A DNA stretch of 64,000 nucleotides from Bacteroides bouchesdurhonensis (lineage in GTDB: Bacteria; Bacteroidota; Bacteroidia; Bacteroidales; Bacteroidaceae), in contig NZ_LT707006.1 in NCBI RefSeq assembly GCF_900155865.1, positions 2,768,577 to 2,832,576 on the forward strand, read 5' to 3'. Below the pieces are notes generated by a model that was not told where the DNA came from, ran no database searches, and saw only the letters and a program-made list of their open reading frames with translations. A program made the position numbers and the translations under genes. Below, piece by piece: positions 1 through 64,000 of the stretch; within the stretch, counting starts at the first letter, position 1; the number at the start of each line of letters is the position of its first letter.

Positions 1-382
1 TTCCGACTACAACGAACAATAATAGAACGTCTCCTGCCGGAAAGAATGCAGCATTCAGCGTAGCAAATCCTGCCAGCAGAATCAATCTCCATAAGAAACG
101 GTATCCAAAATCCTTTCCTTGTTTTTTCTGATTATTACTTTGGATATAAAATGTAAAGCCGAATAATAAAGCAAAAATGGCATAAGCTTTCCCCGCGAAC
201 AAAGCAAAGACTCCATGAAAAATTCCTTGATTCAATATATTGAGCCATTCGGGTGATTGCTCCGGATAGACCGGAAAAATGAAATGCTCCAGATTATGTA
301 CTAAAATAATTGCCATTACAGCAAATCCGCGTAAAGCATCTACTACTTCAATGCGAGGTGTCTTTGTCAATGGTTGATTCAT
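1..382 (-). CDS. DUF418/YeiB-type membrane protein, N-terminal part
   Basis: Partial gene, cut by the left edge of the window; about 127 residues are visible. It starts at an ATG whose first base is 382. After a short basic start comes the motif RIEVVDALRGFAVMAIILVHN, typical of the DUF418/YeiB and related acyltransferase-like membrane families. Two further hydrophobic stretches (roughly residues 53-80 and 95-127) are membrane segments. The function of this family is not firmly known; some relatives transfer acyl groups to envelope sugars. It is divergent from fhs, with about 236 bp between them. Family call is from motif only. Confidence 0.7.
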   Translation of the reverse strand, partial: MNQPLTKTPRIEVVDALRGFAVMAIILVHNLEHFIFPVYPEQSPEWLNILNQGIFHGVFALFAGKAYAIFALLFGFTFYIQSNNQKKQGKDFGYRFLWRLILLAGFATLNAAFFPAGDVLLLFVVVG

Positions 383-578
383 GGTTGATCGAAATGATGT
401 GTTATTGTGTTTTTTTATACGCTGGTAAAAGTACAGATTTTATCTAATAAACGAGGTAATACTTAAATATTTTTTCATAATATTCTTTCGGAAATGTTGT
501 TTTCGGCTTAACAAGTATCTTATAAAATGAACGCGCAGGAGAATAACTTCTAAATTTCTCAATCTCGCTTTTTTGTTA

Positions 579-586
579 TACTTTTG
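579..586 (+). promoter_or_regulatory. -7 box, fhs promoter
   Basis: TACTTTTG matches the Bacteroides -7 consensus TAnnTTTG and lies 33 bp before the fhs start codon. No convincing -33 TTTG is seen at the right distance. Confidence 0.5.
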
Positions 587-618
587 TCAATTCAAAAATA
601 AAACTAACCATATTCTAT

Positions 619-2286
619 ATGAAATCAGACATAGAAATAGCTCGCAGTATCGAGTTGAAGAAGATAAAGCAGGTTGCCGAGAATATTGGAATTCCTCGTG
701 ACGAAGTAGAAAACTATGGTCGTTACATTGCGAAGATTCCCGAACAACTGATTGATGAAGAAAAGATAAAGAAAAGCAATCTTATCTTGGTGACTGCTAT
801 CACCGCAACGAAAGCGGGTATTGGTAAAACGTCAGTCTCTATCGGCCTTGCCTTGGGACTAAACAAGATTGGTAAGAAAGCAATTGTAGCTTTGCGCGAG
901 CCATCGCTTGGTCCTTGTTTCGGAATGAAAGGAGGAGCTGCCGGAGGCGGATACGCCCAAGTACTTCCGATGGAAAAGATCAATCTACACTTTACGGGAG
1001 ACTTTCATGCAATCACTTCCGCTCATAACATGATCTCCGCCTTATTGGACAATTACCTGTACCAGAATCAGGCGAAGGGTTTCGGACTAAAAGAAATTCT
1101 CTGGCGGCGGGTATTGGATGTGAACGACCGTTCTTTGCGTAGTATTGTAGTCGGTCTGGGACCGAAGTCAAACGGCATTACGCAGGAATCCGGATTCGAT
1201 ATCACTCCGGCTTCGGAGATAATGGCGATACTTTGCCTGTCAAAAGACGAAGAAGATTTGCGCCGCCGTATTGAAAATATCCTGTTGGGATTCACCTATG
1301 ACGACGAACCGTTTACAGTAAAAGATCTGGGAGTGGCAGGAGCTATCACCGTCTTGCTGAAAGACGCTATCCATCCCAATCTGGTACAGACTACCGAAGG
1401 AACTGCTGCTTTCGTACATGGTGGTCCGTTTGCCAATATTGCTCATGGTTGCAACTCTATTCTGGCTACCAAGCTGGCAATGTCATTTGGTGACTATGTG
1501 ATTACAGAAGCCGGATTTGGTGCCGATCTGGGTGCAGAGAAGTTTTATAATATCAAGTGTCGTAAAAGCGGACTCCAACCTAAACTGACAGTGATTGTTG
1601 CTACTGCACAAGGTTTGAAAATGCATGGTGGTGTCAGTCTTGATCGCATCAAAGAACCCAATTTGGAAGGATTGAAAGAAGGATTGCGTAATCTGGATAA
1701 ACATATTCGTAATCTTCGTTCGTTTGGTCAGACCATTATCGTAGCATTCAATAAGTTTGCCAGTGATACGGATGAAGAAATGGAAATGCTACGTGAGCAT
1801 TGCGAACAGTTGGGGGTAGGCTTTGCTATCAACAACGCTTTTACCGAAGGAGGAGAGGGTGCTGTAGATATGGCTCGTCTCGTAGTAGATATGATTGAAA
1901 ATAATCCTTCCGAACCTCTGCGTTTCACCTACAAAGAAGAAGATACTGTCCAGCAAAAGATAGAGAAAGTGGCTACTAATATTTATGGAGCAAGCGTCAT
2001 TACTTATAGCAGCATTGCCCGTAGTCGTATCAAGTTAATAGAGAAAATGGGAATTTCTCATTATCCGGTTTGTATTGCTAAAACACAATATTCATTTTCT
2101 GCCGATCCGAAGATTTATGGGGCAGTGAATAATTTCGAGTTCCATATCAAAGACATTGTCATTAATAATGGAGCAGAAATGATCGTTGCCATTGCCGGAG
2201 AAATACTCCGTATGCCGGGATTACCTAAAGAGCCGCAAGCACTGCATATTGATATTGTAGATGGTAATATTGAAGGATTGAGCTAA
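619..2286 (+). CDS. fhs: formate--tetrahydrofolate ligase
   Basis: ATP-dependent ligation of formate to tetrahydrofolate, giving 10-formyl-THF in the cytoplasm. The 555 residues equal the usual family length. The nucleotide-binding loop TKAGIGKTS lies at residues 64-72, followed by [18 protein letters not shown] at 94-111, both hallmarks of FTHFS. The ATG at 619 gives the expected N-terminus. It stands alone between a divergent membrane-protein gene and convergent glyA. The facing glyA supplies 5,10-methylene-THF, so the pair belongs to the same one-carbon pool, although they are separate transcription units. Confidence 0.97.
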
Positions 2287-2363
2287 AAAGCTGGAGTAAG
2301 TAAATCCGAAGAAAGTCCAATTAGTAATATAAATGCCTTTCTAAATAGGTTATAAGATTAAAT

Positions 2364-2401
2364 CCCCGTCTTTCCATTTTTTTCAACTTGGAAAGACGGG
2401 G
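2364..2401 (+). terminator. hairpin downstream of fhs
   Basis: Perfect 13-bp stem (CCCCGTCTTTCCA with TGGAAAGACGGGG) and a 12-nt loop, 78 bp after the fhs stop. It lacks a following U-run, so it may be an RNA 3' end stabiliser rather than a classical intrinsic terminator. Confidence 0.55.
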
Positions 2402-2519
2402 ATGATTGTATATAGAGTCCGGTGTGTTATGGCTTACTATTTTGACACACCTTCTATTTTTGCGTGTTGTAGAAGAAAAACGTAAAACGCATCAAATAGT
2501 TTATTCTCTAAGTGTTAAT

Positions 2520-2560
2520 TTATAAAAAACATGGTCTGCACTTCTCGCGAAGGGCAGACC
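2520..2560 (-). terminator. intrinsic terminator of glyA
   Basis: Read leftward, GGTCTGC pairs with GCAGACC (7 bp, 14-nt loop) and is followed by ATGTTTTTTAT, a U-run. It lies about 50 bp after the glyA stop codon. Confidence 0.75.
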
Positions 2561-2611
2561 ATTTCATCCTATGAACCCCTGGACGTTTCCAAGGTATTCC
2601 AAAAATATATT

Positions 2612-3892
2612 TTAATCCTTAAATAGAGGATATTTCTTCATTGTCTCATTGACACGTGCGCGTACTTGTGCGATAACCTCTTCGTTCTCTACGTTCGACA
2701 GAACAGTTTCGATCATTTCAGCAATCTCCAACATCAAGTCTTCTTTTGCACCACGAGTAGTGATAGCAGGAGTACCTAAACGGATACCCGAAGTTTGGAA
2801 AGCAGAACGGCTATCAAACGGAACCATGTTCTTGTTTACTGTAATATCAGCGGAAACTAATGCTTTCTCTGCCACTTTTCCTGTAAGGTCCGGGTATTTG
2901 CTACGCAGGTCTACTAGCATAGAATGGTTGTCAGTTCCACCGGAAACGATGGTGAAACCACGGTCGATCAATGCCTGTGCCAATACAGCAGCATTCTTTT
3001 GTACTTGTTTTGCATATTCCTTGTATTCAGGTTGCAGAATTTCACCGAATGCTACTGCTTTTGCAGCAATAACGTGTTCCAGCGGTCCACCTTGTACACC
3101 AGGGAATACGGCAGAATCCAATAATTGAGACATCATTTTGATCTCACCCTTCGGAGTTTTCTTTCCCCATGGATTAGGGAAGTCTTTACCCATCAAGATG
3201 ACACCGCCACGAGGTCCGCGGAGTGTTTTATGTGTAGTTGAAGTGACGATGTGTGCATATTTAACCGGGTTCTCAAGCAGTCCGGCAGCGATCAGTCCGG
3301 CAGGATGAGCCATGTCGATCATTAGGATAGCACCCACTTTATCAGCGATTTCGCGCATACGTTTGTAGTCCCATTCGCGAGAGTAAGCAGAGCCGCCACC
3401 GATAATCATTTTCGGTTTTTCGCGCAAAGCTACTTCTTCCATTTGGTCGTAATCAACACGTCCTGTTTCCTGATTCAGGTTGTATTCGCAAGGTGTGTAG
3501 ATAATACCGGAAGTGTTCACTAAAGAACCGTGAGAAAGGTGACCACCATGTGCCAGGTTCAATCCCATGAATTTATCACCTGGATTCAACACAGCCAAAA
3601 ATACGGCAGCGTTGGCTTGTGCACCTGAGTGAGGCTGTACGTTTGCCCATTCTGCGCCGAAAATTTCCTTCAAACGATCGATAGCAATTTGTTCGCTTTG
3701 GTCTACAACTTCACAACCTCCGTAGTAGCGTTTGCCGGGATAACCTTCTGCATACTTGTTAGTCAGGCAAGAACCCATTGCTTGCATAACTTGGTCACTT
3801 ACAAAGTTTTCAGATGCGATCAGCTCGATACCTTTCAGCTGACGTTGGTGCTCTTTTTCGATGATGTCGAAAATTAAGTCGTCTCTTTTCAT
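2612..3892 (-). CDS. glyA: serine hydroxymethyltransferase
   Basis: PLP enzyme that converts serine and THF to glycine and 5,10-methylene-THF. Its 426 residues match the bacterial SHMT length. The substrate-site sequence [17 protein letters not shown] is at residues 43-59 and the PLP-lysine motif [14 protein letters not shown] at 217-230, with the catalytic lysine at about 222. It has its own Bacteroides promoter and terminator, so it is monocistronic. It is convergent with fhs. Confidence 0.97.
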
Positions 3893-3947
3893 TCTTTTGT
3901 ATAAGTAAGATTTAATATTCTAATTCGAGATACTTTATTTAAGCGCA

Positions 3948-3977
3948 CAAAGTTAGTGAAAATAAATAAAGAACAAA
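3948..3977 (-). promoter_or_regulatory. glyA promoter (-33/-7)
   Basis: Read leftward: TTTG (3977-3974), an 18-bp spacer, then TAACTTTG (3955-3948), a near-ideal Bacteroides sigma-AB type promoter, about 56 bp upstream of the glyA start. Confidence 0.7.
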
Positions 3978-4152
3978 ATATAATTAGTGAAGAATTAAAG
4001 GAATAGATTGTGGAAAATTGATAATAGATATGAGGGGAGTGCTTTCTTTTTATTACTAAATAGGGACTTTGTTCTTAACATTATTCAGTTTCAATGAATG
4101 TAGTCAGTTGCTCATCTTTGCATAAAGCTCCCTCTTCAATATGTCCGTCTGA

Positions 4153-4890
4153 TTATAGGATAAATCCGAGAGAAAAACTGAGTGCACTGTCCCGTCGTTT
4201 GAATATAATAGTACTGACTCCTGTGCTACCGTCAGAATTGATATTATCATATGTGATAGATTTTGATATATTTCTCACCCCCTGCTCGTAACGGAAATCG
4301 AAAAAGATTCGGGATATATTAACTCCCACGCCAACTACCACGCTGGCATTGAACGGATGTAGTTTCTCATGAATACCTTTCTGGTCGAAGTTACTGAAGG
4401 TGATTTCATTCTGTTTTCCCCATAGGTAACGTATTTTCGGACCTGCAAAGATGGACATACCGTAAGGTCCTTTTTTCACAACGTTATATCCGTAGAGAAT
4501 TGGAAAATCAATGCTGTGAAGAACGGATTTGACTGAAGCATAATCAGGCTCGATATCGGGATGTTGCGAGCCGAGCTTATCAAAAGTGATTTCGCATTTA
4601 CCAACATTGTATGATACTTCCGGTTGGATAAAATGTTTCTTCATGTTGATTCGCATAAAAAGTGAACCGAAGTATCCGATCTTATAATTATTTTGAAATT
4701 CGTCAATGGTCACATCTTTAATCTTCAGCTCCGACACCATGAACATGGTGGAGTTGAATCCTGCCTTAATGCCGAAATTTATCTTTTTGGTATTTGGACG
4801 TTCTACGTTACCTGTATTGCCATCCTTGCCGAAAGCCGTACAAGTTACGGTCAGCAGACAAAGAATCAGTATTGTACGCAGTATAACCAT
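4153..4890 (-). CDS. PorT-type outer-membrane beta-barrel protein
   Basis: 245 residues with a hydrophobic signal peptide at 1-21 (ILRTILILCLLTVTCTAFG). The rest has alternating aromatic/polar strands typical of the small 8-stranded barrels annotated as PorT family (GIKAGFNSTMF near the start, HFIQPEVSYNVG, and a C-terminal strand ending LSFSLGFIL). It should sit in the outer membrane; no specific role can be read. It lies 22 bp downstream of the flavin reductase gene in the same direction and may be the last gene of the pyrB transcript. The family is broad, so the functional call stays at fold level. Confidence 0.75.
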   Translation of the reverse strand: MVILRTILILCLLTVTCTAFGKDGNTGNVERPNTKKINFGIKAGFNSTMFMVSELKIKDVTIDEFQNNYKIGYFGSLFMRINMKKHFIQPEVSYNVGKCEITFDKLGSQHPDIEPDYASVKSVLHSIDFPILYGYNVVKKGPYGMSIFAGPKIRYLWGKQNEITFSNFDQKGIHEKLHPFNASVVVGVGVNISRIFFDFRYEQGVRNISKSITYDNINSDGSTGVSTIIFKRRDSALSFSLGFIL

Positions 4891-4912
4891 CCTATGTGAT
4901 TTTTAAAACTTC

Positions 4913-5482
4913 TTATTTATTTTTCTTTTCCACACTCCATCCGAACTTTCCTATTTTCTCGCCCAAATCATAATATCCTCCATGTACATAAACCAACGGA
5001 TTTGCTTCTGCCAGTTCCAATTTCCCTGTTTTAGGATTCAAGTTACGATCGTCGGCACGAACATTTACTACATCAGCGATAAACATATCGTGCGAACCGA
5101 GTGACACGATTTCTTTTACCCGACATTCAATGCAAAGAGGAGACTCTTCGATGAGCGGAGCATTAATCACTGTACAGGGACCGGGAGTCAGTTTCGTCTC
5201 TTCAAACTTATGATAATCTTTTCCGGAACGGACTCCGCACCAATCTGTAGCAAACGCCATGTCTTTCGTCGTCAGATTAATGACAAACTCCATGTTTTTC
5301 TTAATAATCTCATAAGAATGACGTTCCGGACGTACGGATATATAACACATGGGCGGGTTTGTGCAAATCGTACCCGTCCATGCTACTGTGATAATATTAT
5401 ATTCACTTTCTTCTTTTCCGCAACTGACTAATACGGCCGGCAACGGATAAATCATTGTTCCTGGTTTCCAGTCTTGTTTCAA
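4913..5482 (-). CDS. flavin reductase-like FMN-binding protein
   Basis: 189 residues of the flavoredoxin/flavin reductase-like family, a split-barrel FMN-binding fold. Features seen are PLPAVLVSCG near the N-terminus, the pattern NIITVAWTGTICTNPPMCYISVRPERHS and GSHDMFIADVVNV in the second half. Proteins of this type bind FMN and act in flavin or oxygen-related electron transfer; the physiological substrate cannot be read from sequence. It lies 35 bp downstream of pyrI, which suggests cotranscription with the pyrimidine genes but not a shared pathway. Confidence 0.85.
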   Translation of the reverse strand: MKQDWKPGTMIYPLPAVLVSCGKEESEYNIITVAWTGTICTNPPMCYISVRPERHSYEIIKKNMEFVINLTTKDMAFATDWCGVRSGKDYHKFEETKLTPGPCTVINAPLIEESPLCIECRVKEIVSLGSHDMFIADVVNVRADDRNLNPKTGKLELAEANPLVYVHGGYYDLGEKIGKFGWSVEKKNK

Positions 5483-5517
5483 TTTAATAAAGAATTAAGA
5501 ATGATGAATGAAGAACA

Positions 5518-5979
5518 TCAAAGGATTGTGATATCCTCACGCTTCTGTTCTTTTTCGCAATAGTGGCATTTTACCACACAATTATCTTTATCTATCACAT
5601 GAAACAGAGTAGCCATTGGCTCGTTGTTCGTGATGCACTTTGGATTGGCGCATTTCACGATACCTCGCAATTCATCCGGCATTTTCACTTCTTTCTTTTC
5701 AACGACTTCATAGTCGCGGATAATATTCAGTTTCACGTGTGGTGCAACAACGGAAATACGATTAATTTCTTCATCGCAGAAGAACTTATCAGCAATCTTA
5801 ATGATTCCTTTTTTACCTAACTTTTTGCTGTCAAGGTTGAATCCGATGGTAATGTTACTCTTCATCTGCTCTACCCCAAGCAACTGAACAACGGTAAAGA
5901 GTTTTTCAGAAGGGATATGGTCAATCACTGTCCCGTTCTCTAAGGCAGCTACTTGTAGCTCTTGTTTATTTTCGCTCAT
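5518..5979 (-). CDS. pyrI: aspartate carbamoyltransferase regulatory chain
   Basis: 153 residues, the standard length for PyrI. The N-terminal allosteric domain is followed by a zinc site with four cysteines in the CANPKCIT ... KCHYCEK arrangement near the C-terminus, which contacts PyrB. The protein binds CTP/ATP and tunes the catalytic subunit. The start codon overlaps the pyrB stop (ATGA), indicating translational coupling and equal supply of both subunits. Confidence 0.96.
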
Positions 5980-6917
5980 AGTAAAATATCATTTTTAACG
6001 TCCTCTAATGTGATACCCAATACGTCGCAAAGGATAGCCTCACGTGCATACAGACCATTCTGTGCTTGTTGGAAATAGTATGCTTTCGGATTATCGTCCA
6101 CGTCATAAGCAATCTCATTCACGCGGGGAAGCGGATGCAGGATTCGCAAGTTCGGACGTGTATGTTTCAGCATCTTGTTACGTAAGATATACACATTCTT
6201 TACTCGTTCGTATTCCATTAAATCAGTAAAACGTTCGCGTTGCACACGAGTCATATAAAGAATATCCGCATTGGCAATCGTCTCTTCTGTGAAGTCGGTG
6301 TGCTCTATGTATTTGATCTGATGTTCTTGGCAATAAAGTTTATATTCTTCCGGCATTTTCAGTTCTTCAGGGGCAATGAAATGGAACGTCGGGTTGAAGT
6401 GACGCATTGCCATTAGCAAAGAGTGTACGGTACGTCCGTACTTCAGGTCACCTACGAGGAAAATATTGAGATTCTCCAGTGTGCCTTGTGTTTTGTAGAT
6501 AGAGTAGAGGTCTAGCATCGTTTGAGATGGGTGCTGGTTGGCTCCGTCTCCTGCATTGACAATAGGCACAGGAGCTATTTCGCTGGCATACCGGGCAGCT
6601 CCTTCAAGGTAATGACGCATAACGATGATGTCTGCGTAGTTGCTCACCATCATGATGGTATCTTTTAATGTTTCTCCTTTTGAAGAGCTGGTTACTTTGG
6701 GATCAGTGAAACCGATGACACGTGCACCGAGGCGATTGGCTGCTGTCTCAAAACTCAGACGGGTGCGGGTGGAAGGTTCAAAGAACAGGGTTGCCACTAC
6801 CTTACCTTGCAATAACCGGCGGTTAGGGTTCATTTCAAACTGCTTCGCCATTTCGAGCATGTAAAGTATCTTTTCTTTCGAATGTTCGGCAATGGTTACT
6901 AAACTTCTGTTTTCCAT
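5976..6917 (-). CDS. pyrB: aspartate carbamoyltransferase catalytic subunit
   Basis: Condenses carbamoyl phosphate with aspartate, the committed step of pyrimidine synthesis. The carbamoyl phosphate loop [13 protein letters not shown] lies near residues 46-58, and HPSQTMLDL and PLPRVNEI follow as expected. An in-frame start exists 27 codons further upstream (first base 6998), but the extension is not ATCase-like; the ATG at 6917 gives 313 residues and an N-terminus of normal form ([13 protein letters not shown]). First gene of pyrB-pyrI, with a 4-bp overlap between the two. Confidence 0.96.
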
Positions 6918-6960
6918 TTTGTTATTTTTATATGTGGATAGAACTTGTTTTACCGAGGCG

Positions 6961-6968
6961 TAAAGGTA
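6961..6968 (-). promoter_or_regulatory. -7-like box before pyrB
   Basis: Read leftward TACCTTTA, one base off the TAnnTTTG consensus, 44 bp upstream of the chosen pyrB start. It lies inside the upstream in-frame extension, which supports the shorter pyrB start. Confidence 0.4.
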
Positions 6969-7350
6969 CGAAGAATTTATGAAATACGCATAGAACAAAC
7001 CTAATAATTCTTGAAAAAAAACTTGTTTTTATTCCTCTTTTCGGATGTGTTTTTGCGGGTTAATAAAAGTTAATAGATGAGTGGCTACGAGTTACTTACG
7101 CCGTAGTTACAGCGTAACCATGTGTCAAATAAAGTGTTAAAGAGCGTGATAACTATTTGATAATCAATATAGGTTAGCTCTAAGCGCGCGTAATAAAAAT
7201 AAGATAAAAAAGAAAAAGACGGAGAGAAAAAGAGAGAAGAAGCCGACGCCGACGGGATGTTTTTAAGGAAGAGAAAAATGGGAGAAAAACGGGATATGAG
7301 AAATATCTCTTTGAGAGGCGGAAAATGGCAGCTTTGCTTTTATTCTCGAA

Positions 7351-7446
7351 CCCATGGGTCGGAGATCTCTGAGCCGTAGGCTAACAGTCCGTTAGGTGCG
7401 GGCTGAGCAACTGCCAGCCCATGGCTTACTGTTGTTTACCCCCGGG
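7351..7446. repeat. array of short palindromic cores
   Basis: Within about 95 bp lie CCCATGGG (7351-7358), CCGTAGG (7374-7380), CCGTTAGG (7389-7396), CCATGG (7419-7424) and CCCCCGGG (7439-7446). The centres of the first two and of the last two are about 22 bp apart. G+C is far higher than in the flanks. It looks like a degenerate interspersed intergenic element rather than a gene; function unknown. Confidence 0.5.
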
Positions 7447-7515
7447 ATGAAATAGAACTCTATACCTGAATGATTTTTATTGAATGTTAGTAAGACTGAA
7501 ATAATTGTCGAACTT

Positions 7516-7547
7516 GTTGGCTAAGTGCAGGAATTTAACTATCTTTG
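7516..7547 (+). promoter_or_regulatory. promoter of the PBP operon
   Basis: -7 box TATCTTTG at 7540-7547, with GTTG at 7516-7519 as a weak -33 element (20-bp spacer). It lies 36 bp before the start codon. Confidence 0.6.
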
Positions 7548-7583
7548 CAACTTTAATAAATGCGCTTTTTTTAAGTTAAAAAC

Positions 7584-9926
7584 ATGATTCGAAAAATAAT
7601 AATTGCTCTTTGGATCTTATTTGCACTCGTTGTGGTGGCTGTTGCTACTGTCTTTATTTCCATCTCAGAAGGTTGGATAGGATATATGCCCCCTGTAGAG
7701 GAATTGGAAAATCCGAACTATAAATTTGCTACGGAAATCTTCTCGGAAGACGGGAAGGTGATGGGAACATTTTCGGTGGAAAAAAATAATCGTGTGTATA
7801 GCAGCTATTCTGACCTGTCACCGCATATCATCAACGCATTGATTGCTACGGAAGATGTCCGTTTTCCCAAGCATTCCGGTATTGATGCAAAGGCTCTTAC
7901 CCGAGCAATTATAAAACGTGGATTATTGGGTCAGGAAAGTGCAGGTGGAGGTAGCACTATTTCGCAGCAGCTTGCTAAACAGCTTTTTACAAAAGAAGTG
8001 GCGAGCAATACGTTACAGCGTCTTTTGCAAAAACCGATCGAGTGGGTCATTGCTGTGAAACTGGAACGTTACTACACGAAAGAAGAGATTCTCACGCTGT
8101 ATCTTAACAAGTTTGATTTTCTAAATAACGCTGTAGGTATTAAAACCGCAGCATACACGTATTTCGGCTGTGAACCAAAGGATTTGAAGATTGAACAGGC
8201 AGCTATGCTGATAGGAATGTGTCAGAACCCGTCACGATATAACCCTGTGTCCAGGAATCAAAAAATACGTGATAATTCTTTGGGACGTCGTAATGTGGTT
8301 CTTTCACAGATGTGCAAGGCCGGATACATTACCACAGCAGAACGTGACTCTTTGCAGGCTCTTCCGTTGAAATTGACTTATAATCGTGTAGACCACAAAG
8401 AAGGATTGGCAACCTATTTCCGTGAATATCTCCGCATGATTATGACTGCTTCAAAACCTGATAAGAGTAACTATCGTGGTTGGCAAATGCAAAAATTCTA
8501 TGAAGATTCTATCGCTTGGGAGACAGATCCGTTGTACGGCTGGTGCAAGAAAAACAAAAAGAAAGACGGCACAAACTATAACATCTACACTGACGGGTTG
8601 AAGATTTATACCACAATTGACTCACGTATGCAGCAATATGCTGAAGAAGCAGTCAGTGAACATTTGGGTGAAACTCTGCAACCTCAGTTCTTCAAAGAGA
8701 AGGTGGGTAGTAAAAATGCACCGTATGCCAGAGCTTTGCCTGCGTCGAAAGTAGAAGACTTGCTGAACAGAGCTATGAAACAGAGCGGACGCTACAATGT
8801 AATGAAGGGGGCAGGAGCTTCCGAAGAGGAGATTCGCAAAGCATTCAATAAACCGGAAGAAATGACGGTTTTCTCTTGGGCGGGACCAAAAGATACTATT
8901 ATGACTCCGATGGACTCTATCCGTTATTACAAACATTTCTTGCGTACAGGTTTCATGTCGATGGACCCAATGAACGGTCATGTAAAGGCTTATGTGGGGG
9001 GACCTGATTATGTTAATTTCAAATACGATATGGCAATGGTCGGACGTCGTCAGGTGGGTTCTACTATCAAACCGTATTTGTACACATTGGCTATGGAAGA
9101 TGGATTTTCACCTTGTGATCAGGTACGTCACGTAGAACAAACATTGATCACTGAAACTGGAGAGCCATGGACACCGCGTAACGCCAACAACAAGCGTTAT
9201 GGAGAAATGGTAACCTTGAAATGGGGACTAGCCAACTCGGATAACTGGATCTCGGCTTATTTGATTAATAAAGTCACTCCACAGGCATTGGTACGATTAA
9301 TTCACAGCTTTGGTGTACGCAATAAAGATATTCCAGCGGTATATTCACTCAGTCTCGGAGCTTGTGAAATCTCTGTCGGCGAGATGGTAAGTGCTTACAC
9401 TGCATTCGTCAATAAAGGAGTACGGGTGTCTCCATTGTTTGTTACTCGTATTGAAGACAGTGAAGGTAATGTGATAGCTACATTTACTCCGCAAATGAAT
9501 GAAGTTATTAGTCTTTCGAGTGCCTATAAAATGCTGGTTATGTTGCGCGCTGTTATCAACGAAGGAACCGGTGGACGTGTCCGCCGTTATGGAATTACTG
9601 CCGATATGGGTGGTAAAACAGGAACAACCAATGATAACTCCGATGCTTGGTTTATGGGGATTACCCCATCGCTGGTATCCGGTTGTTGGGTAGGAGGAGA
9701 TGAACGAGATATTCACTTTGGTGCTATGAGCAACGGGCAAGGTGCTGCTGCTGCATTGCCTATCTGGGCTAAATACATGAAGAAAGTATATGATGACCCG
9801 AATCTGGGATATAGCCAGAAACAAACGTTTGATCTGCCTGAAGGGTTTGACCCCTGTGGGGATGATTCGGAACTTCCGGATGAAGGATTCATTGAAGAAA
9901 GCGGATTGGATGACTTGTTTAATTGA
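7584..9926 (+). CDS. penicillin-binding protein 1A (class A, bifunctional)
   Basis: Peptidoglycan glycosyltransferase/transpeptidase of the inner membrane, 780 residues. One N-terminal membrane anchor (about 5-27) is followed by a GT51 domain with the catalytic TEDVRFPKHSG at 89-99 and GGSTISQQLAKQLF at 122-135. The transpeptidase domain has the active-site serine in GSTIKPY (Ser about 493), SDN in the second motif and KTGTT near 678. First gene of an operon with the HPPK-like gene, kdsB and the M16 homologue; the next gene begins within a few bases of its stop. Confidence 0.95.
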   Translation: MIRKIIIALWILFALVVVAVATVFISISEGWIGYMPPVEELENPNYKFATEIFSEDGKVMGTFSVEKNNRVYSSYSDLSPHIINALIATEDVRFPKHSGIDAKALTRAIIKRGLLGQESAGGGSTISQQLAKQLFTKEVASNTLQRLLQKPIEWVIAVKLERYYTKEEILTLYLNKFDFLNNAVGIKTAAYTYFGCEPKDLKIEQAAMLIGMCQNPSRYNPVSRNQKIRDNSLGRRNVVLSQMCKAGYITTAERDSLQALPLKLTYNRVDHKEGLATYFREYLRMIMTASKPDKSNYRGWQMQKFYEDSIAWETDPLYGWCKKNKKKDGTNYNIYTDGLKIYTTIDSRMQQYAEEAVSEHLGETLQPQFFKEKVGSKNAPYARALPASKVEDLLNRAMKQSGRYNVMKGAGASEEEIRKAFNKPEEMTVFSWAGPKDTIMTPMDSIRYYKHFLRTGFMSMDPMNGHVKAYVGGPDYVNFKYDMAMVGRRQVGSTIKPYLYTLAMEDGFSPCDQVRHVEQTLITETGEPWTPRNANNKRYGEMVTLKWGLANSDNWISAYLINKVTPQALVRLIHSFGVRNKDIPAVYSLSLGACEISVGEMVSAYTAFVNKGVRVSPLFVTRIEDSEGNVIATFTPQMNEVISLSSAYKMLVMLRAVINEGTGGRVRRYGITADMGGKTGTTNDNSDAWFMGITPSLVSGCWVGGDERDIHFGAMSNGQGAAAALPIWAKYMKKVYDDPNLGYSQKQTFDLPEGFDPCGDDSELPDEGFIEESGLDDLFN

Positions 9927-9928
9927 TA

Positions 9929-10333
9929 ATGGATAATAACCCCACTCATCATCAGTGTATAATTTGCATAGGAAGCAATTACCACAAAAGGGAGAACTTG
10001 GCTTTTGCACGGCAGAAGTTGTCGGAGCTGTTTTCTACTATTTGTTTTGCACCAGAGCAGGAAACCAAACCATTGTATTTTAAAAATCAGACGTTATTCT
10101 CCAATCAGGTTGCTGTATTCTTTTCCAACGAAAGAGAGGAGGAGGTAATAAAAATACTGAAAGAGATAGAACGTTCTGCCGGAAGACAACCGGGAGATAA
10201 AGAAGAAGAAAAAGTATGTCTCGATATTGACCTGCTTTTATATGATAACCGAATTTTAAAACCGGAAGATTGGGAACGGGAATATGTGCAACAATCATTA
10301 CCTAGTCTCCATTTTCCATTACGTATAAAATAG
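9929..10333 (+). CDS. HPPK-like protein (shortened)
   Basis: 134 residues from the ATG at 9929; a TTG at 9923 would overlap the PBP stop. It resembles 6-hydroxymethyl-7,8-dihydropterin pyrophosphokinase (FolK): CIGSN at the start, NLAFARQKL, an ETKPLYF segment, EIERSAGR, and CLDIDLLLYDN, which keeps the two metal-binding aspartates. It is shorter than typical HPPK (about 160), the arginine normally just before the LDxD motif is absent and the C-terminal segment ends early. So it may be a diverged or specialised copy and not the main folK. It ends exactly at the kdsB start. Confidence 0.7.
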   Translation: MDNNPTHHQCIICIGSNYHKRENLAFARQKLSELFSTICFAPEQETKPLYFKNQTLFSNQVAVFFSNEREEEVIKILKEIERSAGRQPGDKEEEKVCLDIDLLLYDNRILKPEDWEREYVQQSLPSLHFPLRIK

Positions 10334-11086
10334 ATGAAATTTCTGGGAATTATACCTGCCCGTTATGCATCCACCCGTTTTCCTGCAAAACCGTTGGCTA
10401 TATTGGGTGGCAAAACAGTGATACAGCGTGTATATGAACAAGTAGCAGGTGTGCTGGATGATGCTTATGTAGCTACTGATGACGAACGTATCGAAGCTGT
10501 GGTAAAAGCCTTTGGAGGAAAAGTTGTGATGACCTCTGTCGATCATAAGAGTGGTACGGACCGTTGTTACGAAGCTTGTATGAAGATTGGCGGTGACTTT
10601 GATGTAGTAGTCAATATACAAGGAGACGAACCTTTTATCCAGCCTTCGCAATTAGACGCTGTAAAAGCCTGCTTTGAAGATCCAACTACACAGATTGCTA
10701 CATTGGTGAAACCGTTTACCGCAGAGGATGCATTTGCTGCTTTGGAGAATGTGAACTCTCCGAAAGTAGTGGTCAATAAGAATTGGAATGCGTTGTACTT
10801 CAGCCGTTCTATCATCCCTTATCAGCGTAATGTCGACCAAGCAGATTGGTTGAAGAACCATATTTATTACAAACATATCGGTTTGTATGCTTACCGAACA
10901 GAAGTATTAAAAGAGATCACCGCTTTACCGCAATCCTCTTTGGAACTGGCTGAATCGTTGGAGCAACTCCGTTGGTTAGAGAATGGGTACAAAATAAAGG
11001 TGGGAATCAGTGAAGTAGAAACTATTGGCATTGATACTCCTCAAGATCTTGAACGCGCAGAAGAATTTCTGAAAAACAGATTATAA
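10334..11086 (+). CDS. kdsB: 3-deoxy-manno-octulosonate cytidylyltransferase
   Basis: Activates KDO with CTP to CMP-KDO for lipopolysaccharide inner core synthesis in the cytoplasm. 250 residues, normal length. Signature elements seen are IIPARYASTRFPAKPL at the N-terminus, SGTDRCYEA, VVNIQGDEPFIQP and ETIGIDTPQDLERAEEF near the end. The start codon abuts the previous stop, so it is in the PBP operon and translationally coupled. Confidence 0.97.
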   Translation: MKFLGIIPARYASTRFPAKPLAILGGKTVIQRVYEQVAGVLDDAYVATDDERIEAVVKAFGGKVVMTSVDHKSGTDRCYEACMKIGGDFDVVVNIQGDEPFIQPSQLDAVKACFEDPTTQIATLVKPFTAEDAFAALENVNSPKVVVNKNWNALYFSRSIIPYQRNVDQADWLKNHIYYKHIGLYAYRTEVLKEITALPQSSLELAESLEQLRWLENGYKIKVGISEVETIGIDTPQDLERAEEFLKNRL

Positions 11087-11088
11087 AC

Positions 11089-12372
11089 ATGGATCGTACG
11101 ATACAACCTGAAATACAAGCCATGAAGGACTTTAGCATACTTCCTCCTGTCCGGACTACTTTGCCGAATGGTATTCCATTGGCTGTGATCAATGCAGGAG
11201 AACAGGAAGTGGTGCGTATGGATATTCTTTTTGCCGGAGGACGCTGGCATCAGTCTCAGAAGTTACAGGCATTGTTTACTAACCGGATGTTGCGTGAGGG
11301 TACACGTAAATATACAACTGCCACGATTGCTGAAAAACTGGATTATTATGGTTCATGGCTGGAACTCTCCAGTTCGTCGGAGTATGCCTATCTTACGATA
11401 TATTCGTTAAATAAGTATGTAGCTGAAACGTTGGAAGTGGTGGAATCCATGATTAAGGAACCCCTCTTCCCTGAAAAAGAGTTGAACACTATTTTAGATA
11501 CTAATATACAGCAATATTTAGTAAATAGTTCGAAGGTTGATTTTCTGGCGCAACGTAGCCTGATGCAAGCACTCTACGGAGAACAGCATCCATGCGGACA
11601 GATTGCTGTGGAAGAAGATTATCGTGCTATCAAACCGGAAGTGTTGCGTAGCTTCTACCAAGAATATTATCATTCGGGCAATTGTTCCATCTTCCTGTCG
11701 GGCAAAGTAACCTCGGAGATTATCCGGCGGGTAACGGATGCATTCGGATATCCTTTCGGAATGTATCAGCAGAGGGCTGTTCGACCTGAGTTTTCTTTCA
11801 CTGCCATTCCTGAAAAACGAGTTTTTACAGAGCGGGAAGATGCTTTGCAAAGTGCTGTGAAAATGGGTTGTACTACTATCACCCGTACACATCCTGATTA
11901 CTTGAAGTTGCGAGTTCTGATGACTTTGTTCGGAGGATATTTCGGCAGTCGCCTAATGTCTAATATTCGTGAAGAGAAGGGATATACTTACGGTATTTCG
12001 GCAGGAATCATGTCGTATCCGGATAGCAGTCTGTTGGGTATCTCAACGGAAACTGCCAACGAATATGTGGAACCGTTGATACAGGAAGTTTATCATGAAA
12101 TAGACAGATTGCATCAAGAACCTGTTACTTTGGAAGAGCTTACAATGGTACGTAACTATATGCTGGGAGAGATGTGCCGTAATTATGAATCGCCTTTTTC
12201 ATTGTCGGATGCATGGATATTTATCGCTACGTCCGGTCTGGATGATGAGTATTTTTCCCGTTCTTTGCAGGCTGTCAATGAGGTTACGACGCAGGAAATT
12301 CAGGAATTGGCACAACGTTATTTGTGCAAAGAGACATTAAAAGAGGTCATTGCAGGTAAAAAGTTGTCATAA
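11089..12372 (+). CDS. M16 peptidase homologue lacking the zinc site
   Basis: 427 residues with the two-domain M16B fold, starting 2 bp after kdsB. The N-terminal domain begins TLPNGIPLAVINAGEQEVVRMDILFAGGR, but where active enzymes have HxxEH the sequence reads LQALFTNRMLREGT, so zinc ligands and the catalytic glutamate are absent. The C-terminal domain keeps the partner motif REEKGYTYGISAG. In known M16B systems one subunit is active and the other supplies this R/Y motif. No active partner is encoded here, and there is no signal peptide, so it should be cytoplasmic. Function unknown. Confidence 0.85.
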   Translation: MDRTIQPEIQAMKDFSILPPVRTTLPNGIPLAVINAGEQEVVRMDILFAGGRWHQSQKLQALFTNRMLREGTRKYTTATIAEKLDYYGSWLELSSSSEYAYLTIYSLNKYVAETLEVVESMIKEPLFPEKELNTILDTNIQQYLVNSSKVDFLAQRSLMQALYGEQHPCGQIAVEEDYRAIKPEVLRSFYQEYYHSGNCSIFLSGKVTSEIIRRVTDAFGYPFGMYQQRAVRPEFSFTAIPEKRVFTEREDALQSAVKMGCTTITRTHPDYLKLRVLMTLFGGYFGSRLMSNIREEKGYTYGISAGIMSYPDSSLLGISTETANEYVEPLIQEVYHEIDRLHQEPVTLEELTMVRNYMLGEMCRNYESPFSLSDAWIFIATSGLDDEYFSRSLQAVNEVTTQEIQELAQRYLCKETLKEVIAGKKLS

Positions 12373-12410
12373 ATTGCTTTCCGATAGGGTAGTTTTTGGC
12401 AGAGAAATTG

Positions 12411-12418
12411 TATCTTTG
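12411..12418 (+). promoter_or_regulatory. -7 box before the MORN gene
   Basis: TATCTTTG, 34 bp upstream of the chosen ATG. The nearest TTTG (12395-12398) is too close to act as a -33 element. The box lies inside the reading frame's upstream extension, which supports the start at 12453. Confidence 0.55.
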
Positions 12419-12452
12419 TCCAAATTGTAATTTTAAGCATAATAGCACATCA

Positions 12453-13631
12453 ATGAGGAAATATCTATATACTACACTTTTTCTTGTTCTTATTGCCCAA
12501 GGGGGAGTGATGGCTCAAGACACAATCAGCACTAACAAAGGAGGCGGATTTTTTGAGAAACTGAAAGGCACATTCTCATCGGAATTAAAAATCAGGAACT
12601 ATACATTCAAAGACGGTAGCATATATACCGGAGAAATGAAAAGCCGTAAACCAAATGGTAAAGGAAAGACGGTTTTTAAGAACGGTGATGTTTATGAGGG
12701 GGAATATGTGAAAGGTAAGCGCGAAGGTTATGGCATTTATTCTTTTCCTGATGGAGAAAAATATGAAGGGCAGTGGTATCAAGACCAGCAACATGGAAAA
12801 GGTATTTATTACTTTATGAATAACAACCGCTACGACGGCATGTGGTATCAGGACTACCAGCAGGGTGAAGGCACCATGTATTATCATAACGGCGACTTAT
12901 ACGTAGGGCATTGGGCAAATGATAAGCGTGAAGGTGAAGGTACTTACACCTGGGCAAATGGTGCCCAATATACCGGCCAGTGGAAAAATGATAAGAAAAA
13001 TGGTAAAGGTACTATGGTCTGGGATGACAGCTCGAAGTACGAAGGTGATTGGAAAGATGATGTTCGTCATGGAAAAGGAGTTTTTGAATATATCAATGGA
13101 GATAAATACGAAGGTGACTGGAAAGATGATATCCAGCATGGGAAAGGTACTTATCATTTTCATACAGGCGATCGTTACGAAGGTTCTTATCTTTTGGGAG
13201 AGCGTACGGGAGAGGGAGTCTACTACCACGCCAATGGTGATAAATATGTAGGAAACTTCAAAGATGGTATGCAGGATGGTAAAGGTACATTTACCTGGGC
13301 GAACGGTGCTGTTTATGAAGGAGAGTGGAAAGATAATAAACGTCAGGGCCATGGTATGTATAAGTGGAGCAATGGAGACGTTTATGAAGGTGAATGGAAA
13401 GACAATCGTCCAAATGGCCAGGGTACTCTCAATACCATTTCCGGAATGCAATATAAAGGTAATTTCAAAGATGGGCTGGAAGATGGTCAGGGCGTACAAG
13501 TTGATAAGGATGGAAATCGCTTTGATGGCTTCTTTAAACAAGGAAAGAAAGACGGTCCTTTCGTTGAAACGGATAAGGATGGAAAGCTAATCAAGAAGGG
13601 TAATTACAAGAATGGAAGATTAGCGAATTAG
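12453..13631 (+). CDS. secreted MORN-repeat protein
   Basis: 392 residues. A signal peptide (MRKYLYTTLFLVLIAQGGVMAQ) is followed by a short linker and about 14 MORN repeats of 23 residues each, with pattern NGDxYEGEWKDxxxxGxGTYxx. An upstream in-frame start at 12396 would add a 19-residue cysteine-containing stretch ahead of a good signal peptide, so the ATG at 12453 was chosen. MORN repeats form elongated beta-sheets, used elsewhere for lipid or protein contact; here it should be periplasmic or surface-located. Its role is unknown. Monocistronic, with its own promoter and terminator. Confidence 0.9.
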   Translation: MRKYLYTTLFLVLIAQGGVMAQDTISTNKGGGFFEKLKGTFSSELKIRNYTFKDGSIYTGEMKSRKPNGKGKTVFKNGDVYEGEYVKGKREGYGIYSFPDGEKYEGQWYQDQQHGKGIYYFMNNNRYDGMWYQDYQQGEGTMYYHNGDLYVGHWANDKREGEGTYTWANGAQYTGQWKNDKKNGKGTMVWDDSSKYEGDWKDDVRHGKGVFEYINGDKYEGDWKDDIQHGKGTYHFHTGDRYEGSYLLGERTGEGVYYHANGDKYVGNFKDGMQDGKGTFTWANGAVYEGEWKDNKRQGHGMYKWSNGDVYEGEWKDNRPNGQGTLNTISGMQYKGNFKDGLEDGQGVQVDKDGNRFDGFFKQGKKDGPFVETDKDGKLIKKGNYKNGRLAN

Positions 13632-13660
13632 TATTTGTATAATAAGAAGATTACCATAAA

Positions 13661-13702
13661 AGAGTCTAATGGAGATTGTGCTTCATTAGACTCTCTTTTT
13701 TT
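13661..13702 (+). terminator. terminator of the MORN gene
   Basis: Perfect 11-bp stem AGAGTCTAATG/CATTAGACTCT with a 12-nt loop, followed by a run of T (13696-13702). Confidence 0.85.
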
Positions 13703-14261
13703 GTTATACTTTTTAATAAATGAGTGATACTGTTTTAAGAAGGAGGATAAAGTACTAAAGAAAGTTGCTATAAACAAAAGAGGTCAAAACGCTGTCACAA
13801 CCTCTTATTAGTTATCCTGTAATTGATTTGATTACTTCTTTTTCCATAGGCTATTAATAAATAAGTTCCTTTCTATTAAGACCTAACTTCTTTTTCTTTA
13901 ATGGAAAAGTTATTTTCTATTTGGCATAAACTATAAATGCAGGTTTTGATTTTATAAACGCAAGTTTCGTTTTTATAAATGGAACTTGCGTTTATAAGAA
14001 CGGAACTTGCGTTTATAGATTTTCTTTAATAATCAAAAGTTTATTATTAAAGAAAAAGAAGTTTGTCCTTACTAGAGAGGAATTTATCTGTTCATACTTT
14101 AGCAATCAAGTAGTATAGCTAATAGCTCATAGAAAATATCTATTGAAGTAATGGTAATAGGTGATAGATCGGGTGATAGGTTGATAGAGGAAATGATGTC
14201 TTTTGTTTGGAGGAGATAGGATAAAGAAAAAAAATGAGAATTAACTTCAAAATTCTTGAAT
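13703..14261. other. repeat-rich intergenic region
   Basis: About 560 bp without a convincing gene, between the MORN terminator and the prs terminator. It holds a GAGGT/ACCTC hairpin near 13782-13805, the nested palindromes of 13885-14063, and an A+T-rich remainder. A 69-codon reading frame on the minus strand (14099-14308) runs through the prs terminator and is not credible. Confidence 0.6.
13885..14063. repeat. nested palindromic element with 18-bp terminal inverted repeats
   Basis: AACTTCTTTTTCTTTAAT (13885-13902) is the exact inverse complement of 14046-14063. Inside, 13931-14018 is itself a near-palindrome made of four roughly 21-bp units sharing TATAAACGCAAGTT: two in direct and two in inverted orientation. 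The element could fold as one long double hairpin in RNA or extrude as DNA. Confidence 0.65.
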
Positions 14262-14295
14262 ATAGAAAAGGTTGTGTCAGCGTTTGACACAACCT
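14262..14295 (-). terminator. terminator of prs
   Basis: AGGTTGTGTCA/TGACACAACCT, an 11-bp perfect stem with a 5-nt loop, followed on the minus strand by TTTTCTATA. It lies 25 bp after the prs stop. The same GGTTGTGTCA hairpin motif recurs elsewhere in the window. Confidence 0.75.
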
Positions 14296-14320
14296 CTTGT
14301 CTTATCAAGTCTTTAGCTTC

Positions 14321-15259
14321 TTAGATAATGTACTGTGAACTGATAGACTCATTGCTTACAACTCGTCTGATCGTTTCAGCAAACATATCAGCAATACTTA
14401 ATTGTTTAACTTTTGCACATTTCTTAGTATAAGGAATACTGTCAGTAAATACCATTTCAGTCAAGCCTGATTCCTGTACACGGAAAGAAGCAGGGTCAGA
14501 CATTACGCAGTGGCTGGCGATAGCGCGTACAGACGCTGCTCCGGCTTCCATCATAATGTTTGCAGCTTTGGTGATTGTTCCTGCGGTATCTACAATATCG
14601 TCGACCAACACGACATTCTTACCTTTTACGTCACCAATGATTTGCATAGAAGCAACTTCATTTGCTTTTTCACGTGATTTGTTGCAAAGTACCAAAGGTA
14701 CGCCTAGATATTTAGAGAAAGTGCTGGCACGCTTTGAACCTCCTACGTCCGGTGTAGCAATCACCAGTTCGTCTAATTTCAAAGACTGAATATATGGGAG
14801 GAATACGGCAGAAGCATACAAATGGTCAACCGGAATATTAAAAAATCCTTGGATCTGATCTGCATGCAAATCCATAGTGATCAAACGGTCGATACCTGCT
14901 ACTGCAAGCAGATCAGCTACCAGTTTAGCACCGATAGATACACGTGGTTTGTCTTTTCTGTCCTGACGAGCCCATCCGAAATAAGGGATGACAGCTACAA
15001 CTGTTTTTGCTGACGCACGTTTGGCAGCATCAATCATCAGGAGAAGTTCCATTAAATTGTCTGAATTTGGGAAAGTAGATTGGACTAGGAATACATTGGA
15101 ACCACGAATCGATTCTTCGTAAGAAACTGCAAATTCACCATCTGCAAAATGGGTGATGTTCATATTTCCTAGAGGACAATTTAGGCTTGCGCAGATTTTC
15201 TCTGCGAGATATCTCGAGTTCGTTCCCGAGAATACCATAAAGGGTGCTTTTTCGCTCAT
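14321..15259 (-). CDS. prs: ribose-phosphate pyrophosphokinase
   Basis: Makes PRPP from ribose 5-phosphate and ATP. 312 residues, the standard class I length. Family motifs seen are FSGTNSRYLAEKIC, FADGEFAVSYEESIRG, MDLHADQIQGFF and the PRPP loop VVLVDDIVDTAGTI. Single gene with its own -7 box and terminator. PRPP feeds the pyrimidine pathway whose pyrB-pyrI genes lie 8 kb away. Confidence 0.97.
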   Translation of the reverse strand: MSEKAPFMVFSGTNSRYLAEKICASLNCPLGNMNITHFADGEFAVSYEESIRGSNVFLVQSTFPNSDNLMELLLMIDAAKRASAKTVVAVIPYFGWARQDRKDKPRVSIGAKLVADLLAVAGIDRLITMDLHADQIQGFFNIPVDHLYASAVFLPYIQSLKLDELVIATPDVGGSKRASTFSKYLGVPLVLCNKSREKANEVASMQIIGDVKGKNVVLVDDIVDTAGTITKAANIMMEAGAASVRAIASHCVMSDPASFRVQESGLTEMVFTDSIPYTKKCAKVKQLSIADMFAETIRRVVSNESISSQYII

Positions 15260-15295
15260 TGTGTAATAGTTGTTACCTATTTGTTAATTTGCCTG

Positions 15296-15303
15296 CAAAG
15301 GTA
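15296..15303 (-). promoter_or_regulatory. -7 box of prs
   Basis: Read leftward TACCTTTG, exact match to TAnnTTTG, 37 bp before the prs start. Confidence 0.6.
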
Positions 15304-15377
15304 GGAATTTCTCTTATCATTTTGAAAGACTTACTACAGAAAAAATAATTTTCCCTCCAACTTATCGGAAATATTCG

Positions 15378-15385
15378 TAGATTTG
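15378..15385 (+). promoter_or_regulatory. -7 box of the sensor-regulator-transporter operon
   Basis: TAGATTTG, exact consensus match, 44 bp before the first ATG of the 1463-residue gene. No clear -33 element. Confidence 0.5.
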
Positions 15386-15428
15386 CGTATCAATAGTTGG
15401 ATGATTGTTAATGGAAAACCGATAATGA

Positions 15429-18400
15429 ATGATGGGAAAGGATTCTTTAAGTAATAATAGAGAGCTAATGATGGGGAATGAAAGGTGTCGTAATTCATTT
15501 TCAATGGTGCCTTTTTCGTTATCCGTTATTTTCTTTCCGTTGAGTTTCCTGTTATTGCTTTCCGTCTTTTTCTCATGCACCGATATGGTTCCTACCAAAG
15601 AAGTGCGACTGATCGATTCATTGAATGGTAAAGCTTATGCTTACCGTTATAGAAATCTGGACTCCTCCTATAAATATGCAGATCAGGCTTATCGGAAAAT
15701 AAGTTTATATAAATCAGGAAAAGCAGAAGCGTCGAATAATCTTGGTTTTTGTGCTTTTATGAATATGGATTTCGAACGTGCCGAAGCTTACCATAAGGAA
15801 GTATATAAATTGACCAAGAATGAATTGGAATTACTGATTGCCGATATCGGACTGATGAAGATATGCCAGCGTACGTCTATGAATAAAGAGTTTTATGACT
15901 ACCGTAACAGTGCCCTTCGGCGTATGAAGCGTATACGGGAAGAAAGTGATCTTTTTGCCGACCGACACGAAACACTTCGTCTGAATTATGCGTTTACGGA
16001 ATTCTTTATCGTCTCATCCATTTATTACTATTATCTCCAGCAACGTCAAGAAGCGATGACTTCTCTTGATAGCATTACGGAGGAGGCATTAGAGGATACG
16101 AACCAATTACTTTATTATCATTATATCAAAGGTTCAGCCTCGCTTGTCGAAGCGGATACTCCGGAAGAAAGAAAATTGAATGAATTTGAAGAACTTTATA
16201 CGACGTGGAAATTGGCTGTTCAAAGTAATCATCCTTATTTTGAAGGTAACAGTTTACAGGCAATGGCTAACATGATGGCTTCTCCCACTAATTTTGAGTT
16301 CTTTCGCACGAGAAGAATACATGGGCTAGAACAGTTTGGCTTTCCGGTAGATACATTGTTACCTTTCCGTATGGCTCAGGTGGCACTTGAGAAATTCCGC
16401 GACTATAAAGATTTATATCAGATTGCCGGAGCTTATGTAACTATCGGTAAATACCTGAATGAGCATGGATGTTATTCAGAAGCATTGGATACGCTTACGA
16501 AAGCACTGGATTGTGTGAATCATCATCATATACGTTATTATCACCATGAGGTGGATTCATTAGATAACCTGCTTCCTTATGCAGAAGGGGATACTATTTT
16601 TACTGGAGTTCCATGGTTTGGGCATGAGCATGTAAAGACCGTTCCGGAATGGATTTCACGTATTAGGGAACAACTGAGTGTCTCATATGCCGGACTGGGA
16701 GTGAAGTATGCATCAAATTATAACCGGAATGTATATTTGGATATTCTGAAATATACCCGTCAGGATAAAGAACTTGAAAGTCGAAGGCTTTCATTAGAAG
16801 CAGATTCCAAGCAAATGACAATCGTGTTGTTTTTGGTTATTGCGGGACTGATATTGGTGATTATTCTTTGCTGGTTCTTCAATAAACGATCCAAAGTGAG
16901 AAATCAAGTTGATGTAGCGCGTTTGCAACATATTCTGTCTCTCTGTCGTGATATCACTTCATCTATTCCAATGAATGTTCCGTTAATTCAAGAGGGAATC
17001 GATCAATTATTCGGGAAGGGACGTTTAACCTTGGAAGTTCATGAAGAGAAAAAAGCTTCACTTGTACCTTTACATCGGCTACATCATGATGAGAAGGCTT
17101 TGGTACATTTGCTAGAGCCTTATATAGAATGGGCGGCTGATAATGAACAAATGCTGGAAGCACTAAGTGAAGAGCGAATGCAGCTAGAGAAACAGCGATA
17201 TGTTTACGAGCAACATATTGCCAGCAACAAACGGCAAAATCTTATAAAAAAAGCGTGTTTGGCAATTGTGGAGGGTATCAATCCGTTTATTGACCGTATA
17301 TTAAATGAGGTACATAAATTGACGGAAAGAGGGTATATTGACAATGAAGAGATAAAGAAAGAGAAGTATCAGTATATCGATGAGTTAGTTACAACGATCA
17401 ATGAATATAACGATATTCTTGCTCTTTGGATTAAGATGAAGCAGGGTACACTTAGCTTGAATATTGAAACGTTCAGCCTGAATGAACTGTTTGATCTGTT
17501 GGGTAAGGGCAGGAGAGCTTTTGAAATGAAAAAGCAGAAATTTGAAATAGAACCTACTAAGGCTATGGTAAAGGCCGATCGTGCATTGACCTTGTTTATG
17601 ATCAATACATTGGCTGAAAATGCTCGTAAATATACTTCTGAAGGCGGGACTATTAAAGTATATGCCACTACTACAGAAAACTATGTTGAGATTTCTGTCG
17701 AAGATAACGGTCGTGGAATCTCTGCTGAGGATATATCTCATATCATTGGTGAAAAGGTATATGATTCACGTGCTATCGGTATGAAGGAAGCTACCGATCC
17801 GGAAGAACTGAAAGAGAATAAAGGAAGCGGATTCGGATTAATGAATTGTAAGGGAATCATAGAGAAATATAAGAAAACAAATGAACTGTTTCATGTTTGT
17901 TTATTTAATGTGACGAGTGAGCCTGGAAAAGGAAGCCGCTTTTATTTCCGTCTTCCTACGGGAGTTCGTAAAGTAATTGGCGTACTACTTTGCTTGTTGC
18001 TACCTACTTGGATAGGATCTTGTATGTATGATCCGATTCCTCCACTATTACAAGGAAATGATTCGATTGTGATAGTGACTGATTCTGCTTATAATGTATT
18101 GTTAGATGAAGCTTCTGTTTATGCGGATATTGCTTATGAAGCAAATAAAGATGGGCGGTATGCGGATGCATTACATTATATTGATTCAGCGATTGTATTG
18201 CTGAATGAACATTATTGGGAGTACGCAGATTCATTGCATTCGAAACGATATATGAAACTGATTGGTGAGGGAACCCCTGCTGAGATTCAGTGGTGGAATG
18301 ATTATTTTGATTCGGACTATCATGTTATTCTGGATATAAGGAATGAAGCGGCAGTTGCTTTTCTGGCATTGAATCAGCTGGATGGATACAACTATAATAA

Positions 18401-19820
18401 CTCTGCATATACTGATTTATATAAATTACAAGGAGAGGACCAATCACTGGAAGGGTATTGCCGTCAGTTGGAACGTTCGAATACAAACAAAACGGTGGGT
18501 ATCATTCTGTGTGTAATCTTATTGGTGGCTTCTTTGATTGGTTATTATTTATTGTATATGCGGAAGCGGGTGCAAAATCGGTTGAACCTGGAGCAGGTGC
18601 TTGAGATTAATCAGAAAGTATTTGCCGCTTCTTTACTTAGACCACAGGAGAATGCCGAAGCTCTTCAACGAGAAGAAGATACTTTGAAAGAAATTCCGCA
18701 ACGCATCGTAAAAGAAGCGTTTGGTGCAGTAAATGAGTTGCTGACAATTGAGCGAATGGGGATTGCTGTATATAATGAAACAACACATCGGTTGGAATAT
18801 GCTTCAAGCAATGGTCAGGAAATGCCGGAGATAGTCCAACAGTGTTTCGATACTTGTAAATACCTTTCTGTACAACATTCCCAAGCGATTCCATTGATGA
18901 TTGAGGTGGGGGGTGAACACCAATATGTGGGAGTATTCTATTTGGAACGTAGGGAAGGGACGGAACAAGAAACGGATCGTTTACTATTCGAACTGGTAGC
19001 CCGTTATGTAGCTATTGTCGTATTTAATGCGGTGGTTAAATTGGCTACGAAATATCGGGATATTGAATCAGCGCATGAAGAAACACGTCGTGCCTCATGG
19101 GAGGATAGTATGCTCCATGTGCAGAATATGGTGCTTGACAACTGTCTTTCTACTATCAAGCACGAGACAATCTATTATCCTAATAAGATAAAACAGATCA
19201 TCGGGCGGTTAAATACACAGCAACTCTCGGAAAAAGAAGAACGGGAGGCAATAGAGACAATTACGGAGTTGATTGAATATTATAAAGGAATATTCACTAT
19301 TTTGAGTTCTTGTGCTTCCCGACAGTTGGAAGAGGTTACTTTCCGGCGAACTACTATCCCAGTGCAAGAGCTTTTTGATGCTGCTACAAAATATTTCCGA
19401 AAAGTGAATAAAAATCTGATTGAGAAGCTGGAATTAGTGATAGAGCCGATAGATGCGAAGGTTATAGGTGATGTAAATCAGCTACGTTTCTTGTTTGAGA
19501 ATCTGATCGATGAAGCTTTGACAGTTCATGAAGAAGGAATTATCCGTATACAAGCCTGTAAGGAGGATGAATATATCCGTTTTCTTTTTACGGATACACG
19601 ACGTGAAAAAAGTATAGAAGAATTGAATCAATTATTTTACCCAAATCTGGCCCGCATGACTTCCGGAGAAAAAGGGGAATTAAAGGGTACTGAGTATTTG
19701 GTGTGTAAACAGATTATTCGAGATCATGATGAATTTGCCGGTCGCAGAGGATGCCGCATCAATGCAGAACCTGCTGAAGGTAGTGGATTTACAGTTTATT
19801 TCACTATTCCGCGTAGATAA
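15429..19820 (+). CDS. tandem sensor-kinase-like protein with TPR-type periplasmic domains
   Basis: 1463 residues; I associate it with the DUF5112/DUF5113 proteins of Bacteroides. An N-terminal hydrophobic segment ends in LLSVFFSC, possibly a lipobox or a membrane anchor. Then come TPR-like helices, a membrane helix at about 465-486, a cytoplasmic module with a good HATPase (NTLAENARKY at 726-735, DNGRGIS at 759-765, GSGFGL near 799), a second membrane helix at about 847-864, a periplasmic part, a third helix at about 1022-1044 and a second kinase-like module. The second has a likely phospho-histidine (IKHETIYYP, His 1245) but a ruined HATPase. The first half lacks that histidine. The exact start among several Met codons is uncertain. 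First gene of a three-gene operon. Confidence 0.8.
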   Translation: MMGKDSLSNNRELMMGNERCRNSFSMVPFSLSVIFFPLSFLLLLSVFFSCTDMVPTKEVRLIDSLNGKAYAYRYRNLDSSYKYADQAYRKISLYKSGKAEASNNLGFCAFMNMDFERAEAYHKEVYKLTKNELELLIADIGLMKICQRTSMNKEFYDYRNSALRRMKRIREESDLFADRHETLRLNYAFTEFFIVSSIYYYYLQQRQEAMTSLDSITEEALEDTNQLLYYHYIKGSASLVEADTPEERKLNEFEELYTTWKLAVQSNHPYFEGNSLQAMANMMASPTNFEFFRTRRIHGLEQFGFPVDTLLPFRMAQVALEKFRDYKDLYQIAGAYVTIGKYLNEHGCYSEALDTLTKALDCVNHHHIRYYHHEVDSLDNLLPYAEGDTIFTGVPWFGHEHVKTVPEWISRIREQLSVSYAGLGVKYASNYNRNVYLDILKYTRQDKELESRRLSLEADSKQMTIVLFLVIAGLILVIILCWFFNKRSKVRNQVDVARLQHILSLCRDITSSIPMNVPLIQEGIDQLFGKGRLTLEVHEEKKASLVPLHRLHHDEKALVHLLEPYIEWAADNEQMLEALSEERMQLEKQRYVYEQHIASNKRQNLIKKACLAIVEGINPFIDRILNEVHKLTERGYIDNEEIKKEKYQYIDELVTTINEYNDILALWIKMKQGTLSLNIETFSLNELFDLLGKGRRAFEMKKQKFEIEPTKAMVKADRALTLFMINTLAENARKYTSEGGTIKVYATTTENYVEISVEDNGRGISAEDISHIIGEKVYDSRAIGMKEATDPEELKENKGSGFGLMNCKGIIEKYKKTNELFHVCLFNVTSEPGKGSRFYFRLPTGVRKVIGVLLCLLLPTWIGSCMYDPIPPLLQGNDSIVIVTDSAYNVLLDEASVYADIAYEANKDGRYADALHYIDSAIVLLNEHYWEYADSLHSKRYMKLIGEGTPAEIQWWNDYFDSDYHVILDIRNEAAVAFLALNQLDGYNYNNSAYTDLYKLQGEDQSLEGYCRQLERSNTNKTVGIILCVILLVASLIGYYLLYMRKRVQNRLNLEQVLEINQKVFAASLLRPQENAEALQREEDTLKEIPQRIVKEAFGAVNELLTIERMGIAVYNETTHRLEYASSNGQEMPEIVQQCFDTCKYLSVQHSQAIPLMIEVGGEHQYVGVFYLERREGTEQETDRLLFELVARYVAIVVFNAVVKLATKYRDIESAHEETRRASWEDSMLHVQNMVLDNCLSTIKHETIYYPNKIKQIIGRLNTQQLSEKEEREAIETITELIEYYKGIFTILSSCASRQLEEVTFRRTTIPVQELFDAATKYFRKVNKNLIEKLELVIEPIDAKVIGDVNQLRFLFENLIDEALTVHEEGIIRIQACKEDEYIRFLFTDTRREKSIEELNQLFYPNLARMTSGEKGELKGTEYLVCKQIIRDHDEFAGRRGCRINAEPAEGSGFTVYFTIPRR

Positions 19821-19854
19821 TAAAGAACACATATAAGTTATTTGATAAAGAAAA

Positions 19855-20583
19855 ATGGAAGAGCAAAAATTTAAGGTTATTATTGTTGAGGATGTAAAAT
19901 TGGAGTTGAAGGGGACGGAGGAAATCTTCCGTCATGAAATTCCTAATGCAGAAGTTATTGGTACGGCTATGACCGAAGGGGAATTCTGGTCGTTGATGGA
20001 GACACAGATCCCCGATTTGGTATTGTTAGATTTAGGGTTAGGTGGTTCAACTACGATTGGAGTTGATATTTGCCGTAATATATTTAAGCGTTACAAAGGG
20101 GTTCGTGTATTAATCTTTACCGGAGAAATACTGAATGAGAAACTCTGGGTAGATGTACTGAATGCAGGTGCGGACGGCATTATCCTTAAAACCGGTGAAC
20201 TGCTGACTAAAACGGATGTACAAGCTGTCATGGATGGTAAAAAGCTTGTGTTTAATTATCCTATTCTGGAAAAGATTGTGGACCGTTTCAAGAAGTCGGT
20301 TGCAAATGATGCCAAACGGCAAGAAGCTGTGATTAGCTATGATATTGATGAATATGACGAGCGTTTTCTTCGCCACCTGGCATTGGGATTTACCAAAGAT
20401 ATGATTGCTAATCTGAAAGGAATGCCTTTTGGAGTGAAATCATTGGAGAAACGACAGAATGATCTTATCGGTCGTCTTTTTCCGAACGGGGAACGGATAG
20501 GAGTGAACGCTACACGTTTAGTAGTCCGTGCTTTAGAATTACGTATTATCGACCTCGATAATCTGGAAGCTGATGAAGAGTAA
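19855..20583 (+). CDS. response regulator, receiver plus helical DNA-binding-like domain
   Basis: 242 residues. The receiver domain is canonical: acidic pair ED at 12-13, phosphoacceptor Asp 59 in LVLLDLGLGG, Thr 89 and Lys 112. The C-terminal part (about 165-235) looks like a diverged LuxR/NarL-type helix-turn-helix: DERFLRHLALGFTKDMIANLKGM then VKSLEKRQNDLIGRLF. It follows the sensor gene by 34 bp and is the obvious partner. Its stop lies 11 bp inside the next gene. It may well regulate its own operon, but no operator can be named. Confidence 0.88.
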   Translation: MEEQKFKVIIVEDVKLELKGTEEIFRHEIPNAEVIGTAMTEGEFWSLMETQIPDLVLLDLGLGGSTTIGVDICRNIFKRYKGVRVLIFTGEILNEKLWVDVLNAGADGIILKTGELLTKTDVQAVMDGKKLVFNYPILEKIVDRFKKSVANDAKRQEAVISYDIDEYDERFLRHLALGFTKDMIANLKGMPFGVKSLEKRQNDLIGRLFPNGERIGVNATRLVVRALELRIIDLDNLEADEE

Positions 20584-22027
20584 ATGGCGGGTACCTCATC
20601 CCGCTACAATGTTCTTTCTGCTGACGTTGGCGGTCGTTTTCCTTTCATGGATATGTGATATCTATGGACTAAAGGTGACGTTACCGCAATCAGGAGAAGA
20701 TATTCGTGTGCAAAGTCTGCTAAGCCCGGAAGGAATCCGGTGGTGGTTGCGGAATGCTATTGGTAACTTTACCGGTTTTGCTCCTTTGGGTATGGTAATT
20801 ATTGCCATGTTCGGTCTAGGAGTGGCTATACATTCCGGATTCATAGATGCGTGTATTCGTATTGGGGTAGGAAAACGTCAGGGAAAAAGGAAGATTATTA
20901 TATGGGTGATCATTTTGGGGCTATTGTCAAACGTGATCGGAGACGGGGGATATATCATATTGCTTCCTATTGCCGCCATGCTTTTTCAATGGGTGGATCT
21001 TCATCCGATCGCCGGAATTGTGACGGCTTATGTGTCCGTTGCCTGTGGGTATAGTGCGAATGTCGTGTTAAGTACGATGGACCCATTGCTGGCTCATACC
21101 ACCCAAGAGGCAGCATTAGTGCAAACTGGGTATCAAGGAAATACAGAACCATTGTGCAATTACTTTTTTATGAGTGCTTCTACTGTAGTGATTGCAGCTA
21201 TCGTATATTGGGTTACTCAAAAGTTTCTTATTCCTGTTTTGGGGAAATATGAAGGTAGTGTGAGAATGGAAGCTTACCGACCTTTATCTCGCAAAGAGCG
21301 GCGGGCATTGACACTTGCAATTATTGTGGCAGGGATTTATACGACGCTTATTTTATGGCTAACTTTTTCTTCTTACGGTATACTGCGTGGAGTTAATGGT
21401 GGACTGATGCATTCACCTTTTATTGCAGGTATTTTGTTTTTGCTTTCTTTGGGAGCTGGTTTTACGGGAATGGCCTATGGATTTGGTTCCGGGCGTTATC
21501 GTAGCGATAATGATGTGATTGACGGACTCACCCGACCAATAAAATTATTAGGTGTCTATTTTGTGATTGCTTTTTTTGCTGCACAAATGTTTGCTTGTTT
21601 TGAGTATTCTCATTTGGACAAATGTTTCGCTATCATGGGAGCAGAATTATTATCTTCCTATGAGCCGTCTCCATTATTGACACTTGTTCTGTTTATCTTA
21701 TTCACAGCATTGATTAATCTGATCATGGTGTCTGCTACTTCCAAATGGGCATTTATGTCTTTCATCTTTATTCCTATGTTTGCTCAAATGGGGATTACGC
21801 CTGATGTGACCCAGTGTGCTTTCCGTATTGGAGATAGCTCAACGAATGCTATCACGCCGTTCTTATTTTATATGCCTTTAGTTTTAACTTATATGCGTCA
21901 GTATGACAAACAGATCACTTATGGTTCTTTGTTGAAATACACGTGGAGGTATTCGTTGTGCATTTTGGCTGCATGGACTGCTTTGTTTGTTATTTGGTAT
22001 TTACTGAAGTTGCCAATGGGTTTATAA
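20573..22027 (+). CDS. AbgT-family transporter
   Basis: 484 residues with about 11-13 membrane segments. The family pattern is clear: GFAPLGMVIIAMFGLGVA, SNVIGDGGYIILLPIAAMLF, SVACGYSANVV, and ATSKWAFMSFIFIPMF followed by FRIGDSSTNAITPFLFYMPL near the C-terminus. AbgT of E. coli takes up p-aminobenzoyl-glutamate, and other members export antimetabolites; substrate here is not proven. The start overlaps the response regulator by 11 bp, implying translational coupling to a two-component system, an unusual arrangement for this family. Confidence 0.9.
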   Translation: MKSKWRVPHPATMFFLLTLAVVFLSWICDIYGLKVTLPQSGEDIRVQSLLSPEGIRWWLRNAIGNFTGFAPLGMVIIAMFGLGVAIHSGFIDACIRIGVGKRQGKRKIIIWVIILGLLSNVIGDGGYIILLPIAAMLFQWVDLHPIAGIVTAYVSVACGYSANVVLSTMDPLLAHTTQEAALVQTGYQGNTEPLCNYFFMSASTVVIAAIVYWVTQKFLIPVLGKYEGSVRMEAYRPLSRKERRALTLAIIVAGIYTTLILWLTFSSYGILRGVNGGLMHSPFIAGILFLLSLGAGFTGMAYGFGSGRYRSDNDVIDGLTRPIKLLGVYFVIAFFAAQMFACFEYSHLDKCFAIMGAELLSSYEPSPLLTLVLFILFTALINLIMVSATSKWAFMSFIFIPMFAQMGITPDVTQCAFRIGDSSTNAITPFLFYMPLVLTYMRQYDKQITYGSLLKYTWRYSLCILAAWTALFVIWYLLKLPMGL

Positions 22028-22081
22028 GTAATTGGTACATAGAGATAAAGAAAAAAGTAGATAAAAAAGTAATAGAAAATT

Positions 22082-22111
22082 TTTGTGATTACATAAAAAA
22101 CACTACCTTTG
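22082..22111 (+). promoter_or_regulatory. promoter of tRNA-Arg
   Basis: TTTG (22082-22085), 18-bp spacer, TACCTTTG (22104-22111), then the tRNA 18 bp further on. A near-ideal Bacteroides -33/-7 promoter. Confidence 0.75.
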
Positions 22112-22128
22112 CAACCGCAAATAAGGAT

Positions 22129-22202
<74 letters not shown>

Positions 22203-22207
22203 CACAA

Positions 22208-22244
22208 GGAGGTGTGTCAAAACTCAGGCACATCTCCTTTTTTT
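22208..22244 (+). terminator. hairpin and T-run after tRNA-Arg; also a candidate end of the IS1182-type element
   Basis: GGAGGTGTG pairs with CACATCTCC (9 bp with one G-U) across a 12-nt loop, followed by seven T. It reads as a classical intrinsic terminator for the tRNA. The same stretch closely matches the outer end of the IS1182-type element at 25446-25480 in inverted orientation, so it may instead mark the far end of that element. Confidence 0.7.
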
Positions 22245-22265
22245 GATCTAAAACATTCATTTTCC

Positions 22266-22271
22266 TTTTTT
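22266..22271. repeat. possible target duplication, left copy (T6)
   Basis: TTTTTT directly outside the left inverted repeat of the ISAon1-type element; the same six T lie directly outside the right repeat (23694-23699). Low complexity makes this weak by itself. Confidence 0.45.
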
Positions 22272-22339
22272 GGGATCAACGTAAAAATCTGAGGGGTTAA
22301 AATTCTAAATTGTTATCTTTGCCTCCAAATTAATTGATT

Positions 22340-22681
22340 ATGGAATTAAACGGTTATCGCCTTCTTCTTCCTGAAGGCACTTTGGATTACTTTGACCTTG
22401 TTGATGTGAAGGAAAGCGTGAATGAAGTTGTTATTTACCTTGAAGAGAAGAATATTGTTCCCCAGAAGTATTCCGATCAGGATACAGAAAGCAAAGGTTT
22501 CTATGATCCTGTTGTCGTTCAAGACTTCCCCCTTCGTGGCAAGAAGGTCTTCCTTAACATTCGTCGCCGTCGCTGGATATTAAAAAAGAGTAATGAGTAT
22601 ATCTGCCGTAACTGGCGTATGGTAGCCGAAGGCACTCGTTTGACGCAAGATTTTGCGTCTTTTTTAAAAGAACTATATTGA
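22340..22681 (+). CDS. ISAon1-type transposase, N-terminal ORF
   Basis: 113 residues from the ATG at 22340. I recognise the pattern (MELNGYRLLLPEGTLDYFDL near the start, then VVVQDFPLRGKKVFLNIRRRRW) as the N-terminal protein of ISAon1-type elements; it probably binds the ends. It stops at 22681, and the transposase continues in another frame, so the two parts are likely joined by frameshifting. Confidence 0.8.
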   Translation: MELNGYRLLLPEGTLDYFDLVDVKESVNEVVIYLEEKNIVPQKYSDQDTESKGFYDPVVVQDFPLRGKKVFLNIRRRRWILKKSNEYICRNWRMVAEGTRLTQDFASFLKELY

Positions 22682-23660
22682 TAACTATCCGATCAGTTGC
22701 AAGCTATTAGGGATTTTATATGGAGTTGACGGAGAATTATTGGAGCGTCAATACCGTAACCATCTAAGCGATTACCTTAATTGGGATCAACTAGTCCATG
22801 CAGAGGATTGGTTGTTGTTCGAAAAGAATATCGGTGCTTATATCTGCATTGACGAGGTGGCTCTCTCGCGTGGAGAACTCTATACTGTACTGATCAATAA
22901 AGAAGCTCACGGTGGTAAAGGTAGTATTATCGCTATCATTAAGGGTACGGATGTCTGTACAGTCACCTCTGTTTTGCTTAAGTTATCCCGTCGTCGCCGT
23001 TACCAGGTGCGTGAGATAACCTTGGATATGGCTCCTAATATGGAACAGATTGCCCGGACTTGCTTTCCTGCGGCCAAGCGTGTTACCGATCGTTTTCATG
23101 TACAGAAATTAGCTTATGAAGCCGTTCAGGAGATGCGTGTGAAAGCTCGCTGGGAGGCTTTGGATGAAGAATCCACTCAGATTGCTTATGCAAAGGCCTG
23201 CGGAAAGATGTATCATGCCCCTGTTTTCGCTAATGGAGATACAAGGAAGCAATTGCTGGCAAGAAGTATTTATCTGCTTTACAAGAAGGAGTCATTATGG
23301 ACCCAGTCTCAAAGAATACGAGCTGAAATTCTCTTCAAGGAATATCCCGATATAAAGAAAGGATATTATCTGGCTATGCGGTTAGGTTTAATCTATCATC
23401 AGTGTAAGTTTAAGGATATTGCTTTGACAAGGCTTGCAAGGTGGTATGATGAAGTGGATAAGTCAGGTTTCCTCACATTTGGAAGGGTGGCACGTTCTAT
23501 ACAAACACACTATCTGAATATTATCAACTTCTTTGAAAGGAGAGCAACCAATGCTGCAGCAGAGTCGTTCAATGCTAAGATCAAAGCATTCAGAGCACAG
23601 TTTAGAGGAGTTAGGGATAAGGCTTTCTTTTTATACAGACTAACTAGGTTATATGCATAA
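22668..23660 (+). CDS. ISAon1-type transposase, catalytic ORF
   Basis: The open frame begins at 22668 directly after a stop, overlapping the end of ORF1, and protein-like sequence (KLLGILYGVDGELLERQY) precedes the first usable start, a TTG at 22740. This argues for expression by frameshift from ORF1. The core is an ISL3-like DDE transposase: YICIDEVALSRGELYTV, ITLDMAPNMEQIARTCFPAA, VTDRFHVQKLAYEAVQEMR and, at the end, NAAAESFNAKIKAFRAQFRGVRD. It ends 6 bp before the right inverted repeat. Confidence 0.8.
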   Translation, partial: KNYIDNYPISCKLLGILYGVDGELLERQYRNHLSDYLNWDQLVHAEDWLLFEKNIGAYICIDEVALSRGELYTVLINKEAHGGKGSIIAIIKGTDVCTVTSVLLKLSRRRRYQVREITLDMAPNMEQIARTCFPAAKRVTDRFHVQKLAYEAVQEMRVKARWEALDEESTQIAYAKACGKMYHAPVFANGDTRKQLLARSIYLLYKKESLWTQSQRIRAEILFKEYPDIKKGYYLAMRLGLIYHQCKFKDIALTRLARWYDEVDKSGFLTFGRVARSIQTHYLNIINFFERRATNAAAESFNAKIKAFRAQFRGVRDKAFFLYRLTRLYA

Positions 23661-23693
23661 AATGAAAATCCCTCAGGTTTTTACGTTGATCCC

Positions 23694-23699
23694 TTTTTT
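23694..23699. repeat. possible target duplication, right copy (T6)
   Basis: TTTTTT directly outside the right inverted repeat of the ISAon1-type element, matching the left copy at 22266-22271. Confidence 0.45.
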
Positions 23700-23701
23700 G
23701 T

Positions 23702-25363
23702 CTATGCGGCTATTTTTTGCCTCATTAAACGATAAGTCGTTACATTCCCCGCATTTTGAGCCACACATGGTCTGAGAGCGATAAATATAGCGTGTACATT
23801 CTTTCCCTTTCTCGCTTTTAGCAGTTTTGCACACATTTTTTTGATATTAAATGCTATAGCAAAGAAGGCAAAGTCCATTGTAACCTTGTCTTGTCCCACA
23901 TGCCGGAACCTTCTGTATGCCATGTTGTGTTTCATTTGTCCAAAAACTGCTTCCGGTTCTATACATCGCCTTCCCCTATGCCTGATGCCTTCTTCCGAGA
24001 GCAACCTTTCCCGTGCCTGCCGTTTGTATTGGTTTAACCGGTGGTTTACTTCTATAATACGGTTCCCCCGGGCTTTAAAGCAACTGCCACGCAAAGGGCA
24101 CCCTTCACATCTTTGTGCTTTATACCGGGCACTTTCGGTGATGTATCCGCTCGCAGTCTTGTCACATCTGGTTCCTATACGGTTCATGTGCTGCCCCATA
24201 GGACAAACGTAATAATCCTCTTCCGCATTGTAATGGAGACTCTCCGTATGGAATGGATTGGGGGTATAACGGGGACGCCGTTCTTTATGGAAGTAGTTGT
24301 ACTTGACAAAGGCTTCTATCCCATTATCTTGCATGAACCGGTAATTTTCTTCCGAGCCGTAACCGGAGTCTGCCACACCGACAGTTGGTAAGCGGTTATA
24401 GCGTTGCTCAAAGGAGTGGAAGAAAGGTATGAGGGTCAGTGTATCGGTTGGGTTTGGAAACAGTCGGAAGTCTATGAGGAATTGGTTCTCGGTACCTATT
24501 TGCAGATTATATCCGGGCTTTGTCTGCCCGTTTCTCATGGCGTCTTCTTTCATGCGCATGAAGGTGGCATCAGGATCGGTCTTGGAATAGGAGTTGCGTT
24601 CTCCAAGAGTATCAAGATGGTTGTCGTATTCCATCAACTTGTCACGGTACTCCTCAAGTTCCCGGACCTGTTTCTTCTTTTCCCGGATGACTTTCTTTTG
24701 TTCCTTGTCCTTTGTTACAGGTTGGTGTTCCAGTACCTCTTTAAGTTCATCCACTATATCTGAGAGCATGGCGGGAGTGAACTCTACGGGGGTGTCTTTG
24801 ACGGAGTTCTCTTGGGCTATGGCTTCATCCACCTGCTCCAGGAGAATGCGGATCTTATCCATCAGCTTTGTACGGTTCTTTTCGACTGTCTTGCGCCAGA
24901 CAAAAGTATATTTGTTGGCCCTGGACTCAATCTTGGTACCGTCGATATACTCTACGTCAAGGCTGATGAAACCTTTGTCGGCAAGGACAAGGACCAACTG
25001 CGTGAAGACGTTGTTGATTTCCTCCTTGACACGGTTACGGAAACGGTTGATGGTAATAAAATCCGGATGTTCATTACCGGAAAGCCAGATATAATGAATG
25101 TCACGTAGGAGAAGCTTCTCTATTTTGCGGCACGAATAGATATTGTTCATGTAGGCGTAAATAATCACCTTGAGCATCATTTTAGGATGATAAGGACAAC
25201 GACCGGTTGCTTTATAAAGCTTCTTGAAATTGTCAAGATTGAGATTATCAACAACAGTATTAACTATGCGAACCGGATCGTTCGCTGCTATGTTTTCATC
25301 AATTCTTTGGGGAAAAAGAACTGTTTGGTTGGGAATGTAAGGACGAAAATGTAACTTTGCCAT
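23702..25363 (-). CDS. IS1182-family transposase
   Basis: 553 residues from the ATG at 25363. The N-terminal part carries MAKLHFRPYIPNQ, the DUF772-type region (YHPKMMLKVIIYAYMNNIYSCRKIEKL) and the DDE residues in YIDGTKIESRANKY, VGVADSGYGSEENY and EAVFGQMKHNMAYRRF. A cysteine cluster (CPMGQ ... CEGCPLRGSC) is typical. A 37-codon in-frame extension upstream crosses the hairpin of the element and is rejected. The frame is intact. Confidence 0.9.
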   Translation of the reverse strand: MAKLHFRPYIPNQTVLFPQRIDENIAANDPVRIVNTVVDNLNLDNFKKLYKATGRCPYHPKMMLKVIIYAYMNNIYSCRKIEKLLLRDIHYIWLSGNEHPDFITINRFRNRVKEEINNVFTQLVLVLADKGFISLDVEYIDGTKIESRANKYTFVWRKTVEKNRTKLMDKIRILLEQVDEAIAQENSVKDTPVEFTPAMLSDIVDELKEVLEHQPVTKDKEQKKVIREKKKQVRELEEYRDKLMEYDNHLDTLGERNSYSKTDPDATFMRMKEDAMRNGQTKPGYNLQIGTENQFLIDFRLFPNPTDTLTLIPFFHSFEQRYNRLPTVGVADSGYGSEENYRFMQDNGIEAFVKYNYFHKERRPRYTPNPFHTESLHYNAEEDYYVCPMGQHMNRIGTRCDKTASGYITESARYKAQRCEGCPLRGSCFKARGNRIIEVNHRLNQYKRQARERLLSEEGIRHRGRRCIEPEAVFGQMKHNMAYRRFRHVGQDKVTMDFAFFAIAFNIKKMCAKLLKARKGKNVHAIFIALRPCVAQNAGNVTTYRLMRQKIAA

Positions 25364-25381
25364 AACGAAAAACTTTATGCC

Positions 25382-25389
25382 TAAAGATA
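25382..25389 (-). promoter_or_regulatory. -7-like box of the IS1182-type transposase
   Basis: Read leftward TATCTTTA, one base from consensus, 19 bp upstream of the transposase ATG. Confidence 0.35.
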
Positions 25390-25407
25390 CAAAAACTTTG
25401 GGTAATA

Positions 25408-25441
25408 ACAAAGCCCGGGCTTGGGAAAGTCTGGGCTTTGT
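25408..25441. repeat. hairpin in the 5' end of the IS1182-type element
   Basis: ACAAAGCCC pairs with GGGCTTTGT (9 bp, 16-nt loop). It sits between the terminal repeat and the transposase start, where it could damp outside transcription into the transposase. Confidence 0.6.
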
Positions 25442-25445
25442 GCAT

Positions 25446-25480
25446 AAAAAAAGGTTGGGCCAGCGTTTTGACACAACCTC
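25446..25480. repeat. terminal repeat / hairpin at the right end of the IS1182-type element
   Basis: Read inward (leftward): GAGGTTGTGTCAAAACGCTG, then GCCCAACC and seven T. Close inverted match to 22208-22244 beside tRNA-Arg, including the T-run. The GGTTG/CAACC ends also form a short stem. Confidence 0.55.
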
Positions 25481-25627
25481 TTTTTTATTGTATATCGGAT
25501 TGTTGTGTGCTATTTAGTTGATATATAGGGGTCAGTCTGAAGTATTCTCTTGCTTATAATTCCTTTTACAAAGAATAACGAACGTTATAGAGCTTTCAAA
25601 AAGCTCAAAAAAGGTAAAAAAGAGTTG

Positions 25628-25635
25628 TATCTTTC
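25628..25635 (+). promoter_or_regulatory. -7-like box of the TPR gene
   Basis: TATCTTTC, one base off TAnnTTTG, 51 bp upstream of the TPR gene. Upstream are small palindromes (ATAACGAACGTTAT at 25575-25588; GAGCTTT/AAAGCTC at 25590-25606). Confidence 0.4.
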
Positions 25636-25686
25636 TATTATAACTTATACTTTTGAACGATTAACAACTAAAAAACACATAAAGTT

Positions 25687-26421
25687 ATGAAGAAATTGAT
25701 TTTTTTATTTGCAATCTGCATTGCAGCAACTAACATTTTTGCCCAAACCGACCCTAACCAATTAAAAAAAGAAGGTAGTGAAGCGTTCAATGCTAAGAAC
25801 TATCCTGTAGCTTATGCAAAATTTAGCGAATACCTAAAACAAATTAATAATCAGGATTCTGTAATTGCTTACTATTGTGGTATGGCTGCTGATGAAGCTA
25901 AGAAATATGCTGAAGCTGTAACCTTTTTTGATATAGCTATTCAGAAGAAATATAATGTAGGAAATGCTTATGCTCGTAAGGCTTTAGCTCTAAGCGAGCT
26001 GAAAAAAACGGATGAGTTTGTGGCTACTCTTGAAGAGGGATTGAAAGTTGATCCGGATAATAAATCAATGGTTAAGAATTATGGTTTACATTTCTTGAAA
26101 GCTGGAATTGCGGCTCAGAAAGCTGGTAAGAAGGAAGCTGCCGAAGAAGCATTTAAAAAAGTAATTCCCCTGAATAATAAGAAATACAAAACTGACGCAT
26201 TGTATAGTTTAGGAGTATTATGTTATAATGATGGAGCCAATATATTGAAAGTTGCTACTCCGTTGGCAACATCAGACGCAGACAAGTATGCTGCAGAAAA
26301 AGCAAAAGCTGATGCTCGTTTTAAGGAAGCTGTAGATTATTTGGGAGAAGCACAAAAAGTTTCTCCGGAGAGAGCCGAAATTAAAACGATGCTCACTCAG
26401 GTACAAGATGCAATGAAATAA
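25687..26421 (+). CDS. secreted tetratricopeptide-repeat protein
   Basis: 244 residues. A signal peptide (MKKLIFLFAICIAATNIFAQ) is followed by TPR units: KEGSEAFNAKNYPVAYAKFSEYL, AYYCGMAADEAKKYAEAVTFFDIAI, AYARKALALSELKKTDEFVATLEEGL, and a further pair near the C-terminus. TPRs bind protein partners; it should be periplasmic. No enzyme domain is seen and the partner is unknown. Single gene between the IS right end and a strong terminator. Confidence 0.85.
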   Translation: MKKLIFLFAICIAATNIFAQTDPNQLKKEGSEAFNAKNYPVAYAKFSEYLKQINNQDSVIAYYCGMAADEAKKYAEAVTFFDIAIQKKYNVGNAYARKALALSELKKTDEFVATLEEGLKVDPDNKSMVKNYGLHFLKAGIAAQKAGKKEAAEEAFKKVIPLNNKKYKTDALYSLGVLCYNDGANILKVATPLATSDADKYAAEKAKADARFKEAVDYLGEAQKVSPERAEIKTMLTQVQDAMK

Positions 26422-26445
26422 TTTTTTAATTGTAGAATGAGTAGA

Positions 26446-26480
26446 GGGTTGCTAACAATCAAGTTTAGCAACCCTTTTTT
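26446..26480 (+). terminator. terminator of the TPR gene
   Basis: GGGTTGCTAA/TTAGCAACCC, a 10-bp perfect stem with 9-nt loop, followed by six T. Confidence 0.9.
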
Positions 26481-26542
26481 GTACCTAGTTTTTCTAGTCC
26501 TATAGTTTTTATATACATTTGCTCCTTCAAAGTAAGAAATGT

Positions 26543-27559
26543 ATGCGATTATATACTAAAGATCAAGCAATCGAGCGAATGAATCGTTTGGGACGAAATT
26601 CTAGCCCTTTTATATTTATTATTAATTATGCACAAGATACATCTTATGTTGAGGAGGTTTCGTCTGTTGATTCTAATGAGATATTATATAATTTGAATGG
26701 ATTTACTAACCTGCCGCTGTGGAAGGAAAATAGTGTTTCAGCTTTTTCGGAACAAAATGTTTTTTTTAATACACCTGTTCACTGGCAATCTTTTCCTGAA
26801 GCCTTTGATGTTTATAAACGTTCGTTTCAGATTGTTCAGCAAAATATATTTGTAGGAAATAGCTTTCTTGCCAATTTGACGTGTTGTACTCCGATAGAAA
26901 CCAATCTTAATATAAGAGATCTTTTTTTCCATTCAAAAGCTATGTACAAATTGTGGATAAAAGATAGGTTTACCGTTTTCTCTCCTGAAATATTTGTCAG
27001 AATATGCAAAGGAAAAATTAGCTCTTATCCGATGAAAGGAACAATAGATGCCTCTTTACCATGTGCTGCTCAAATATTGATGAACGATTCTAAAGAGGCT
27101 GCAGAACATGCAACTATTGTAGATTTGATTCGCAATGATTTGAGTATGGTGGCAGACCGAGTATCAGTATCAAGATATCGCTATATTGATAAGTTGCAAA
27201 CCAATAGAGGCACTATTCTTCAGACAAGTTCTGAGATTCGGGGAATATTACCCAAAAACTATCAGTCTGCATTAGGAGATATTATTTTTAAACTCTTGCC
27301 AGCAGGTTCTATCACAGGAGCACCTAAGAAAAAGACGATGCAGATTATCGAAGAAGCAGAAAACTATGATAGAGGTTTCTATACTGGTGTGATGGGATAT
27401 TTTGACGGTAGCGACCTAGATAGTGCTGTTATGATACGTTTTGTGGAACAAGAAAACGGGAAAATGTATTTTAAAAGTGGAGGTGGCATTACTTGTCAAA
27501 GTAATGTGGAAAGCGAGTATAATGAAATGAAACAAAAAATATATGTGCCTATTTATTGA
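26543..27559 (+). CDS. pabB: aminodeoxychorismate synthase component I
   Basis: Makes 4-amino-4-deoxychorismate from chorismate for p-aminobenzoate. 338 residues from the ATG at 26543 (a TTG at 26519 is in frame but unlikely). Chorismate-binding family motifs seen are YPMKGTIDA, EHATIVDLIRNDLSMVA, LLPAGSITGAPKKKTMQII, DRGFYTGVMGYFDG and SGGGIT ... ESEYNEMKQK. The short length shows loss of most of the N-terminal regulatory half found in longer PabB/TrpE proteins. It overlaps pabC by 17 bp. Confidence 0.92.
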   Translation: MRLYTKDQAIERMNRLGRNSSPFIFIINYAQDTSYVEEVSSVDSNEILYNLNGFTNLPLWKENSVSAFSEQNVFFNTPVHWQSFPEAFDVYKRSFQIVQQNIFVGNSFLANLTCCTPIETNLNIRDLFFHSKAMYKLWIKDRFTVFSPEIFVRICKGKISSYPMKGTIDASLPCAAQILMNDSKEAAEHATIVDLIRNDLSMVADRVSVSRYRYIDKLQTNRGTILQTSSEIRGILPKNYQSALGDIIFKLLPAGSITGAPKKKTMQIIEEAENYDRGFYTGVMGYFDGSDLDSAVMIRFVEQENGKMYFKSGGGITCQSNVESEYNEMKQKIYVPIY

Positions 27560-28139
27560 AACTATTCGGATAGAGAACGGACAAATCTGTAATTTAGAGT
27601 ATCATACGGAACGTTTAAACCGGACTCGTGCTGTTTTTTGGAAAGATATAGCTTTCATTGATTTGAAGGAATTTATTTACCCACCAAACATCCTTGGTGT
27701 TCAAAAATGCCGGATTGTATATGGAAAGCGGATCGAAGAGATAACATACACTTCTTATCAAGTCAGGAAGGTATCTTCTTTGCGCTTGATGGTTGATAAT
27801 ACGATTGATTATACCTATAAGAAAGTAGATCGGGAAAGATTGAACGCTTTGTTTTCACAACGAGGGGCAGCAGATGATGTATTGGTAATAAAGAATGGAT
27901 TTCTGACGGATACATCCATTGCTAACATTGCTTTATACGATGGAAATACATGGTTTACTCCGGCTCATCCTTTACTGAATGGAACTAAGAGAGCAAAGCT
28001 CTTAGAAAAGCATTTGATCGTAGAGAAGGATATATCTTTGTCTCAAATAAATGATTATTCGTACATCATGCTGTTTAATGCGATGATTGATTGGGAGCAG
28101 ATAAAATTTGCTGTTAATGAAAAGTGTTTGATTTTATAA
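27543..28139 (+). CDS. pabC: aminodeoxychorismate lyase (class IV PLP enzyme)
   Basis: Releases pyruvate from aminodeoxychorismate to give p-aminobenzoate. 198 residues, shorter than the 260-290 of many class IV PLP enzymes. The PLP lysine is probably in YTYKKVDRERLN; the family motif GFLTDTSIANIALYDGNTWFTPA and LLNGTKRAKLL are present. The 17-bp overlap with pabB supports the assignment, which would be uncertain from the sequence alone (branched-chain aminotransferase relatives are the alternative). Confidence 0.85.
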   Translation: MCLFIETIRIENGQICNLEYHTERLNRTRAVFWKDIAFIDLKEFIYPPNILGVQKCRIVYGKRIEEITYTSYQVRKVSSLRLMVDNTIDYTYKKVDRERLNALFSQRGAADDVLVIKNGFLTDTSIANIALYDGNTWFTPAHPLLNGTKRAKLLEKHLIVEKDISLSQINDYSYIMLFNAMIDWEQIKFAVNEKCLIL

Positions 28140-28317
28140 ACTATAATTAACGGATTTATTCGAAGAATTGCTGAACAAATACTCTCTTTAAACTGTTATA
28201 TTTATGTGTTTTTCATAGTATTAGATATAAGATTAATTAAAAAGAGATTGTACGCAACTTGTGAAAGCTTAAGTACGTCAGAAACAGAAGAGTCTGTTTT
28301 TATGATAAATGTGTTAG

Positions 28318-28350
28318 AGCATCGGTTTATATATAGCCGATGCTTTTTTT
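28318..28350 (+). terminator. terminator after pabBC
   Basis: AGCATCGG/CCGATGCT, 8-bp stem with an 11-nt loop, then TTTTTT. It lies 180 bp after the pabC stop; the stretch between has no ORF and could be a long 3' UTR or a small RNA. Confidence 0.8.
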
Positions 28351-28394
28351 ATGTCCTTTTGTAGTGTTTTGTAGTTTATATGAAATAAAATTTG

Positions 28395-28402
28395 TACGTT
28401 TG
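28395..28402 (+). promoter_or_regulatory. -7 box before the DUF2461 gene
   Basis: TACGTTTG, exact match to TAnnTTTG, 20 bp before the start codon. TTTG at 28368-28371 is 23 bp away. Confidence 0.5.
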
Positions 28403-28422
28403 TAGGATAATAATAGAAAATA

Positions 28423-29094
28423 ATGAAGATGAATATACCCGTTATTTTTCAATTTTTAAATAATCTTTCTGCGAACAATAATCGAGAGTGGTTTAACGAA
28501 CATCGCGCAGAATATGAAACAGCGCGTATTGAGTTTGAAAATTTTCTGGCAGCAGTGATTGCCCGTATTTCCTTGTTTGATGAGTCTATCCGGGGAGTTC
28601 AACCTAAAGACTGTACGTATCGTATTTACCGGGATACCCGTTTTTCTGCGGACAAGACACCATATAAGATACATTTTGGCGGATATATCAATGCCAAAGG
28701 GAAAAAATCCAATCATTGTGGTTATTATGTACATCTTCAACCAGATGGTTGTATGCTTGCCGGAGGTAGTCTGTGTTTGCCTCCTAATGTGATGAAAGCT
28801 GTCAGACAATCTATTTACGATAACGTAGAAGAATACATATCAATAGTAGAAGATCCGAAATTCAAACAATATTTTTCTGTAGTGGGAGAGGATTTCATGA
28901 AAACAGCTCCTAAGGGTTTTCCGAGAGATTTCAAGTATATTGATTATTTAAAATGCAGGCAATATACTTGTGCATATAATGTTCCTGATAACTTTTTTTC
29001 TCAGCCTGATATGATGGAACAAATAGGGAAAGTGTTCCAGCAATTCAAACGCTTCTCTGATTTTATAAATTATACGATTGACGATTTTGAATAA
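28423..29094 (+). CDS. DUF2461 (TIGR02453) family protein
   Basis: 223 residues, usual length. Family landmarks are FLNNLSANNNREWFNEHRAEYE near the start, YRIYRDTRFSADKTPYKIHFGGYI in the middle and GCMLAGGSLCLPPN. No signal peptide; cytoplasmic. The biochemical role of the family is not established. It precedes a YhcH-type gene and glgB with small gaps, so the three may be cotranscribed. Confidence 0.88.
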   Translation: MKMNIPVIFQFLNNLSANNNREWFNEHRAEYETARIEFENFLAAVIARISLFDESIRGVQPKDCTYRIYRDTRFSADKTPYKIHFGGYINAKGKKSNHCGYYVHLQPDGCMLAGGSLCLPPNVMKAVRQSIYDNVEEYISIVEDPKFKQYFSVVGEDFMKTAPKGFPRDFKYIDYLKCRQYTCAYNVPDNFFSQPDMMEQIGKVFQQFKRFSDFINYTIDDFE

Positions 29095-29127
29095 TACCTA
29101 AAATATAAACTTTAAAATTAAGCTTTT

Positions 29128-29574
29128 ATGGTTATAGATACTTTGGATAATCTTGAGAAATATACCACCTTGAATCCTTTGTTTGCGGAAGCTATAGAGT
29201 TTTTAAGATCTCATGACTTACAGGCTATGGAGGTCGGCAAGACGGAGTTGAAAGGAAAAGATCTGTTTGTGAATATAGCACAGACACAGCCTAAGACAAA
29301 AGATGAAGTAAAGTTAGAGACACATAGAGAGTATATTGATATTCAAATACCACTGTCTGGAACAGAGGTAATGGGTTATACTGCTGCTGAAGACTGTATT
29401 CCTGCAAATGCTCCTTACAATGCGGAAAAAGATATTACTTTTTTTGAAGGGTTAGCCGATATTTATCTTGCTGTGAAGCCCGGAATGTTTACTATCTTTT
29501 TCCCACAAGATGGACATGCTCCCGGAATTAGTCCGGAAGGAGTGAAAAAAGTAATCGTAAAAGTAAAAGCTTAA
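29128..29574 (+). CDS. YhcH/YjgK/YiaL (DUF386) family protein
   Basis: 148 residues. The family's cupin-like pattern is present: ELKGKDLFVNIAQ near the start, EYIDIQIPLSGTEVMGY, and FFPQDGHAPGISP, which carries probable metal-site residues. Relatives are linked with sugar-acid or sialic-acid catabolism, but this copy sits next to glgB and no sugar-acid genes are near. Substrate unknown. Confidence 0.9.
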   Translation: MVIDTLDNLEKYTTLNPLFAEAIEFLRSHDLQAMEVGKTELKGKDLFVNIAQTQPKTKDEVKLETHREYIDIQIPLSGTEVMGYTAAEDCIPANAPYNAEKDITFFEGLADIYLAVKPGMFTIFFPQDGHAPGISPEGVKKVIVKVKA

Positions 29575-29592
29575 TCTTAATTCAATTCTGAT

Positions 29593-31605
29593 ATGGAAAA
29601 GACTCTGAATCTTATCAAAAACGATCCCTGGTTGGAACCGTATGCCGATGCTATTGTTGGTCGTCACCAGCATGTATTAAACAAGGAAGCCGAATTGACC
29701 AATAAAGGTAAACAGACTCTCTCGGATTTTGCATCAGGTTATCTCTATTTCGGTTTGCACCGTACACCGAATGGATGGACATTTCGTGAATGGGCACCCA
29801 ATGCTACACATATTTATATGGTAGGTACATTCAATAATTGGGAGGAAAAGGCGGCTTATAAACTGAAAAAGCTGAAAAACGGTAATTGGGAGATTAATCT
29901 TCCTGCAGATGCGATAAAACATGGTGATTTGTATAAGTTGAATGTTTATTGGGAGGGTGGACAAGGAGAACGTATTCCGGCATGGGCTACACGTGTGGTT
30001 CAGGATGAGAATACTAAAATATTTAGTGCACAAGTATGGGCTCCCGAAAATCCTTATAATTTTAAGAAAAAGACATTCAAGCCTAGTACTAATCCACTGT
30101 TGATATATGAATGCCATATTGGAATGGCACAAAAGGAGGAAAGAGTAGGTACGTACAATGAGTTTCGCGAAAAAATTCTTCCTCGTATTGCACAAGAAGG
30201 ATATAACTGTATCCAGATTATGGCTATCCAAGAACATCCTTATTATGGAAGTTTTGGTTATCATGTGTCTAGTTTCTTTGCAGCTTCTTCCCGTTTTGGA
30301 ACTCCTGACGAGTTAAAAGCATTAATTGACGAAGCCCATCAAATGGGAATTGCAGTGATTATGGATATTGTCCATTCTCATGCGGTGAAAAATGAAGTAG
30401 AAGGACTGGGTAACTTTGCCGGTGATCCAAATCAATATTTCTATCCGGGTAATCGTAGAGAACATCCGGCATGGGATTCACTGTGTTTTGATTATGGAAA
30501 GAATGAAGTAATTCATTTCCTGCTTTCTAATTGTAAATATTGGTTGGATGAATATAAATTTGACGGATTCCGTTTTGACGGTGTAACTTCTATGTTATAT
30601 TATAGCCATGGTTTGGGAGAAGCTTTCTGCAACTATGGAGACTATTTCAATGGTCATCAAGATGATAATGCTGTTTGTTATCTTTCATTAGCTAACGAAT
30701 TGATTCATCAGGTAAATCCCAAAGCAATAACGATAGCTGAGGAAGTATCCGGTATGCCGGGACTTGCTGCAAAGGTGAAAGACGGAGGTTATGGCTTTGA
30801 TTATCGTATGGCAATGAATATTCCGGATTACTGGATTAAAACAATCAAAGAAAAGATTGATGAAGATTGGAAGCCGTCAAGTATGTTCTGGGAAGTGACA
30901 AATCGCCGTCAAGATGAAAAGACTATTTCGTATGCAGAAAGTCATGACCAGGCATTGGTAGGGGATAAGACAATTATTTTCCGTCTGATTGATGCTGATA
31001 TGTATTGGCATATGCAGAAAGGAGATGAGAATTATATAGTCAATAGAGGTATTGCTTTACATAAAATGATTCGACTGCTGACGGCTTCGACTATCAATGG
31101 TGGTTATCTGAACTTTATGGGTAATGAATTCGGTCATCCTGAATGGATTGATTTCCCACGTGAAGGTAATGGATGGTCTTGTAAATATGCTCGCCGTCAA
31201 TGGGATTTGGTGGATAATAAGAATTTGGCATATCATTACTTGGGTGACTTTGACACAGAGATGTTGAAAGTGATTAAGAGTGTGAAAGATTTCCAGGCAA
31301 CCCCGGTTCAGGAAGTTTGGCACAACGATAAAGATCAGATATTGGCTTATGCGCGAAAGGATCTTATTTTTGTTTTCAACTTTAATCCAAAGCAGTCATT
31401 TGCAGACTATGGTTTCTTGGTGACTCCGGGAGCTTATGAAGTGATTCTGAATACAGATAATACTGCATTTGGTGGAAATGGTTTTGCTGATGATTCTGTT
31501 GTTCATTTTACGATAACAGATCCTTTATATAAAAAGGAAAAGAAAGAATGGTTAAAACTTTATATACCTGCACGTTCTGCTGTTGTTTTAAGGAAAAAGA
31601 AATAA
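29593..31605 (+). CDS. glgB: 1,4-alpha-glucan branching enzyme
   Basis: 670 residues: an N-terminal CBM48 (WTFREWAPNATHIYMVGTFNNWEE near 64-87) and a GH13 catalytic domain. The catalytic nucleophile lies in GFRFDGVTSM, the acid/base in TIAEEVSG and the transition-state Asp in AESHDQALVG. Creates alpha-1,6 branches in glycogen; cytoplasmic. Only 18 bp separate it from the previous gene. No other glycogen gene is adjacent, but another GH13 enzyme is encoded 1 kb downstream on the other strand. Confidence 0.96.
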   Translation: MEKTLNLIKNDPWLEPYADAIVGRHQHVLNKEAELTNKGKQTLSDFASGYLYFGLHRTPNGWTFREWAPNATHIYMVGTFNNWEEKAAYKLKKLKNGNWEINLPADAIKHGDLYKLNVYWEGGQGERIPAWATRVVQDENTKIFSAQVWAPENPYNFKKKTFKPSTNPLLIYECHIGMAQKEERVGTYNEFREKILPRIAQEGYNCIQIMAIQEHPYYGSFGYHVSSFFAASSRFGTPDELKALIDEAHQMGIAVIMDIVHSHAVKNEVEGLGNFAGDPNQYFYPGNRREHPAWDSLCFDYGKNEVIHFLLSNCKYWLDEYKFDGFRFDGVTSMLYYSHGLGEAFCNYGDYFNGHQDDNAVCYLSLANELIHQVNPKAITIAEEVSGMPGLAAKVKDGGYGFDYRMAMNIPDYWIKTIKEKIDEDWKPSSMFWEVTNRRQDEKTISYAESHDQALVGDKTIIFRLIDADMYWHMQKGDENYIVNRGIALHKMIRLLTASTINGGYLNFMGNEFGHPEWIDFPREGNGWSCKYARRQWDLVDNKNLAYHYLGDFDTEMLKVIKSVKDFQATPVQEVWHNDKDQILAYARKDLIFVFNFNPKQSFADYGFLVTPGAYEVILNTDNTAFGGNGFADDSVVHFTITDPLYKKEKKEWLKLYIPARSAVVLRKKK

Positions 31606-31648
31606 GCATTAGTATATAGAATAAAATCGATTTTTGATATAGAGAATT

Positions 31649-31690
31649 AGCCCTTGCAATAATGATTGAGGTTGCAAGGGCTTTCTTTTT
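31649..31690 (+). terminator. terminator of glgB
   Basis: AGCCCTTGCAA/TTGCAAGGGCT, 11-bp perfect stem, 12-nt loop, followed by TTTCTTTTT. Confidence 0.88.
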
Positions 31691-31706
31691 ATAAGAATTT
31701 ACTTGT

Positions 31707-32183
31707 TTATAAGAATGTGCTGGGACCTAGTATATCGTACATATATGTTACATTACGTTTTCGTAACATCATTCCATTGGGAGTATAAAAAAGTTGATAT
31801 TTGATATCTACATTGTCTTGCCCTACTTTTATCACGATAATGGCTTGCCATTTAGGAAATTCTACCATTGTAACATCATCTACTACCCAACTGGCATAAG
31901 GACCTGCTACAAAGGAATTGTAAACTGTTGGAGATAGTTGATCGAGACTTACAAGATCAGTTTGTGTCATTTCCCATTGAGCTTGAGCATTGAACCAGAC
32001 GCTTTTGGTGAATCCGTTCATAACAAAGTTGGCACAATAGTAACCGGAATCTTGTGACCAAGCTACACCGTTTGCTTTTGGGTACATCTTTTTAAAAGCT
32101 GCCTGTACATTTGAAGGAGGTGCAATGGCAAAGATAGATACAGACAAGAGCAACATAATTGTCAATAGACTAAATTTCTTCAT
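31707..32183 (-). CDS. secreted PepSY-like protein
   Basis: 158 residues with a signal peptide (MKKFSLLTIMLLLSVSIFA). The mature part follows the PepSY-like/DUF2874 pattern of Bacteroides: VQAAFKKMYPKANGVAWSQDSGYYCANFVMNG, then WFNAQAQWEMTQTDL. Periplasmic; role unknown. Convergent with glgB and downstream of the GH13 gene, separated from it by a hairpin-bearing spacer. Confidence 0.8.
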   Translation of the reverse strand: MKKFSLLTIMLLLSVSIFAIAPPSNVQAAFKKMYPKANGVAWSQDSGYYCANFVMNGFTKSVWFNAQAQWEMTQTDLVSLDQLSPTVYNSFVAGPYASWVVDDVTMVEFPKWQAIIVIKVGQDNVDIKYQLFYTPNGMMLRKRNVTYMYDILGPSTFL

Positions 32184-32516
32184 AAGCTATTGGTTTAGGA
32201 GATTATTTTATCTAACTAAACAGCTTCCAAGAATTTTTGTTTTGTCATGGAAGTATAATTAAGGGTATATCTAGAATTATGTTGGTAATGATAGTTTTTG
32301 CCATCGTCATATTACTGTCTATTTATTAGTAGTACAGTTGTTTAAATTGCTTCATTTAATCTTACTGAACGGTCGTTTTTAAAAGAAATAAGCGGTCTGT
32401 TTTGTATAAACGACCGCTTATTTCTTTTAAATTAAGTATACTTTATTCGGTTTTAAAAGACTTTAATCTTCTTGACGATTCCTATATAACTTCAATAAAA
32501 CTTTTACCCAGCTAAC
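32184..32516. other. intergenic region with long hairpin
   Basis: 333 bp between two leftward genes. Apart from the hairpin at 32370-32430 nothing was recognised. Confidence 0.6.
32370..32430. repeat. 19-bp perfect hairpin with an alternative stem
   Basis: 32379-32397 and 32412-32430 are perfect inverse complements (19 bp, 14-nt loop; core AAATAAGCGGTC/GACCGCTTATTT). CGGTCGTTT at 32370-32378 is also the inverse complement of AAACGACCG at 32408-32416, which overlaps the first stem, so the two stems exclude each other. No U-run follows on either strand. Confidence 0.7.
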
Positions 32517-34214
32517 TTAAAATGTGATCTTTAATATTTTTGCATTATATCCTCCTACGGAAACTTCTGTAGCCTTATAAGGTAACATACAAATTTCTTC
32601 TTTTGCACCTGTCAATAAATCTATTGCCTGATAAGTGTCCATTTGAGGAATTTGCAAAAAGTCGAATGCGTGTGAAGGCACATTAATCGCAACATCTACC
32701 AACTGACTATCAAAATTGACAATGATAAACAATAATTCATTTTTGAATTTTCTCATGAAAGTATATTGCTTATGTTCGTTGAAGCGCCATCCATTTTGGT
32801 TAGCATACATAAGGTCGAAAAAAACGCCATGTGCAATGGCCCGTTCTTCGTTGCACAACGTCAATACTTTCTGGTAGACATTGTATAACCTCTTATGCTC
32901 TTCAGACAACATTTTGCCATCAAACTTTCCACCATTACGCCAACGACGAATAGTATCTACACTCCAGTAGTCGAAAATCGTTGTTCTGCCATCTCTTCCG
33001 CTGAATCCTTCACTATCCATCCCCATTTCTCCAAACTCCTGACCAAAATAAATCATCATGGGATTGGTACTCATACAAGCTGAAACAACTAGAGCTGGAA
33101 TACCTTTGCGTGGATCACTAGCAAAGAAATCAGAAGCAATACGCTGTTCATCATGATTTTCCAGGAAGTTCAGCATTTTCTTTTCAATCCCGTTTAGACT
33201 TTGCCAGCAGTGTGTGATAGCCGATGCGGATGTATATCCACAAGCTACATTGCGAAGCGTGTCGTATAAACCGACTTTATCGTATAGATAATCAAACTTT
33301 CCACGGAACAGATAATTTCTGTACTCATTCGGATTATAGATTTCTGCAATAAAAAGAACATCAGGATATGCTTCTTTAACCTGAGGTATTGCCCATTCCC
33401 AGAATTCTACAGGAACCATTTCCGCCATGTCACAACGGAACCCGTCAATATTCTTCGAAGCCCAGAATAAAAGGATATCCAACATCTTAATCCAAGTATC
33501 CGGAGTCGGGGAGAAGTGGCAAGTTCCGCCGTTCTGATAATCTACTCCGTAGTTTAGCTTGACTGTTTCGTACCAATCGTTGATATTGGGGGTTGCATCG
33601 AAACGGTTATTACCTGTAGCTTTAGCAGGAAATTCCCGATAAGGCTCAGCCGCACTTCCTTTCATATCAAATTGTCCACGAAGTTCGGCTTGTGGAATAT
33701 AGTAGAAATTGTTGTAAGGACTAAAAGAGTAGTTTGGATCATCATTTGCTCCAAGTTCTGTCGTTCCGTCTGGTTGTGCGTCAGAATGATATTGGCGGGC
33801 AACGTGGTTAGGAACAAAATCAATGATCACTTTCAAACCTGCCCGATGAGTACGGTGTACTAGATTCTCAAACTCTCTCATTCGTTCCGGTACATCATTT
33901 GCCAGATCTGGATCTACGTCATAATAATCTTTGATTGCATAGGGCGAACCGGCTTTTCCTTTTACAATTGCCGGATGGTCAGGACGTATATTATATCTTC
34001 GGTAATCAGTCTGTGTGGCATGTTCGATAATTCCTGTATACCAAATGTGGGTGGTTCCTAACTTTTTAATTTCATTTAAAGCTTTGAGAGTAAAGTCTGC
34101 CATTTTACCACATCCGTTAGTGGTAATATCTCCATTATATATACAATGGTTGTTATTGTTCCCAAACAGGCGGGTAAACACCTGGTAAATGATTATTTTC
34201 TTATCGTCATTCAT
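32517..34214 (-). CDS. GH13 alpha-amylase-type enzyme, cytoplasmic
   Basis: 565 residues without a signal peptide. GH13 landmarks: KVIIDFVPNHVAR (region I), DGFRCDMAEMVPVEF with the nucleophile Asp, VLFIAEIYNP with the acid/base Glu, and FLENHDEQRIAS with the third carboxylate. Intracellular location suggests breakdown of stored glycogen or imported maltodextrins. It follows the patatin gene by 13 bp, probably as the last gene of the long leftward transcript. Confidence 0.92.
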   Translation of the reverse strand: MNDDKKIIIYQVFTRLFGNNNNHCIYNGDITTNGCGKMADFTLKALNEIKKLGTTHIWYTGIIEHATQTDYRRYNIRPDHPAIVKGKAGSPYAIKDYYDVDPDLANDVPERMREFENLVHRTHRAGLKVIIDFVPNHVARQYHSDAQPDGTTELGANDDPNYSFSPYNNFYYIPQAELRGQFDMKGSAAEPYREFPAKATGNNRFDATPNINDWYETVKLNYGVDYQNGGTCHFSPTPDTWIKMLDILLFWASKNIDGFRCDMAEMVPVEFWEWAIPQVKEAYPDVLFIAEIYNPNEYRNYLFRGKFDYLYDKVGLYDTLRNVACGYTSASAITHCWQSLNGIEKKMLNFLENHDEQRIASDFFASDPRKGIPALVVSACMSTNPMMIYFGQEFGEMGMDSEGFSGRDGRTTIFDYWSVDTIRRWRNGGKFDGKMLSEEHKRLYNVYQKVLTLCNEERAIAHGVFFDLMYANQNGWRFNEHKQYTFMRKFKNELLFIIVNFDSQLVDVAINVPSHAFDFLQIPQMDTYQAIDLLTGAKEEICMLPYKATEVSVGGYNAKILKITF

Positions 34215-34227
34215 ATAGAGTAGATTT

Positions 34228-35034
34228 TTATTTCCAAGTTTTTCCTTTCTTTTCCAGCAGTTGCTTTATTATATCATTAGCAGTCTGGTAACCTTGTCCG
34301 AAGATCTCTTCCGCTTTTTCCAATTCCGTATTGCTATAGCCATATAGATTGTATGGTTCAACTAACAGATCGCATTTCTCTCTTTCGGGAAAAGTGTTGG
34401 CACGAAACATAAAATGAAAAGAACGCATAGCAATACTTACAATATTCATTTTATAATCTTCTGCCATGATAGGGCTTACATTGATTGCCACTACTTTGTC
34501 GCAAATCCTGCGGATGGTGGAAACCGGGAGATTCATCATTAATCCACCGTCTACATAGTTTGTTCCTTCAATATTGACAGGGGCAAACATAACAGGCATA
34601 CAGCAGGAAGCTGCAACCCGTTCGGCAATGGAACCGCGATGGAAGTGAACCATACGTCCATGATCGAGGTCAGTAGCTGTGATTATAAGTGGGATTTGGA
34701 GCTCTTCCAAATTCTTAGCTTTCAGATTGGTTCGGAGAAAGTCTATGAATTCGCATAAATCGAATAATCCTTTTTTGGGAATTACGAGCTTTGTCAAATC
34801 CTGAAATTTATGTCCGGAAAAGTAATCAAGTACTTTGTGTGGTTCATTGCCATCAGCATAGAAGACTCCTGCAAGTGCACCGGCACTAACGCCAGAGATG
34901 ATATCAGGTTTGATATCATGCTCTAACAATGCCTGCATTACTCCCAGATGTGCAAATCCTTTGATAAATCCTCCGCTTAAAGCGTATCCTATTTGATATT
35001 TACGGTTATTCCAATTGTTGGTAATTACCTCCAT
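34228..35034 (-). CDS. patatin-like phospholipase
   Basis: 268 residues, bacterial patatin/RssA type. Oxyanion region ALSGGFIKGFAHLGVMQALLE, nucleophile serine in GVSAGALAG (about residue 49) and the catalytic Asp in YVDGGLMMNLPV. No signal peptide, so cytoplasmic. Serine lipid hydrolase; substrate not known. It lies between the redox module and the GH13 gene, in the same direction. Confidence 0.9.
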   Translation of the reverse strand: MEVITNNWNNRKYQIGYALSGGFIKGFAHLGVMQALLEHDIKPDIISGVSAGALAGVFYADGNEPHKVLDYFSGHKFQDLTKLVIPKKGLFDLCEFIDFLRTNLKAKNLEELQIPLIITATDLDHGRMVHFHRGSIAERVAASCCMPVMFAPVNIEGTNYVDGGLMMNLPVSTIRRICDKVVAINVSPIMAEDYKMNIVSIAMRSFHFMFRANTFPEREKCDLLVEPYNLYGYSNTELEKAEEIFGQGYQTANDIIKQLLEKKGKTWK

Positions 35035-35159
35035 GAGTTATTTCCTTTCTTTTATTCGGTACGAATTTAGTGAAATTATTGATAGTAGAAGGAATATAAC
35101 AAATAGTTTTTTGAATAGTTCCCAATTCCGGGAACGATTATTCGTCTTTGTATTACAAT

Positions 35160-36725
35160 TTAGAATCCGAAATCGTCTACTTTTACATTTTGTTCTTCTG
35201 TCTCTTTGAAGGGTTTCGCTTCTTTCTGAATGGAATTTCCTTCAATATATACTGCGCGGAATGGGCGGGATGGACATACATATTCACATCCGCCGCAGCC
35301 TACACATATTTCTTTATTAATTTTGGGGAGCGTTAATCCATTTCTGAAAGGTACCATAGAAATAGCCTGTGTAGGGCAGTGTTCGGAGCATGCTCCACAA
35401 CTTGTCCCTTCAGTATAAACAATACAATTCTCCTCAACAAAAACGACATATCCCATTTGATTGAGATGCTTTTGTTCTACAGTTAGCGGACGAATAGCAC
35501 CATTGGGACAAACTTCGCCACAAACCGTACAGTCAAAATTACAAAAGCCTTTATCGAAGCTTACGGTAGGTTGCATCATGCCTGAAAGTCCATATTCGGA
35601 GAAAGATGGTTTCAATACATGAGATGGGCATTTACTCACACAAAGATGACATGATGTACATTTCTGTTGAAATTCTTCTCTGCTAACTGATCCCGGAGGG
35701 GTAATCGGATTTCTCTTTGTGTATGGCTTCTGACCTCCCATAGTAGCAACAGAAGCTTTGGCTTTAGTCAGAATCTTAGGAGTAGTTCCAGCCATTATGC
35801 CTGCTGTCAGGAAACGGCGTTTGGACATATCTACAGCCGATGTTTCCTTTTCTACTGAAGTTTGCTGCTTTTTCTTAGGAGTCTTCTGTTGTTGCTTTAA
35901 ATTTAAAGAAGGGCTATATATTAAAGCTTTCTGTTTACAAGCGTCCAAACAATCGAAACAATCTACGCAACGACTATGGTCGATAAAGTGTTCTTTACTA
36001 TCAATACAAGCTGCTTTACATTTAGTCGCACAAAGTCCGCAACCATTGCATTTGTTGGTATCGATCCGGATTTTAAACAGTGAAAATCGGCTCAAGAATC
36101 CCAACACAGTTCCTACAGGACAAATTGTATTACACCATGTACGTCCATGCTTCCAAGCAAGTACAATGATGATTCCTAATGTAACGATCGCAATGACAAA
36201 AGATGAAAGACTAAGAATAGACGCATCTACCCGATAGAACGTATAATTATCAAACTTAGAGAAGATAGATTCCAGCAGGTTGTTGCCTAATATGTATACA
36301 GGTTTGAATACATTGGTGATAATCCGTCCGAAAGCACTGTATGGATCAAGCAAACCCAGTAATAGAGGGAGTTTGCATAAAAAAGTAATGATAACTACGC
36401 CCAGTATACCCCAGCGTAATATGTTTTTAGCTGCACTGTAACTATATCTTTTTTTCTTTTTTCCGGTTGATTTTGAAATCCTTGCAATAATATCTTGCAA
36501 AATTCCCATCGGACAAATGGTAGAGCAGTAAATACGACCGAATAATAGACTAAGCACTATCAATATGATAAGTATACCTACACTGAGCGAAAGCAGGGCA
36601 GGAACAAATTGTATGTGTGCTAACCTGTGAAAACTATTAGGTAATAGCTCTGCAAAATCGAGAAAATAAAAAGTTATCAGTGCAAATAATATAACTGATA
36701 TTCCTATACGTATCTTTCTTAACAT
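35160..36725 (-). CDS. membrane polyferredoxin, NapH-like plus NapG-like fusion
   Basis: 521 residues. About five membrane helices lie in the first 195 residues, with the NapH-type pairs CSTICPMG (67-74) and CNTICPVG (198-205). Then come two ferredoxin clusters (Cys 226/229/232 and 253/256/259/263), a lysine-rich linker, an internal twin-arginine-like motif SKRRFLTAGIMAG (301-313) and a second iron-sulfur half with about four more clusters (Cys 356/359/362, 395/399/402, 443/446/450, 474/477/480). This looks like fusion of a membrane quinol-dehydrogenase-type ferredoxin with an exported one. Electron carrier at the inner membrane; donor and acceptor unknown. It begins 6 bp after the Tat-DUF362 gene. 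Confidence 0.85.
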   Translation of the reverse strand: MLRKIRIGISVILFALITFYFLDFAELLPNSFHRLAHIQFVPALLSLSVGILIILIVLSLLFGRIYCSTICPMGILQDIIARISKSTGKKKKRYSYSAAKNILRWGILGVVIITFLCKLPLLLGLLDPYSAFGRIITNVFKPVYILGNNLLESIFSKFDNYTFYRVDASILSLSSFVIAIVTLGIIIVLAWKHGRTWCNTICPVGTVLGFLSRFSLFKIRIDTNKCNGCGLCATKCKAACIDSKEHFIDHSRCVDCFDCLDACKQKALIYSPSLNLKQQQKTPKKKQQTSVEKETSAVDMSKRRFLTAGIMAGTTPKILTKAKASVATMGGQKPYTKRNPITPPGSVSREEFQQKCTSCHLCVSKCPSHVLKPSFSEYGLSGMMQPTVSFDKGFCNFDCTVCGEVCPNGAIRPLTVEQKHLNQMGYVVFVEENCIVYTEGTSCGACSEHCPTQAISMVPFRNGLTLPKINKEICVGCGGCEYVCPSRPFRAVYIEGNSIQKEAKPFKETEEQNVKVDDFGF

Positions 36726-36731
36726 TGTGTT

Positions 36732-37667
36732 TTACATCTTAATTCGCTTCACATTCAGTTTGTCGATATCCATTGTTCCTACTTTCAGTGCTTCTCCTTT
36801 AGAGAGATGTCCTACTGTATCCAAAGGCATATCCCGTACTTGATTGAAGAATTTGGCAGCAGCAGTATCTACTGCTACAATATCCGGAGAAATGAACAGC
36901 CCTTTTGCCAACACTACATCTGATTCGGAACGTCCACGTGGACCATTTGTTTTCATGATACGATAGGCATCGACGACATTGAGAACTGCTTTCTTTTCCA
37001 TGGTGCAAATATCTGCAATACATTGTTGCAAATCATGTTGATGGAAGAATCCGCGATCCCATACAATGCCCATATGGTTCTTCATAGAAATCGTCAGATT
37101 AGCTCCTCCATGGTTTTTAAGGATAGGCACATTAATCCATGCATCACAGTTTACGATAGCCTCGTGTACTTTTGCCTTTTTCATATTTACACCGTTCGGC
37201 AAGTCTATCTGTTTATAATAAGATTCCAGATGAGCTGGCATTATTTTTGCACCGGCACTTTTTACTACAGCTTCAATACCACTATTTTTGTAGCATTTCT
37301 GCCAATCGTCACAAGTGTGATCGAATACAGTTACTTCTTTTGCTCCGGCAGCAAAACATTGTTTGATGATTTCAGCCACTAATTTAGGGTTGGTGTTTCC
37401 CGCTAACTCAGGAACTTTATCCCAACCAATATTGGGTTTAACAACTACCTTTTGACCGGGCTTTATGAATTGTTTCATGCCACCTAATTCTTTAATAGCA
37501 CGTCGAAACATTTCTTCCGGTTCTCCACCCATAACAGCTACCAGGTCCGGTTTACCTCCTTTAGGTGCATTGATTGTCTGAGTAAGAACTTCCATTGCCT
37601 CAGACCGTTGTATAGTAAAAGCAGCACCAGTAATTGCTACTGCTTTAAAAAAGTCTCTTCTATCCAT
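36732..37667 (-). CDS. Tat-exported DUF362 protein
   Basis: 311 residues. The N-terminus MDRRDFFKAVAITGAAFTI is a clear twin-arginine signal, so the protein folds with a cofactor inside and is exported. The rest is a DUF362 domain: GQKVVVKPNIGWDKVP, PILKNHGGANLTISMKNHMGIVWDR and DIVAVDTAAAKFF. No ferredoxin cluster is present in this copy. Function of DUF362 is not established. It sits between an ECF-S-like gene (12 bp) and the polyferredoxin (6 bp). Confidence 0.88.
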   Translation of the reverse strand: MDRRDFFKAVAITGAAFTIQRSEAMEVLTQTINAPKGGKPDLVAVMGGEPEEMFRRAIKELGGMKQFIKPGQKVVVKPNIGWDKVPELAGNTNPKLVAEIIKQCFAAGAKEVTVFDHTCDDWQKCYKNSGIEAVVKSAGAKIMPAHLESYYKQIDLPNGVNMKKAKVHEAIVNCDAWINVPILKNHGGANLTISMKNHMGIVWDRGFFHQHDLQQCIADICTMEKKAVLNVVDAYRIMKTNGPRGRSESDVVLAKGLFISPDIVAVDTAAAKFFNQVRDMPLDTVGHLSKGEALKVGTMDIDKLNVKRIKM

Positions 37668-37679
37668 CTTTGTTTAGTT

Positions 37680-38195
37680 TTAAAGTTTAGCTATTGCTTT
37701 CAGCAAGGCATAGCCGCCGAACCATTGAATAAGCATTCCCGGTATACCCATGCGGAAATCCTGTGCTGCTGCATAGAAATCTCTTACAAGTATCCATTCG
37801 AATGCTGTCCCTATGATTTGATAAGAGAGTACAACTCCGAGAATAGCTAACAGGGAGACTGACTTTACAGTTCGTGCAGCAATTGCAGCAGCTCCTGCAA
37901 GTAAAGTTGATTTTATTAATATTGCTGGTAAAACTGCGGCTGCAGGCATTGCAAATAGCAAATGATTGATGACAGGTGAGAGAATAGCCGTTAGCAATCC
38001 TACCCGAAAACCATATTTATACGAAGCAATTAACGTGAAAAAATAGATGGGCAATAAAGTCGGACCACCAAAAGGTACGAGATGACATAATTGTGGTAGA
38101 GCGATGTTACCTGCTACAAATAATAAAACGAACAGGTATGTTTTCACGTTGCTGTAATTCAGCGAATAGAGTTTGGCAGATGTTTCCATTTTCAT
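37680..38195 (-). CDS. ECF transporter S-component-like membrane protein
   Basis: 171 residues with about five to six hydrophobic helices, matching the small substrate-binding S components of ECF transporters (YLFVLLFVAGNIALPQLCHL, YGFRVGLLTAILSPVINHLLF). No EcfA ATPase or EcfT gene is nearby, so it either uses a shared energising module from elsewhere or works alone. The embedding in an iron-sulfur operon is unusual. Substrate unknown; flavin, thiamine and quinone-related compounds are possibilities only. Confidence 0.7.
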   Translation of the reverse strand: MKMETSAKLYSLNYSNVKTYLFVLLFVAGNIALPQLCHLVPFGGPTLLPIYFFTLIASYKYGFRVGLLTAILSPVINHLLFAMPAAAVLPAILIKSTLLAGAAAIAARTVKSVSLLAILGVVLSYQIIGTAFEWILVRDFYAAAQDFRMGIPGMLIQWFGGYALLKAIAKL

Positions 38196-38261
38196 TAATA
38201 ACTTTAATGTTTAGATTATAATATCTTAAGAATTGGACCTTTCTTGATGGAAAAGGTTTAA

Positions 38262-39383
38262 TCAGACTTGTATAATTTCGTAATTCATTGTTCCTAATCC
38301 GATCTTCTCGGCATGTTCCAGTCCGGCAAGCCAATTGGTATTTGGGTGCATCAAATGAAACTTATCGCGTCCACAGAGATCATCATGGTCATGTTTTTCG
38401 GACAATCGGTTGCCACTGTGTAGGATAGGGGCTTTGATTACCATATCGGCACAAGCTTTATCCAATGCTACCGGGTCGAGCGAAGCAAGTATTCCTAAAT
38501 CCGGAATAATAGCTGCATCGTTATGATTCCAACAATCACATTCGGGTGATACGTTCATGATAAAACTGACATGGAAATGAGGTTTGTCTTTAACCACTGC
38601 TAATGAGTATTCTGCGATTTTGTAGTTTAACCGTTCGGAAGTATCTTCATCACCCATAATAGCTCCGTCATACTGGCAAAGTGCTACACATTGACCGCAA
38701 CCGATACATTTGTTGTAGTCAATTTCTGCTTTCCGCTGAGCATTTAAATGTACGGCATCGTGGGCACAATGTTTTACGCAGATGTTGCATCCTTTGCAGC
38801 TTTCCATATCTATTTTAGGTTGAGAGGCACTATGAAGTTCCAACTTACCGGCAACGCTGGCACATCCCATACCTAGATTTTTCAATGCTCCACCAAAACC
38901 TGCCTGCTCGTGCCCTTTGAAATGATTCATACTGATGATAATGTCTGCATCGGCAATGGCAGTTCCTATCTTTGGTGCTTTGCAATATTCACCATCTAAT
39001 GCTATTTCTTTGCAGTCAGTTCCTTTCAGACCATCACCAATAATAACCTGACATTGAGCAGAAATTGGATTGAAACCATTTTCCATTGCGCTTTGCAAAT
39101 GATCTACAGCATTGGCGCGGCGACCGGAATAGAGTGTATTACAATCTGTCAGGAATGGTTTAGCACCAGAGCTTCGAAGTAAATTAGCCATTCTTGCAGC
39201 ATAATTGGGACGGATATATGCTAGGTTTCCTGGTTCTCCAAAGTGTATTTTGATAGCGACAAAACTGTCTTTCAGAGGTAAGGTATTGATACCTGCTTTC
39301 TTTACCAGACGTTCCATTTTATCCAAAAGATTGGACGTAGGAGTAGTTCTAAGATTTGTATAATATACTTTTGACGTTTGCAT
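38262..39383 (-). CDS. DUF362 protein with two [4Fe-4S] clusters
   Basis: 373 residues. A DUF362 domain (SFVAIKIHFGEPGNLAYIRP, ADIIISMNHFKGHEQAGFGGALKNLGMGC) is interrupted by a two-cluster ferredoxin insert, CKGCNICVKHC (about 195-205) and CIGCGQCVALC (about 225-235). No signal peptide, so cytoplasmic, unlike its exported paralogue two genes downstream. First gene of the redox module, with a -7 box 29 bp upstream. Confidence 0.9.
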   Translation of the reverse strand: MQTSKVYYTNLRTTPTSNLLDKMERLVKKAGINTLPLKDSFVAIKIHFGEPGNLAYIRPNYAARMANLLRSSGAKPFLTDCNTLYSGRRANAVDHLQSAMENGFNPISAQCQVIIGDGLKGTDCKEIALDGEYCKAPKIGTAIADADIIISMNHFKGHEQAGFGGALKNLGMGCASVAGKLELHSASQPKIDMESCKGCNICVKHCAHDAVHLNAQRKAEIDYNKCIGCGQCVALCQYDGAIMGDEDTSERLNYKIAEYSLAVVKDKPHFHVSFIMNVSPECDCWNHNDAAIIPDLGILASLDPVALDKACADMVIKAPILHSGNRLSEKHDHDDLCGRDKFHLMHPNTNWLAGLEHAEKIGLGTMNYEIIQV

Positions 39384-39754
39384 AGTTAGTAATTTGTGAG
39401 TTTGTCGTTTACAAAAGTAATGTAATTTTTGAATAGCACATTGTTATTCTGTTGTTTTTTCGCAAAAAAAACTGAAAAAAAGAAGTCGTTATCCAATTAT
39501 TAACGCTTTTAGGTGCTATAAGTTTTCTTGTTTTGTTAAGGCTATTGTGAAAGAAAATCTGATTAGGAAGAGCCCGAATATAATATAAGGTGAAATAGAA
39601 ACTAGGGTAAAGAACCGTAAGAGGTAATCAAACTTTAGTTTTGCTATAGGTCTACACTTAATTTCATAAGGATGAAACTGTTTTTTCTCTTAGATGAAAC
39701 AAAGTTTTGTGACTTATGTATATCGTAACAATAAAAAGAGCTGATACTCAATAG
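39384..39754. other. intergenic region, little recognisable
   Basis: 371 bp between two leftward genes. Only the -7 box at 39412-39419 was noted; no hairpin with U-run and no ORF. Confidence 0.6.
39412..39419 (-). promoter_or_regulatory. -7 box of the redox module
   Basis: Read leftward TACTTTTG, exact TAnnTTTG match, 29 bp before the ferredoxin-DUF362 start. Confidence 0.5.
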
Positions 39755-40486
39755 CTATTGAATCTTACGATAAACGTCATTAAACGGCACCCTGCACCGT
39801 TCTCCCCAGATTCCTTTATTTCCATCCCGTATACCACAGGGGATAACCATATTTATTTCAGCTCCATAAGGCAATTTCAGGACTCTTTTAAGACGCCGAC
39901 TATCCAAACCTTCTAGCGGACAGGTATCATACCCTTCGTTTGCCATTGCAATCATAAATGTCTGAGCAGCGAGTGCACAAGATTTATGTGCAACGACACG
40001 CATATCATTTTCAGAAACCTCGAGCATCATCGGACGGAAAATACTGATGACGTTAGCCAGCAGTTTTCTGAACAACCCTAAAATCCCGAAGAAACGGGCA
40101 TAAACAAACGGCATCAATATCCCATAGTACAGTTCTCTGTCTTTAATACGTTTAGCTTGACGTTCTTTCGGACTATTACGATGAATATTTTCCTTCTCAA
40201 ACTCAAGTACATACTTTGCACGCTTCCTATATAGATCTCGCCGTACAACGAAAACGACCACTTGTGAAGCAGTGGCGGTCGATTTTTGGTCGAGACATGC
40301 TTTTGAAACTTTGGCTAGCAATTCTGGTTGTGTGATATGATAAAACTCCCACAATTGCATATCTGAACTATTAGGAGCTAACGTTGCCAGTTCCAAACAA
40401 TGTTTTACCTTTTCCGGATCTATAGTTTTTTCTTTATCATACGCTCGTACGGAACGACGGTAATGGAGAACTTCATCTAAATTCAT
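39755..40486 (-). CDS. nitroreductase-family protein
   Basis: 243 residues from the ATG at 40486, which opens the typical MNLDEVLHYRRSVRAYD; a 29-codon upstream extension is not family-like. Other signs are LATLAPNSSDMQLWEFYHI, ALAAQTFMIAMANEGYDTCPLEG and MVIPCGIRDGNKGIWGERCRVPF. FMN-dependent NAD(P)H oxidoreductase fold; substrate unknown. An insertion in the middle (about 100-165) with a hydrophobic segment (FVYARFFGILGLFRKLLANVI) is longer than in the smallest members. Stands alone. Confidence 0.87.
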   Translation of the reverse strand: MNLDEVLHYRRSVRAYDKEKTIDPEKVKHCLELATLAPNSSDMQLWEFYHITQPELLAKVSKACLDQKSTATASQVVVFVVRRDLYRKRAKYVLEFEKENIHRNSPKERQAKRIKDRELYYGILMPFVYARFFGILGLFRKLLANVISIFRPMMLEVSENDMRVVAHKSCALAAQTFMIAMANEGYDTCPLEGLDSRRLKRVLKLPYGAEINMVIPCGIRDGNKGIWGERCRVPFNDVYRKIQ

Positions 40487-40713
40487 AATTCTGCTAATTT
40501 GATTAAAATACTTTTTTAGATTGAATGATTGCCTGAACTGTGTCGGAGAAACAGACGTCTTATTCTTAAACAAACGATGGAGTGATTAAGAATGTTCAAA
40601 TTTCTATCTCGTTTGTTTAAATTCTTGGTTTTTGTTTACCCTGAAGGGGTTATACACAAAGTTAGAATAAAAAAAGCGGTACACCAATTATTGAGAAATT
40701 GATAATTTAAAAA

Positions 40714-41601
40714 TTAGAAATTAATATCGGAAACCTTCTTCTTACATTCTTCAAGCTTCTCCAACCCTTCTTTTGAGAGAGTGGGATAATGTAAATCCAG
40801 CCTTTTCATACGTTCACCGATGATTTTGCTTACTGCGTATCGCATAAACCATTTATTGTCAGCGGGAATAACATACCATGGAGCCAATTCTGTAGAAGTT
40901 TTTGTAAGTACATCTGCATAAGCTTTCATATATTCATCCCAAAATTGGCGTTCTTTGATATCAGCAGAAGAGAACTTCCAATTTTTAGACTTATCTTTCA
41001 GTCGTTCTAAGAAACGTTTTTTCTGCTCGGCTTTCGATACATTAAGAAAGAACTTTAAGATAACAGTTCCGTTTTCCGTCAGGTATTGTTCGAAATCATT
41101 AATCTGGCGGTAACGACGTTTCCAGAAATCAACATCTATATCATCTATATTTTCAACGCCTGGGAGTTTATTCGACAGAATAATTTCAGGATGCACTTTA
41201 GCAATCAATACGTCTTCATAATGTGAACGGTTGAAAATACCTATTCTTCCTCTTTCAGGAAGGCAACGATTAATACGCCAAAGGTAATCATGATCCAATT
41301 CTTCGGCAGATGGTTGCTTGAAAGAGAAAACTTGGCAGCCCTGCGGATTGATGCCGGACATTACATGTTTAATGGTTCCATCTTTTCCGGCAGCATCCAT
41401 TGCCTGAAAAATGATAAGAATGGAATACCGGTCCTGTGCATAAAGCATACTTTGGAGGTCGGAAAGTTTTTCAATATCCTTTGCCAATTGTTCCTTAGCA
41501 TCTTGTTTAGAGATACCTCCAGTAAAAGATGAGTCGAAATCAGATACCAGATGATTCTTTCCCGGTTTAGCCAATAAGTCCTTAAAAATGTCTTTTTCCA
41601 T
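40714..41601 (-). CDS. polyphosphate kinase 2 family protein
   Basis: 295 residues. PPK2 signatures: Walker A-like MDAAGKDGTIKHVMSGINPQGC, the lid region RCLPERGRIGIFNRSHYEDVL, and KFFLNVSKAEQKKRFLERL. It transfers phosphate between polyphosphate and nucleotides, most likely making ADP/ATP from polyphosphate; class III is my guess from length. Cytoplasmic. Single gene, divergent from the glutamine synthetase gene. Confidence 0.92.
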   Translation of the reverse strand: MEKDIFKDLLAKPGKNHLVSDFDSSFTGGISKQDAKEQLAKDIEKLSDLQSMLYAQDRYSILIIFQAMDAAGKDGTIKHVMSGINPQGCQVFSFKQPSAEELDHDYLWRINRCLPERGRIGIFNRSHYEDVLIAKVHPEIILSNKLPGVENIDDIDVDFWKRRYRQINDFEQYLTENGTVILKFFLNVSKAEQKKRFLERLKDKSKNWKFSSADIKERQFWDEYMKAYADVLTKTSTELAPWYVIPADNKWFMRYAVSKIIGERMKRLDLHYPTLSKEGLEKLEECKKKVSDINF

Positions 41602-41720
41602 AAGTTTAAAATTTGAAAGTTTCTACTACTCTAATAAAAACATTTAGAGAGATTGATTAGTTTTTTGATGAAGATAGATAAAATATGTGCTTTAACTATA
41701 TGTTTTAAAAGATAATTACT

Positions 41721-41728
41721 TATATTTG
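41721..41728 (+). promoter_or_regulatory. -7 box of the glutamine synthetase gene
   Basis: TATATTTG, exact consensus match, 61 bp before the start codon. Confidence 0.5.
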
Positions 41729-41788
41729 TCTCAGTGACTTTAAAATGGCTATCATGAAAAACTATACAATAATAAAAAACAACCGATT

Positions 41789-43291
41789 ATGAATCAAGAA
41801 CTATCAATGAATGCCAATCAGTTGGTGGCATACTTGCAAAAGCCTGCCTCAGAGTTTACTAAGGCAGACATTATCTCATTTATTCAGCAGAACGACATTC
41901 GCATGGTGAATTTTATGTATCCGGCGGGTGACGGGCGTTTGAAAACATTGAATTTCGTTATCAACAATCAGGCTTATCTGGAAGCTATTCTTACTTGTGG
42001 AGAACGGGTCGATGGTTCCAGCCTTTTTTCTTTTATAGAAGCGGGGAGTAGTGATCTTTATGTCATTCCTCGTTTTCGTACCGCATTTGTAGATCCTTTT
42101 GCGGACATTCCCACATTGTCCATGCTTTGTTCTTTCTTTAATAAAGATGGCGAACCTTTGGAAAGTTCTCCTGAGCATACACTCCATAAGGCTAGTAAAA
42201 CATTTACGGATGTTACAGGGATGGAATTTCAGGCAATGGGTGAATTGGAATATTATGTAATAGCAGAGGATACAGATATGTTTCAGGCAACTGACCAACG
42301 CGGATATCATGAATCGGGTCCTTATGCTAAGTTTAATGAATTCCGTACGGAATGCATGTCGTTTATCGCACAAACAGGGGGACAGATAAAATATGGGCAT
42401 TCTGAGGTTGGAAATTTCATGTTGGATGATTATATTTATGAGCAGAATGAGATTGAGTTTCTACCTGTGCGTGTGGAAGAAGCTGCGGATCAATTAATGG
42501 TGGCAAAATGGGTGATACGTAACTTGGGATTGCAATATGGTTATAATGTGACCTTCGCTCCTAAAATTACAGCAGGAAAAGCCGGATCGGGACTACATAT
42601 TCATATGCGTATCGTCAAAGATGGTAAAAATCAAATGTTGAAGGATGGAGTTTTGTCGGAAACAGCACGTAAAGCAATTGCAGGAATGATGGTTCTTGCA
42701 CCTTCAATAACAGCTTTCGGAAATACGAATCCAACTTCTTATTTCCGTCTTGTCCCCCATCAGGAAGCACCGACAAATATTTGTTGGGGGGATCGTAATC
42801 GTTCTGTATTAGTTCGTGTTCCTTTGGGATGGGCCGCTAAGTCGGATATGTGTGTATTGGCAAATCCGTTGGAGGCTGAAAGCCATTACGATACCAGTCA
42901 GAAACAGACTGTTGAGATGCGTTCACCGGATGGTTCGGCAGATATTTATCAGTTGCTTGCTGGCTTAGTTGTTGCCTGTCGGCATGGTTTTGAGATAGAG
43001 AATGCTCTGGATATTGCTGCGAAGACTTATGTGAATGTAAATATTCATCAGAAAGAAAATGAAGATAAGTTGAAATCGTTGGCTCAGTTGCCGGATAGTT
43101 GTGTGGCATCTGCTGATTGCTTGCAGCAACAACGTGCTATCTTTGAACAATATAATGTATTTAGCCCGGCAATGATTGAAGGGATTATTCGTAAACTTCG
43201 TAGTTACGAAGATAAGACGTTACGTGCAGAATTGGAGGGCAATCCACAAGCAATGCTTGATTTAGTGAATAAGTATTTCCATTGCGGATAA
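41789..43291 (+). CDS. glutamine synthetase
   Basis: 500 residues of the type I-like GS family. ATP-binding and catalytic landmarks: MGELEYYVI, QIKYGHSEVGNFMLDDY (equivalent of the EVxPxQ region), GSGLHIHMRI, NPTSYFRLVPHQEAPTNICWGDRNRS, and VEMRSPDGSADIYQLLAGL. Converts glutamate and ammonia to glutamine. The Tyr-adenylylation loop NLYxLP is not evident, so regulation by adenylylation is doubtful. Monocistronic. Confidence 0.93.
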   Translation: MNQELSMNANQLVAYLQKPASEFTKADIISFIQQNDIRMVNFMYPAGDGRLKTLNFVINNQAYLEAILTCGERVDGSSLFSFIEAGSSDLYVIPRFRTAFVDPFADIPTLSMLCSFFNKDGEPLESSPEHTLHKASKTFTDVTGMEFQAMGELEYYVIAEDTDMFQATDQRGYHESGPYAKFNEFRTECMSFIAQTGGQIKYGHSEVGNFMLDDYIYEQNEIEFLPVRVEEAADQLMVAKWVIRNLGLQYGYNVTFAPKITAGKAGSGLHIHMRIVKDGKNQMLKDGVLSETARKAIAGMMVLAPSITAFGNTNPTSYFRLVPHQEAPTNICWGDRNRSVLVRVPLGWAAKSDMCVLANPLEAESHYDTSQKQTVEMRSPDGSADIYQLLAGLVVACRHGFEIENALDIAAKTYVNVNIHQKENEDKLKSLAQLPDSCVASADCLQQQRAIFEQYNVFSPAMIEGIIRKLRSYEDKTLRAELEGNPQAMLDLVNKYFHCG

Positions 43292-43400
43292 TAAATCAAT
43301 GCAATAATTGATTGTAAGCTTCTCCATAAAGAAGATAATGAATGTATAAGCTAGTGAAGATGATGCAATTAAGCAAAACTTTATTGTAAAATAGCCTATG

Positions 43401-43435
43401 ATAAAGTTCCGGTCCGTGATGGATCGGAACTTTAT
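43401..43435 (+). terminator. hairpin after the glutamine synthetase gene
   Basis: ATAAAGTTCCG/CGGAACTTTAT, 11-bp perfect stem plus inner GTCC/GGAT pairing. No U-run follows, so termination is plausible but unproven. Confidence 0.5.
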
Positions 43436-43514
43436 GATGTTTATCTAGGTATATAGATTATTCTATCTTTTTACGATTTCCAAGTTCGGAGTATATATTC
43501 CATAATCATTCTGA

Positions 43515-44225
43515 TTATTTAATCTCAAATCTGGCCTTCATTTCATATTTATATTTAATTTTTCGGAGTGCTGTTGAATTTGGATCTCCCGGTGAGGCAA
43601 AAGCGGCATTGCTAAATGAAGCTTGCGCAGGCATAAAATGATTGCCTTGTTCTTCTGGCTCTATAATACGTAAAATATCTCCCAATTGTTTCCCCGTACA
43701 ATCAACAAGATAAGTTGCTTTCACTTTCGCAGCTTTTAAGGCTTCTATTTTTCCCAGTTTGCGATAGGTGGCTTGATCTTTATTTTTTAATTCTCCGAAG
43801 TGTAGTGCGTTTATTCCTTTATGGTTGATATTTTTAATAATTGTATCAACGATCTTGAAATTATCAAGTTTCAGATCAAATTCTTTGCTGACTAAGAAGT
43901 CTTTACCTGTTTGGCGCCAATAATTACCTATTTCCCATACATGAATATTAGAAGAGGCGACTCCAATGTTTTGTAATGTAGCCATTAAATCCTTTTCGAT
44001 GTTATCGATCGGAACTTTTGTCTTGTATTGTTCAGGTTTGGTATTATCCTGATACTCTTCTTCCCAATATTCTTGAATCTGTATGATTAGATGAATTTCA
44101 TCCGGATCTACTTCAATTTCTGAGCTACCGGTTACTTCAACGTACTTTAATGAATCATCATTCTGTGCGTGAAGCATTACTGAATAACTAATCAGTAAAA
44201 CGCTTAATAAAATAACTTTTCTCAT
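43515..44225 (-). CDS. secreted SIMPL-domain (DUF541) protein
   Basis: 236 residues with a signal peptide (MRKVILLSVLLISYSVMLHAQ). The mature part starts VEVTGSSEIEVDPDEIHLIIQI and continues with a YWRQTGKDFLVSKEFDLKL segment and KYKYEMKARFEI at the end, the pattern of periplasmic SIMPL/DUF541 proteins. Function of the family is not settled. Own -7 box upstream. Confidence 0.87.
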   Translation of the reverse strand: MRKVILLSVLLISYSVMLHAQNDDSLKYVEVTGSSEIEVDPDEIHLIIQIQEYWEEEYQDNTKPEQYKTKVPIDNIEKDLMATLQNIGVASSNIHVWEIGNYWRQTGKDFLVSKEFDLKLDNFKIVDTIIKNINHKGINALHFGELKNKDQATYRKLGKIEALKAAKVKATYLVDCTGKQLGDILRIIEPEEQGNHFMPAQASFSNAAFASPGDPNSTALRKIKYKYEMKARFEIK

Positions 44226-44256
44226 ATTGCTGATTATTTTGAGTTTGATATATGGG

Positions 44257-44264
44257 CAAAGTTA
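44257..44264 (-). promoter_or_regulatory. -7 box of the SIMPL gene
   Basis: Read leftward TAACTTTG, exact match, 32 bp before the start codon. Confidence 0.5.
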
Positions 44265-44579
44265 AAATAAAAAAAGTAACTAATGTAGATTAAGCTATAA
44301 AATATATATTGGGTTCATTATTCGCAGATATTGAATTTGAAAAGATAATGTTAAGTATTGGACTATAATTATAAAAAATATTTTTTCTGATAAAGAAAAA
44401 GAGTATTTATAGTGTATTATTCAAAGAAAATAGCTTCCTTTGTACCGAACAACAATAAAAGGTTATTTCGATTTGATTATTTCACATGTATTTTCTCATT
44501 TATTGAGTATATCCATTTCTGATTAAGAACTTCCAAAAAACTTTCTTGTTGAATTATTAATTTTTTATATTTGAATTTT
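44265..44579. other. intergenic region upstream of the RRM gene
   Basis: About 315 bp, very A+T-rich. It likely contains the promoter and a long leader for the RNA-binding protein, but no clear consensus promoter or riboswitch was identified. Confidence 0.5.
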
Positions 44580-44825
44580 ATGAATTTGTATGTTGGAAAT
44601 CTTAACTACAATGTTAAGGAATCGGATTTGAGACATGTAATGGAAGAGTATGGAGCAGTTGCTTCAGTTAAATTAATCACTGATCGTGAAACAAGAAGAT
44701 CTAAAGGTTTTGCGTTTATCGAAATGCCGAATGATGCCGAAGCTGCAGACGTTATCAAGAAATTGAACGGTGCAGAATATGTTGGTCGTCCAATGGTTGT
44801 AAAAGAAGCATTGCCGAAGAACTAA
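44580..44825 (+). CDS. small RRM RNA-binding protein
   Basis: 81 residues from the ATG at 44580 (a TTG at 44571 is in frame). A single RNA-recognition motif fills the protein: RNP2 LYVGNLNY at 3-10, RNP1 KGFAFIEM at about 41-48. These short RRM proteins are abundant in Bacteroides and bind single-stranded RNA, probably as general post-transcriptional regulators. The long A+T-rich leader suggests post-transcriptional control. Single gene with a strong terminator. Confidence 0.93.
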   Translation: MNLYVGNLNYNVKESDLRHVMEEYGAVASVKLITDRETRRSKGFAFIEMPNDAEAADVIKKLNGAEYVGRPMVVKEALPKN

Positions 44826-44851
44826 TTGAAAATCAATATTAGTATCAAAGA

Positions 44852-44887
44852 AAGAGTGCGCTATCAATAGATAACGCACTCTTTTTT
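44852..44887 (+). terminator. terminator of the RRM gene
   Basis: GAGTGCG/CGCACTC stem extended by TATC/ATA pairs, followed by TTTTTT. Confidence 0.88.
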
Positions 44888-44893
44888 CATTGA

Positions 44894-45067
44894 TTAATCC
44901 TCATTGTTATCCTCTTCGTCATCCACCATATTATTGAGTTCCAGTTCCAGATCTACCAAGTTTTGTTCCCATAATTTCAGGATATCTTTTGGGGTATCCT
45001 TTGCTGCTTTTTTAATCCTTTCCTGAGCAACAGATACTTCATGCTCTAATTGACTACGTCTACTCAT
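44894..45067 (-). CDS. small acidic hypothetical protein
   Basis: 57 residues: MSRRSQLEHEVSVAQERIKK at the start, LKLWEQNLVDLELELNNM in the middle and an acidic tail DDEEDNNED. Predicted helical, probably a short coiled coil. Codon use looks coding and the frame fills the gap between the RRM terminator and sucD. I do not recognise the family. Confidence 0.65.
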   Translation of the reverse strand: MSRRSQLEHEVSVAQERIKKAAKDTPKDILKLWEQNLVDLELELNNMVDDEEDNNED

Positions 45068-45168
45068 ATTTGTTATTGATTTTTAATTGACGAGATTATA
45101 ACATGTAAATATAACAAATGGTTCAACAAAATCAATTTTTCAACCTCCCTCACTTATTAATTTTCTAT

Positions 45169-46038
45169 TCACTTAGCAGTGTTTTTAAGAAGTATGGGAA
45201 TTTCAGCCGGTTCCTTGGCTACTTGAATTCCCGCAGTTGTAAGTGCGGTGATCTTTTCTTGAGCAGAACCGGAACTTCCGGAAATTATAGCTCCTGCATG
45301 TCCCATTTGTTTTCCCGAAGGGGCAGACTGTCCTGCAATAAAAGCAACAACGGGTTTGGTGATATGCTTTTGTATGTATTCTGCAGCTAGTTCTTCGGCA
45401 TTTCCACCGATTTCTCCGATCATGACAATTGCTTCTGTTTCATCATCATTTTGAAACATTTCCAATAATTCACGAAAATAAAGCCCAACGACCGGATCAC
45501 CACCCATACCAATGGCGGTTGATTGTCCCATGCCATTTGCAGTCAGATGATAAACAATCTCATAAGTTAAAGTTCCACTACGGCTGATTACGCCAATATT
45601 TCCTTTCTTGAATACATTTCCCGGTAGAATACCCACAAGGCTTTCTTCTGGTGAAATTAGTCCAGGGCAATTCGGGCCAATTAACTTAGCACCTTTGAGT
45701 TGGGTGAAACGATAGGCTTTGATGACATCCAATGTAGGCACGCCTTCAGATATACAGATAATTAGTTTAATTCCTGCATCTGCTGCTTCCATGATGGTAT
45801 CAGCTGCATGACTTGCAGGGACAAAAATGATAGAGGTATTAGCTTGTGTTTGTTTCACAGCTTCATACATCGTATTGAATACCGGAAGTCCGTCGATTTC
45901 AGTTCCTCCTTTTCCAGGAGAAGTACCACCTACAACATTGGTACCATATTCTTTCATTTTCACAGCATGAAAATGCCCGTCTCTTCCTGTAATTCCTTGC
46001 ACCAATAGGCGAGTCTCTTTATTAATAAGTATGCTCAT
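45169..46038 (-). CDS. sucD: succinate--CoA ligase subunit alpha
   Basis: 289 residues, standard length. CoA-binding Rossmann part ([26 protein letters not shown]), [15 protein letters not shown], and the phospho-histidine region [21 protein letters not shown]. Works with SucC in succinyl-CoA/succinate interconversion, part of the succinate-propionate route in Bacteroides. The start overlaps the sucC stop by 4 bp (ATGA). Confidence 0.96.
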
Positions 46039-47183
46039 ACATTTCCTCCTTTCACTGATTGTACTGCCAATAAAGTTGCTTCATTCATTGTTTCTGCTAC
46101 CTGAAAACGACTATGGTCTCTTAATAATCCCCGACCTATATTTTCATTCGTCCCGGTGAGACGAACGATGACTGGAATATCTGTTTGTAGCTGGTCAAAA
46201 GCTTGAATTAATCCTAACGCTACATCATCACAACGGGTAATGCCACCGAAAATATTGATGAAAACAACTTTCACTTTTGAATCATTCAACAATAGCTTCA
46301 TAGCTTCAACTACTTTTATAGGATTTGAGCTTCCCCCAATATCCAGGAAGTTAGCAGGAGAACCTCCATGAAGTTTAATCATATCCATCGTGGTCATTGC
46401 CAATCCGGCACCATTTACCATGCAGCCAATATTTCCGTCCATACGTACATAACTAAAGCCTCTGTCTTTCGCCGTCGCTTCTATTTGTTCTTCAGGAGTC
46501 GGCTCAAAAAGAGCATGTATTTCAGGGTGTCGGTACAGTGCGTTATCATCGAAAACCATTTTGGCGTCAATAGCTATAAGTGTGCCTTGGGTGGTTAGTG
46601 CCAGTGGATTGATTTCGGCTAACGAAGCATCAGTTTCAATAAATATCTTGTAAAGTTTTTGTAGAATAGAACTCATACGTTCTGCTAATTTATTTTGCTT
46701 GAAGAATGAAAAAGCGAAACGACGTGCCAAATATGCAGGAAGTCCGATGAATGGATCAATGCTGTAACGGATAATTTTCTCTGGAGTTTTGCGAGCCACT
46801 TCTTCGATATCCATTCCACCGGATGCACTTATGATCAAAACAACTGATCGCGTATTTCGATCGATCGTAAAACTAAGATAATATTCGGTAGCTATATCAA
46901 CTGCCTCACTAACAAGTATTTGCTTTACAGGAAATCCTTTAATAGTCATATTTAGGATTTCATTAGCATATTGACGTACGGATTCTTTGTTGTTGGCAAG
47001 TTTAATACCTCCAGCCTTTCCGCGGCCACCTGTCAATACTTGAGCTTTTATAGCTACTTTGTCTGTTCCTATTACTTGATAGGATTTTACAGCTTCATCG
47101 GCAGTGTGGCATAGCATATGCCGTTCCACTGGAATCCCATGCTGAGAAAAAATCTCTTTTGCCTGATATTCATGTACTTTCAT
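46035..47183 (-). CDS. sucC: succinate--CoA ligase subunit beta
   Basis: 382 residues from the ATG at 47183, giving the family start MKVHEYQAKEIFSQHGIPV; 12 extra upstream codons are unlikely. ATP-grasp fold with KAQVLTGGRGKAGGIKLA, INPLALT, NIGCMVNGAGLAMTTMD and FINIFGGITRCDDVA. Binds nucleotide and forms the complex with SucD; genes overlap by 4 bp, indicating coupling. Confidence 0.95.
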   Translation of the reverse strand: MKVHEYQAKEIFSQHGIPVERHMLCHTADEAVKSYQVIGTDKVAIKAQVLTGGRGKAGGIKLANNKESVRQYANEILNMTIKGFPVKQILVSEAVDIATEYYLSFTIDRNTRSVVLIISASGGMDIEEVARKTPEKIIRYSIDPFIGLPAYLARRFAFSFFKQNKLAERMSSILQKLYKIFIETDASLAEINPLALTTQGTLIAIDAKMVFDDNALYRHPEIHALFEPTPEEQIEATAKDRGFSYVRMDGNIGCMVNGAGLAMTTMDMIKLHGGSPANFLDIGGSSNPIKVVEAMKLLLNDSKVKVVFINIFGGITRCDDVALGLIQAFDQLQTDIPVIVRLTGTNENIGRGLLRDHSRFQVAETMNEATLLAVQSVKGGNV

Positions 47184-47263
47184 GGATGATGGATTAAGTG
47201 TTTCTTCTGTAGAAAACAAACAGGACAGCCAAAAAGTTGTGAGATAAGTAAATGAGAAGAGGA

Positions 47264-47301
47264 TAAATAAAAAAGGAATGCTCCCATGAAGAACATTCCT
47301 T
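47264..47301 (-). terminator. terminator of fabD
   Basis: Read leftward: AAGGAATG/CATTCCTT, 8-bp stem, 13-nt loop, followed by TTTTTTATTT. It lies 26 bp after the fabD stop and separates fabD from sucCD. Confidence 0.8.
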
Positions 47302-47326
47302 CCTGTGAATTATTTAATTTATTCGA

Positions 47327-48214
47327 TTATGCTATGCCGTGGGCAACAACCGTAGAATCAATTTTCTTGATCAAACCTTGTAACACTGCACCAGGACCAC
47401 ATTCTGTGAAATCTGTTGCGCCATCAGCAACCATATTCTTTACAGTTTGAGTCCAACGTACTGAAGCAGTCAGCTGAGCAACCAAATTCTTTTTGATTTC
47501 TGCAGGATCAGTATGTGGAAGTGCATCTACATTCTGATAAACCGGGCATTTGGGAGTATGGATTTCAGTAGCGTTAATTGCTGCTTCTAGTTCTATTTTA
47601 GCAGGGTTCATCAATGGAGAGTGAAAAGCACCACCTACTTTCAGCGGGAGTGCACGTTTTGCTCCGGCAGCTTTCATCAGTTCGCAAGCTTTTTCGATAC
47701 TTGGAACGGATCCGGAGATAACGATTTGTCCCGGGCAGTTGAAGTTCGCAGGAACACAAACATCACCTTCAGCATTTACTGCTGCACAGATTTCTTCTAC
47801 TTTTTCATCCGGCAATGCGATGATAGCAGCCATAGTAGAAGGAGTAGCCTCACAAGCCTTTTGCATAGCCATCGCACGTGCATAAACCAATTTCAAACCG
47901 TCTTCGAAACTCAAAGCTCCAGCAGCAACCAATGCAGAAAATTCACCTAAAGAGTGTCCGGCAGTCATTTCAGGTTTGAAATCGTCACCCATGCAAAGAG
48001 CAGAGATTACAGAGTGCAAGAATACAGCCGGTTGAGTGACTTTTGTCTGACGCAGATCTTCGTCAGTTCCGTTGAACATGATATCTGTTATGCGGTATCC
48101 GAGGATATCATTTGCTTTTTCAAACAATTCTTTTGCTAAAGCAGAATTTTCATACAGGTCTTTACCCATTCCTACGAATTGAGCTCCTTGACCGGGAAAT
48201 ACAAATGCTTTCAT
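47327..48214 (-). CDS. fabD: malonyl-CoA:ACP transacylase
   Basis: 295 residues from the ATG at 48214 (a TTG three codons upstream is less likely). AFVFPGQGAQFVGMG at the start, active-site serine in AGHSLGEFSALVAAG (about residue 90), and the catalytic histidine in VGGAFHSPLMNPA. Loads malonyl groups onto acyl carrier protein for fatty acid synthesis. It has its own promoter and terminator. Confidence 0.96.
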   Translation of the reverse strand: MKAFVFPGQGAQFVGMGKDLYENSALAKELFEKANDILGYRITDIMFNGTDEDLRQTKVTQPAVFLHSVISALCMGDDFKPEMTAGHSLGEFSALVAAGALSFEDGLKLVYARAMAMQKACEATPSTMAAIIALPDEKVEEICAAVNAEGDVCVPANFNCPGQIVISGSVPSIEKACELMKAAGAKRALPLKVGGAFHSPLMNPAKIELEAAINATEIHTPKCPVYQNVDALPHTDPAEIKKNLVAQLTASVRWTQTVKNMVADGATDFTECGPGAVLQGLIKKIDSTVVAHGIA

Positions 48215-48251
48215 CTTATTCAATATTTTAATTTATTGTTAATTGCGGGTG

Positions 48252-48259
48252 CAAAGGTA
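48252..48259 (-). promoter_or_regulatory. -7 box of fabD
   Basis: Read leftward TACCTTTG, exact match, 38 bp before the fabD start. Confidence 0.55.
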
Positions 48260-48290
48260 CAGATTTTTATAATATGATGGCACAATTTGT

Positions 48291-49103
48291 TTATTTTTGT
48301 GCAGTTCGGTCGGGAAAATGCCATAATGGTCCATTGCCATGGCCAATATTTAATTCTTTTCCTGCTATAATTGCGTTATTGATGTATTCTTTGCTTTGAT
48401 GAACGGCTTCATTCATTGAATATCCTTTTGCCAGATAGGTTGCAATAGCTGAGGAAAGTGTACAGCCCGTACCGTGCAAGTTTTTACTTTTAATCTTTAC
48501 CTCTTTATATGTATAGGTATTACCATCTAATGTATGAAGTACGTCACACATTTCGTCGCCTGGCAGATGTCCTCCCTTTATAAGAACAGAAATATTATAT
48601 AATTCAGAGAGTTCTCGTGCTGTTTCTGTCATTTCATCCGGAGTATATAATGTTTTTCCCGTAAGAATCGCAACTTCATCTAAATTGGGAGTAATTAAAG
48701 AGGTAAGTGGAAATAGTAATTTTTTTATTTCAAGAATTGCATCTTCGGTCATTAATTGACGTCCGCTGGTAGATACCATAACCGGATCGTAAACTATATT
48801 TCGGGGCTTATATTTCTTGATACAATCAGCTATAACGTGAACAATGGAAGTGTCATCAACCATTCCTATTTTGATACTATCCGGTTGCAAATCGTCCATC
48901 ACAGCTTCAATCTGTTTGCAGACAATTTCGGAAGGTAATGTGTGTACAGCCTGTACTCCTAATGTGTTTTGGATCGTAATGGCTGTAATAGCAGATGCTG
49001 CATAGCCTCCTAATGCAGAAATGGTTTTGATATCTGCCTGAATGCCTGCCCCTCCCGAACAATCAGAACCGGCAATGGATAAAATGATCGGATAACGTTT
49101 CAT
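48291..49103 (-). CDS. thiD: hydroxymethylpyrimidine/phosphomethylpyrimidine kinase
   Basis: 270 residues, ribokinase fold. SIAGSDCSGGAGIQADIKTIS at the start, VYDPVMVSTSGRQL, LITPNLDEVAILTG and the anion-hole motif LHGTGCTLSSAIATYLAKG. Phosphorylates HMP twice for the thiamine pathway. No other thiamine gene or visible TPP riboswitch is close. Own -7 box. Confidence 0.95.
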   Translation of the reverse strand: MKRYPIILSIAGSDCSGGAGIQADIKTISALGGYAASAITAITIQNTLGVQAVHTLPSEIVCKQIEAVMDDLQPDSIKIGMVDDTSIVHVIADCIKKYKPRNIVYDPVMVSTSGRQLMTEDAILEIKKLLFPLTSLITPNLDEVAILTGKTLYTPDEMTETARELSELYNISVLIKGGHLPGDEMCDVLHTLDGNTYTYKEVKIKSKNLHGTGCTLSSAIATYLAKGYSMNEAVHQSKEYINNAIIAGKELNIGHGNGPLWHFPDRTAQK

Positions 49104-49130
49104 TTCAATTTTTTTTTAATAGTTCTTCCG

Positions 49131-49138
49131 CAAAGATA
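49131..49138 (-). promoter_or_regulatory. -7 box of thiD
   Basis: Read leftward TATCTTTG, exact match, 28 bp before the thiD start. Confidence 0.55.
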
Positions 49139-49162
49139 GAATAAAATACAGTAAGGTACAAA

Positions 49163-49321
49163 ATGAGATATCGTTTAAAATACAATAAGTACTCTTATCA
49201 TATTAAAGAATTTGATATGCAAAATACACTGAACATCAAGCTTGTTGGAGCATTGAAAGAAGTAAATAAGCTATCGGGATTTCTTATCAAATGCATGAAA
49301 AGATACGGTGATTTTAAGTAA
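49163..49321 (+). CDS. possible small ORF, 52 residues
   Basis: Starts MRYRLKYNKYSYHIK and ends FLIKCMKRYGDFK. An internal ATG at 49217 would give a 34-residue version. Helical and basic. It ends at the border of the repeat array. Not recognised; no clear promoter. It could be a remnant of a larger gene or chance. Confidence 0.25.
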   Translation: MRYRLKYNKYSYHIKEFDMQNTLNIKLVGALKEVNKLSGFLIKCMKRYGDFK

Positions 49322-49325
49322 AATA

Positions 49326-49413
49326 ACCGCATGATTTGGTTAAATTTAGCGGTTGATTGAATAGAAATGACCGCTTAATTTGGCTCAATTTTACGGTCAA
49401 TTGAACTCAAATA
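49326..49413. repeat. 44-bp tandem repeat, two copies, with dyads
   Basis: Copies at 49326-49369 and 49370-49413 share ACCGC, ATTTGG, AATTT, CGGT and ATTGA at the same spacing. Half-copies extend on both sides (CGGTGATTT at 49306, CGGTCATTTTTT at 49417). Each unit contains ACCGC and GCGGT in inverted order, so hairpins can form between and within units. Confidence 0.65.
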
Positions 49414-49683
49414 TACGGTCATTTTTTAATATTCAAATTCTAAGAAGTGACAGTAGTGACGTTTTTTTCTCCCGATATATTATTTATATATAGGAAAATA
49501 ATAAATATTACTTTTTCTTTATCTAAGTAGAATATTTAATTTCTCCTTTATATATACTCCAAAAACGATAGTCACAAGTGTCACTTTGTCACAGATGCTT
49601 AATAATGAGTGAATTATAATAGCAGGTGTTTAGGGATTTCTTCCAAGTATAAAAGTTTCACCATCGCTTATCTTCAATTTCGT

Positions 49684-50736
49684 CTATCCCTTGCCGGATG
49701 TTCCGCTCTCCAAAATACTAACGATGGAGAATAATGTAAAGCAAATGGCTCCGAGCCCTGCCAGAACGCGAGACGGAATAAAATAATCATCATGCATCGA
49801 AGCAAGCTCGAATACGAAAGCAGCAAGGAACAAACAACTCAGTGCCGTCATTATTGGTATCAAAGGAATGCGATTGGATAATTTGAATTCATGTCTCCAG
49901 ATTTTTGCCAATAAAATCACTTTGCTGGAAATACTGTAGCAGACTAATCCCAATCCGATCATAATGTATCCGATTACCCCGTTTGTACTACTTGAATCGG
50001 CAAAAATAACGAAAAGTCCCCAGACGAGAGAGATTGTTCCCATCAACAAAACGAGTTCGGGCCATTTACTACGTTCTTTCGCTGAGTATACATTACGAAT
50101 TTGACGGGCAATCGTAGCTACTAAAGCAATCAAGCTGGTACAAATACATGCAATTCCTGCCATGACATGACCTGCTACGAAATAAGCAGGGTGAGAATGA
50201 CTGCTTCCCAAAAGAATAAATGCCCAAATCCAGGCAACTGCTGACGTAACAATAGCTACTAATTTCAAGGCACGTTCCTGTCCTTCCGAAAAGGCTCCAT
50301 CGGGTATGTCATTTCCGATACTTTTAGAATTGGCAGGAATTAGAGAAAAACGTGTGGAAGAAGTTGCAGCCGTTGCTACGCACATGGTTATCAATCCTAC
50401 ACCTGCTACTACATGACCTGCGACAAAAGAAGAAGAGGAAGTAGAATTTGTGAATATGCATATACCCCCGATGACGGTAATGACTGCAGTTACATAGGCA
50501 AGTATTGGCAGACCATACTTTGACGATTTATTATAAGTATGTATGATTTGCCTTATTATTGTCGCTGCTGTACAGAACAATGCAATACATATCATACCTA
50601 GTGAAAATACGACTGGACCAGCCACTACGCGGCTTGGTGCATCTCCATATCCATAAATAAATGCACCATATCCGAAGCAAAAAACAGCCATTATCAGAGG
50701 GATTGCTCTGAATAAAATACTCATTCCGTAATTCAT
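49684..50736 (-). CDS. multi-pass membrane protein built of five internal repeats (DUF2776-like)
   Basis: 350 residues, about ten membrane helices. The length and pattern recall DUF2776, which I cannot confirm. The clearest feature is a repeated unit of about 70 residues: RVVAGPVVFSLGMICIAL, FVAGHVVAGVGLITMCV, FVAGHVMAGIACICTSL, GVIGYIMIGLGLVCYSI and RVLAGLGAICFTLF, each after a strand like GxxIFxxxS. Inner membrane; function unknown. Single gene, divergent from ileS. Confidence 0.75.
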   Translation of the reverse strand: MNYGMSILFRAIPLIMAVFCFGYGAFIYGYGDAPSRVVAGPVVFSLGMICIALFCTAATIIRQIIHTYNKSSKYGLPILAYVTAVITVIGGICIFTNSTSSSSFVAGHVVAGVGLITMCVATAATSSTRFSLIPANSKSIGNDIPDGAFSEGQERALKLVAIVTSAVAWIWAFILLGSSHSHPAYFVAGHVMAGIACICTSLIALVATIARQIRNVYSAKERSKWPELVLLMGTISLVWGLFVIFADSSSTNGVIGYIMIGLGLVCYSISSKVILLAKIWRHEFKLSNRIPLIPIMTALSCLFLAAFVFELASMHDDYFIPSRVLAGLGAICFTLFSIVSILESGTSGKG

Positions 50737-50848
50737 AATTAGATTGCTTTAAAATTTCAACTAAAACAAGGGTACACTCGTTTTGTTTAGGCTCAAAGGT
50801 AATTTCTAATTGATAACTTCATGTGAATCTGATTAAAAGTCATCGCTT

Positions 50849-50882
50849 TTTGCTCGATTAAACAAATGTTTTTGTAAATTTG
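50849..50882 (+). promoter_or_regulatory. ileS promoter
   Basis: TTTG at 50849-50852 and TAAATTTG at 50875-50882, 22-bp spacer; the start codon follows 66 bp later. No T-box-like leader is apparent. Confidence 0.5.
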
Positions 50883-50947
50883 CACCCTTAAAAATGGGGA
50901 TACCCCTCAAATTGTAAATTGTAAATAGTAAAATCGTAGATACAACC

Positions 50948-53900
50948 ATGGGTAAGAGATTTACTGAATATTCGCAGTTTGACCTTTCACAGGTGAACAA
51001 AGATGTGCTGAAGAAATGGGACGAAAATCAAGTTTTCGCCAAGAGTATGACAGAACGTGAAGGCTGTCCTTCGTTTGTGTTTTTCGAAGGACCTCCCTCG
51101 GCTAACGGTATGCCGGGTATTCACCATGTAATGGCTCGTACTATTAAAGATATTTTCTGCCGTTACAAAACTATGAAAGGTTATCAGGTAAAACGTAAAG
51201 CCGGATGGGATACGCATGGACTGCCTGTAGAGCTGGGTGTGGAAAAAGCATTGGGCATTACAAAAGAAGATATCGGTAAGAAAATCTCTGTTGCTGATTA
51301 TAACGCAGCTTGCCGTAAGGATGTGATGAAGTTTACCAAGGAATGGGAAGATCTGACTCACAAGATGGGATATTGGGTAGATATGAAACACCCATATATC
51401 ACTTATGACAATCGTTATATTGAAACATTGTGGTGGTTGCTAAAGCAGTTGCATAAGAAAGGTTTACTCTATAAAGGATATACTATTCAGCCGTATTCAC
51501 CGGCTGCAGGAACAGGATTGAGCTCTCACGAGCTGAACCAGCCCGGTTGTTATCGGGATGTAAAAGATACAACGGTTGTTGCACAGTTTAAGATGAAGAA
51601 TCCTAAACCGGAAATGGCAGAATGGGGAACACCCTATTTTATCGCTTGGACAACGACACCTTGGACATTGCCTTCAAATACGGCACTTTGTGTAGGTCCG
51701 AAAATTGACTATGTAGCTGTACAATCATACAATCCTTATACAGGAGAACCCATAACAGTAGTTTTAGCGAAAGCTTTATTGAATACTCATTTCAACCCTA
51801 AAGCTGCTGACTTGAATTTAGAAGATTATAAGTTGGGAGATAAATTGGTACCATTCAAAGTGATAGCCGAATATAAAGGTCCGGATTTGGTTGGTATGGA
51901 GTATGAGCAACTTATTCCATGGGTGAAACCGGTTGAAGTATTCGAAGATGGTAGTTGGAAAGCTAGTGATAAGGCATTTCGTGTGATTCAGGGTGATTAT
52001 GTAACCACAGAAGATGGTACAGGTATTGTTCATATCGCACCTACTTTCGGTGCGGATGATGCAAATGTAGCACGCGCCGCTGGAATCCCGTCTCTTTTCA
52101 TGATCAATAAAAAAAGTGAGACTCGTCCTATGGTAGACCTGACAGGGAAATTCTATTTGTTGGATGAATTAGATGAGACCTTTGTAAAGGAGTGTGTAGA
52201 TGTTGATAAATACAAAGAGTACCAGGGAGCATGGGTAAAGAATGCATATGATCCGCAATTTACAGTAGATGGGAAATTTGATGAGAAGGCTGCACAGGCT
52301 GCCGAATCATTGGATATTGCTATCTGTATGATGATGAAAGCAAATAATCTGGCTTTCAAAATTGAGAAGCACGTTCATAATTATCCACATTGTTGGCGTA
52401 CAGATAAGCCTGTACTTTATTATCCGTTGGATAGTTGGTTCATCCGTTCTACAGCTTGTAAAGAACGCATGATGGAATTGAATAAGACTATTAACTGGAA
52501 GCCGGAATCTACTGGAACCGGTCGTTTCGGTAAATGGTTGGAAAACCTGAATGACTGGAATCTGAGCCGTTCCCGTTATTGGGGAACTCCATTACCCATC
52601 TGGCGTACGGAAGATAATACGGATGAAAAGTGCATTGAATCAGTAGAAGAACTTTATAATGAAATTGAAAAATCGGTAGCAGCCGGATTCATGAAATCGA
52701 ATCCATACAAGGATAAAGGTTTTGTGCCGGGTGAGTATAGCGAGAGTAATTACAATAAGATTGATCTTCATCGTCCGTATGTGGATGATATCATTCTTGT
52801 ATCTAAGGATGGAAAACCGATGAAACGTGAGATGGACTTGATCGATGTTTGGTTTGATTCAGGTTCTATGCCTTATGCGCAGATTCATTATCCTTTTGAA
52901 AATAAAGAATTGTTGGATAGCCGCCAGGTGTATCCGGCTGATTTTATAGCGGAAGGAGTAGATCAAACACGTGGTTGGTTCTTTACATTGCATGCTATAG
53001 CTACAATGGTATTTGATAGCGTATCTTATAAAGCTGTTATTTCTAATGGTTTGGTACTTGATAAGAATGGTAACAAGATGTCTAAACGTCTTGGTAATGC
53101 TGTAGATCCATTCTCAACCATTGAAAAATATGGTTCTGATCCATTACGTTGGTACATGATTACTAATTCTTCTCCATGGGATAACTTGAAGTTTGACGTG
53201 GAAGGAATTGAAGAAGTGCGTCGTAAATTCTTTGGTACTTTATATAATACATATTCATTCTTTGCACTTTATGCTAATGTGGATGGATTTGAATATAAGG
53301 AAGCTGATGTACCGATGGATGAACGTCCGGAAATTGACCGTTGGATTTTGTCTGTACTGAATAGTTTGATTAAAGAAGTAGATACTTGCTACAACGAATA
53401 TGAACCGACTAAAGCCGGCCGTCTGATTTCAGACTTTGTTAATGACAACTTGTCTAACTGGTATGTACGCCTGAACCGTAAACGTTTCTGGGGTGGTGAA
53501 TTTACTCAGGATAAACTGTCTGCTTACCAGACTTTATATACTTGTCTTGAAACAGTGGCTAAGTTAATGGCTCCGATTTCTCCATTCTATGCAGACCGTT
53601 TGTATATGGACTTAATCGCAGCTACAGGACGTGATAATGTTGTTTCTATCCATTTGGCCGAATTCCCAAAATATCAGGAAGACATGATAGACAAGGAATT
53701 GGAAGCACGTATGCAGATGGCTCAGGATGTTACATCTATGGTATTAGCCTTGCGTCGTAAAGTGAATATTAAAGTTCGCCAACCATTGCAATGTATCATG
53801 ATTCCGGTAACAGACGATGAACAGAAAGCACATATTGAAGCTGTAAAAGCTTTAATTATGAACGAAGTGAATGTGAAAGAGATTAAGTTTGTTGATGGTG

Positions 53901-54436
53901 CTGCAGGAGTATTGGTGAAGAAAGTTAAATGTGACTTTAAGAAGCTGGGACCGAAATTTGGCAAACAAATGAAGGCTGTTGCTGCCGCCGTAGCTGAAAT
54001 GTCACAAGAAGCAATTAACGAATTGGAGAAGAATGGCAAATATTTACTGAACTTAGATGGTGCTGAAGCTGTTATTGAAGCGTCGGATGTTGAAATCTTC
54101 AGTGAGGATATTCCGGGTTGGCTGGTTGCTAATGAAGGTAAGCTGACTGTAGCACTTGAAGTTACAATAACCGAAGAATTGCGTCGTGAAGGTATTGCCC
54201 GCGAATTGGTAAACCGTATCCAAAATATTCGTAAATCAAGCGGTTTCGAGATTACAGACAAAATAAAAATAACAATCTCGAAAAATACGCAAACAGATGA
54301 TGCGGTAACAGAAAATAAAGATTATATTTGTAACCAAGTTTTGGGAACATCGCTCGAATTGGTAGATAAAGTGGAAGATGGTACAGAGTTGAACTTTGAT
54401 GATTTCTCTTTGTTTGTCAATGTGATAAAAGACTAA
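50948..54436 (+). CDS. ileS: isoleucine--tRNA ligase
   Basis: 1162 residues, the long IleS form. Class I signatures: PPSANGMPGIHH (HIGH motif, about 50-61), WDTHGLPVE, the editing domain with WTTTPWTLPSNTALCVG, and KMSKRLGN (KMSKS motif, about residue 711). The anticodon-binding region (NLSNWYVRLNRKRFW) and a long C-terminal extension follow. First gene of an apparent operon with a DksA-like gene, lspA and a lipoprotein gene. Confidence 0.97.
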   Translation: MGKRFTEYSQFDLSQVNKDVLKKWDENQVFAKSMTEREGCPSFVFFEGPPSANGMPGIHHVMARTIKDIFCRYKTMKGYQVKRKAGWDTHGLPVELGVEKALGITKEDIGKKISVADYNAACRKDVMKFTKEWEDLTHKMGYWVDMKHPYITYDNRYIETLWWLLKQLHKKGLLYKGYTIQPYSPAAGTGLSSHELNQPGCYRDVKDTTVVAQFKMKNPKPEMAEWGTPYFIAWTTTPWTLPSNTALCVGPKIDYVAVQSYNPYTGEPITVVLAKALLNTHFNPKAADLNLEDYKLGDKLVPFKVIAEYKGPDLVGMEYEQLIPWVKPVEVFEDGSWKASDKAFRVIQGDYVTTEDGTGIVHIAPTFGADDANVARAAGIPSLFMINKKSETRPMVDLTGKFYLLDELDETFVKECVDVDKYKEYQGAWVKNAYDPQFTVDGKFDEKAAQAAESLDIAICMMMKANNLAFKIEKHVHNYPHCWRTDKPVLYYPLDSWFIRSTACKERMMELNKTINWKPESTGTGRFGKWLENLNDWNLSRSRYWGTPLPIWRTEDNTDEKCIESVEELYNEIEKSVAAGFMKSNPYKDKGFVPGEYSESNYNKIDLHRPYVDDIILVSKDGKPMKREMDLIDVWFDSGSMPYAQIHYPFENKELLDSRQVYPADFIAEGVDQTRGWFFTLHAIATMVFDSVSYKAVISNGLVLDKNGNKMSKRLGNAVDPFSTIEKYGSDPLRWYMITNSSPWDNLKFDVEGIEEVRRKFFGTLYNTYSFFALYANVDGFEYKEADVPMDERPEIDRWILSVLNSLIKEVDTCYNEYEPTKAGRLISDFVNDNLSNWYVRLNRKRFWGGEFTQDKLSAYQTLYTCLETVAKLMAPISPFYADRLYMDLIAATGRDNVVSIHLAEFPKYQEDMIDKELEARMQMAQDVTSMVLALRRKVNIKVRQPLQCIMIPVTDDEQKAHIEAVKALIMNEVNVKEIKFVDGAAGVLVKKVKCDFKKLGPKFGKQMKAVAAAVAEMSQEAINELEKNGKYLLNLDGAEAVIEASDVEIFSEDIPGWLVANEGKLTVALEVTITEELRREGIARELVNRIQNIRKSSGFEITDKIKITISKNTQTDDAVTENKDYICNQVLGTSLELVDKVEDGTELNFDDFSLFVNVIKD

Positions 54437-54474
54437 TACTAAATTATTGATTAACCTTTTAAACTAGTAAAGTT

Positions 54475-54855
54475 ATGGCAGAAAAGACTAGATATTCGGA
54501 TGCGGAACTCGAGGAATTCCGTGCCATTATTATGGAGAAGTTGGAATTGGCTCAACGTGATTATGATCAGTTGAAGATGAGTTTGATGGGATTGGATGGT
54601 AATGATACCGACGATACATCTCCTACATATAAAGTTCTTGAAGAAGGAGCAAATACGCTTTCCAAAGAAGAAACAACTCGTTTGGCGCAACGTCAACTAA
54701 AGTTCATTCAAGGATTGCAAGCTGCTTTAGTGCGTATTGAGAATAAGACGTATGGCATTTGCCGTGAAACCGGAAAGTTAATTCCTGCCGAACGATTGCG
54801 TGCTGTTCCTCATGCAACGTTAAGTATCGAAGCAAAGAACAGTGGTAAGAAATAA
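54475..54855 (+). CDS. TraR/DksA-family protein with degenerate zinc site
   Basis: 126 residues: an N-terminal coiled-coil (DAELEEFRAIIMEKLELAQRDYDQL) and a C-terminal DksA-like part, YGICRETGKLIPAERLRAVPHATLSIEAK. Of the four zinc cysteines only one remains (in GIC); the others are Thr/Ser/Ile or missing. DksA proteins enter the RNA polymerase secondary channel to modify initiation. This form, common in Bacteroidota as far as I know, should fold without zinc. It is 38 bp after ileS. Confidence 0.87.
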   Translation: MAEKTRYSDAELEEFRAIIMEKLELAQRDYDQLKMSLMGLDGNDTDDTSPTYKVLEEGANTLSKEETTRLAQRQLKFIQGLQAALVRIENKTYGICRETGKLIPAERLRAVPHATLSIEAKNSGKK

Positions 54856-54878
54856 TAGTTAGCTACAAGCTACTAGTG

Positions 54879-54928
54879 ACGAGCTACAAGTAGCTGCGCA
54901 ATATTTTCGCACGGCACTTGTAGCTCGT
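54879..54928 (+). terminator. hairpin between the DksA-like gene and lspA
   Basis: ACGAGCTACAAGT (54879-54891) pairs perfectly with ACTTGTAGCTCGT (54916-54928), with TGCG/CGCA continuing inward. TATTTTTAATTTT follows. AGCTACAAG is also repeated just upstream at 54861-54869. Could be a terminator or attenuator within the operon. Confidence 0.6.
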
Positions 54929-54951
54929 TATTTTTAATTTTAGACAGACAA

Positions 54952-55605
54952 ATGAAGAAACTACTTACAAAAGGGAGGATTGCTCTGCTTGTTATCTTTT
55001 CTGTATTGATTATCGATCAAGTTATTAAAATATGGATCAAAACACACATGTATTGGCATGAAAGTATACATGTGACAGATTGGTTTTATATTTATTTCAC
55101 CGAAAACAACGGAATGGCTTTCGGAATGGAAATATTTGGAAAACTTTTTCTCACCACTTTCCGTATTGTGGCGGTTGGCTTGATTGGTTGGTATCTTTAT
55201 AAAATCATAAAGAAAGGTTTCAAAACAGGTTATATTATCTGTGTATCTCTGATCTTGACAGGGGCTTTGGGGAATATTATCGATAGTGTATTTTATGGAG
55301 TAATATTCAACGAAAGTACGCATTCGCAGATTGCCAGTTTTATGCCTGAAGGGGGAGGATATTCTACTTGGTTCTACGGAAAAGTAGTAGATATGTTTTA
55401 TTTCCCGATAATTGATACAAATTGGCCGACATGGATGCCGTTTGTAGGCGGAGAGCATTTTATTTTCTTTAGTCCAATCTTTAATTTTGCAGACGCCGCT
55501 ATTAGCTGCGGTATTATTGCTTTATTACTTTTTTATAGTAAATATCTGAATGAATCTTACCATTCATTGGATAATAAAAAGGAAAATGTGGATCATGAAA
55601 AATAG
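54952..55605 (+). CDS. lspA: lipoprotein signal peptidase (signal peptidase II)
   Basis: 217 residues with four membrane helices, longer than the E. coli enzyme (164). The aspartyl-protease motifs are present: IIDQVIKIW, YFTENNGMAFGM, GALGNIIDSVFYG with the first catalytic Asp and FNFADAAISCG with the second. The extra length is an inserted loop between the last helices (about 120-170), seen in Bacteroidota. Cleaves the signal peptide of prolipoproteins such as the one encoded by the next gene, which it overlaps by 11 bp. Confidence 0.95.
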   Translation: MKKLLTKGRIALLVIFSVLIIDQVIKIWIKTHMYWHESIHVTDWFYIYFTENNGMAFGMEIFGKLFLTTFRIVAVGLIGWYLYKIIKKGFKTGYIICVSLILTGALGNIIDSVFYGVIFNESTHSQIASFMPEGGGYSTWFYGKVVDMFYFPIIDTNWPTWMPFVGGEHFIFFSPIFNFADAAISCGIIALLLFYSKYLNESYHSLDNKKENVDHEK

Positions 55606-56674
55606 ATTTCGATTTCATCTGTGTTGCATCTGTATGTTCGCGCTGGCGATTGCTGGATGTAAAGTGAAAAGACCCGATGATGTCATTCCGGAATCAAAGA
55701 TGGAAGATATATTGTATGATTATCATATAGCAAAAGCTATGGGAGAAAATTTGCCTTATAATGAAAATTATAAGAAGTCTCTTTATATCGATGCTGTTTT
55801 TAAGAAATACGGTACTACAGAAGCTGTGTTTGATTCATCAATGGTTTGGTATACACGTAATACAGAGGTTTTATCGAAAGTCTATGAAAAGGTGAAAAAC
55901 CGTTTGAAGAGTGAACAAGAGACTATAGGGGATTTGATTGCCAAACGCGATAAAAAGCCCAAAATGACAAGGAATGGTGATAGCATTGATGTTTGGCCTT
56001 GGCAACGTATGATACGTCTGACAGGTGAGAGGATGAATAACCGCTATTCATTTGTTTTGCCGACAGACTCGAATTACAAAGATCGTGATACATTGGTATG
56101 GGAGGTACGTTATAGCTTTTTGGAACCGGTGCTTGCTGATTCTTTGAGAGCAACGACAATGGCTTTACAAGTAATATATGAAAAGGATACAGTTAGTCAT
56201 TGGAAAACATTCACCTCTCCGGGTGTTCAGCAAATTCGTTTGTATGCTGATACATTAGGTGGCATGAAGGAGATAAAAGGTTTTATTTTCTATTCGGTGG
56301 TAGATAGCTTGAAAAGTGGTGTACTATTGGCTGATCGTTTTGTTATGACTCGTTATCACTGTAAAGATACACTTTCGTTTGTTGTGCGTGATTCTCTGAA
56401 TAAGATGGAAGCTCTAACAGCGGATTCTTTGAAGAAAATTTCTGCTACTAAAGAGAAAAAGGATTCTCTAAGGACTGAAGAGGGAATGAAGGATGACAAT
56501 CAGCGTTTAACCCCGGAAGAAATGAATCGTCGCCGGTCGGGATCTCGCCCGGAAAAGAAACCGGAACAAATTGAAGTGGAACAGCATATTCAACAAGAAC
56601 GGATAGAGCAGAGAAGAGAACGCCAGATAAATCAGCGCAGACAGCAGCAGAGGCGCAAACAGGCTACTCATTAA
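55595..56674 (+). CDS. DUF4296-type lipoprotein
   Basis: 359 residues from the ATG at 55595, inside the end of lspA; a start 45 bp further upstream would put 15 codons before the signal peptide. Lipobox LAIAGC (Cys about 22). DUF4296 signature VIPESKMEDILYDYHIAKAM follows. The C-terminal third is rich in Lys, Glu, Gln and Arg (RRQQQRRKQ at the very end). Probably anchored in a membrane facing the periplasm. Role unknown. Confidence 0.85.
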   Translation: MKNRFRFHLCCICMFALAIAGCKVKRPDDVIPESKMEDILYDYHIAKAMGENLPYNENYKKSLYIDAVFKKYGTTEAVFDSSMVWYTRNTEVLSKVYEKVKNRLKSEQETIGDLIAKRDKKPKMTRNGDSIDVWPWQRMIRLTGERMNNRYSFVLPTDSNYKDRDTLVWEVRYSFLEPVLADSLRATTMALQVIYEKDTVSHWKTFTSPGVQQIRLYADTLGGMKEIKGFIFYSVVDSLKSGVLLADRFVMTRYHCKDTLSFVVRDSLNKMEALTADSLKKISATKEKKDSLRTEEGMKDDNQRLTPEEMNRRRSGSRPEKKPEQIEVEQHIQQERIEQRRERQINQRRQQQRRKQATH

Positions 56675-56678
56675 TTGT

Positions 56679-57056
56679 ATGAAACGTTTTGCAGCTCATT
56701 ATTTGTTTTTGCCGGGTATTGGTTTTATTAAACAACATGTGGTAGAGATCGTTGAAGGAGGAAGTGTTCAGAGCATTTTTCCATTAACTGAGGAAATAGA
56801 ATCTGTTGAATGGTTACCGGGAGTAATAGCATTGCTTTCCACAAATGAAATAAAAAACATTGGGATGATTTTTACAAACATCCCAATGTTTGAATCCAAT
56901 CTTCCCAATGTTTCAAATCAATCTTCCCAATGTTTTTTAAAGGTATTTGAGGAGTCATTACAGAAGAGTAAAACTCTGTATCCTTGTTTATTTTATCCTT
57001 TCGATTTTATTTCCATGCAGCCTGTCGCCGAAACTCAGCACAGATTACTGCGGTAG
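56679..57056 (+). CDS. small unknown protein with repeat-derived C-terminus
   Basis: 125 residues, 4 bp after the lipoprotein gene. The first 60 residues look like a real protein (LFLPGIGFIKQHVVEIVEGG, SIFPLTEEIESVEWLPGVIALL). From about residue 60 the frame runs through an inverted and direct repeat (56856-56935) and overlaps the 3' end of the convergent methyltransferase gene by 50 bp. The original C-terminus may have been replaced by a repeat insertion. Not recognised. Confidence 0.5.
   Translation: MKRFAAHYLFLPGIGFIKQHVVEIVEGGSVQSIFPLTEEIESVEWLPGVIALLSTNEIKNIGMIFTNIPMFESNLPNVSNQSSQCFLKVFEESLQKSKTLYPCLFYPFDFISMQPVAETQHRLLR
56856..56935. repeat. CCCAATGTT inverted and direct repeats
   Basis: AACATTGGGATG (56856-56867) pairs perfectly with CATCCCAATGTT (56879-56890), an 11-nt loop between. 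TTCCCAATGTTT then recurs at 56902-56913 and 56924-56935 (22-bp spacing), followed by more T. It may act as a terminator for the ileS-lspA operon despite lying in a reading frame. Confidence 0.7.
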
Positions 57057-57774
57057 CAATTGCTACATTAAGTGATTCCGAAGTTTCCTGGCCTTGTGGG
57101 TAATTGGGAATATATAGTTTCCGGTTAATCAAAGATTCCACTTCTTTTCCTATTCCGTTACCTTCGTTGCCCATTACAATAAGTCCATTGGTGGTTAATG
57201 GTTGTTCGTACATATTTTTTCCGTTCAGGAATGTTCCGAATATTGGTGTATCGTCTCCAAGGGAACTGATAAAATCTGGTAGGGGAGTATAATACACTTT
57301 CACTCTGGCAATTCCTCCCATGGTGGCTTGTATGGTTTTGGGGTTGTATACATCTACTGTGTTTGTTGAACAGATAATATGTTCGATGCCAAACCAATCT
57401 GCTAAACGGATAATTGTCCCGAGGTTACCGGGATCCTGTACGTCATCCAGAGCCAGACAAAGTGATTGGTGAACAATCTCCGGATTTAATTTATATTGTG
57501 GTTGTTCGAAAACAGCAAGTACTTGTTGTGGAGTTTTCAATAGACTGGCACGGGAAAGTTCTTCTTGTGAGACCTCTATGATTTCATGTGCTTTACATTC
57601 CGGGTGGCTTTGTAGCCAAGAACTTGTAGCAGCCAAAAAGCGACAAGGAAAATATCCAAGCAAATCACTAACTAGCTTGGGACCTTCTGCCAGAAACACT
57701 TGTTCTTCTTTACGTATCTTTTTTAGTTCCAACGAGTGGATATATTTGATTTTGTTCTTGCTTAGTGATGCCAT
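57007..57774 (-). CDS. SpoU-family RNA methyltransferase
   Basis: 255 residues. N-terminal substrate-binding domain (KIKYIHSLELKKIRKEEQVFLAEGPKLVSDLL) and the SPOUT knot with LALDDVQDPGNLGTIIRLADWFG, VMGNEGNGIG and the closing motif IPNYPQGQETSESLNVAIATAVI. Uses SAM to 2'-O-methylate rRNA or tRNA; the target base cannot be told. Own promoter; convergent with the ileS operon. Confidence 0.93.
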   Translation of the reverse strand: MASLSKNKIKYIHSLELKKIRKEEQVFLAEGPKLVSDLLGYFPCRFLAATSSWLQSHPECKAHEIIEVSQEELSRASLLKTPQQVLAVFEQPQYKLNPEIVHQSLCLALDDVQDPGNLGTIIRLADWFGIEHIICSTNTVDVYNPKTIQATMGGIARVKVYYTPLPDFISSLGDDTPIFGTFLNGKNMYEQPLTTNGLIVMGNEGNGIGKEVESLINRKLYIPNYPQGQETSESLNVAIATAVICAEFRRQAAWK

Positions 57775-57791
57775 ATAATTGATATTTTGGA

Positions 57792-57799
57792 CAAAGCTA
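57792..57799 (-). promoter_or_regulatory. -7 box of the SpoU methyltransferase gene
   Basis: Read leftward TAGCTTTG, exact match, 18 bp before the start codon. Confidence 0.5.
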
Positions 57800-57893
57800 T
57801 AAAGATATTTCCAATTAATCGGTTATTATTTCTATTTTTTCCTGATAATTATTCAGTCTATTAACAATTATTGTACAAATAAAAACATACTAT

Positions 57894-57915
57894 CTACTTA
57901 ATTTTAGTAGATTTG
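57894..57915 (+). promoter_or_regulatory. -7 box and candidate BlaI operator
   Basis: -7 box TAGATTTG at 57908-57915, overlapped on its upstream side by the dyad CTACT-7 bp-AGTAG (57894-57910). A further AGTAG follows at 57927-57931. BlaI/MecI regulators bind such dyads over their own promoter. Operator identity is inference. Confidence 0.45.
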
Positions 57916-57958
57916 CTTAAAAATAGTAGTTTGATATTCAATATAAAATAGAAGTTGT

Positions 57959-58321
57959 ATGGAAAGATTGACGCAACAAGAAGAAGAAGTAATGATTTAC
58001 TTTTGGAGAATGGGACCAAGTTTTATCCGAGAGGTCGTTAATGAAATGCCGGATCCAAAACCTCCTTATACGAGTGTAGCTTCAGTCGTTCGTAATTTAG
58101 AGAAGAAGAAGTATTTGTCGCCATTCAAATTAGGAAATTCTATTCAATACCATTCATTGGTGAAAGAAAGCGATTATAAACGTAACTTTTTGAATGGGAT
58201 AGTAACCAACTATTTTACCGGTTCGTATAAAGAAATGGTTTCATTTTTTGTCCGAGATCGAAAGATCGGTAAAAAGGAGCTTGAAGAATTGATGAAAATA
58301 ATAGAAAATGAGGAATCATAA
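57959..58321 (+). CDS. BlaI/MecI/CopY-family repressor
   Basis: 120 residues. Winged-helix family pattern: RLTQQEEEVMIYFWRMGPSFIREVVNEM, PPYTSVASVVRNLEKKKYLSPFKLGN and a C-terminal dimer region. In the classical systems the repressor is cleaved when the membrane metallopeptidase partner is activated. The partner gene follows 11 bp downstream. Confidence 0.93.
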   Translation: MERLTQQEEEVMIYFWRMGPSFIREVVNEMPDPKPPYTSVASVVRNLEKKKYLSPFKLGNSIQYHSLVKESDYKRNFLNGIVTNYFTGSYKEMVSFFVRDRKIGKKELEELMKIIENEES

Positions 58322-58332
58322 ACTGAATATGT

Positions 58333-59676
58333 ATGGAATCTTTTGCAATTTATTTAATAAAAGTCAATGTTGCACTGATTGTATTATATACTTTCTATAA
58401 GTTGTCTTTTAGTAAGGATACATTTTTCAGATTGAGACGGATGATGTTACTATTAATATGTGTGACTTCATTTGTTTATCCTTTTATTGATTTTCCGGTT
58501 TGGGCTGATTGGGGTAATCATCCAGTGGGAGAAACACTTGCAGTTGTTTATGCAAAAATTCTGCCAGAAGTTTCGGTTCATGCATTCAGTACTTTTTCTG
58601 GTGCCGACAATACACGTTGGACGGTTGATACTTATTTATGGATGATATACGGAATAGGGATTGCTCTACTGATACTACGTACCACATTAGAGATGTTCAA
58701 AATGCATACTTTATTACTTCGCTCTAGTCATTGCTTTTTGAATGGTACGTATGTATATCAAACGGTAGAAATAGATGAACCATATTCATTTTTTCATTGG
58801 ATATTCATTAACCCGGCACGACATTCGGATAAAGAGATCAGTGAGATATTGATACATGAGCGTACACATATGCGCGAGTTTCATTCATTGGATATTCTAT
58901 TGGCTCAATTGATAATTATATTATGTTGGTTTAATCCGTTTGCATGGTTGATACGTAGCGAAATCCGTATGAATCATGAGTACCTGGCAGATAAACAAGT
59001 AATAACTTTAGGGCATGATAAAAAGTCTTATCAATACCATTTATTAGGAATGGAACATTCATCATTGGCTGCAGCAAACATATATAATAATTTTAGTGTA
59101 TTACCTTTAAAAAAACGAATTATGATGTTGAATAAAAAACGAACCAGTAACATCATGTTAAGTAAATATCTGATGTTTATACCAGTAGTTGCATTATTGG
59201 TGCTTTTCAGTAATTGTGCAAATAAAGCAGAAAGCGGTGCGTCTAATGGTGAAGTAAAAAAGGATTCTTCGGCAGTGGTTAAGATTGATGATCGTAACCA
59301 TGATACGAAAGAAATGGCAGAAATGAGTAAGGTAAAAGCTGATGAAGTGAAAAACGATTCCACTATTCATGATATTGTAGAAAATATGCCGGTTTTTCCG
59401 GGTGGACAGTCAGCTCTTTTGGCTTATTTAAGTGAAGAGATTGAGTATCCGACCATCGCAAAGGAAAAGCGTGTTCAAGGACGTGTTATCGTAGAATTTG
59501 TAGTTGGTAAGGATGGTTCTATTTCAGAGGCAAAAATTGTACGTAGTGTTGATCCGTATCTGGATAAAGAGGCTCTTCGTGTAATTAATAAAATGCCTAA
59601 ATGGGAACCGGGTACTAATAAAGGGAAACCAGTGAATGTTAAATTTACAGTTCCTGTCACGTTCAGACTTAGATGA
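58333..59676 (+). CDS. BlaR1-like M56 metallopeptidase with TonB C-terminal domain
   Basis: 447 residues. Four membrane helices with the M56 zinc motif HERTHMREFHSLD (HExxH at 175-179) and a distal zinc-ligand region EIRMNHEYLADKQV. After a last helix (about 285-305) comes a polar linker and a TonB C-terminal domain: FPGGQSALLAYLSEEIEYP, GRVIVEFVVGKDGSI, VRSVDPYLDKEALRVI and KFTVPVTFRL. No penicillin-sensor domain is present. So it may sense something at the envelope, relay to BlaI, and contact a TonB partner. The frame and partner gene are intact. Confidence 0.9.
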   Translation: MESFAIYLIKVNVALIVLYTFYKLSFSKDTFFRLRRMMLLLICVTSFVYPFIDFPVWADWGNHPVGETLAVVYAKILPEVSVHAFSTFSGADNTRWTVDTYLWMIYGIGIALLILRTTLEMFKMHTLLLRSSHCFLNGTYVYQTVEIDEPYSFFHWIFINPARHSDKEISEILIHERTHMREFHSLDILLAQLIIILCWFNPFAWLIRSEIRMNHEYLADKQVITLGHDKKSYQYHLLGMEHSSLAAANIYNNFSVLPLKKRIMMLNKKRTSNIMLSKYLMFIPVVALLVLFSNCANKAESGASNGEVKKDSSAVVKIDDRNHDTKEMAEMSKVKADEVKNDSTIHDIVENMPVFPGGQSALLAYLSEEIEYPTIAKEKRVQGRVIVEFVVGKDGSISEAKIVRSVDPYLDKEALRVINKMPKWEPGTNKGKPVNVKFTVPVTFRLR

Positions 59677-59705
59677 TTGAATTCTGTTAGAAATCTTTCT
59701 TCTTA

Positions 59706-59779
59706 CCACAGTTTGCGGAAATTATCACGGACATGTTATGAGTCATATATTATTGTTGTGAAAATTTCCGCAACTGTGG
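59706..59779. repeat. 22-bp imperfect inverted repeat
   Basis: 59706-59728 and 59758-59779 are inverse complements with one indel and one mismatch (CCACAGTTTGCGGAAATT against AATTTCCGCAACTGTGG), 29 bp apart. No U-run. It lies between the M56 gene and the Omp85 gene and may act as a processing or termination hairpin. Confidence 0.6.
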
Positions 59780-59842
59780 CGAAAAGTACATTTTAAATGT
59801 CATTTATCGTTTTGATAATTTCCCCGAACGGAAAATATGCTC

Positions 59843-59850
59843 TATCTTTG
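59843..59850 (+). promoter_or_regulatory. -7 box of the TamL-like gene
   Basis: TATCTTTG, exact match, 35 bp before the start codon. Confidence 0.55.
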
Positions 59851-59885
59851 CCATACATTTTACTTCAGGTTTATAGAGATACCGT

Positions 59886-62198
59886 ATGAGGAAAGGATTT
59901 CATGGCTTATTTACTTGTGCTATTATTATCTTGTTGCTAGCTTCGTGTACTGCTACGAAGTATGTGCCGGATGGCTCTTATCTGTTGGATGAAGTCAAAA
60001 TCCATACAGATAATAAAAATGTTCGTCCTTCATCCCTGAAAATGTATGTACGTCAGAATTCCAATGCTAAATGGTTTAGTCTCATTAAAACACAGCTTTA
60101 TGTTTATAACCTTTCGGGACGTGATTCAACTAAATGGGGAAATAAGTTTCTGAGAAGAATAGGTGATGCTCCTGTTATATATAATGAGGGTGAAGCTCTT
60201 CGTTCTCAGGAGGAAATTATGAAAGCAGTGCATAATATGGGCTATATGGCTGCTACCGTAAAAAGATCAACAAAAAAAAAGAAAAAGAAGATCAAATTAC
60301 TGTATGATGTAACGGTTGGTGAGCCTTATATTATTCAATCTTTAAAACTCGATATACATGATACTAAAATAGATTCTATTTTAAGACAGGACTCAGTGAA
60401 GAGTTTATTAAGAGAGGGAATGATATTTGATGTAAATGTATTGGATGCAGAAAGGCAACGTATAACTAATAAGCTACTTCAAAACGGTTATTATAAGTTT
60501 AATAAAGATTATATCGGTTATACGGCAGACACTGTCCGCAATACTTATAATGTAGATTTAACTTTGCATTTACGTGCGTATAGAGCTCATGAAAATGATT
60601 CTGCCGAAGCGCATAAACAATACCAGATCAATAAGATAAATTTTATAACAGACTATGATGTATTGCAGTCGTCAGCATTAAGTAGTATTAATATAAATGA
60701 TTCTATTCATTATAAAGGATTTCCTATATATTATAAAGATAAACTTTATTTGCGTCCTAAAGTGTTGACGGATAATCTTCGTTTTGCATCCGGTGATTTA
60801 TATAAAGAAGAAGATGTACAGCAAACTTATTCTAGTTTTGGTCGCTTGTCTGCATTAAAATATACGAATATTCGTTTTATAGAGACTCAGGTAGGTGATA
60901 CGGCAAAACTTAACTGTTATGTAATGCTGACCAAAAGCAAACATAAATCTATTGCTTTTGAAGTGGAAGGGACGAATTCAGCTGGCGACTTGGGAGCAGC
61001 AGCTTCTGTTTCTTTTCAGAATCGGAACTTGTTTCATGGGTCGGAAACTTTTATGGTCAAGTTTCGTGGAGCTTACGAAGTTATTTCCGGACTTCAGGCA
61101 GGATACTCAAATAATAATTATACAGAATTTGGGGTAGAAACAAGTATCAATTTCCCGAATTTTCTATTTCCATTTGTGTCTTCTGACTTTAAGCGTAGAA
61201 TTAGGGCTACGACGGAGTTTGGATTACAATACAATTACCAGCTGCGCCCTGAATTCTTGCGTACAATGGCTTCTGCATCATGGAGCTACAAGTGGTCTCA
61301 ACGTCTGAAAATTCAGCATAAGATTGATTTGATTAATATCGGTTTTCTTTATTTGCCACGTATTTCTCCTAAATTTAGAGAAGATTATATCAATAAAGGA
61401 CAAAATGATATTTTCCAATATAATTATCAGGACCGACTGATTATTAATATGGGGTATAGTTATCATTACAATAGTACAGGAGGTTCTATTGTGAATAATA
61501 CAATATCATCCGATTCTTATTCTATACGTTTCAATTTCGAATCGGCAGGAAATATTATGTATGCTTTATCTAAAGCGACAAATATCCGCAAGAATGATAA
61601 TGGTGAATACGCTATTTTAGGAATCCCTTATGCACAATATGTCAAAGGTGAATTTGATTTTGCTAAAAATATAAGAATTGATCATCGTAACTCATTGGCT
61701 TTTCATGCAGGTATAGGGGTGGCTGTACCTTATGGAAATGCAAAGACGATTCCATTTGAGAAGCAATACTTTTCCGGTGGTGCCAATAGTGTACGTGGAT
61801 GGTCGGTTCGTGATCTGGGACCAGGTTCTTTTGCAGGAAAAGGAAGCTTAATGGATCAGTCGGGAGATATTAAATTAGATGCCAGCATTGAGTATCGCAG
61901 TAAGCTGTTTTGGAAATTTCAGGGCGCGTTGTTTATTGATGCTGGTAATATTTGGACTATTCGTGATTATGCTAATCAACCAGGAGGAGTCTTCAAATTT
62001 AGTAGATTCTATAAGCAGATAGCTGTGGCATATGGCTTGGGACTTCGTTTAGATTTGGATTTCTTTATTCTCCGTTTTGATGGAGGTATGAAAGCTATAA
62101 ATCCAGCTTATGAGACTAAAAAGGAACATTATCCGATCATTAATCCTAAGTTTAGTCGTGACTTTGCTTTCCATTTTGCGGTAGGATATCCTTTCTGA
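59886..62198 (+). CDS. TamL-like Omp85 outer-membrane lipoprotein
   Basis: 770 residues. A signal peptide with lipobox LLLASC (Cys 21) is followed by a POTRA-containing periplasmic half (GDAPVIYNEGEALRSQEEIM, YDVTVGEPYIIQSL) and a C-terminal beta-barrel of the BamA/TamA type. The Omp85 motif SGGANSVRGW (about 635-644) and the final strand FAFHFAVGYPF are present. In Bacteroidota a lipidated TamA homologue (TamL) is thought to work with a TamB-like protein in outer-membrane assembly; no tamB is in the window. Confidence 0.9.
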   Translation: MRKGFHGLFTCAIIILLLASCTATKYVPDGSYLLDEVKIHTDNKNVRPSSLKMYVRQNSNAKWFSLIKTQLYVYNLSGRDSTKWGNKFLRRIGDAPVIYNEGEALRSQEEIMKAVHNMGYMAATVKRSTKKKKKKIKLLYDVTVGEPYIIQSLKLDIHDTKIDSILRQDSVKSLLREGMIFDVNVLDAERQRITNKLLQNGYYKFNKDYIGYTADTVRNTYNVDLTLHLRAYRAHENDSAEAHKQYQINKINFITDYDVLQSSALSSININDSIHYKGFPIYYKDKLYLRPKVLTDNLRFASGDLYKEEDVQQTYSSFGRLSALKYTNIRFIETQVGDTAKLNCYVMLTKSKHKSIAFEVEGTNSAGDLGAAASVSFQNRNLFHGSETFMVKFRGAYEVISGLQAGYSNNNYTEFGVETSINFPNFLFPFVSSDFKRRIRATTEFGLQYNYQLRPEFLRTMASASWSYKWSQRLKIQHKIDLINIGFLYLPRISPKFREDYINKGQNDIFQYNYQDRLIINMGYSYHYNSTGGSIVNNTISSDSYSIRFNFESAGNIMYALSKATNIRKNDNGEYAILGIPYAQYVKGEFDFAKNIRIDHRNSLAFHAGIGVAVPYGNAKTIPFEKQYFSGGANSVRGWSVRDLGPGSFAGKGSLMDQSGDIKLDASIEYRSKLFWKFQGALFIDAGNIWTIRDYANQPGGVFKFSRFYKQIAVAYGLGLRLDLDFFILRFDGGMKAINPAYETKKEHYPIINPKFSRDFAFHFAVGYPF

Positions 62199-62201
62199 TA
62201 C

Positions 62202-62239
62202 AAAAAAGAGATGAAACGTGAATGTTCATCTCTTTTTTT
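62202..62239. terminator. bidirectional terminator between TamL and DUF3332 genes
   Basis: AGAGATGAA/TTCATCTCT, 9-bp stem and 9-nt loop, T-run on the plus side and A-run on the other, so it can serve both convergent genes. Confidence 0.85.
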
Positions 62240-62258
62240 GTATTTGTGTTTTTAGTTC

Positions 62259-62813
62259 TTAGCGAGCTGCAAAAAACATAGGATTACTTGTTGTAGCCTG
62301 ACGAGCTGCAATCATACCTTGAGCATCAAGGGTTACATTCATTCTTTCGCCATTCGGCATGAACATATCAGCAGTACCGTCATTGTTCATTTTAACTAGA
62401 GGAGCAGTTTCACCATTGGCAACTACATTCCAAGTGTTAGTTGCTTGATCATAGATCAAATCCATAGAAGCAGTTTCGCCTTCTTTACTAATGGAATAAC
62501 CATTTTCGAGTGTTTTTACCATGTAGTTTCCATTTTCTCCTTTCACCTTTTTCACGTCTCCTACATTAGCCATCGGATTGGTACCACTCCAGAATTCGAT
62601 AGAGTTGATTACTAAAGCATCGGCTAGATAAGCTACACCGTAAACAGGAATGATGTTGAATGCCAAAAATACAAGTTCATTTACAAATTTGGTTCCAACA
62701 GATTGGTTCCAAGAAGTCAGACGATTAAATAAACCGAATGAACCTACACAGGAACTGAATAGTATACTTCCACTCAGTACAACTGCTACTAATGTTAGTC
62801 TGTTTCTTTTCAT
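62259..62813 (-). CDS. DUF3332-type lipoprotein
   Basis: 184 residues. Lipobox ILFSSC (Cys about 22), then VGSFGLFNRLTSWNQSVGTKFVNELVFLAFNIIPVYGVAYLADALV, the family's hydrophobic segment, and a C-terminal beta-rich half. Envelope protein of unknown role. Own -7 box at 62870-62877 (read leftward TATATTTG). Confidence 0.85.
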   Translation of the reverse strand: MKRNRLTLVAVVLSGSILFSSCVGSFGLFNRLTSWNQSVGTKFVNELVFLAFNIIPVYGVAYLADALVINSIEFWSGTNPMANVGDVKKVKGENGNYMVKTLENGYSISKEGETASMDLIYDQATNTWNVVANGETAPLVKMNNDGTADMFMPNGERMNVTLDAQGMIAARQATTSNPMFFAAR

Positions 62814-62869
62814 AACTTAACAAATTCTGATTAATAAATAATGTTACTATTATATTTCTTAATTGAATG

Positions 62870-62877
62870 CAAATATA
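62870..62877 (-). promoter_or_regulatory. -7 box of the DUF3332 gene
   Basis: Read leftward TATATTTG, exact match, 57 bp before the start codon. Confidence 0.4.
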
Positions 62878-62919
62878 ATATTTTTTAATCAGCTTAAGTT
62901 ATGAATTCTCTTTTTTGTT

Positions 62920-63357
62920 TTATTTCATTTTCCTTTTTATTAATTGATTTCCAATAAAATAATCAATAGAAAAATTACCAGGTCCTGCAATATACATGAG
63001 TATAAAGACTACTAAGTAAATGAATGCTAACTCTTTTACTACAAAGACATCATTGGCATGAATCACAAAGAAAGCGACGGACATTGTAAAGATCATTGGA
63101 ATCATAGCTAGTCTATATAAAAAACCAATGATGAACCCCATTGAACATACAAGTTCTCCAAAAATGGCTAATCCGAGAGATAAGGGACTTCCTATACCTA
63201 GAGGATCAGGAAAAGTCATCGAAAGTTCCTGAAAATTACTCCATTTCTGAATGCCATGATTCATTAGTAAAATTCCGAATATAATTCGGACTGCCAATAG
63301 GAACAAAGATACTTTAGTTGTATTTGGCTTAGTAGGGAATAAAAAATTGTAAACCAT
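62920..63357 (-). CDS. DoxX-family membrane protein
   Basis: 145 residues with four membrane helices. DoxX pattern: LLAVRIIFGILLMNHGIQKWSNF, then GSPLSLGLAIFGELVCSMGFIIGFLYRLAMIPM and a last hydrophobic pair. Inner membrane, presumed oxidoreductase-related; precise role unknown. It stands between DUF3332 and NlpE-like genes in the same direction but with gaps of more than 100 bp. Confidence 0.87.
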   Translation of the reverse strand: MVYNFLFPTKPNTTKVSLFLLAVRIIFGILLMNHGIQKWSNFQELSMTFPDPLGIGSPLSLGLAIFGELVCSMGFIIGFLYRLAMIPMIFTMSVAFFVIHANDVFVVKELAFIYLVVFILMYIAGPGNFSIDYFIGNQLIKRKMK

Positions 63358-63507
63358 AAGTTGTTCTATTTTAAGTTTATCTTTATAAACATAAAATATC
63401 TTGATTTTGTTCTTTATGGAAAGTAAATATTGAAAAATAAATAATGGGAATAAAGTAGTTGGTATACCTTAATTATTCCCACTATTTAAATGACTATGAT
63501 TTGAAGA

Positions 63508-63942
63508 TTATTCTTTATTCAAAATATAATGTTCTGCAAGTTCACCGGTAACTTCTTTTTTATCTGCTGTCAGTTTGCACAGTTGGTTTTCGCCTACTTT
63601 ATAGTACGATTCTTCTCCACCTTCTTCTTTTAAAGTCAATATGTTATCTTTTAAGGTGTAGGTACCTTTTTCGTCAAAAGAACTATCCCGGTCGATATAA
63701 ACAGAATGGAGGGTAAATGTTTTGTCTTTATTTAATGTGAGAATTGTTTCGATGCCCGGGCAATCGGCTGCCGGAAAAACTCCTTTATAAGTACCTTCAT
63801 AATCGAGGGATGTTTCTGCACTGTGCGTATCGATTGCTTTGGTAGGAGTACTATCAATTCCAATGCCTTTATTTGCTTTTGAACTATTACCACATGATAC
63901 AAGGAGCATACATGAACACGCTAAAATAAGAATTTTTTTCAT
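63508..63942 (-). CDS. NlpE-like lipoprotein
   Basis: 144 residues. Lipobox LLVSC (Cys 17). The NlpE N-terminal domain pattern is present: YEGTYKGVFPAADCPGIETILTLNKDKTFTLHSVYI, then GTYTLKDNILTL. E. coli NlpE is an envelope-stress and adhesion sensor; here the CxxC metal motif has only one cysteine (ADCPG). Outer-membrane anchored, role unproven. Confidence 0.88.
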   Translation of the reverse strand: MKKILILACSCMLLVSCGNSSKANKGIGIDSTPTKAIDTHSAETSLDYEGTYKGVFPAADCPGIETILTLNKDKTFTLHSVYIDRDSSFDEKGTYTLKDNILTLKEEGGEESYYKVGENQLCKLTADKKEVTGELAEHYILNKE

Positions 63943-63985
63943 GATTCTACGTTTTAAAAAATGATCTAATCTAGTTATTGAGGTG

Positions 63986-63993
63986 TAAAGATA
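63986..63993 (-). promoter_or_regulatory. -7-like box of the NlpE-like gene
   Basis: Read leftward TATCTTTA, one base off consensus, 44 bp before the start codon. Confidence 0.4.
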
Positions 63994-64000
63994 TGAAATA

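Follow-up and report, generated by a model that had tools for sequence, protein, structure and literature searches.

The locus analysed here is best explained, with a probability of about one half for the whole, as a periplasmic redox module built on an exported DUF362 protein (Tat362) and a membrane polyferredoxin (NapHG), coupled to small-molecule uptake through a membrane protein with the ECF S-component fold (S). It lies in a 64,000-nucleotide stretch of the Bacteroides bouchesdurhonensis genome (the window). What the analysis shows directly is how the genes are linked, which folds are predicted, where Tat-type and cluster motifs lie, and that neither EcfT nor LarC has a match in the genome. 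Tat362 and NapHG form an old pair, a unit older than the four-gene set, and probably carry electrons across the inner membrane to the exported enzyme.

Layout of the locus

Four minus-strand ORFs follow one another in the order Fd362 (a cytoplasmic ferredoxin-DUF362 protein), S, Tat362 and NapHG (Table 1). The ORF coordinates confirmed the gaps of 66, 12 and 6 bp between four leftward genes that an earlier note on this DNA had described. The candidate promoter element was read against TAnnTTTG, the Bacteroides -7 consensus. No riboswitch was found in the window region, and neither a regulator nor a substrate of the module was found.

Table 1. Features of the locus, with positions numbered within the window.
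Feature	Position	Strand	Size or location	Remarks
Fd362	38262..39383	(-)	373 aa	cytoplasmic DUF362 protein with two-[4Fe-4S] ferredoxin insert; optional member
S	37680..38195	(-)	171 aa	solitary membrane protein with ECF S-component fold
Tat362	36732..37667	(-)	311 aa	exported DUF362 protein with LarA fold (predicted)
NapHG	35160..36725	(-)	521 aa	NapH-NapG-type membrane polyferredoxin
Possible promoter, Bacteroides -7 element TACTTTTG	39412..39419	(-)	28 bp upstream of the first gene (Fd362)	found by reading
Putative LarA-type site in Fd362	38832..38912	(-)		H158, K168, H184 = LarA H174, K184, H200; weak ungapped alignment
Tat-type signal of Tat362, MDRRDFF	37578..37667	(-)	N-terminal	R3 95/95, R4 93/95, F6 95/95 in alignment
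Tat362 region K184-H209	37041..37118	(-)		K184, H186, K196 95/95 and H209 94/95 in alignment
Two cytoplasmic-side [4Fe-4S] motifs of NapHG	35931..36068	(-)	residues 220-265	C226, C229, C232, C236, C253, C256, C259, C263 same in 108/108 relatives; side presumed from NapH
Internal Tat-type segment of NapHG, SKRRFLTAG	35751..35825	(-)		weakly hydrophobic; R303 109/109
NapG-like domain of NapHG, four [4Fe-4S] motifs	35268..35678	(-)	residues 350-486	16 cysteines C356-C484 same in 108/108 relatives; presumably exported

The exported DUF362 protein

DUF362 is a protein family without known function. The Pfam profile PF04015 scored Tat362 at 158.6 bits (cut-off 24), and a ferredoxin domain was absent. 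Tat-signal profiles remained below their cut-offs (TAT_signal 13.9 against 22.7 in Pfam; 15.7 against 16.7 in NCBIfam). TatC was detected in the same genome with Pfam, and a TatA-like gene, recognised by eye, adjoins it; with both a twin-arginine signal and Tat machinery present, Tat362 is a predicted Tat substrate. The earlier note had given this paralogue a Tat signal and no cluster. The signal stood, both arginines being conserved, whereas the lack of a cluster is unproven: no ferredoxin motif was seen, but several cysteines are kept among relatives (C104 and C119 in 95/95, C216 in 93/95, C125 in 88/95).

The structure model of Tat362 matched a LarA chain with Z 18.9 and an rmsd of 2.5 over 209 residues, and 11 entries titled racemase or LarA-like fell at Z 16.6–18.9. 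The Lar_N profile gave no match to Tat362, and a profile built from both DUF362 subfamilies returned weak matches only, LarA not among them. Sites in Tat362 were mapped by sequence alignment; Foldseek and VIA-align gave no residue pairs. On this basis K196 is a putative pincer residue through its alignment with Fd362, and H209 a candidate placed across a gap. The genome gave no match to LarC in a PF01969 search (0/1; control genomes positive, 6/14). Compared with the LarA/DUF2088 nickel-pincer racemases, Tat362 shares the fold and Fd362 may share the His/Lys/His set, by a weak alignment; the differences are the genome without a LarC match, the exported copy (Tat362), the ferredoxin insert (Fd362) and Lar_N scores short of the cut-off.

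The membrane polyferredoxin

NapHG consists of a NapH-like part followed by a NapG-like part with its own internal Tat-type motif. The claim of about six clusters was borne out by two cytoplasmic-side and four presumably exported [4Fe-4S] motifs with conserved cysteines. Two CxxxCP motifs are also present, and the Fe-S and CxxxCP cysteines are kept in 108 or 109 of the 109 aligned sequences, an alignment covering 25 of 28 loci outside the genus owing to a length filter. The internal motif, KRRFL in the window, has neighbouring Arg-Arg in 85/109 sequences and Lys-Arg or Gln-Arg in 24/109. In the window sequence, the highest 19-residue mean hydropathy of segment 5 was 0.52, compared with 2.2–3.0 in the other four segments. 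The NapH and NapG models of NCBIfam matched below their cut-offs (score/cut-off 76.9/234, 67.6/269, 77/213.05 and 60.7/178.85).

As described in the available part of PMC5449189, the dual Sec-Tat polyferredoxin MLMS-1 PFD is a NapH-NapG fusion; NapHG resembles it in the NapH-type part and the four-cluster NapG-like domain and, judged by sequence, in a twin arginine placed before the weakly hydrophobic segment 5. The comparison with NapH and NapG made in the earlier note holds, NapHG being a NapH-NapG fusion of this class as that part of PMC5449189 presents it. The two differ in their surroundings, as NapHG is paired with an exported DUF362 protein, or with a Tat-type aldo/keto reductase (AKR) in a sister locus, while the available part of PMC5449189 names no such partner for PFD. 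When set against the NapGH quinol dehydrogenase, NapHG has the same domain order and cluster arrangement, but it is fused in one chain and does not reach the NapH and NapG cut-offs. No nitrate reductase gene was found among the nine genes scanned, neighbours and members taken together.

Distribution and linkage

Two surveys were used, one of 119 genomes of the genus, many of them incomplete, and one of 296 genomes of the phylum, in which 28 genomes outside the genus carry Tat362. From the genus counts, 7 of 116 S rows (broken, fragment or weak) and 3 weak rows of the 41 for Tat362 were dropped. Named loci were drawn from the best 80 of 441 relatives and lean to close relatives. Gene calls were mechanical ORFs, a few of them wrongly extended or missed (L013, L170).

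Outside the genus, NapHG followed Tat362 in 27 of the 28 loci, directly in 24 and with one called ORF between in 3. Among the named S loci (from the best 80 of 441), it followed in the same run in 35/37, with a longer gap in L132 and L146. NapHG-type genes, the two types counted together, occurred in 110/119 genus genomes and were commoner than S. Within the genus, S was present in all 38 genomes with Tat362, and 37 of 38 Tat362 copies lay within 4 kb of it, the exception being at a contig end; 48 of the 86 S genomes were without Tat362. In 16/79 named loci (from the best 80 of 441), Fd362 was the sole one of nine tracked partners of S. No S gene was found beside the Tat362-NapHG loci of 27 genomes outside the genus, and any S relative was present in only 2 of the 28 Tat362 genomes there (G093, G188), at a different place. 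The pair can thus exist without S, and an inseparable trio of Tat362, NapHG and S was ruled out by the phylum survey.

The membrane protein S

No Pfam or NCBIfam model, searched at E up to 0.1, matched S. Its structure was predicted with AlphaFold2 (pLDDT 88), and the model aligned with TmRibU at Z 15.3 and rmsd 2.9 over 151 residues. Rows 1–19 of the structure comparison (Z 15.3–10.7) were all chains of ECF entries, 4huq among them, and the next row dropped to Z 8.9; Foldseek gave a best E of 6.0e-03 at probability 1.00. The grouping of this protein with ECF S components, proposed earlier from the letters alone, is thus upheld by the fold of the predicted structure. At the sequence level, a search of the solved chains with profile A1 of S was empty up to E 10, and PF12822 gave no match for the window S, a score of 32.0 for the relative in L182 (cut-off 30.7) and 22.7, below the cut-off, for that in L013. 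Reading the ligand off the fold was ruled out, several vitamins being nearly tied at the top (RibU 15.3, PanT 14.3, ThiT 13.6).

A PF02361 search for EcfT was negative in the genome (0/1) and positive in 10/14 control genomes; S is therefore a solitary S protein, in agreement with the earlier description of it as lacking this partner. AxxxA in helix 1 is the docking motif of ECF S components. It is present in S (A28, A32), but neither column is conserved in 51 aligned sequences; H38 is invariant in this alignment, and C37 is not. S resembles solitary BioY and BtuM in the S-component fold and in a genome without EcfT, and differs in its link to an electron-transfer pair and in its lack of a sequence match to solved chains at E up to 10.

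Handling of a small molecule by S is plausible, since a TonB receptor is present in the S gene run of 14/79 named loci (from the best 80 of 441) and the S family also occurs in a sister locus type with another Tat-type redox enzyme, an Fe-S aldo/keto reductase in place of Tat362. The sister locus of the same genome encodes a flavodoxin-like protein, a NapHG paralogue, a Tat-type AKR with two clusters, DUF1893 and a TonB receptor, together with a broken copy of S.

The cytoplasmic ferredoxin-DUF362 protein

PF04015 scored Fd362 at 177.1 bits (cut-off 24), Fer4 matched too, and the two-cluster ferredoxin insert agrees with the earlier assignment of two [4Fe-4S] clusters to this copy. When the whole protein was compared with the PDB, the best 60 of 110 matches all covered the insert. 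The alignment with LarA (PDB 5huq/6c1w), which pairs the residues of Table 1 with the pincer site, is ungapped but weak (E 0.62), and the Lar_N profile scored 16.7 bits for the whole protein and 19.5 for a fragment, both below the cut-off of 23.3.

Alternative explanations

The earlier note had proposed a transmembrane electron path from cytosolic ferredoxin to the exported DUF362 protein, perhaps with a small cofactor handled by S. As an alternative reading of the locus, this path would lead from Fd362 through the polyferredoxin to Tat362, the four genes forming one machine. The short gaps in the window agree with it, as does the position of Fd362, which is no more than 4 kb from S in 40/53 genomes carrying it (the other 13 include some fragmented assemblies) and is part of the S gene run in 30/79 named loci (from the best 80 of 441). 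However, an Fd362 orthologue (at least 72% identity, which excludes G330 at 51% and G364 at 48%) was found in 18/38 genus genomes with Tat362 and 35/81 without it (p = 0.70); it was thus absent from 20/38 Tat362 genomes and stood without Tat362 in 35. Outside the genus, an Fd362-like match appeared in 1 of the 28 Tat362 loci (L226, 31%). The gene run of B. faecis MAJ27 (L113) likewise contains S, Tat362 and NapHG but no Fd362. Because its presence is independent of Tat362, Fd362 is loosely attached to the module, an accessory cytosolic relative with no fixed link. The neighbourhood survey suggested in the earlier note accordingly supported conservation of Tat362 with NapHG, and of S with Tat362 in the genus, and spoke against fixed membership of Fd362; a fixed path from Fd362 to Tat362 was rejected on the genus survey, Fd362 is not supported as its starting point, and a single four-gene machine is very unlikely. 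Fd362 might instead serve a pathway for a thiamin-related compound imported by S, the redox pair being a separate neighbour. In L124, L131, L133, L149, L155 and L156, the end of a ThiD-like gene (by eye) is -1 to 70 bp upstream of Fd362, and several of these loci have Fd362 and S overlapping or almost touching. Of 7 loci picked for their upstream thi genes, 6 have a TPP riboswitch ahead of those genes. This import reading is nevertheless unlikely, given the opposite-strand gene directly before Fd362 in L114 and L116, the lack of such an upstream gene in most named loci (from the best 80 of 441), the absence of riboswitches from 15 other loci and the window region, and a fold that does not point to ThiT.

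S could also resemble BtuM and transport corrinoids as a solitary S-fold protein, their reduction falling to the redox proteins. According to the available part of PMC6072759, BtuM has the S fold, comes from an organism that lacks an ECF module, transports its substrate and also modifies it, and has genes that co-localise with BtuB. The type B TonB receptor aligns with BtuB over nearly its full length (E 1.4e-12), and the invariant H38 would fit as well; against this, in the plug region BtuB was outscored by the colicin I receptor (2e-15) and almost equalled by ferric enterobactin receptors (1.3e-11), no cobalamin riboswitch was present in 15 loci, and C37 is not invariant, making a corrinoid role highly improbable. 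The top PDB matches of the TonB receptor being mixed, it was ruled out as a guide to the ligand. A role of S as sensor or scaffold of a membrane complex, and not as a transporter, is rather unlikely. S-component folds are common to transporters and receptors, as stated in the part of PMC11109136 available, and in L072, L077 and L078 the S locus has a LytS-like kinase and LytTR-like regulator pair (by eye) as neighbours; yet the nearby kinases are encoded apart from S and bring membrane segments of their own (by eye), and the TonB receptors adjoining S argue for uptake.

Proposed mechanism

NapGH takes electrons from quinol. In the preferred reading, the redox module coupled to uptake, the NapH part of NapHG would draw electrons, probably those of menaquinol, at the inner membrane. 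They would then travel through two [4Fe-4S] clusters on the cytoplasmic side and four exported by Tat before reaching Tat362, which may spend them on a small periplasmic molecule. The pair is tied in Bacteroidales to solitary S, which most likely binds this molecule, or its product or cofactor, at the periplasmic face and would import it with no ECF motor; where relatives have a TonB receptor, that receptor would move it across the outer membrane. Fd362 would act as an accessory cytosolic relative outside the fixed chain. Which way the electrons flow, what donates them, their acceptance by Tat362 and a ligand common to S and Tat362 are inferences. The separate occurrences of the pair and of S, the wider spread of NapHG-type genes, the loci with Fd362 as sole tracked partner of S and the internal motif lacking Arg-Arg in 24/109 sequences count against this reading.

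The LarA His/Lys/His pocket tethers a pyridinium mononucleotide carrying nickel. The apparently kept pocket and the lack of a LarC match in the genome would be consistent with DUF362 proteins holding an undescribed LarA-like cofactor, for which S salvages the base and a phosphoribosyltransferase makes the mononucleotide, Tat export and NapHG running the charged enzyme as an electron-fed periplasmic reductase; this extension is conceivable, though most improbable.

If the redox-uptake module is correct, gut Bacteroides have periplasmic reductive chemistry tied to the uptake of a scarce small molecule. The exported DUF362 branch gains a steady partner (NapHG), a LarA fold and conserved residues for testing, and a lone S tied to an electron-transfer pair would bear on the function of motor-less S components. 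A literature search covering few subscription journals and preprints found no publication on this module, judged by titles and the beginnings of abstracts.

Neighbouring genes

Riboswitches gave no clue to the ligand, since 15 S loci, of which 14 carry a TonB receptor, showed none at gathering score. Many relatives have a phosphoribosyltransferase gene beside S and Tat362, and tatA-tatC is part of the S gene run in 5/79 named loci (from the best 80 of 441).

The core unit and its linkage

The four leftward genes (Table) are separated by gaps of 66, 12 and 6 bp, exactly as the earlier note had given them, in a genome (G000) of 5.3 Mb. Pfam agrees on DUF362 in both copies and on the two-cluster ferredoxin insert of Fd362, and finds Fer4-type domains in NapHG. 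The four-gene module proposed there is real, with genes as described, but the unit had to be redrawn: its core is Tat362-NapHG, S is added in Bacteroidales, and Fd362 is an optional member.

Features and their coordinates
Feature	Position	Strand	Description
Fd362	window 38262-39383	-	cytoplasmic DUF362 protein with ferredoxin insert, 373 aa
S	window 37680-38195	-	ECF S-component-like membrane protein, 171 aa
Tat362	window 36732-37667	-	DUF362 protein with Tat-type signal, 311 aa
NapHG	window 35160-36725	-	NapH-NapG-type membrane polyferredoxin, 521 aa
GibS small RNA	window 28206-28352	+	Rfam RF04182, 131 bits; points to Bacteroides type
Second S copy	L011:10694-11200 (G000:C1:2948699-2949206)		split into two reading frames; adjoins TonB receptor
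FmdE-like protein	L164:8873-9448		named by eye; after S and TonB receptor

Linkage within the genus was counted after removal of fragments and weak rows, with Fd362 orthologues taken at 72% identity or more. S was present in 86 of 119 genomes. Tat362 was found in 38, all of which also have S, and 37 of the 38 copies lay at most 4 kb from S, the remaining copy standing at a contig end. Fd362 orthologues occurred in 53 of the 119 genomes (near S in 40) and were distributed independently of Tat362 (18/38 versus 35/81 genomes; Fisher p = 0.70, which takes genomes as independent and complete, though they are related and partly incomplete). NapHG-type genes of either kind were present in 110/119. 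A gene-neighbourhood survey, as the earlier note had suggested, bore out the linkage of Tat362, with S nearby in the genus and with NapHG beyond it, but not a tie of Fd362 to Tat362.

In the phylum sample (296 genomes), S relatives were detected in 5, 3 of them outside the genus (4 in all with a profile), and Tat362 in 30, 28 of them outside. NapHG followed Tat362 in 27 of these 28 outside loci, directly in 24 and after one called ORF in 3; L241 was the sole locus without it. No S match was seen in the 28 stretches, and only two of the genomes (G093, G188) had an S relative anywhere, either on a different contig or some 22 kb off. One weak phosphoribosyltransferase match each was noted in L228, L229 and L245 (31-38%), and one weak Fd362 match in L226 (31%). 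With no S match beside it at these outside loci, the pair seems to predate its joining with S.

Partners of S

A callable S ORF was present in 79 of the 80 named loci, which are the best-scoring of 441 relatives; within these 79, the S gene run included Tat362 in 37 (followed by NapHG within the run in 35, and after a longer gap in the other two). A phosphoribosyltransferase belonged to the run in 32 loci and Fd362 in 30; 14 had a TonB receptor there and 5 had tatA-tatC. The last two genes directly follow S in L150, L152, L165 and L168 and follow NapHG in L167 (S, transferase, Tat362, NapHG, TatA, TatC), as though the module came with a translocase of its own in these five loci. In G091 and G188, the phosphoribosyltransferase likewise adjoins S proteins, here distantly related ones; a search of the window's genome, run without a positive control, did not find it. 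The closest S proteins among the named loci listed, where G000's own records are possibly absent, were those of B. faecalis and B. faecichinchillae (96% identity), which like GibS points to a genome of Bacteroides type.

Several neighbourhoods were of other kinds. In L095, S adjoins a lipoprotein-type DUF362 protein, a predicted permease, a carboxymuconolactone decarboxylase-cupin protein and a Tat-type flavodoxin (names mostly by eye). A LytS-like kinase and a LytTR-like regulator, also named by eye, adjoin Tat362-type and aldo/keto reductase (AKR)-type loci alike (L072, L077, L078). In Bacteroidales MAGs, several from ruminants (L174, L175, L177-L180, L184, L185), S is flanked by a 400-424 aa protein and DUF1893, in a run without NapHG or Tat362.

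About 140 kb away in the same genome, a sister locus carries a flavodoxin-like gene, a NapHG paralogue, a two-cluster Tat-type AKR, DUF1893, a TonB receptor and the second S copy. Sister-type loci with intact S were found in other Bacteroides, and this label falls on 23 of the 121 rows of the S tree, where labels are strongly clustered and neither the Tat362 nor the AKR type is a single clade (8 and 6 changes). S is found with a NapHG-type wire in both kinds of locus and so accompanies either of two Tat-type redox proteins.

Predicted properties of the proteins

The window's S had no profile match in Pfam or NCBIfam, and one B. fragilis relative passed the Pfam cut-off of PF12822. In the structure comparison (model pLDDT 88, from 51 sequences), rows 1-19 were all chains of ECF entries (Z 15.3 to 10.7; next row 8.9), and Foldseek gave a best E of 6.0e-03 at probability 1.00. 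The S-like assignment made earlier was thereby upheld by predicted structure, and no EcfT match was found in the genome. Together, the fold match and this absence make S, as modelled, a solitary S-fold protein. BtuM and some BioY proteins are described as functioning without a motor (PMC11109136, PMC6072759).

In NapHG, residues 170-277 best match NapH and 295-484 NapG, both below the NCBIfam cut-offs, and the motif KRRFL sits between the two parts. R303 is the same in all 109 aligned sequences, 23 of which come from the sister locus; adjacent Arg-Arg occurs in 85/109 and Lys-Arg or Gln-Arg in 24/109. The cysteines of the [4Fe-4S] motifs, two predicted to lie on the cytoplasmic side and four to be exported, are conserved in 108 or 109 of 109, and the fifth segment of the window's protein is far less hydrophobic than the others. 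On these three features (Arg motif, cysteines, fifth segment) NapHG fits the dual Sec-Tat polyferredoxins, described as a known class of NapH-NapG fusions (PMC5449189).

The Tat362 model (pLDDT 80) gave Z 16.6-18.9 to 11 entries titled racemase or LarA-like and 16.4 to the Thermotoga protein 4nar, the next row being 6.0; DUF362 and DUF2088 are placed in one Pfam clan (PMC11770544). A weak, ungapped match of an Fd362 fragment to LarA (E 0.62) sets H158, K168 and H184 opposite H174, K184 and H200. With this E value, and leaning on the fold match and a weak Lar_N match, the pairing with the His/Lys/His site of LarA is only suggestive. H174 and H200 of LarA presumably have roles at the cofactor site. 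K184 is reported to bind the nickel-pincer nucleotide (PMC11770544). In alignment with Fd362, H186 and K196 of Tat362 take the places of LarA H174 and K184, H209 is a candidate counterpart of H200, and all three are conserved in 94-95 of 95 Tat362 proteins. A search of the genome for LarC gave no match, which makes synthesis of the usual nickel-pincer cofactor there unlikely.

Proposed electron route and ligand

From knowledge of NapGH and the gene linkage, we propose that electrons would enter NapHG at the membrane, cross via its clusters and reach the exported enzyme. S is the best candidate binder of the small molecule concerned, because Tat362 never occurs without it in the genus sample and an outer-membrane receptor sometimes joins. 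Riboswitch scans of 15 S loci found none at the gathering score, and the receptor had no close match that would point to the ligand.

Part of the genus shows a link to thiamin. In L124, L131, L133, L149, L155 and L156 a thiamin biosynthesis operon leads with short gaps into Fd362-S, a ThiD-like gene ending -1 to 70 bp before Fd362. A TPP riboswitch precedes the thi genes in 6 of 7 loci picked for upstream thi genes; four of the six operon loci were scanned, with the riboswitch upstream in L124, L149 and L156 and not found in the shorter stretch of L131. In L114 and L116, however, the ORF directly before Fd362 lies on the opposite strand.
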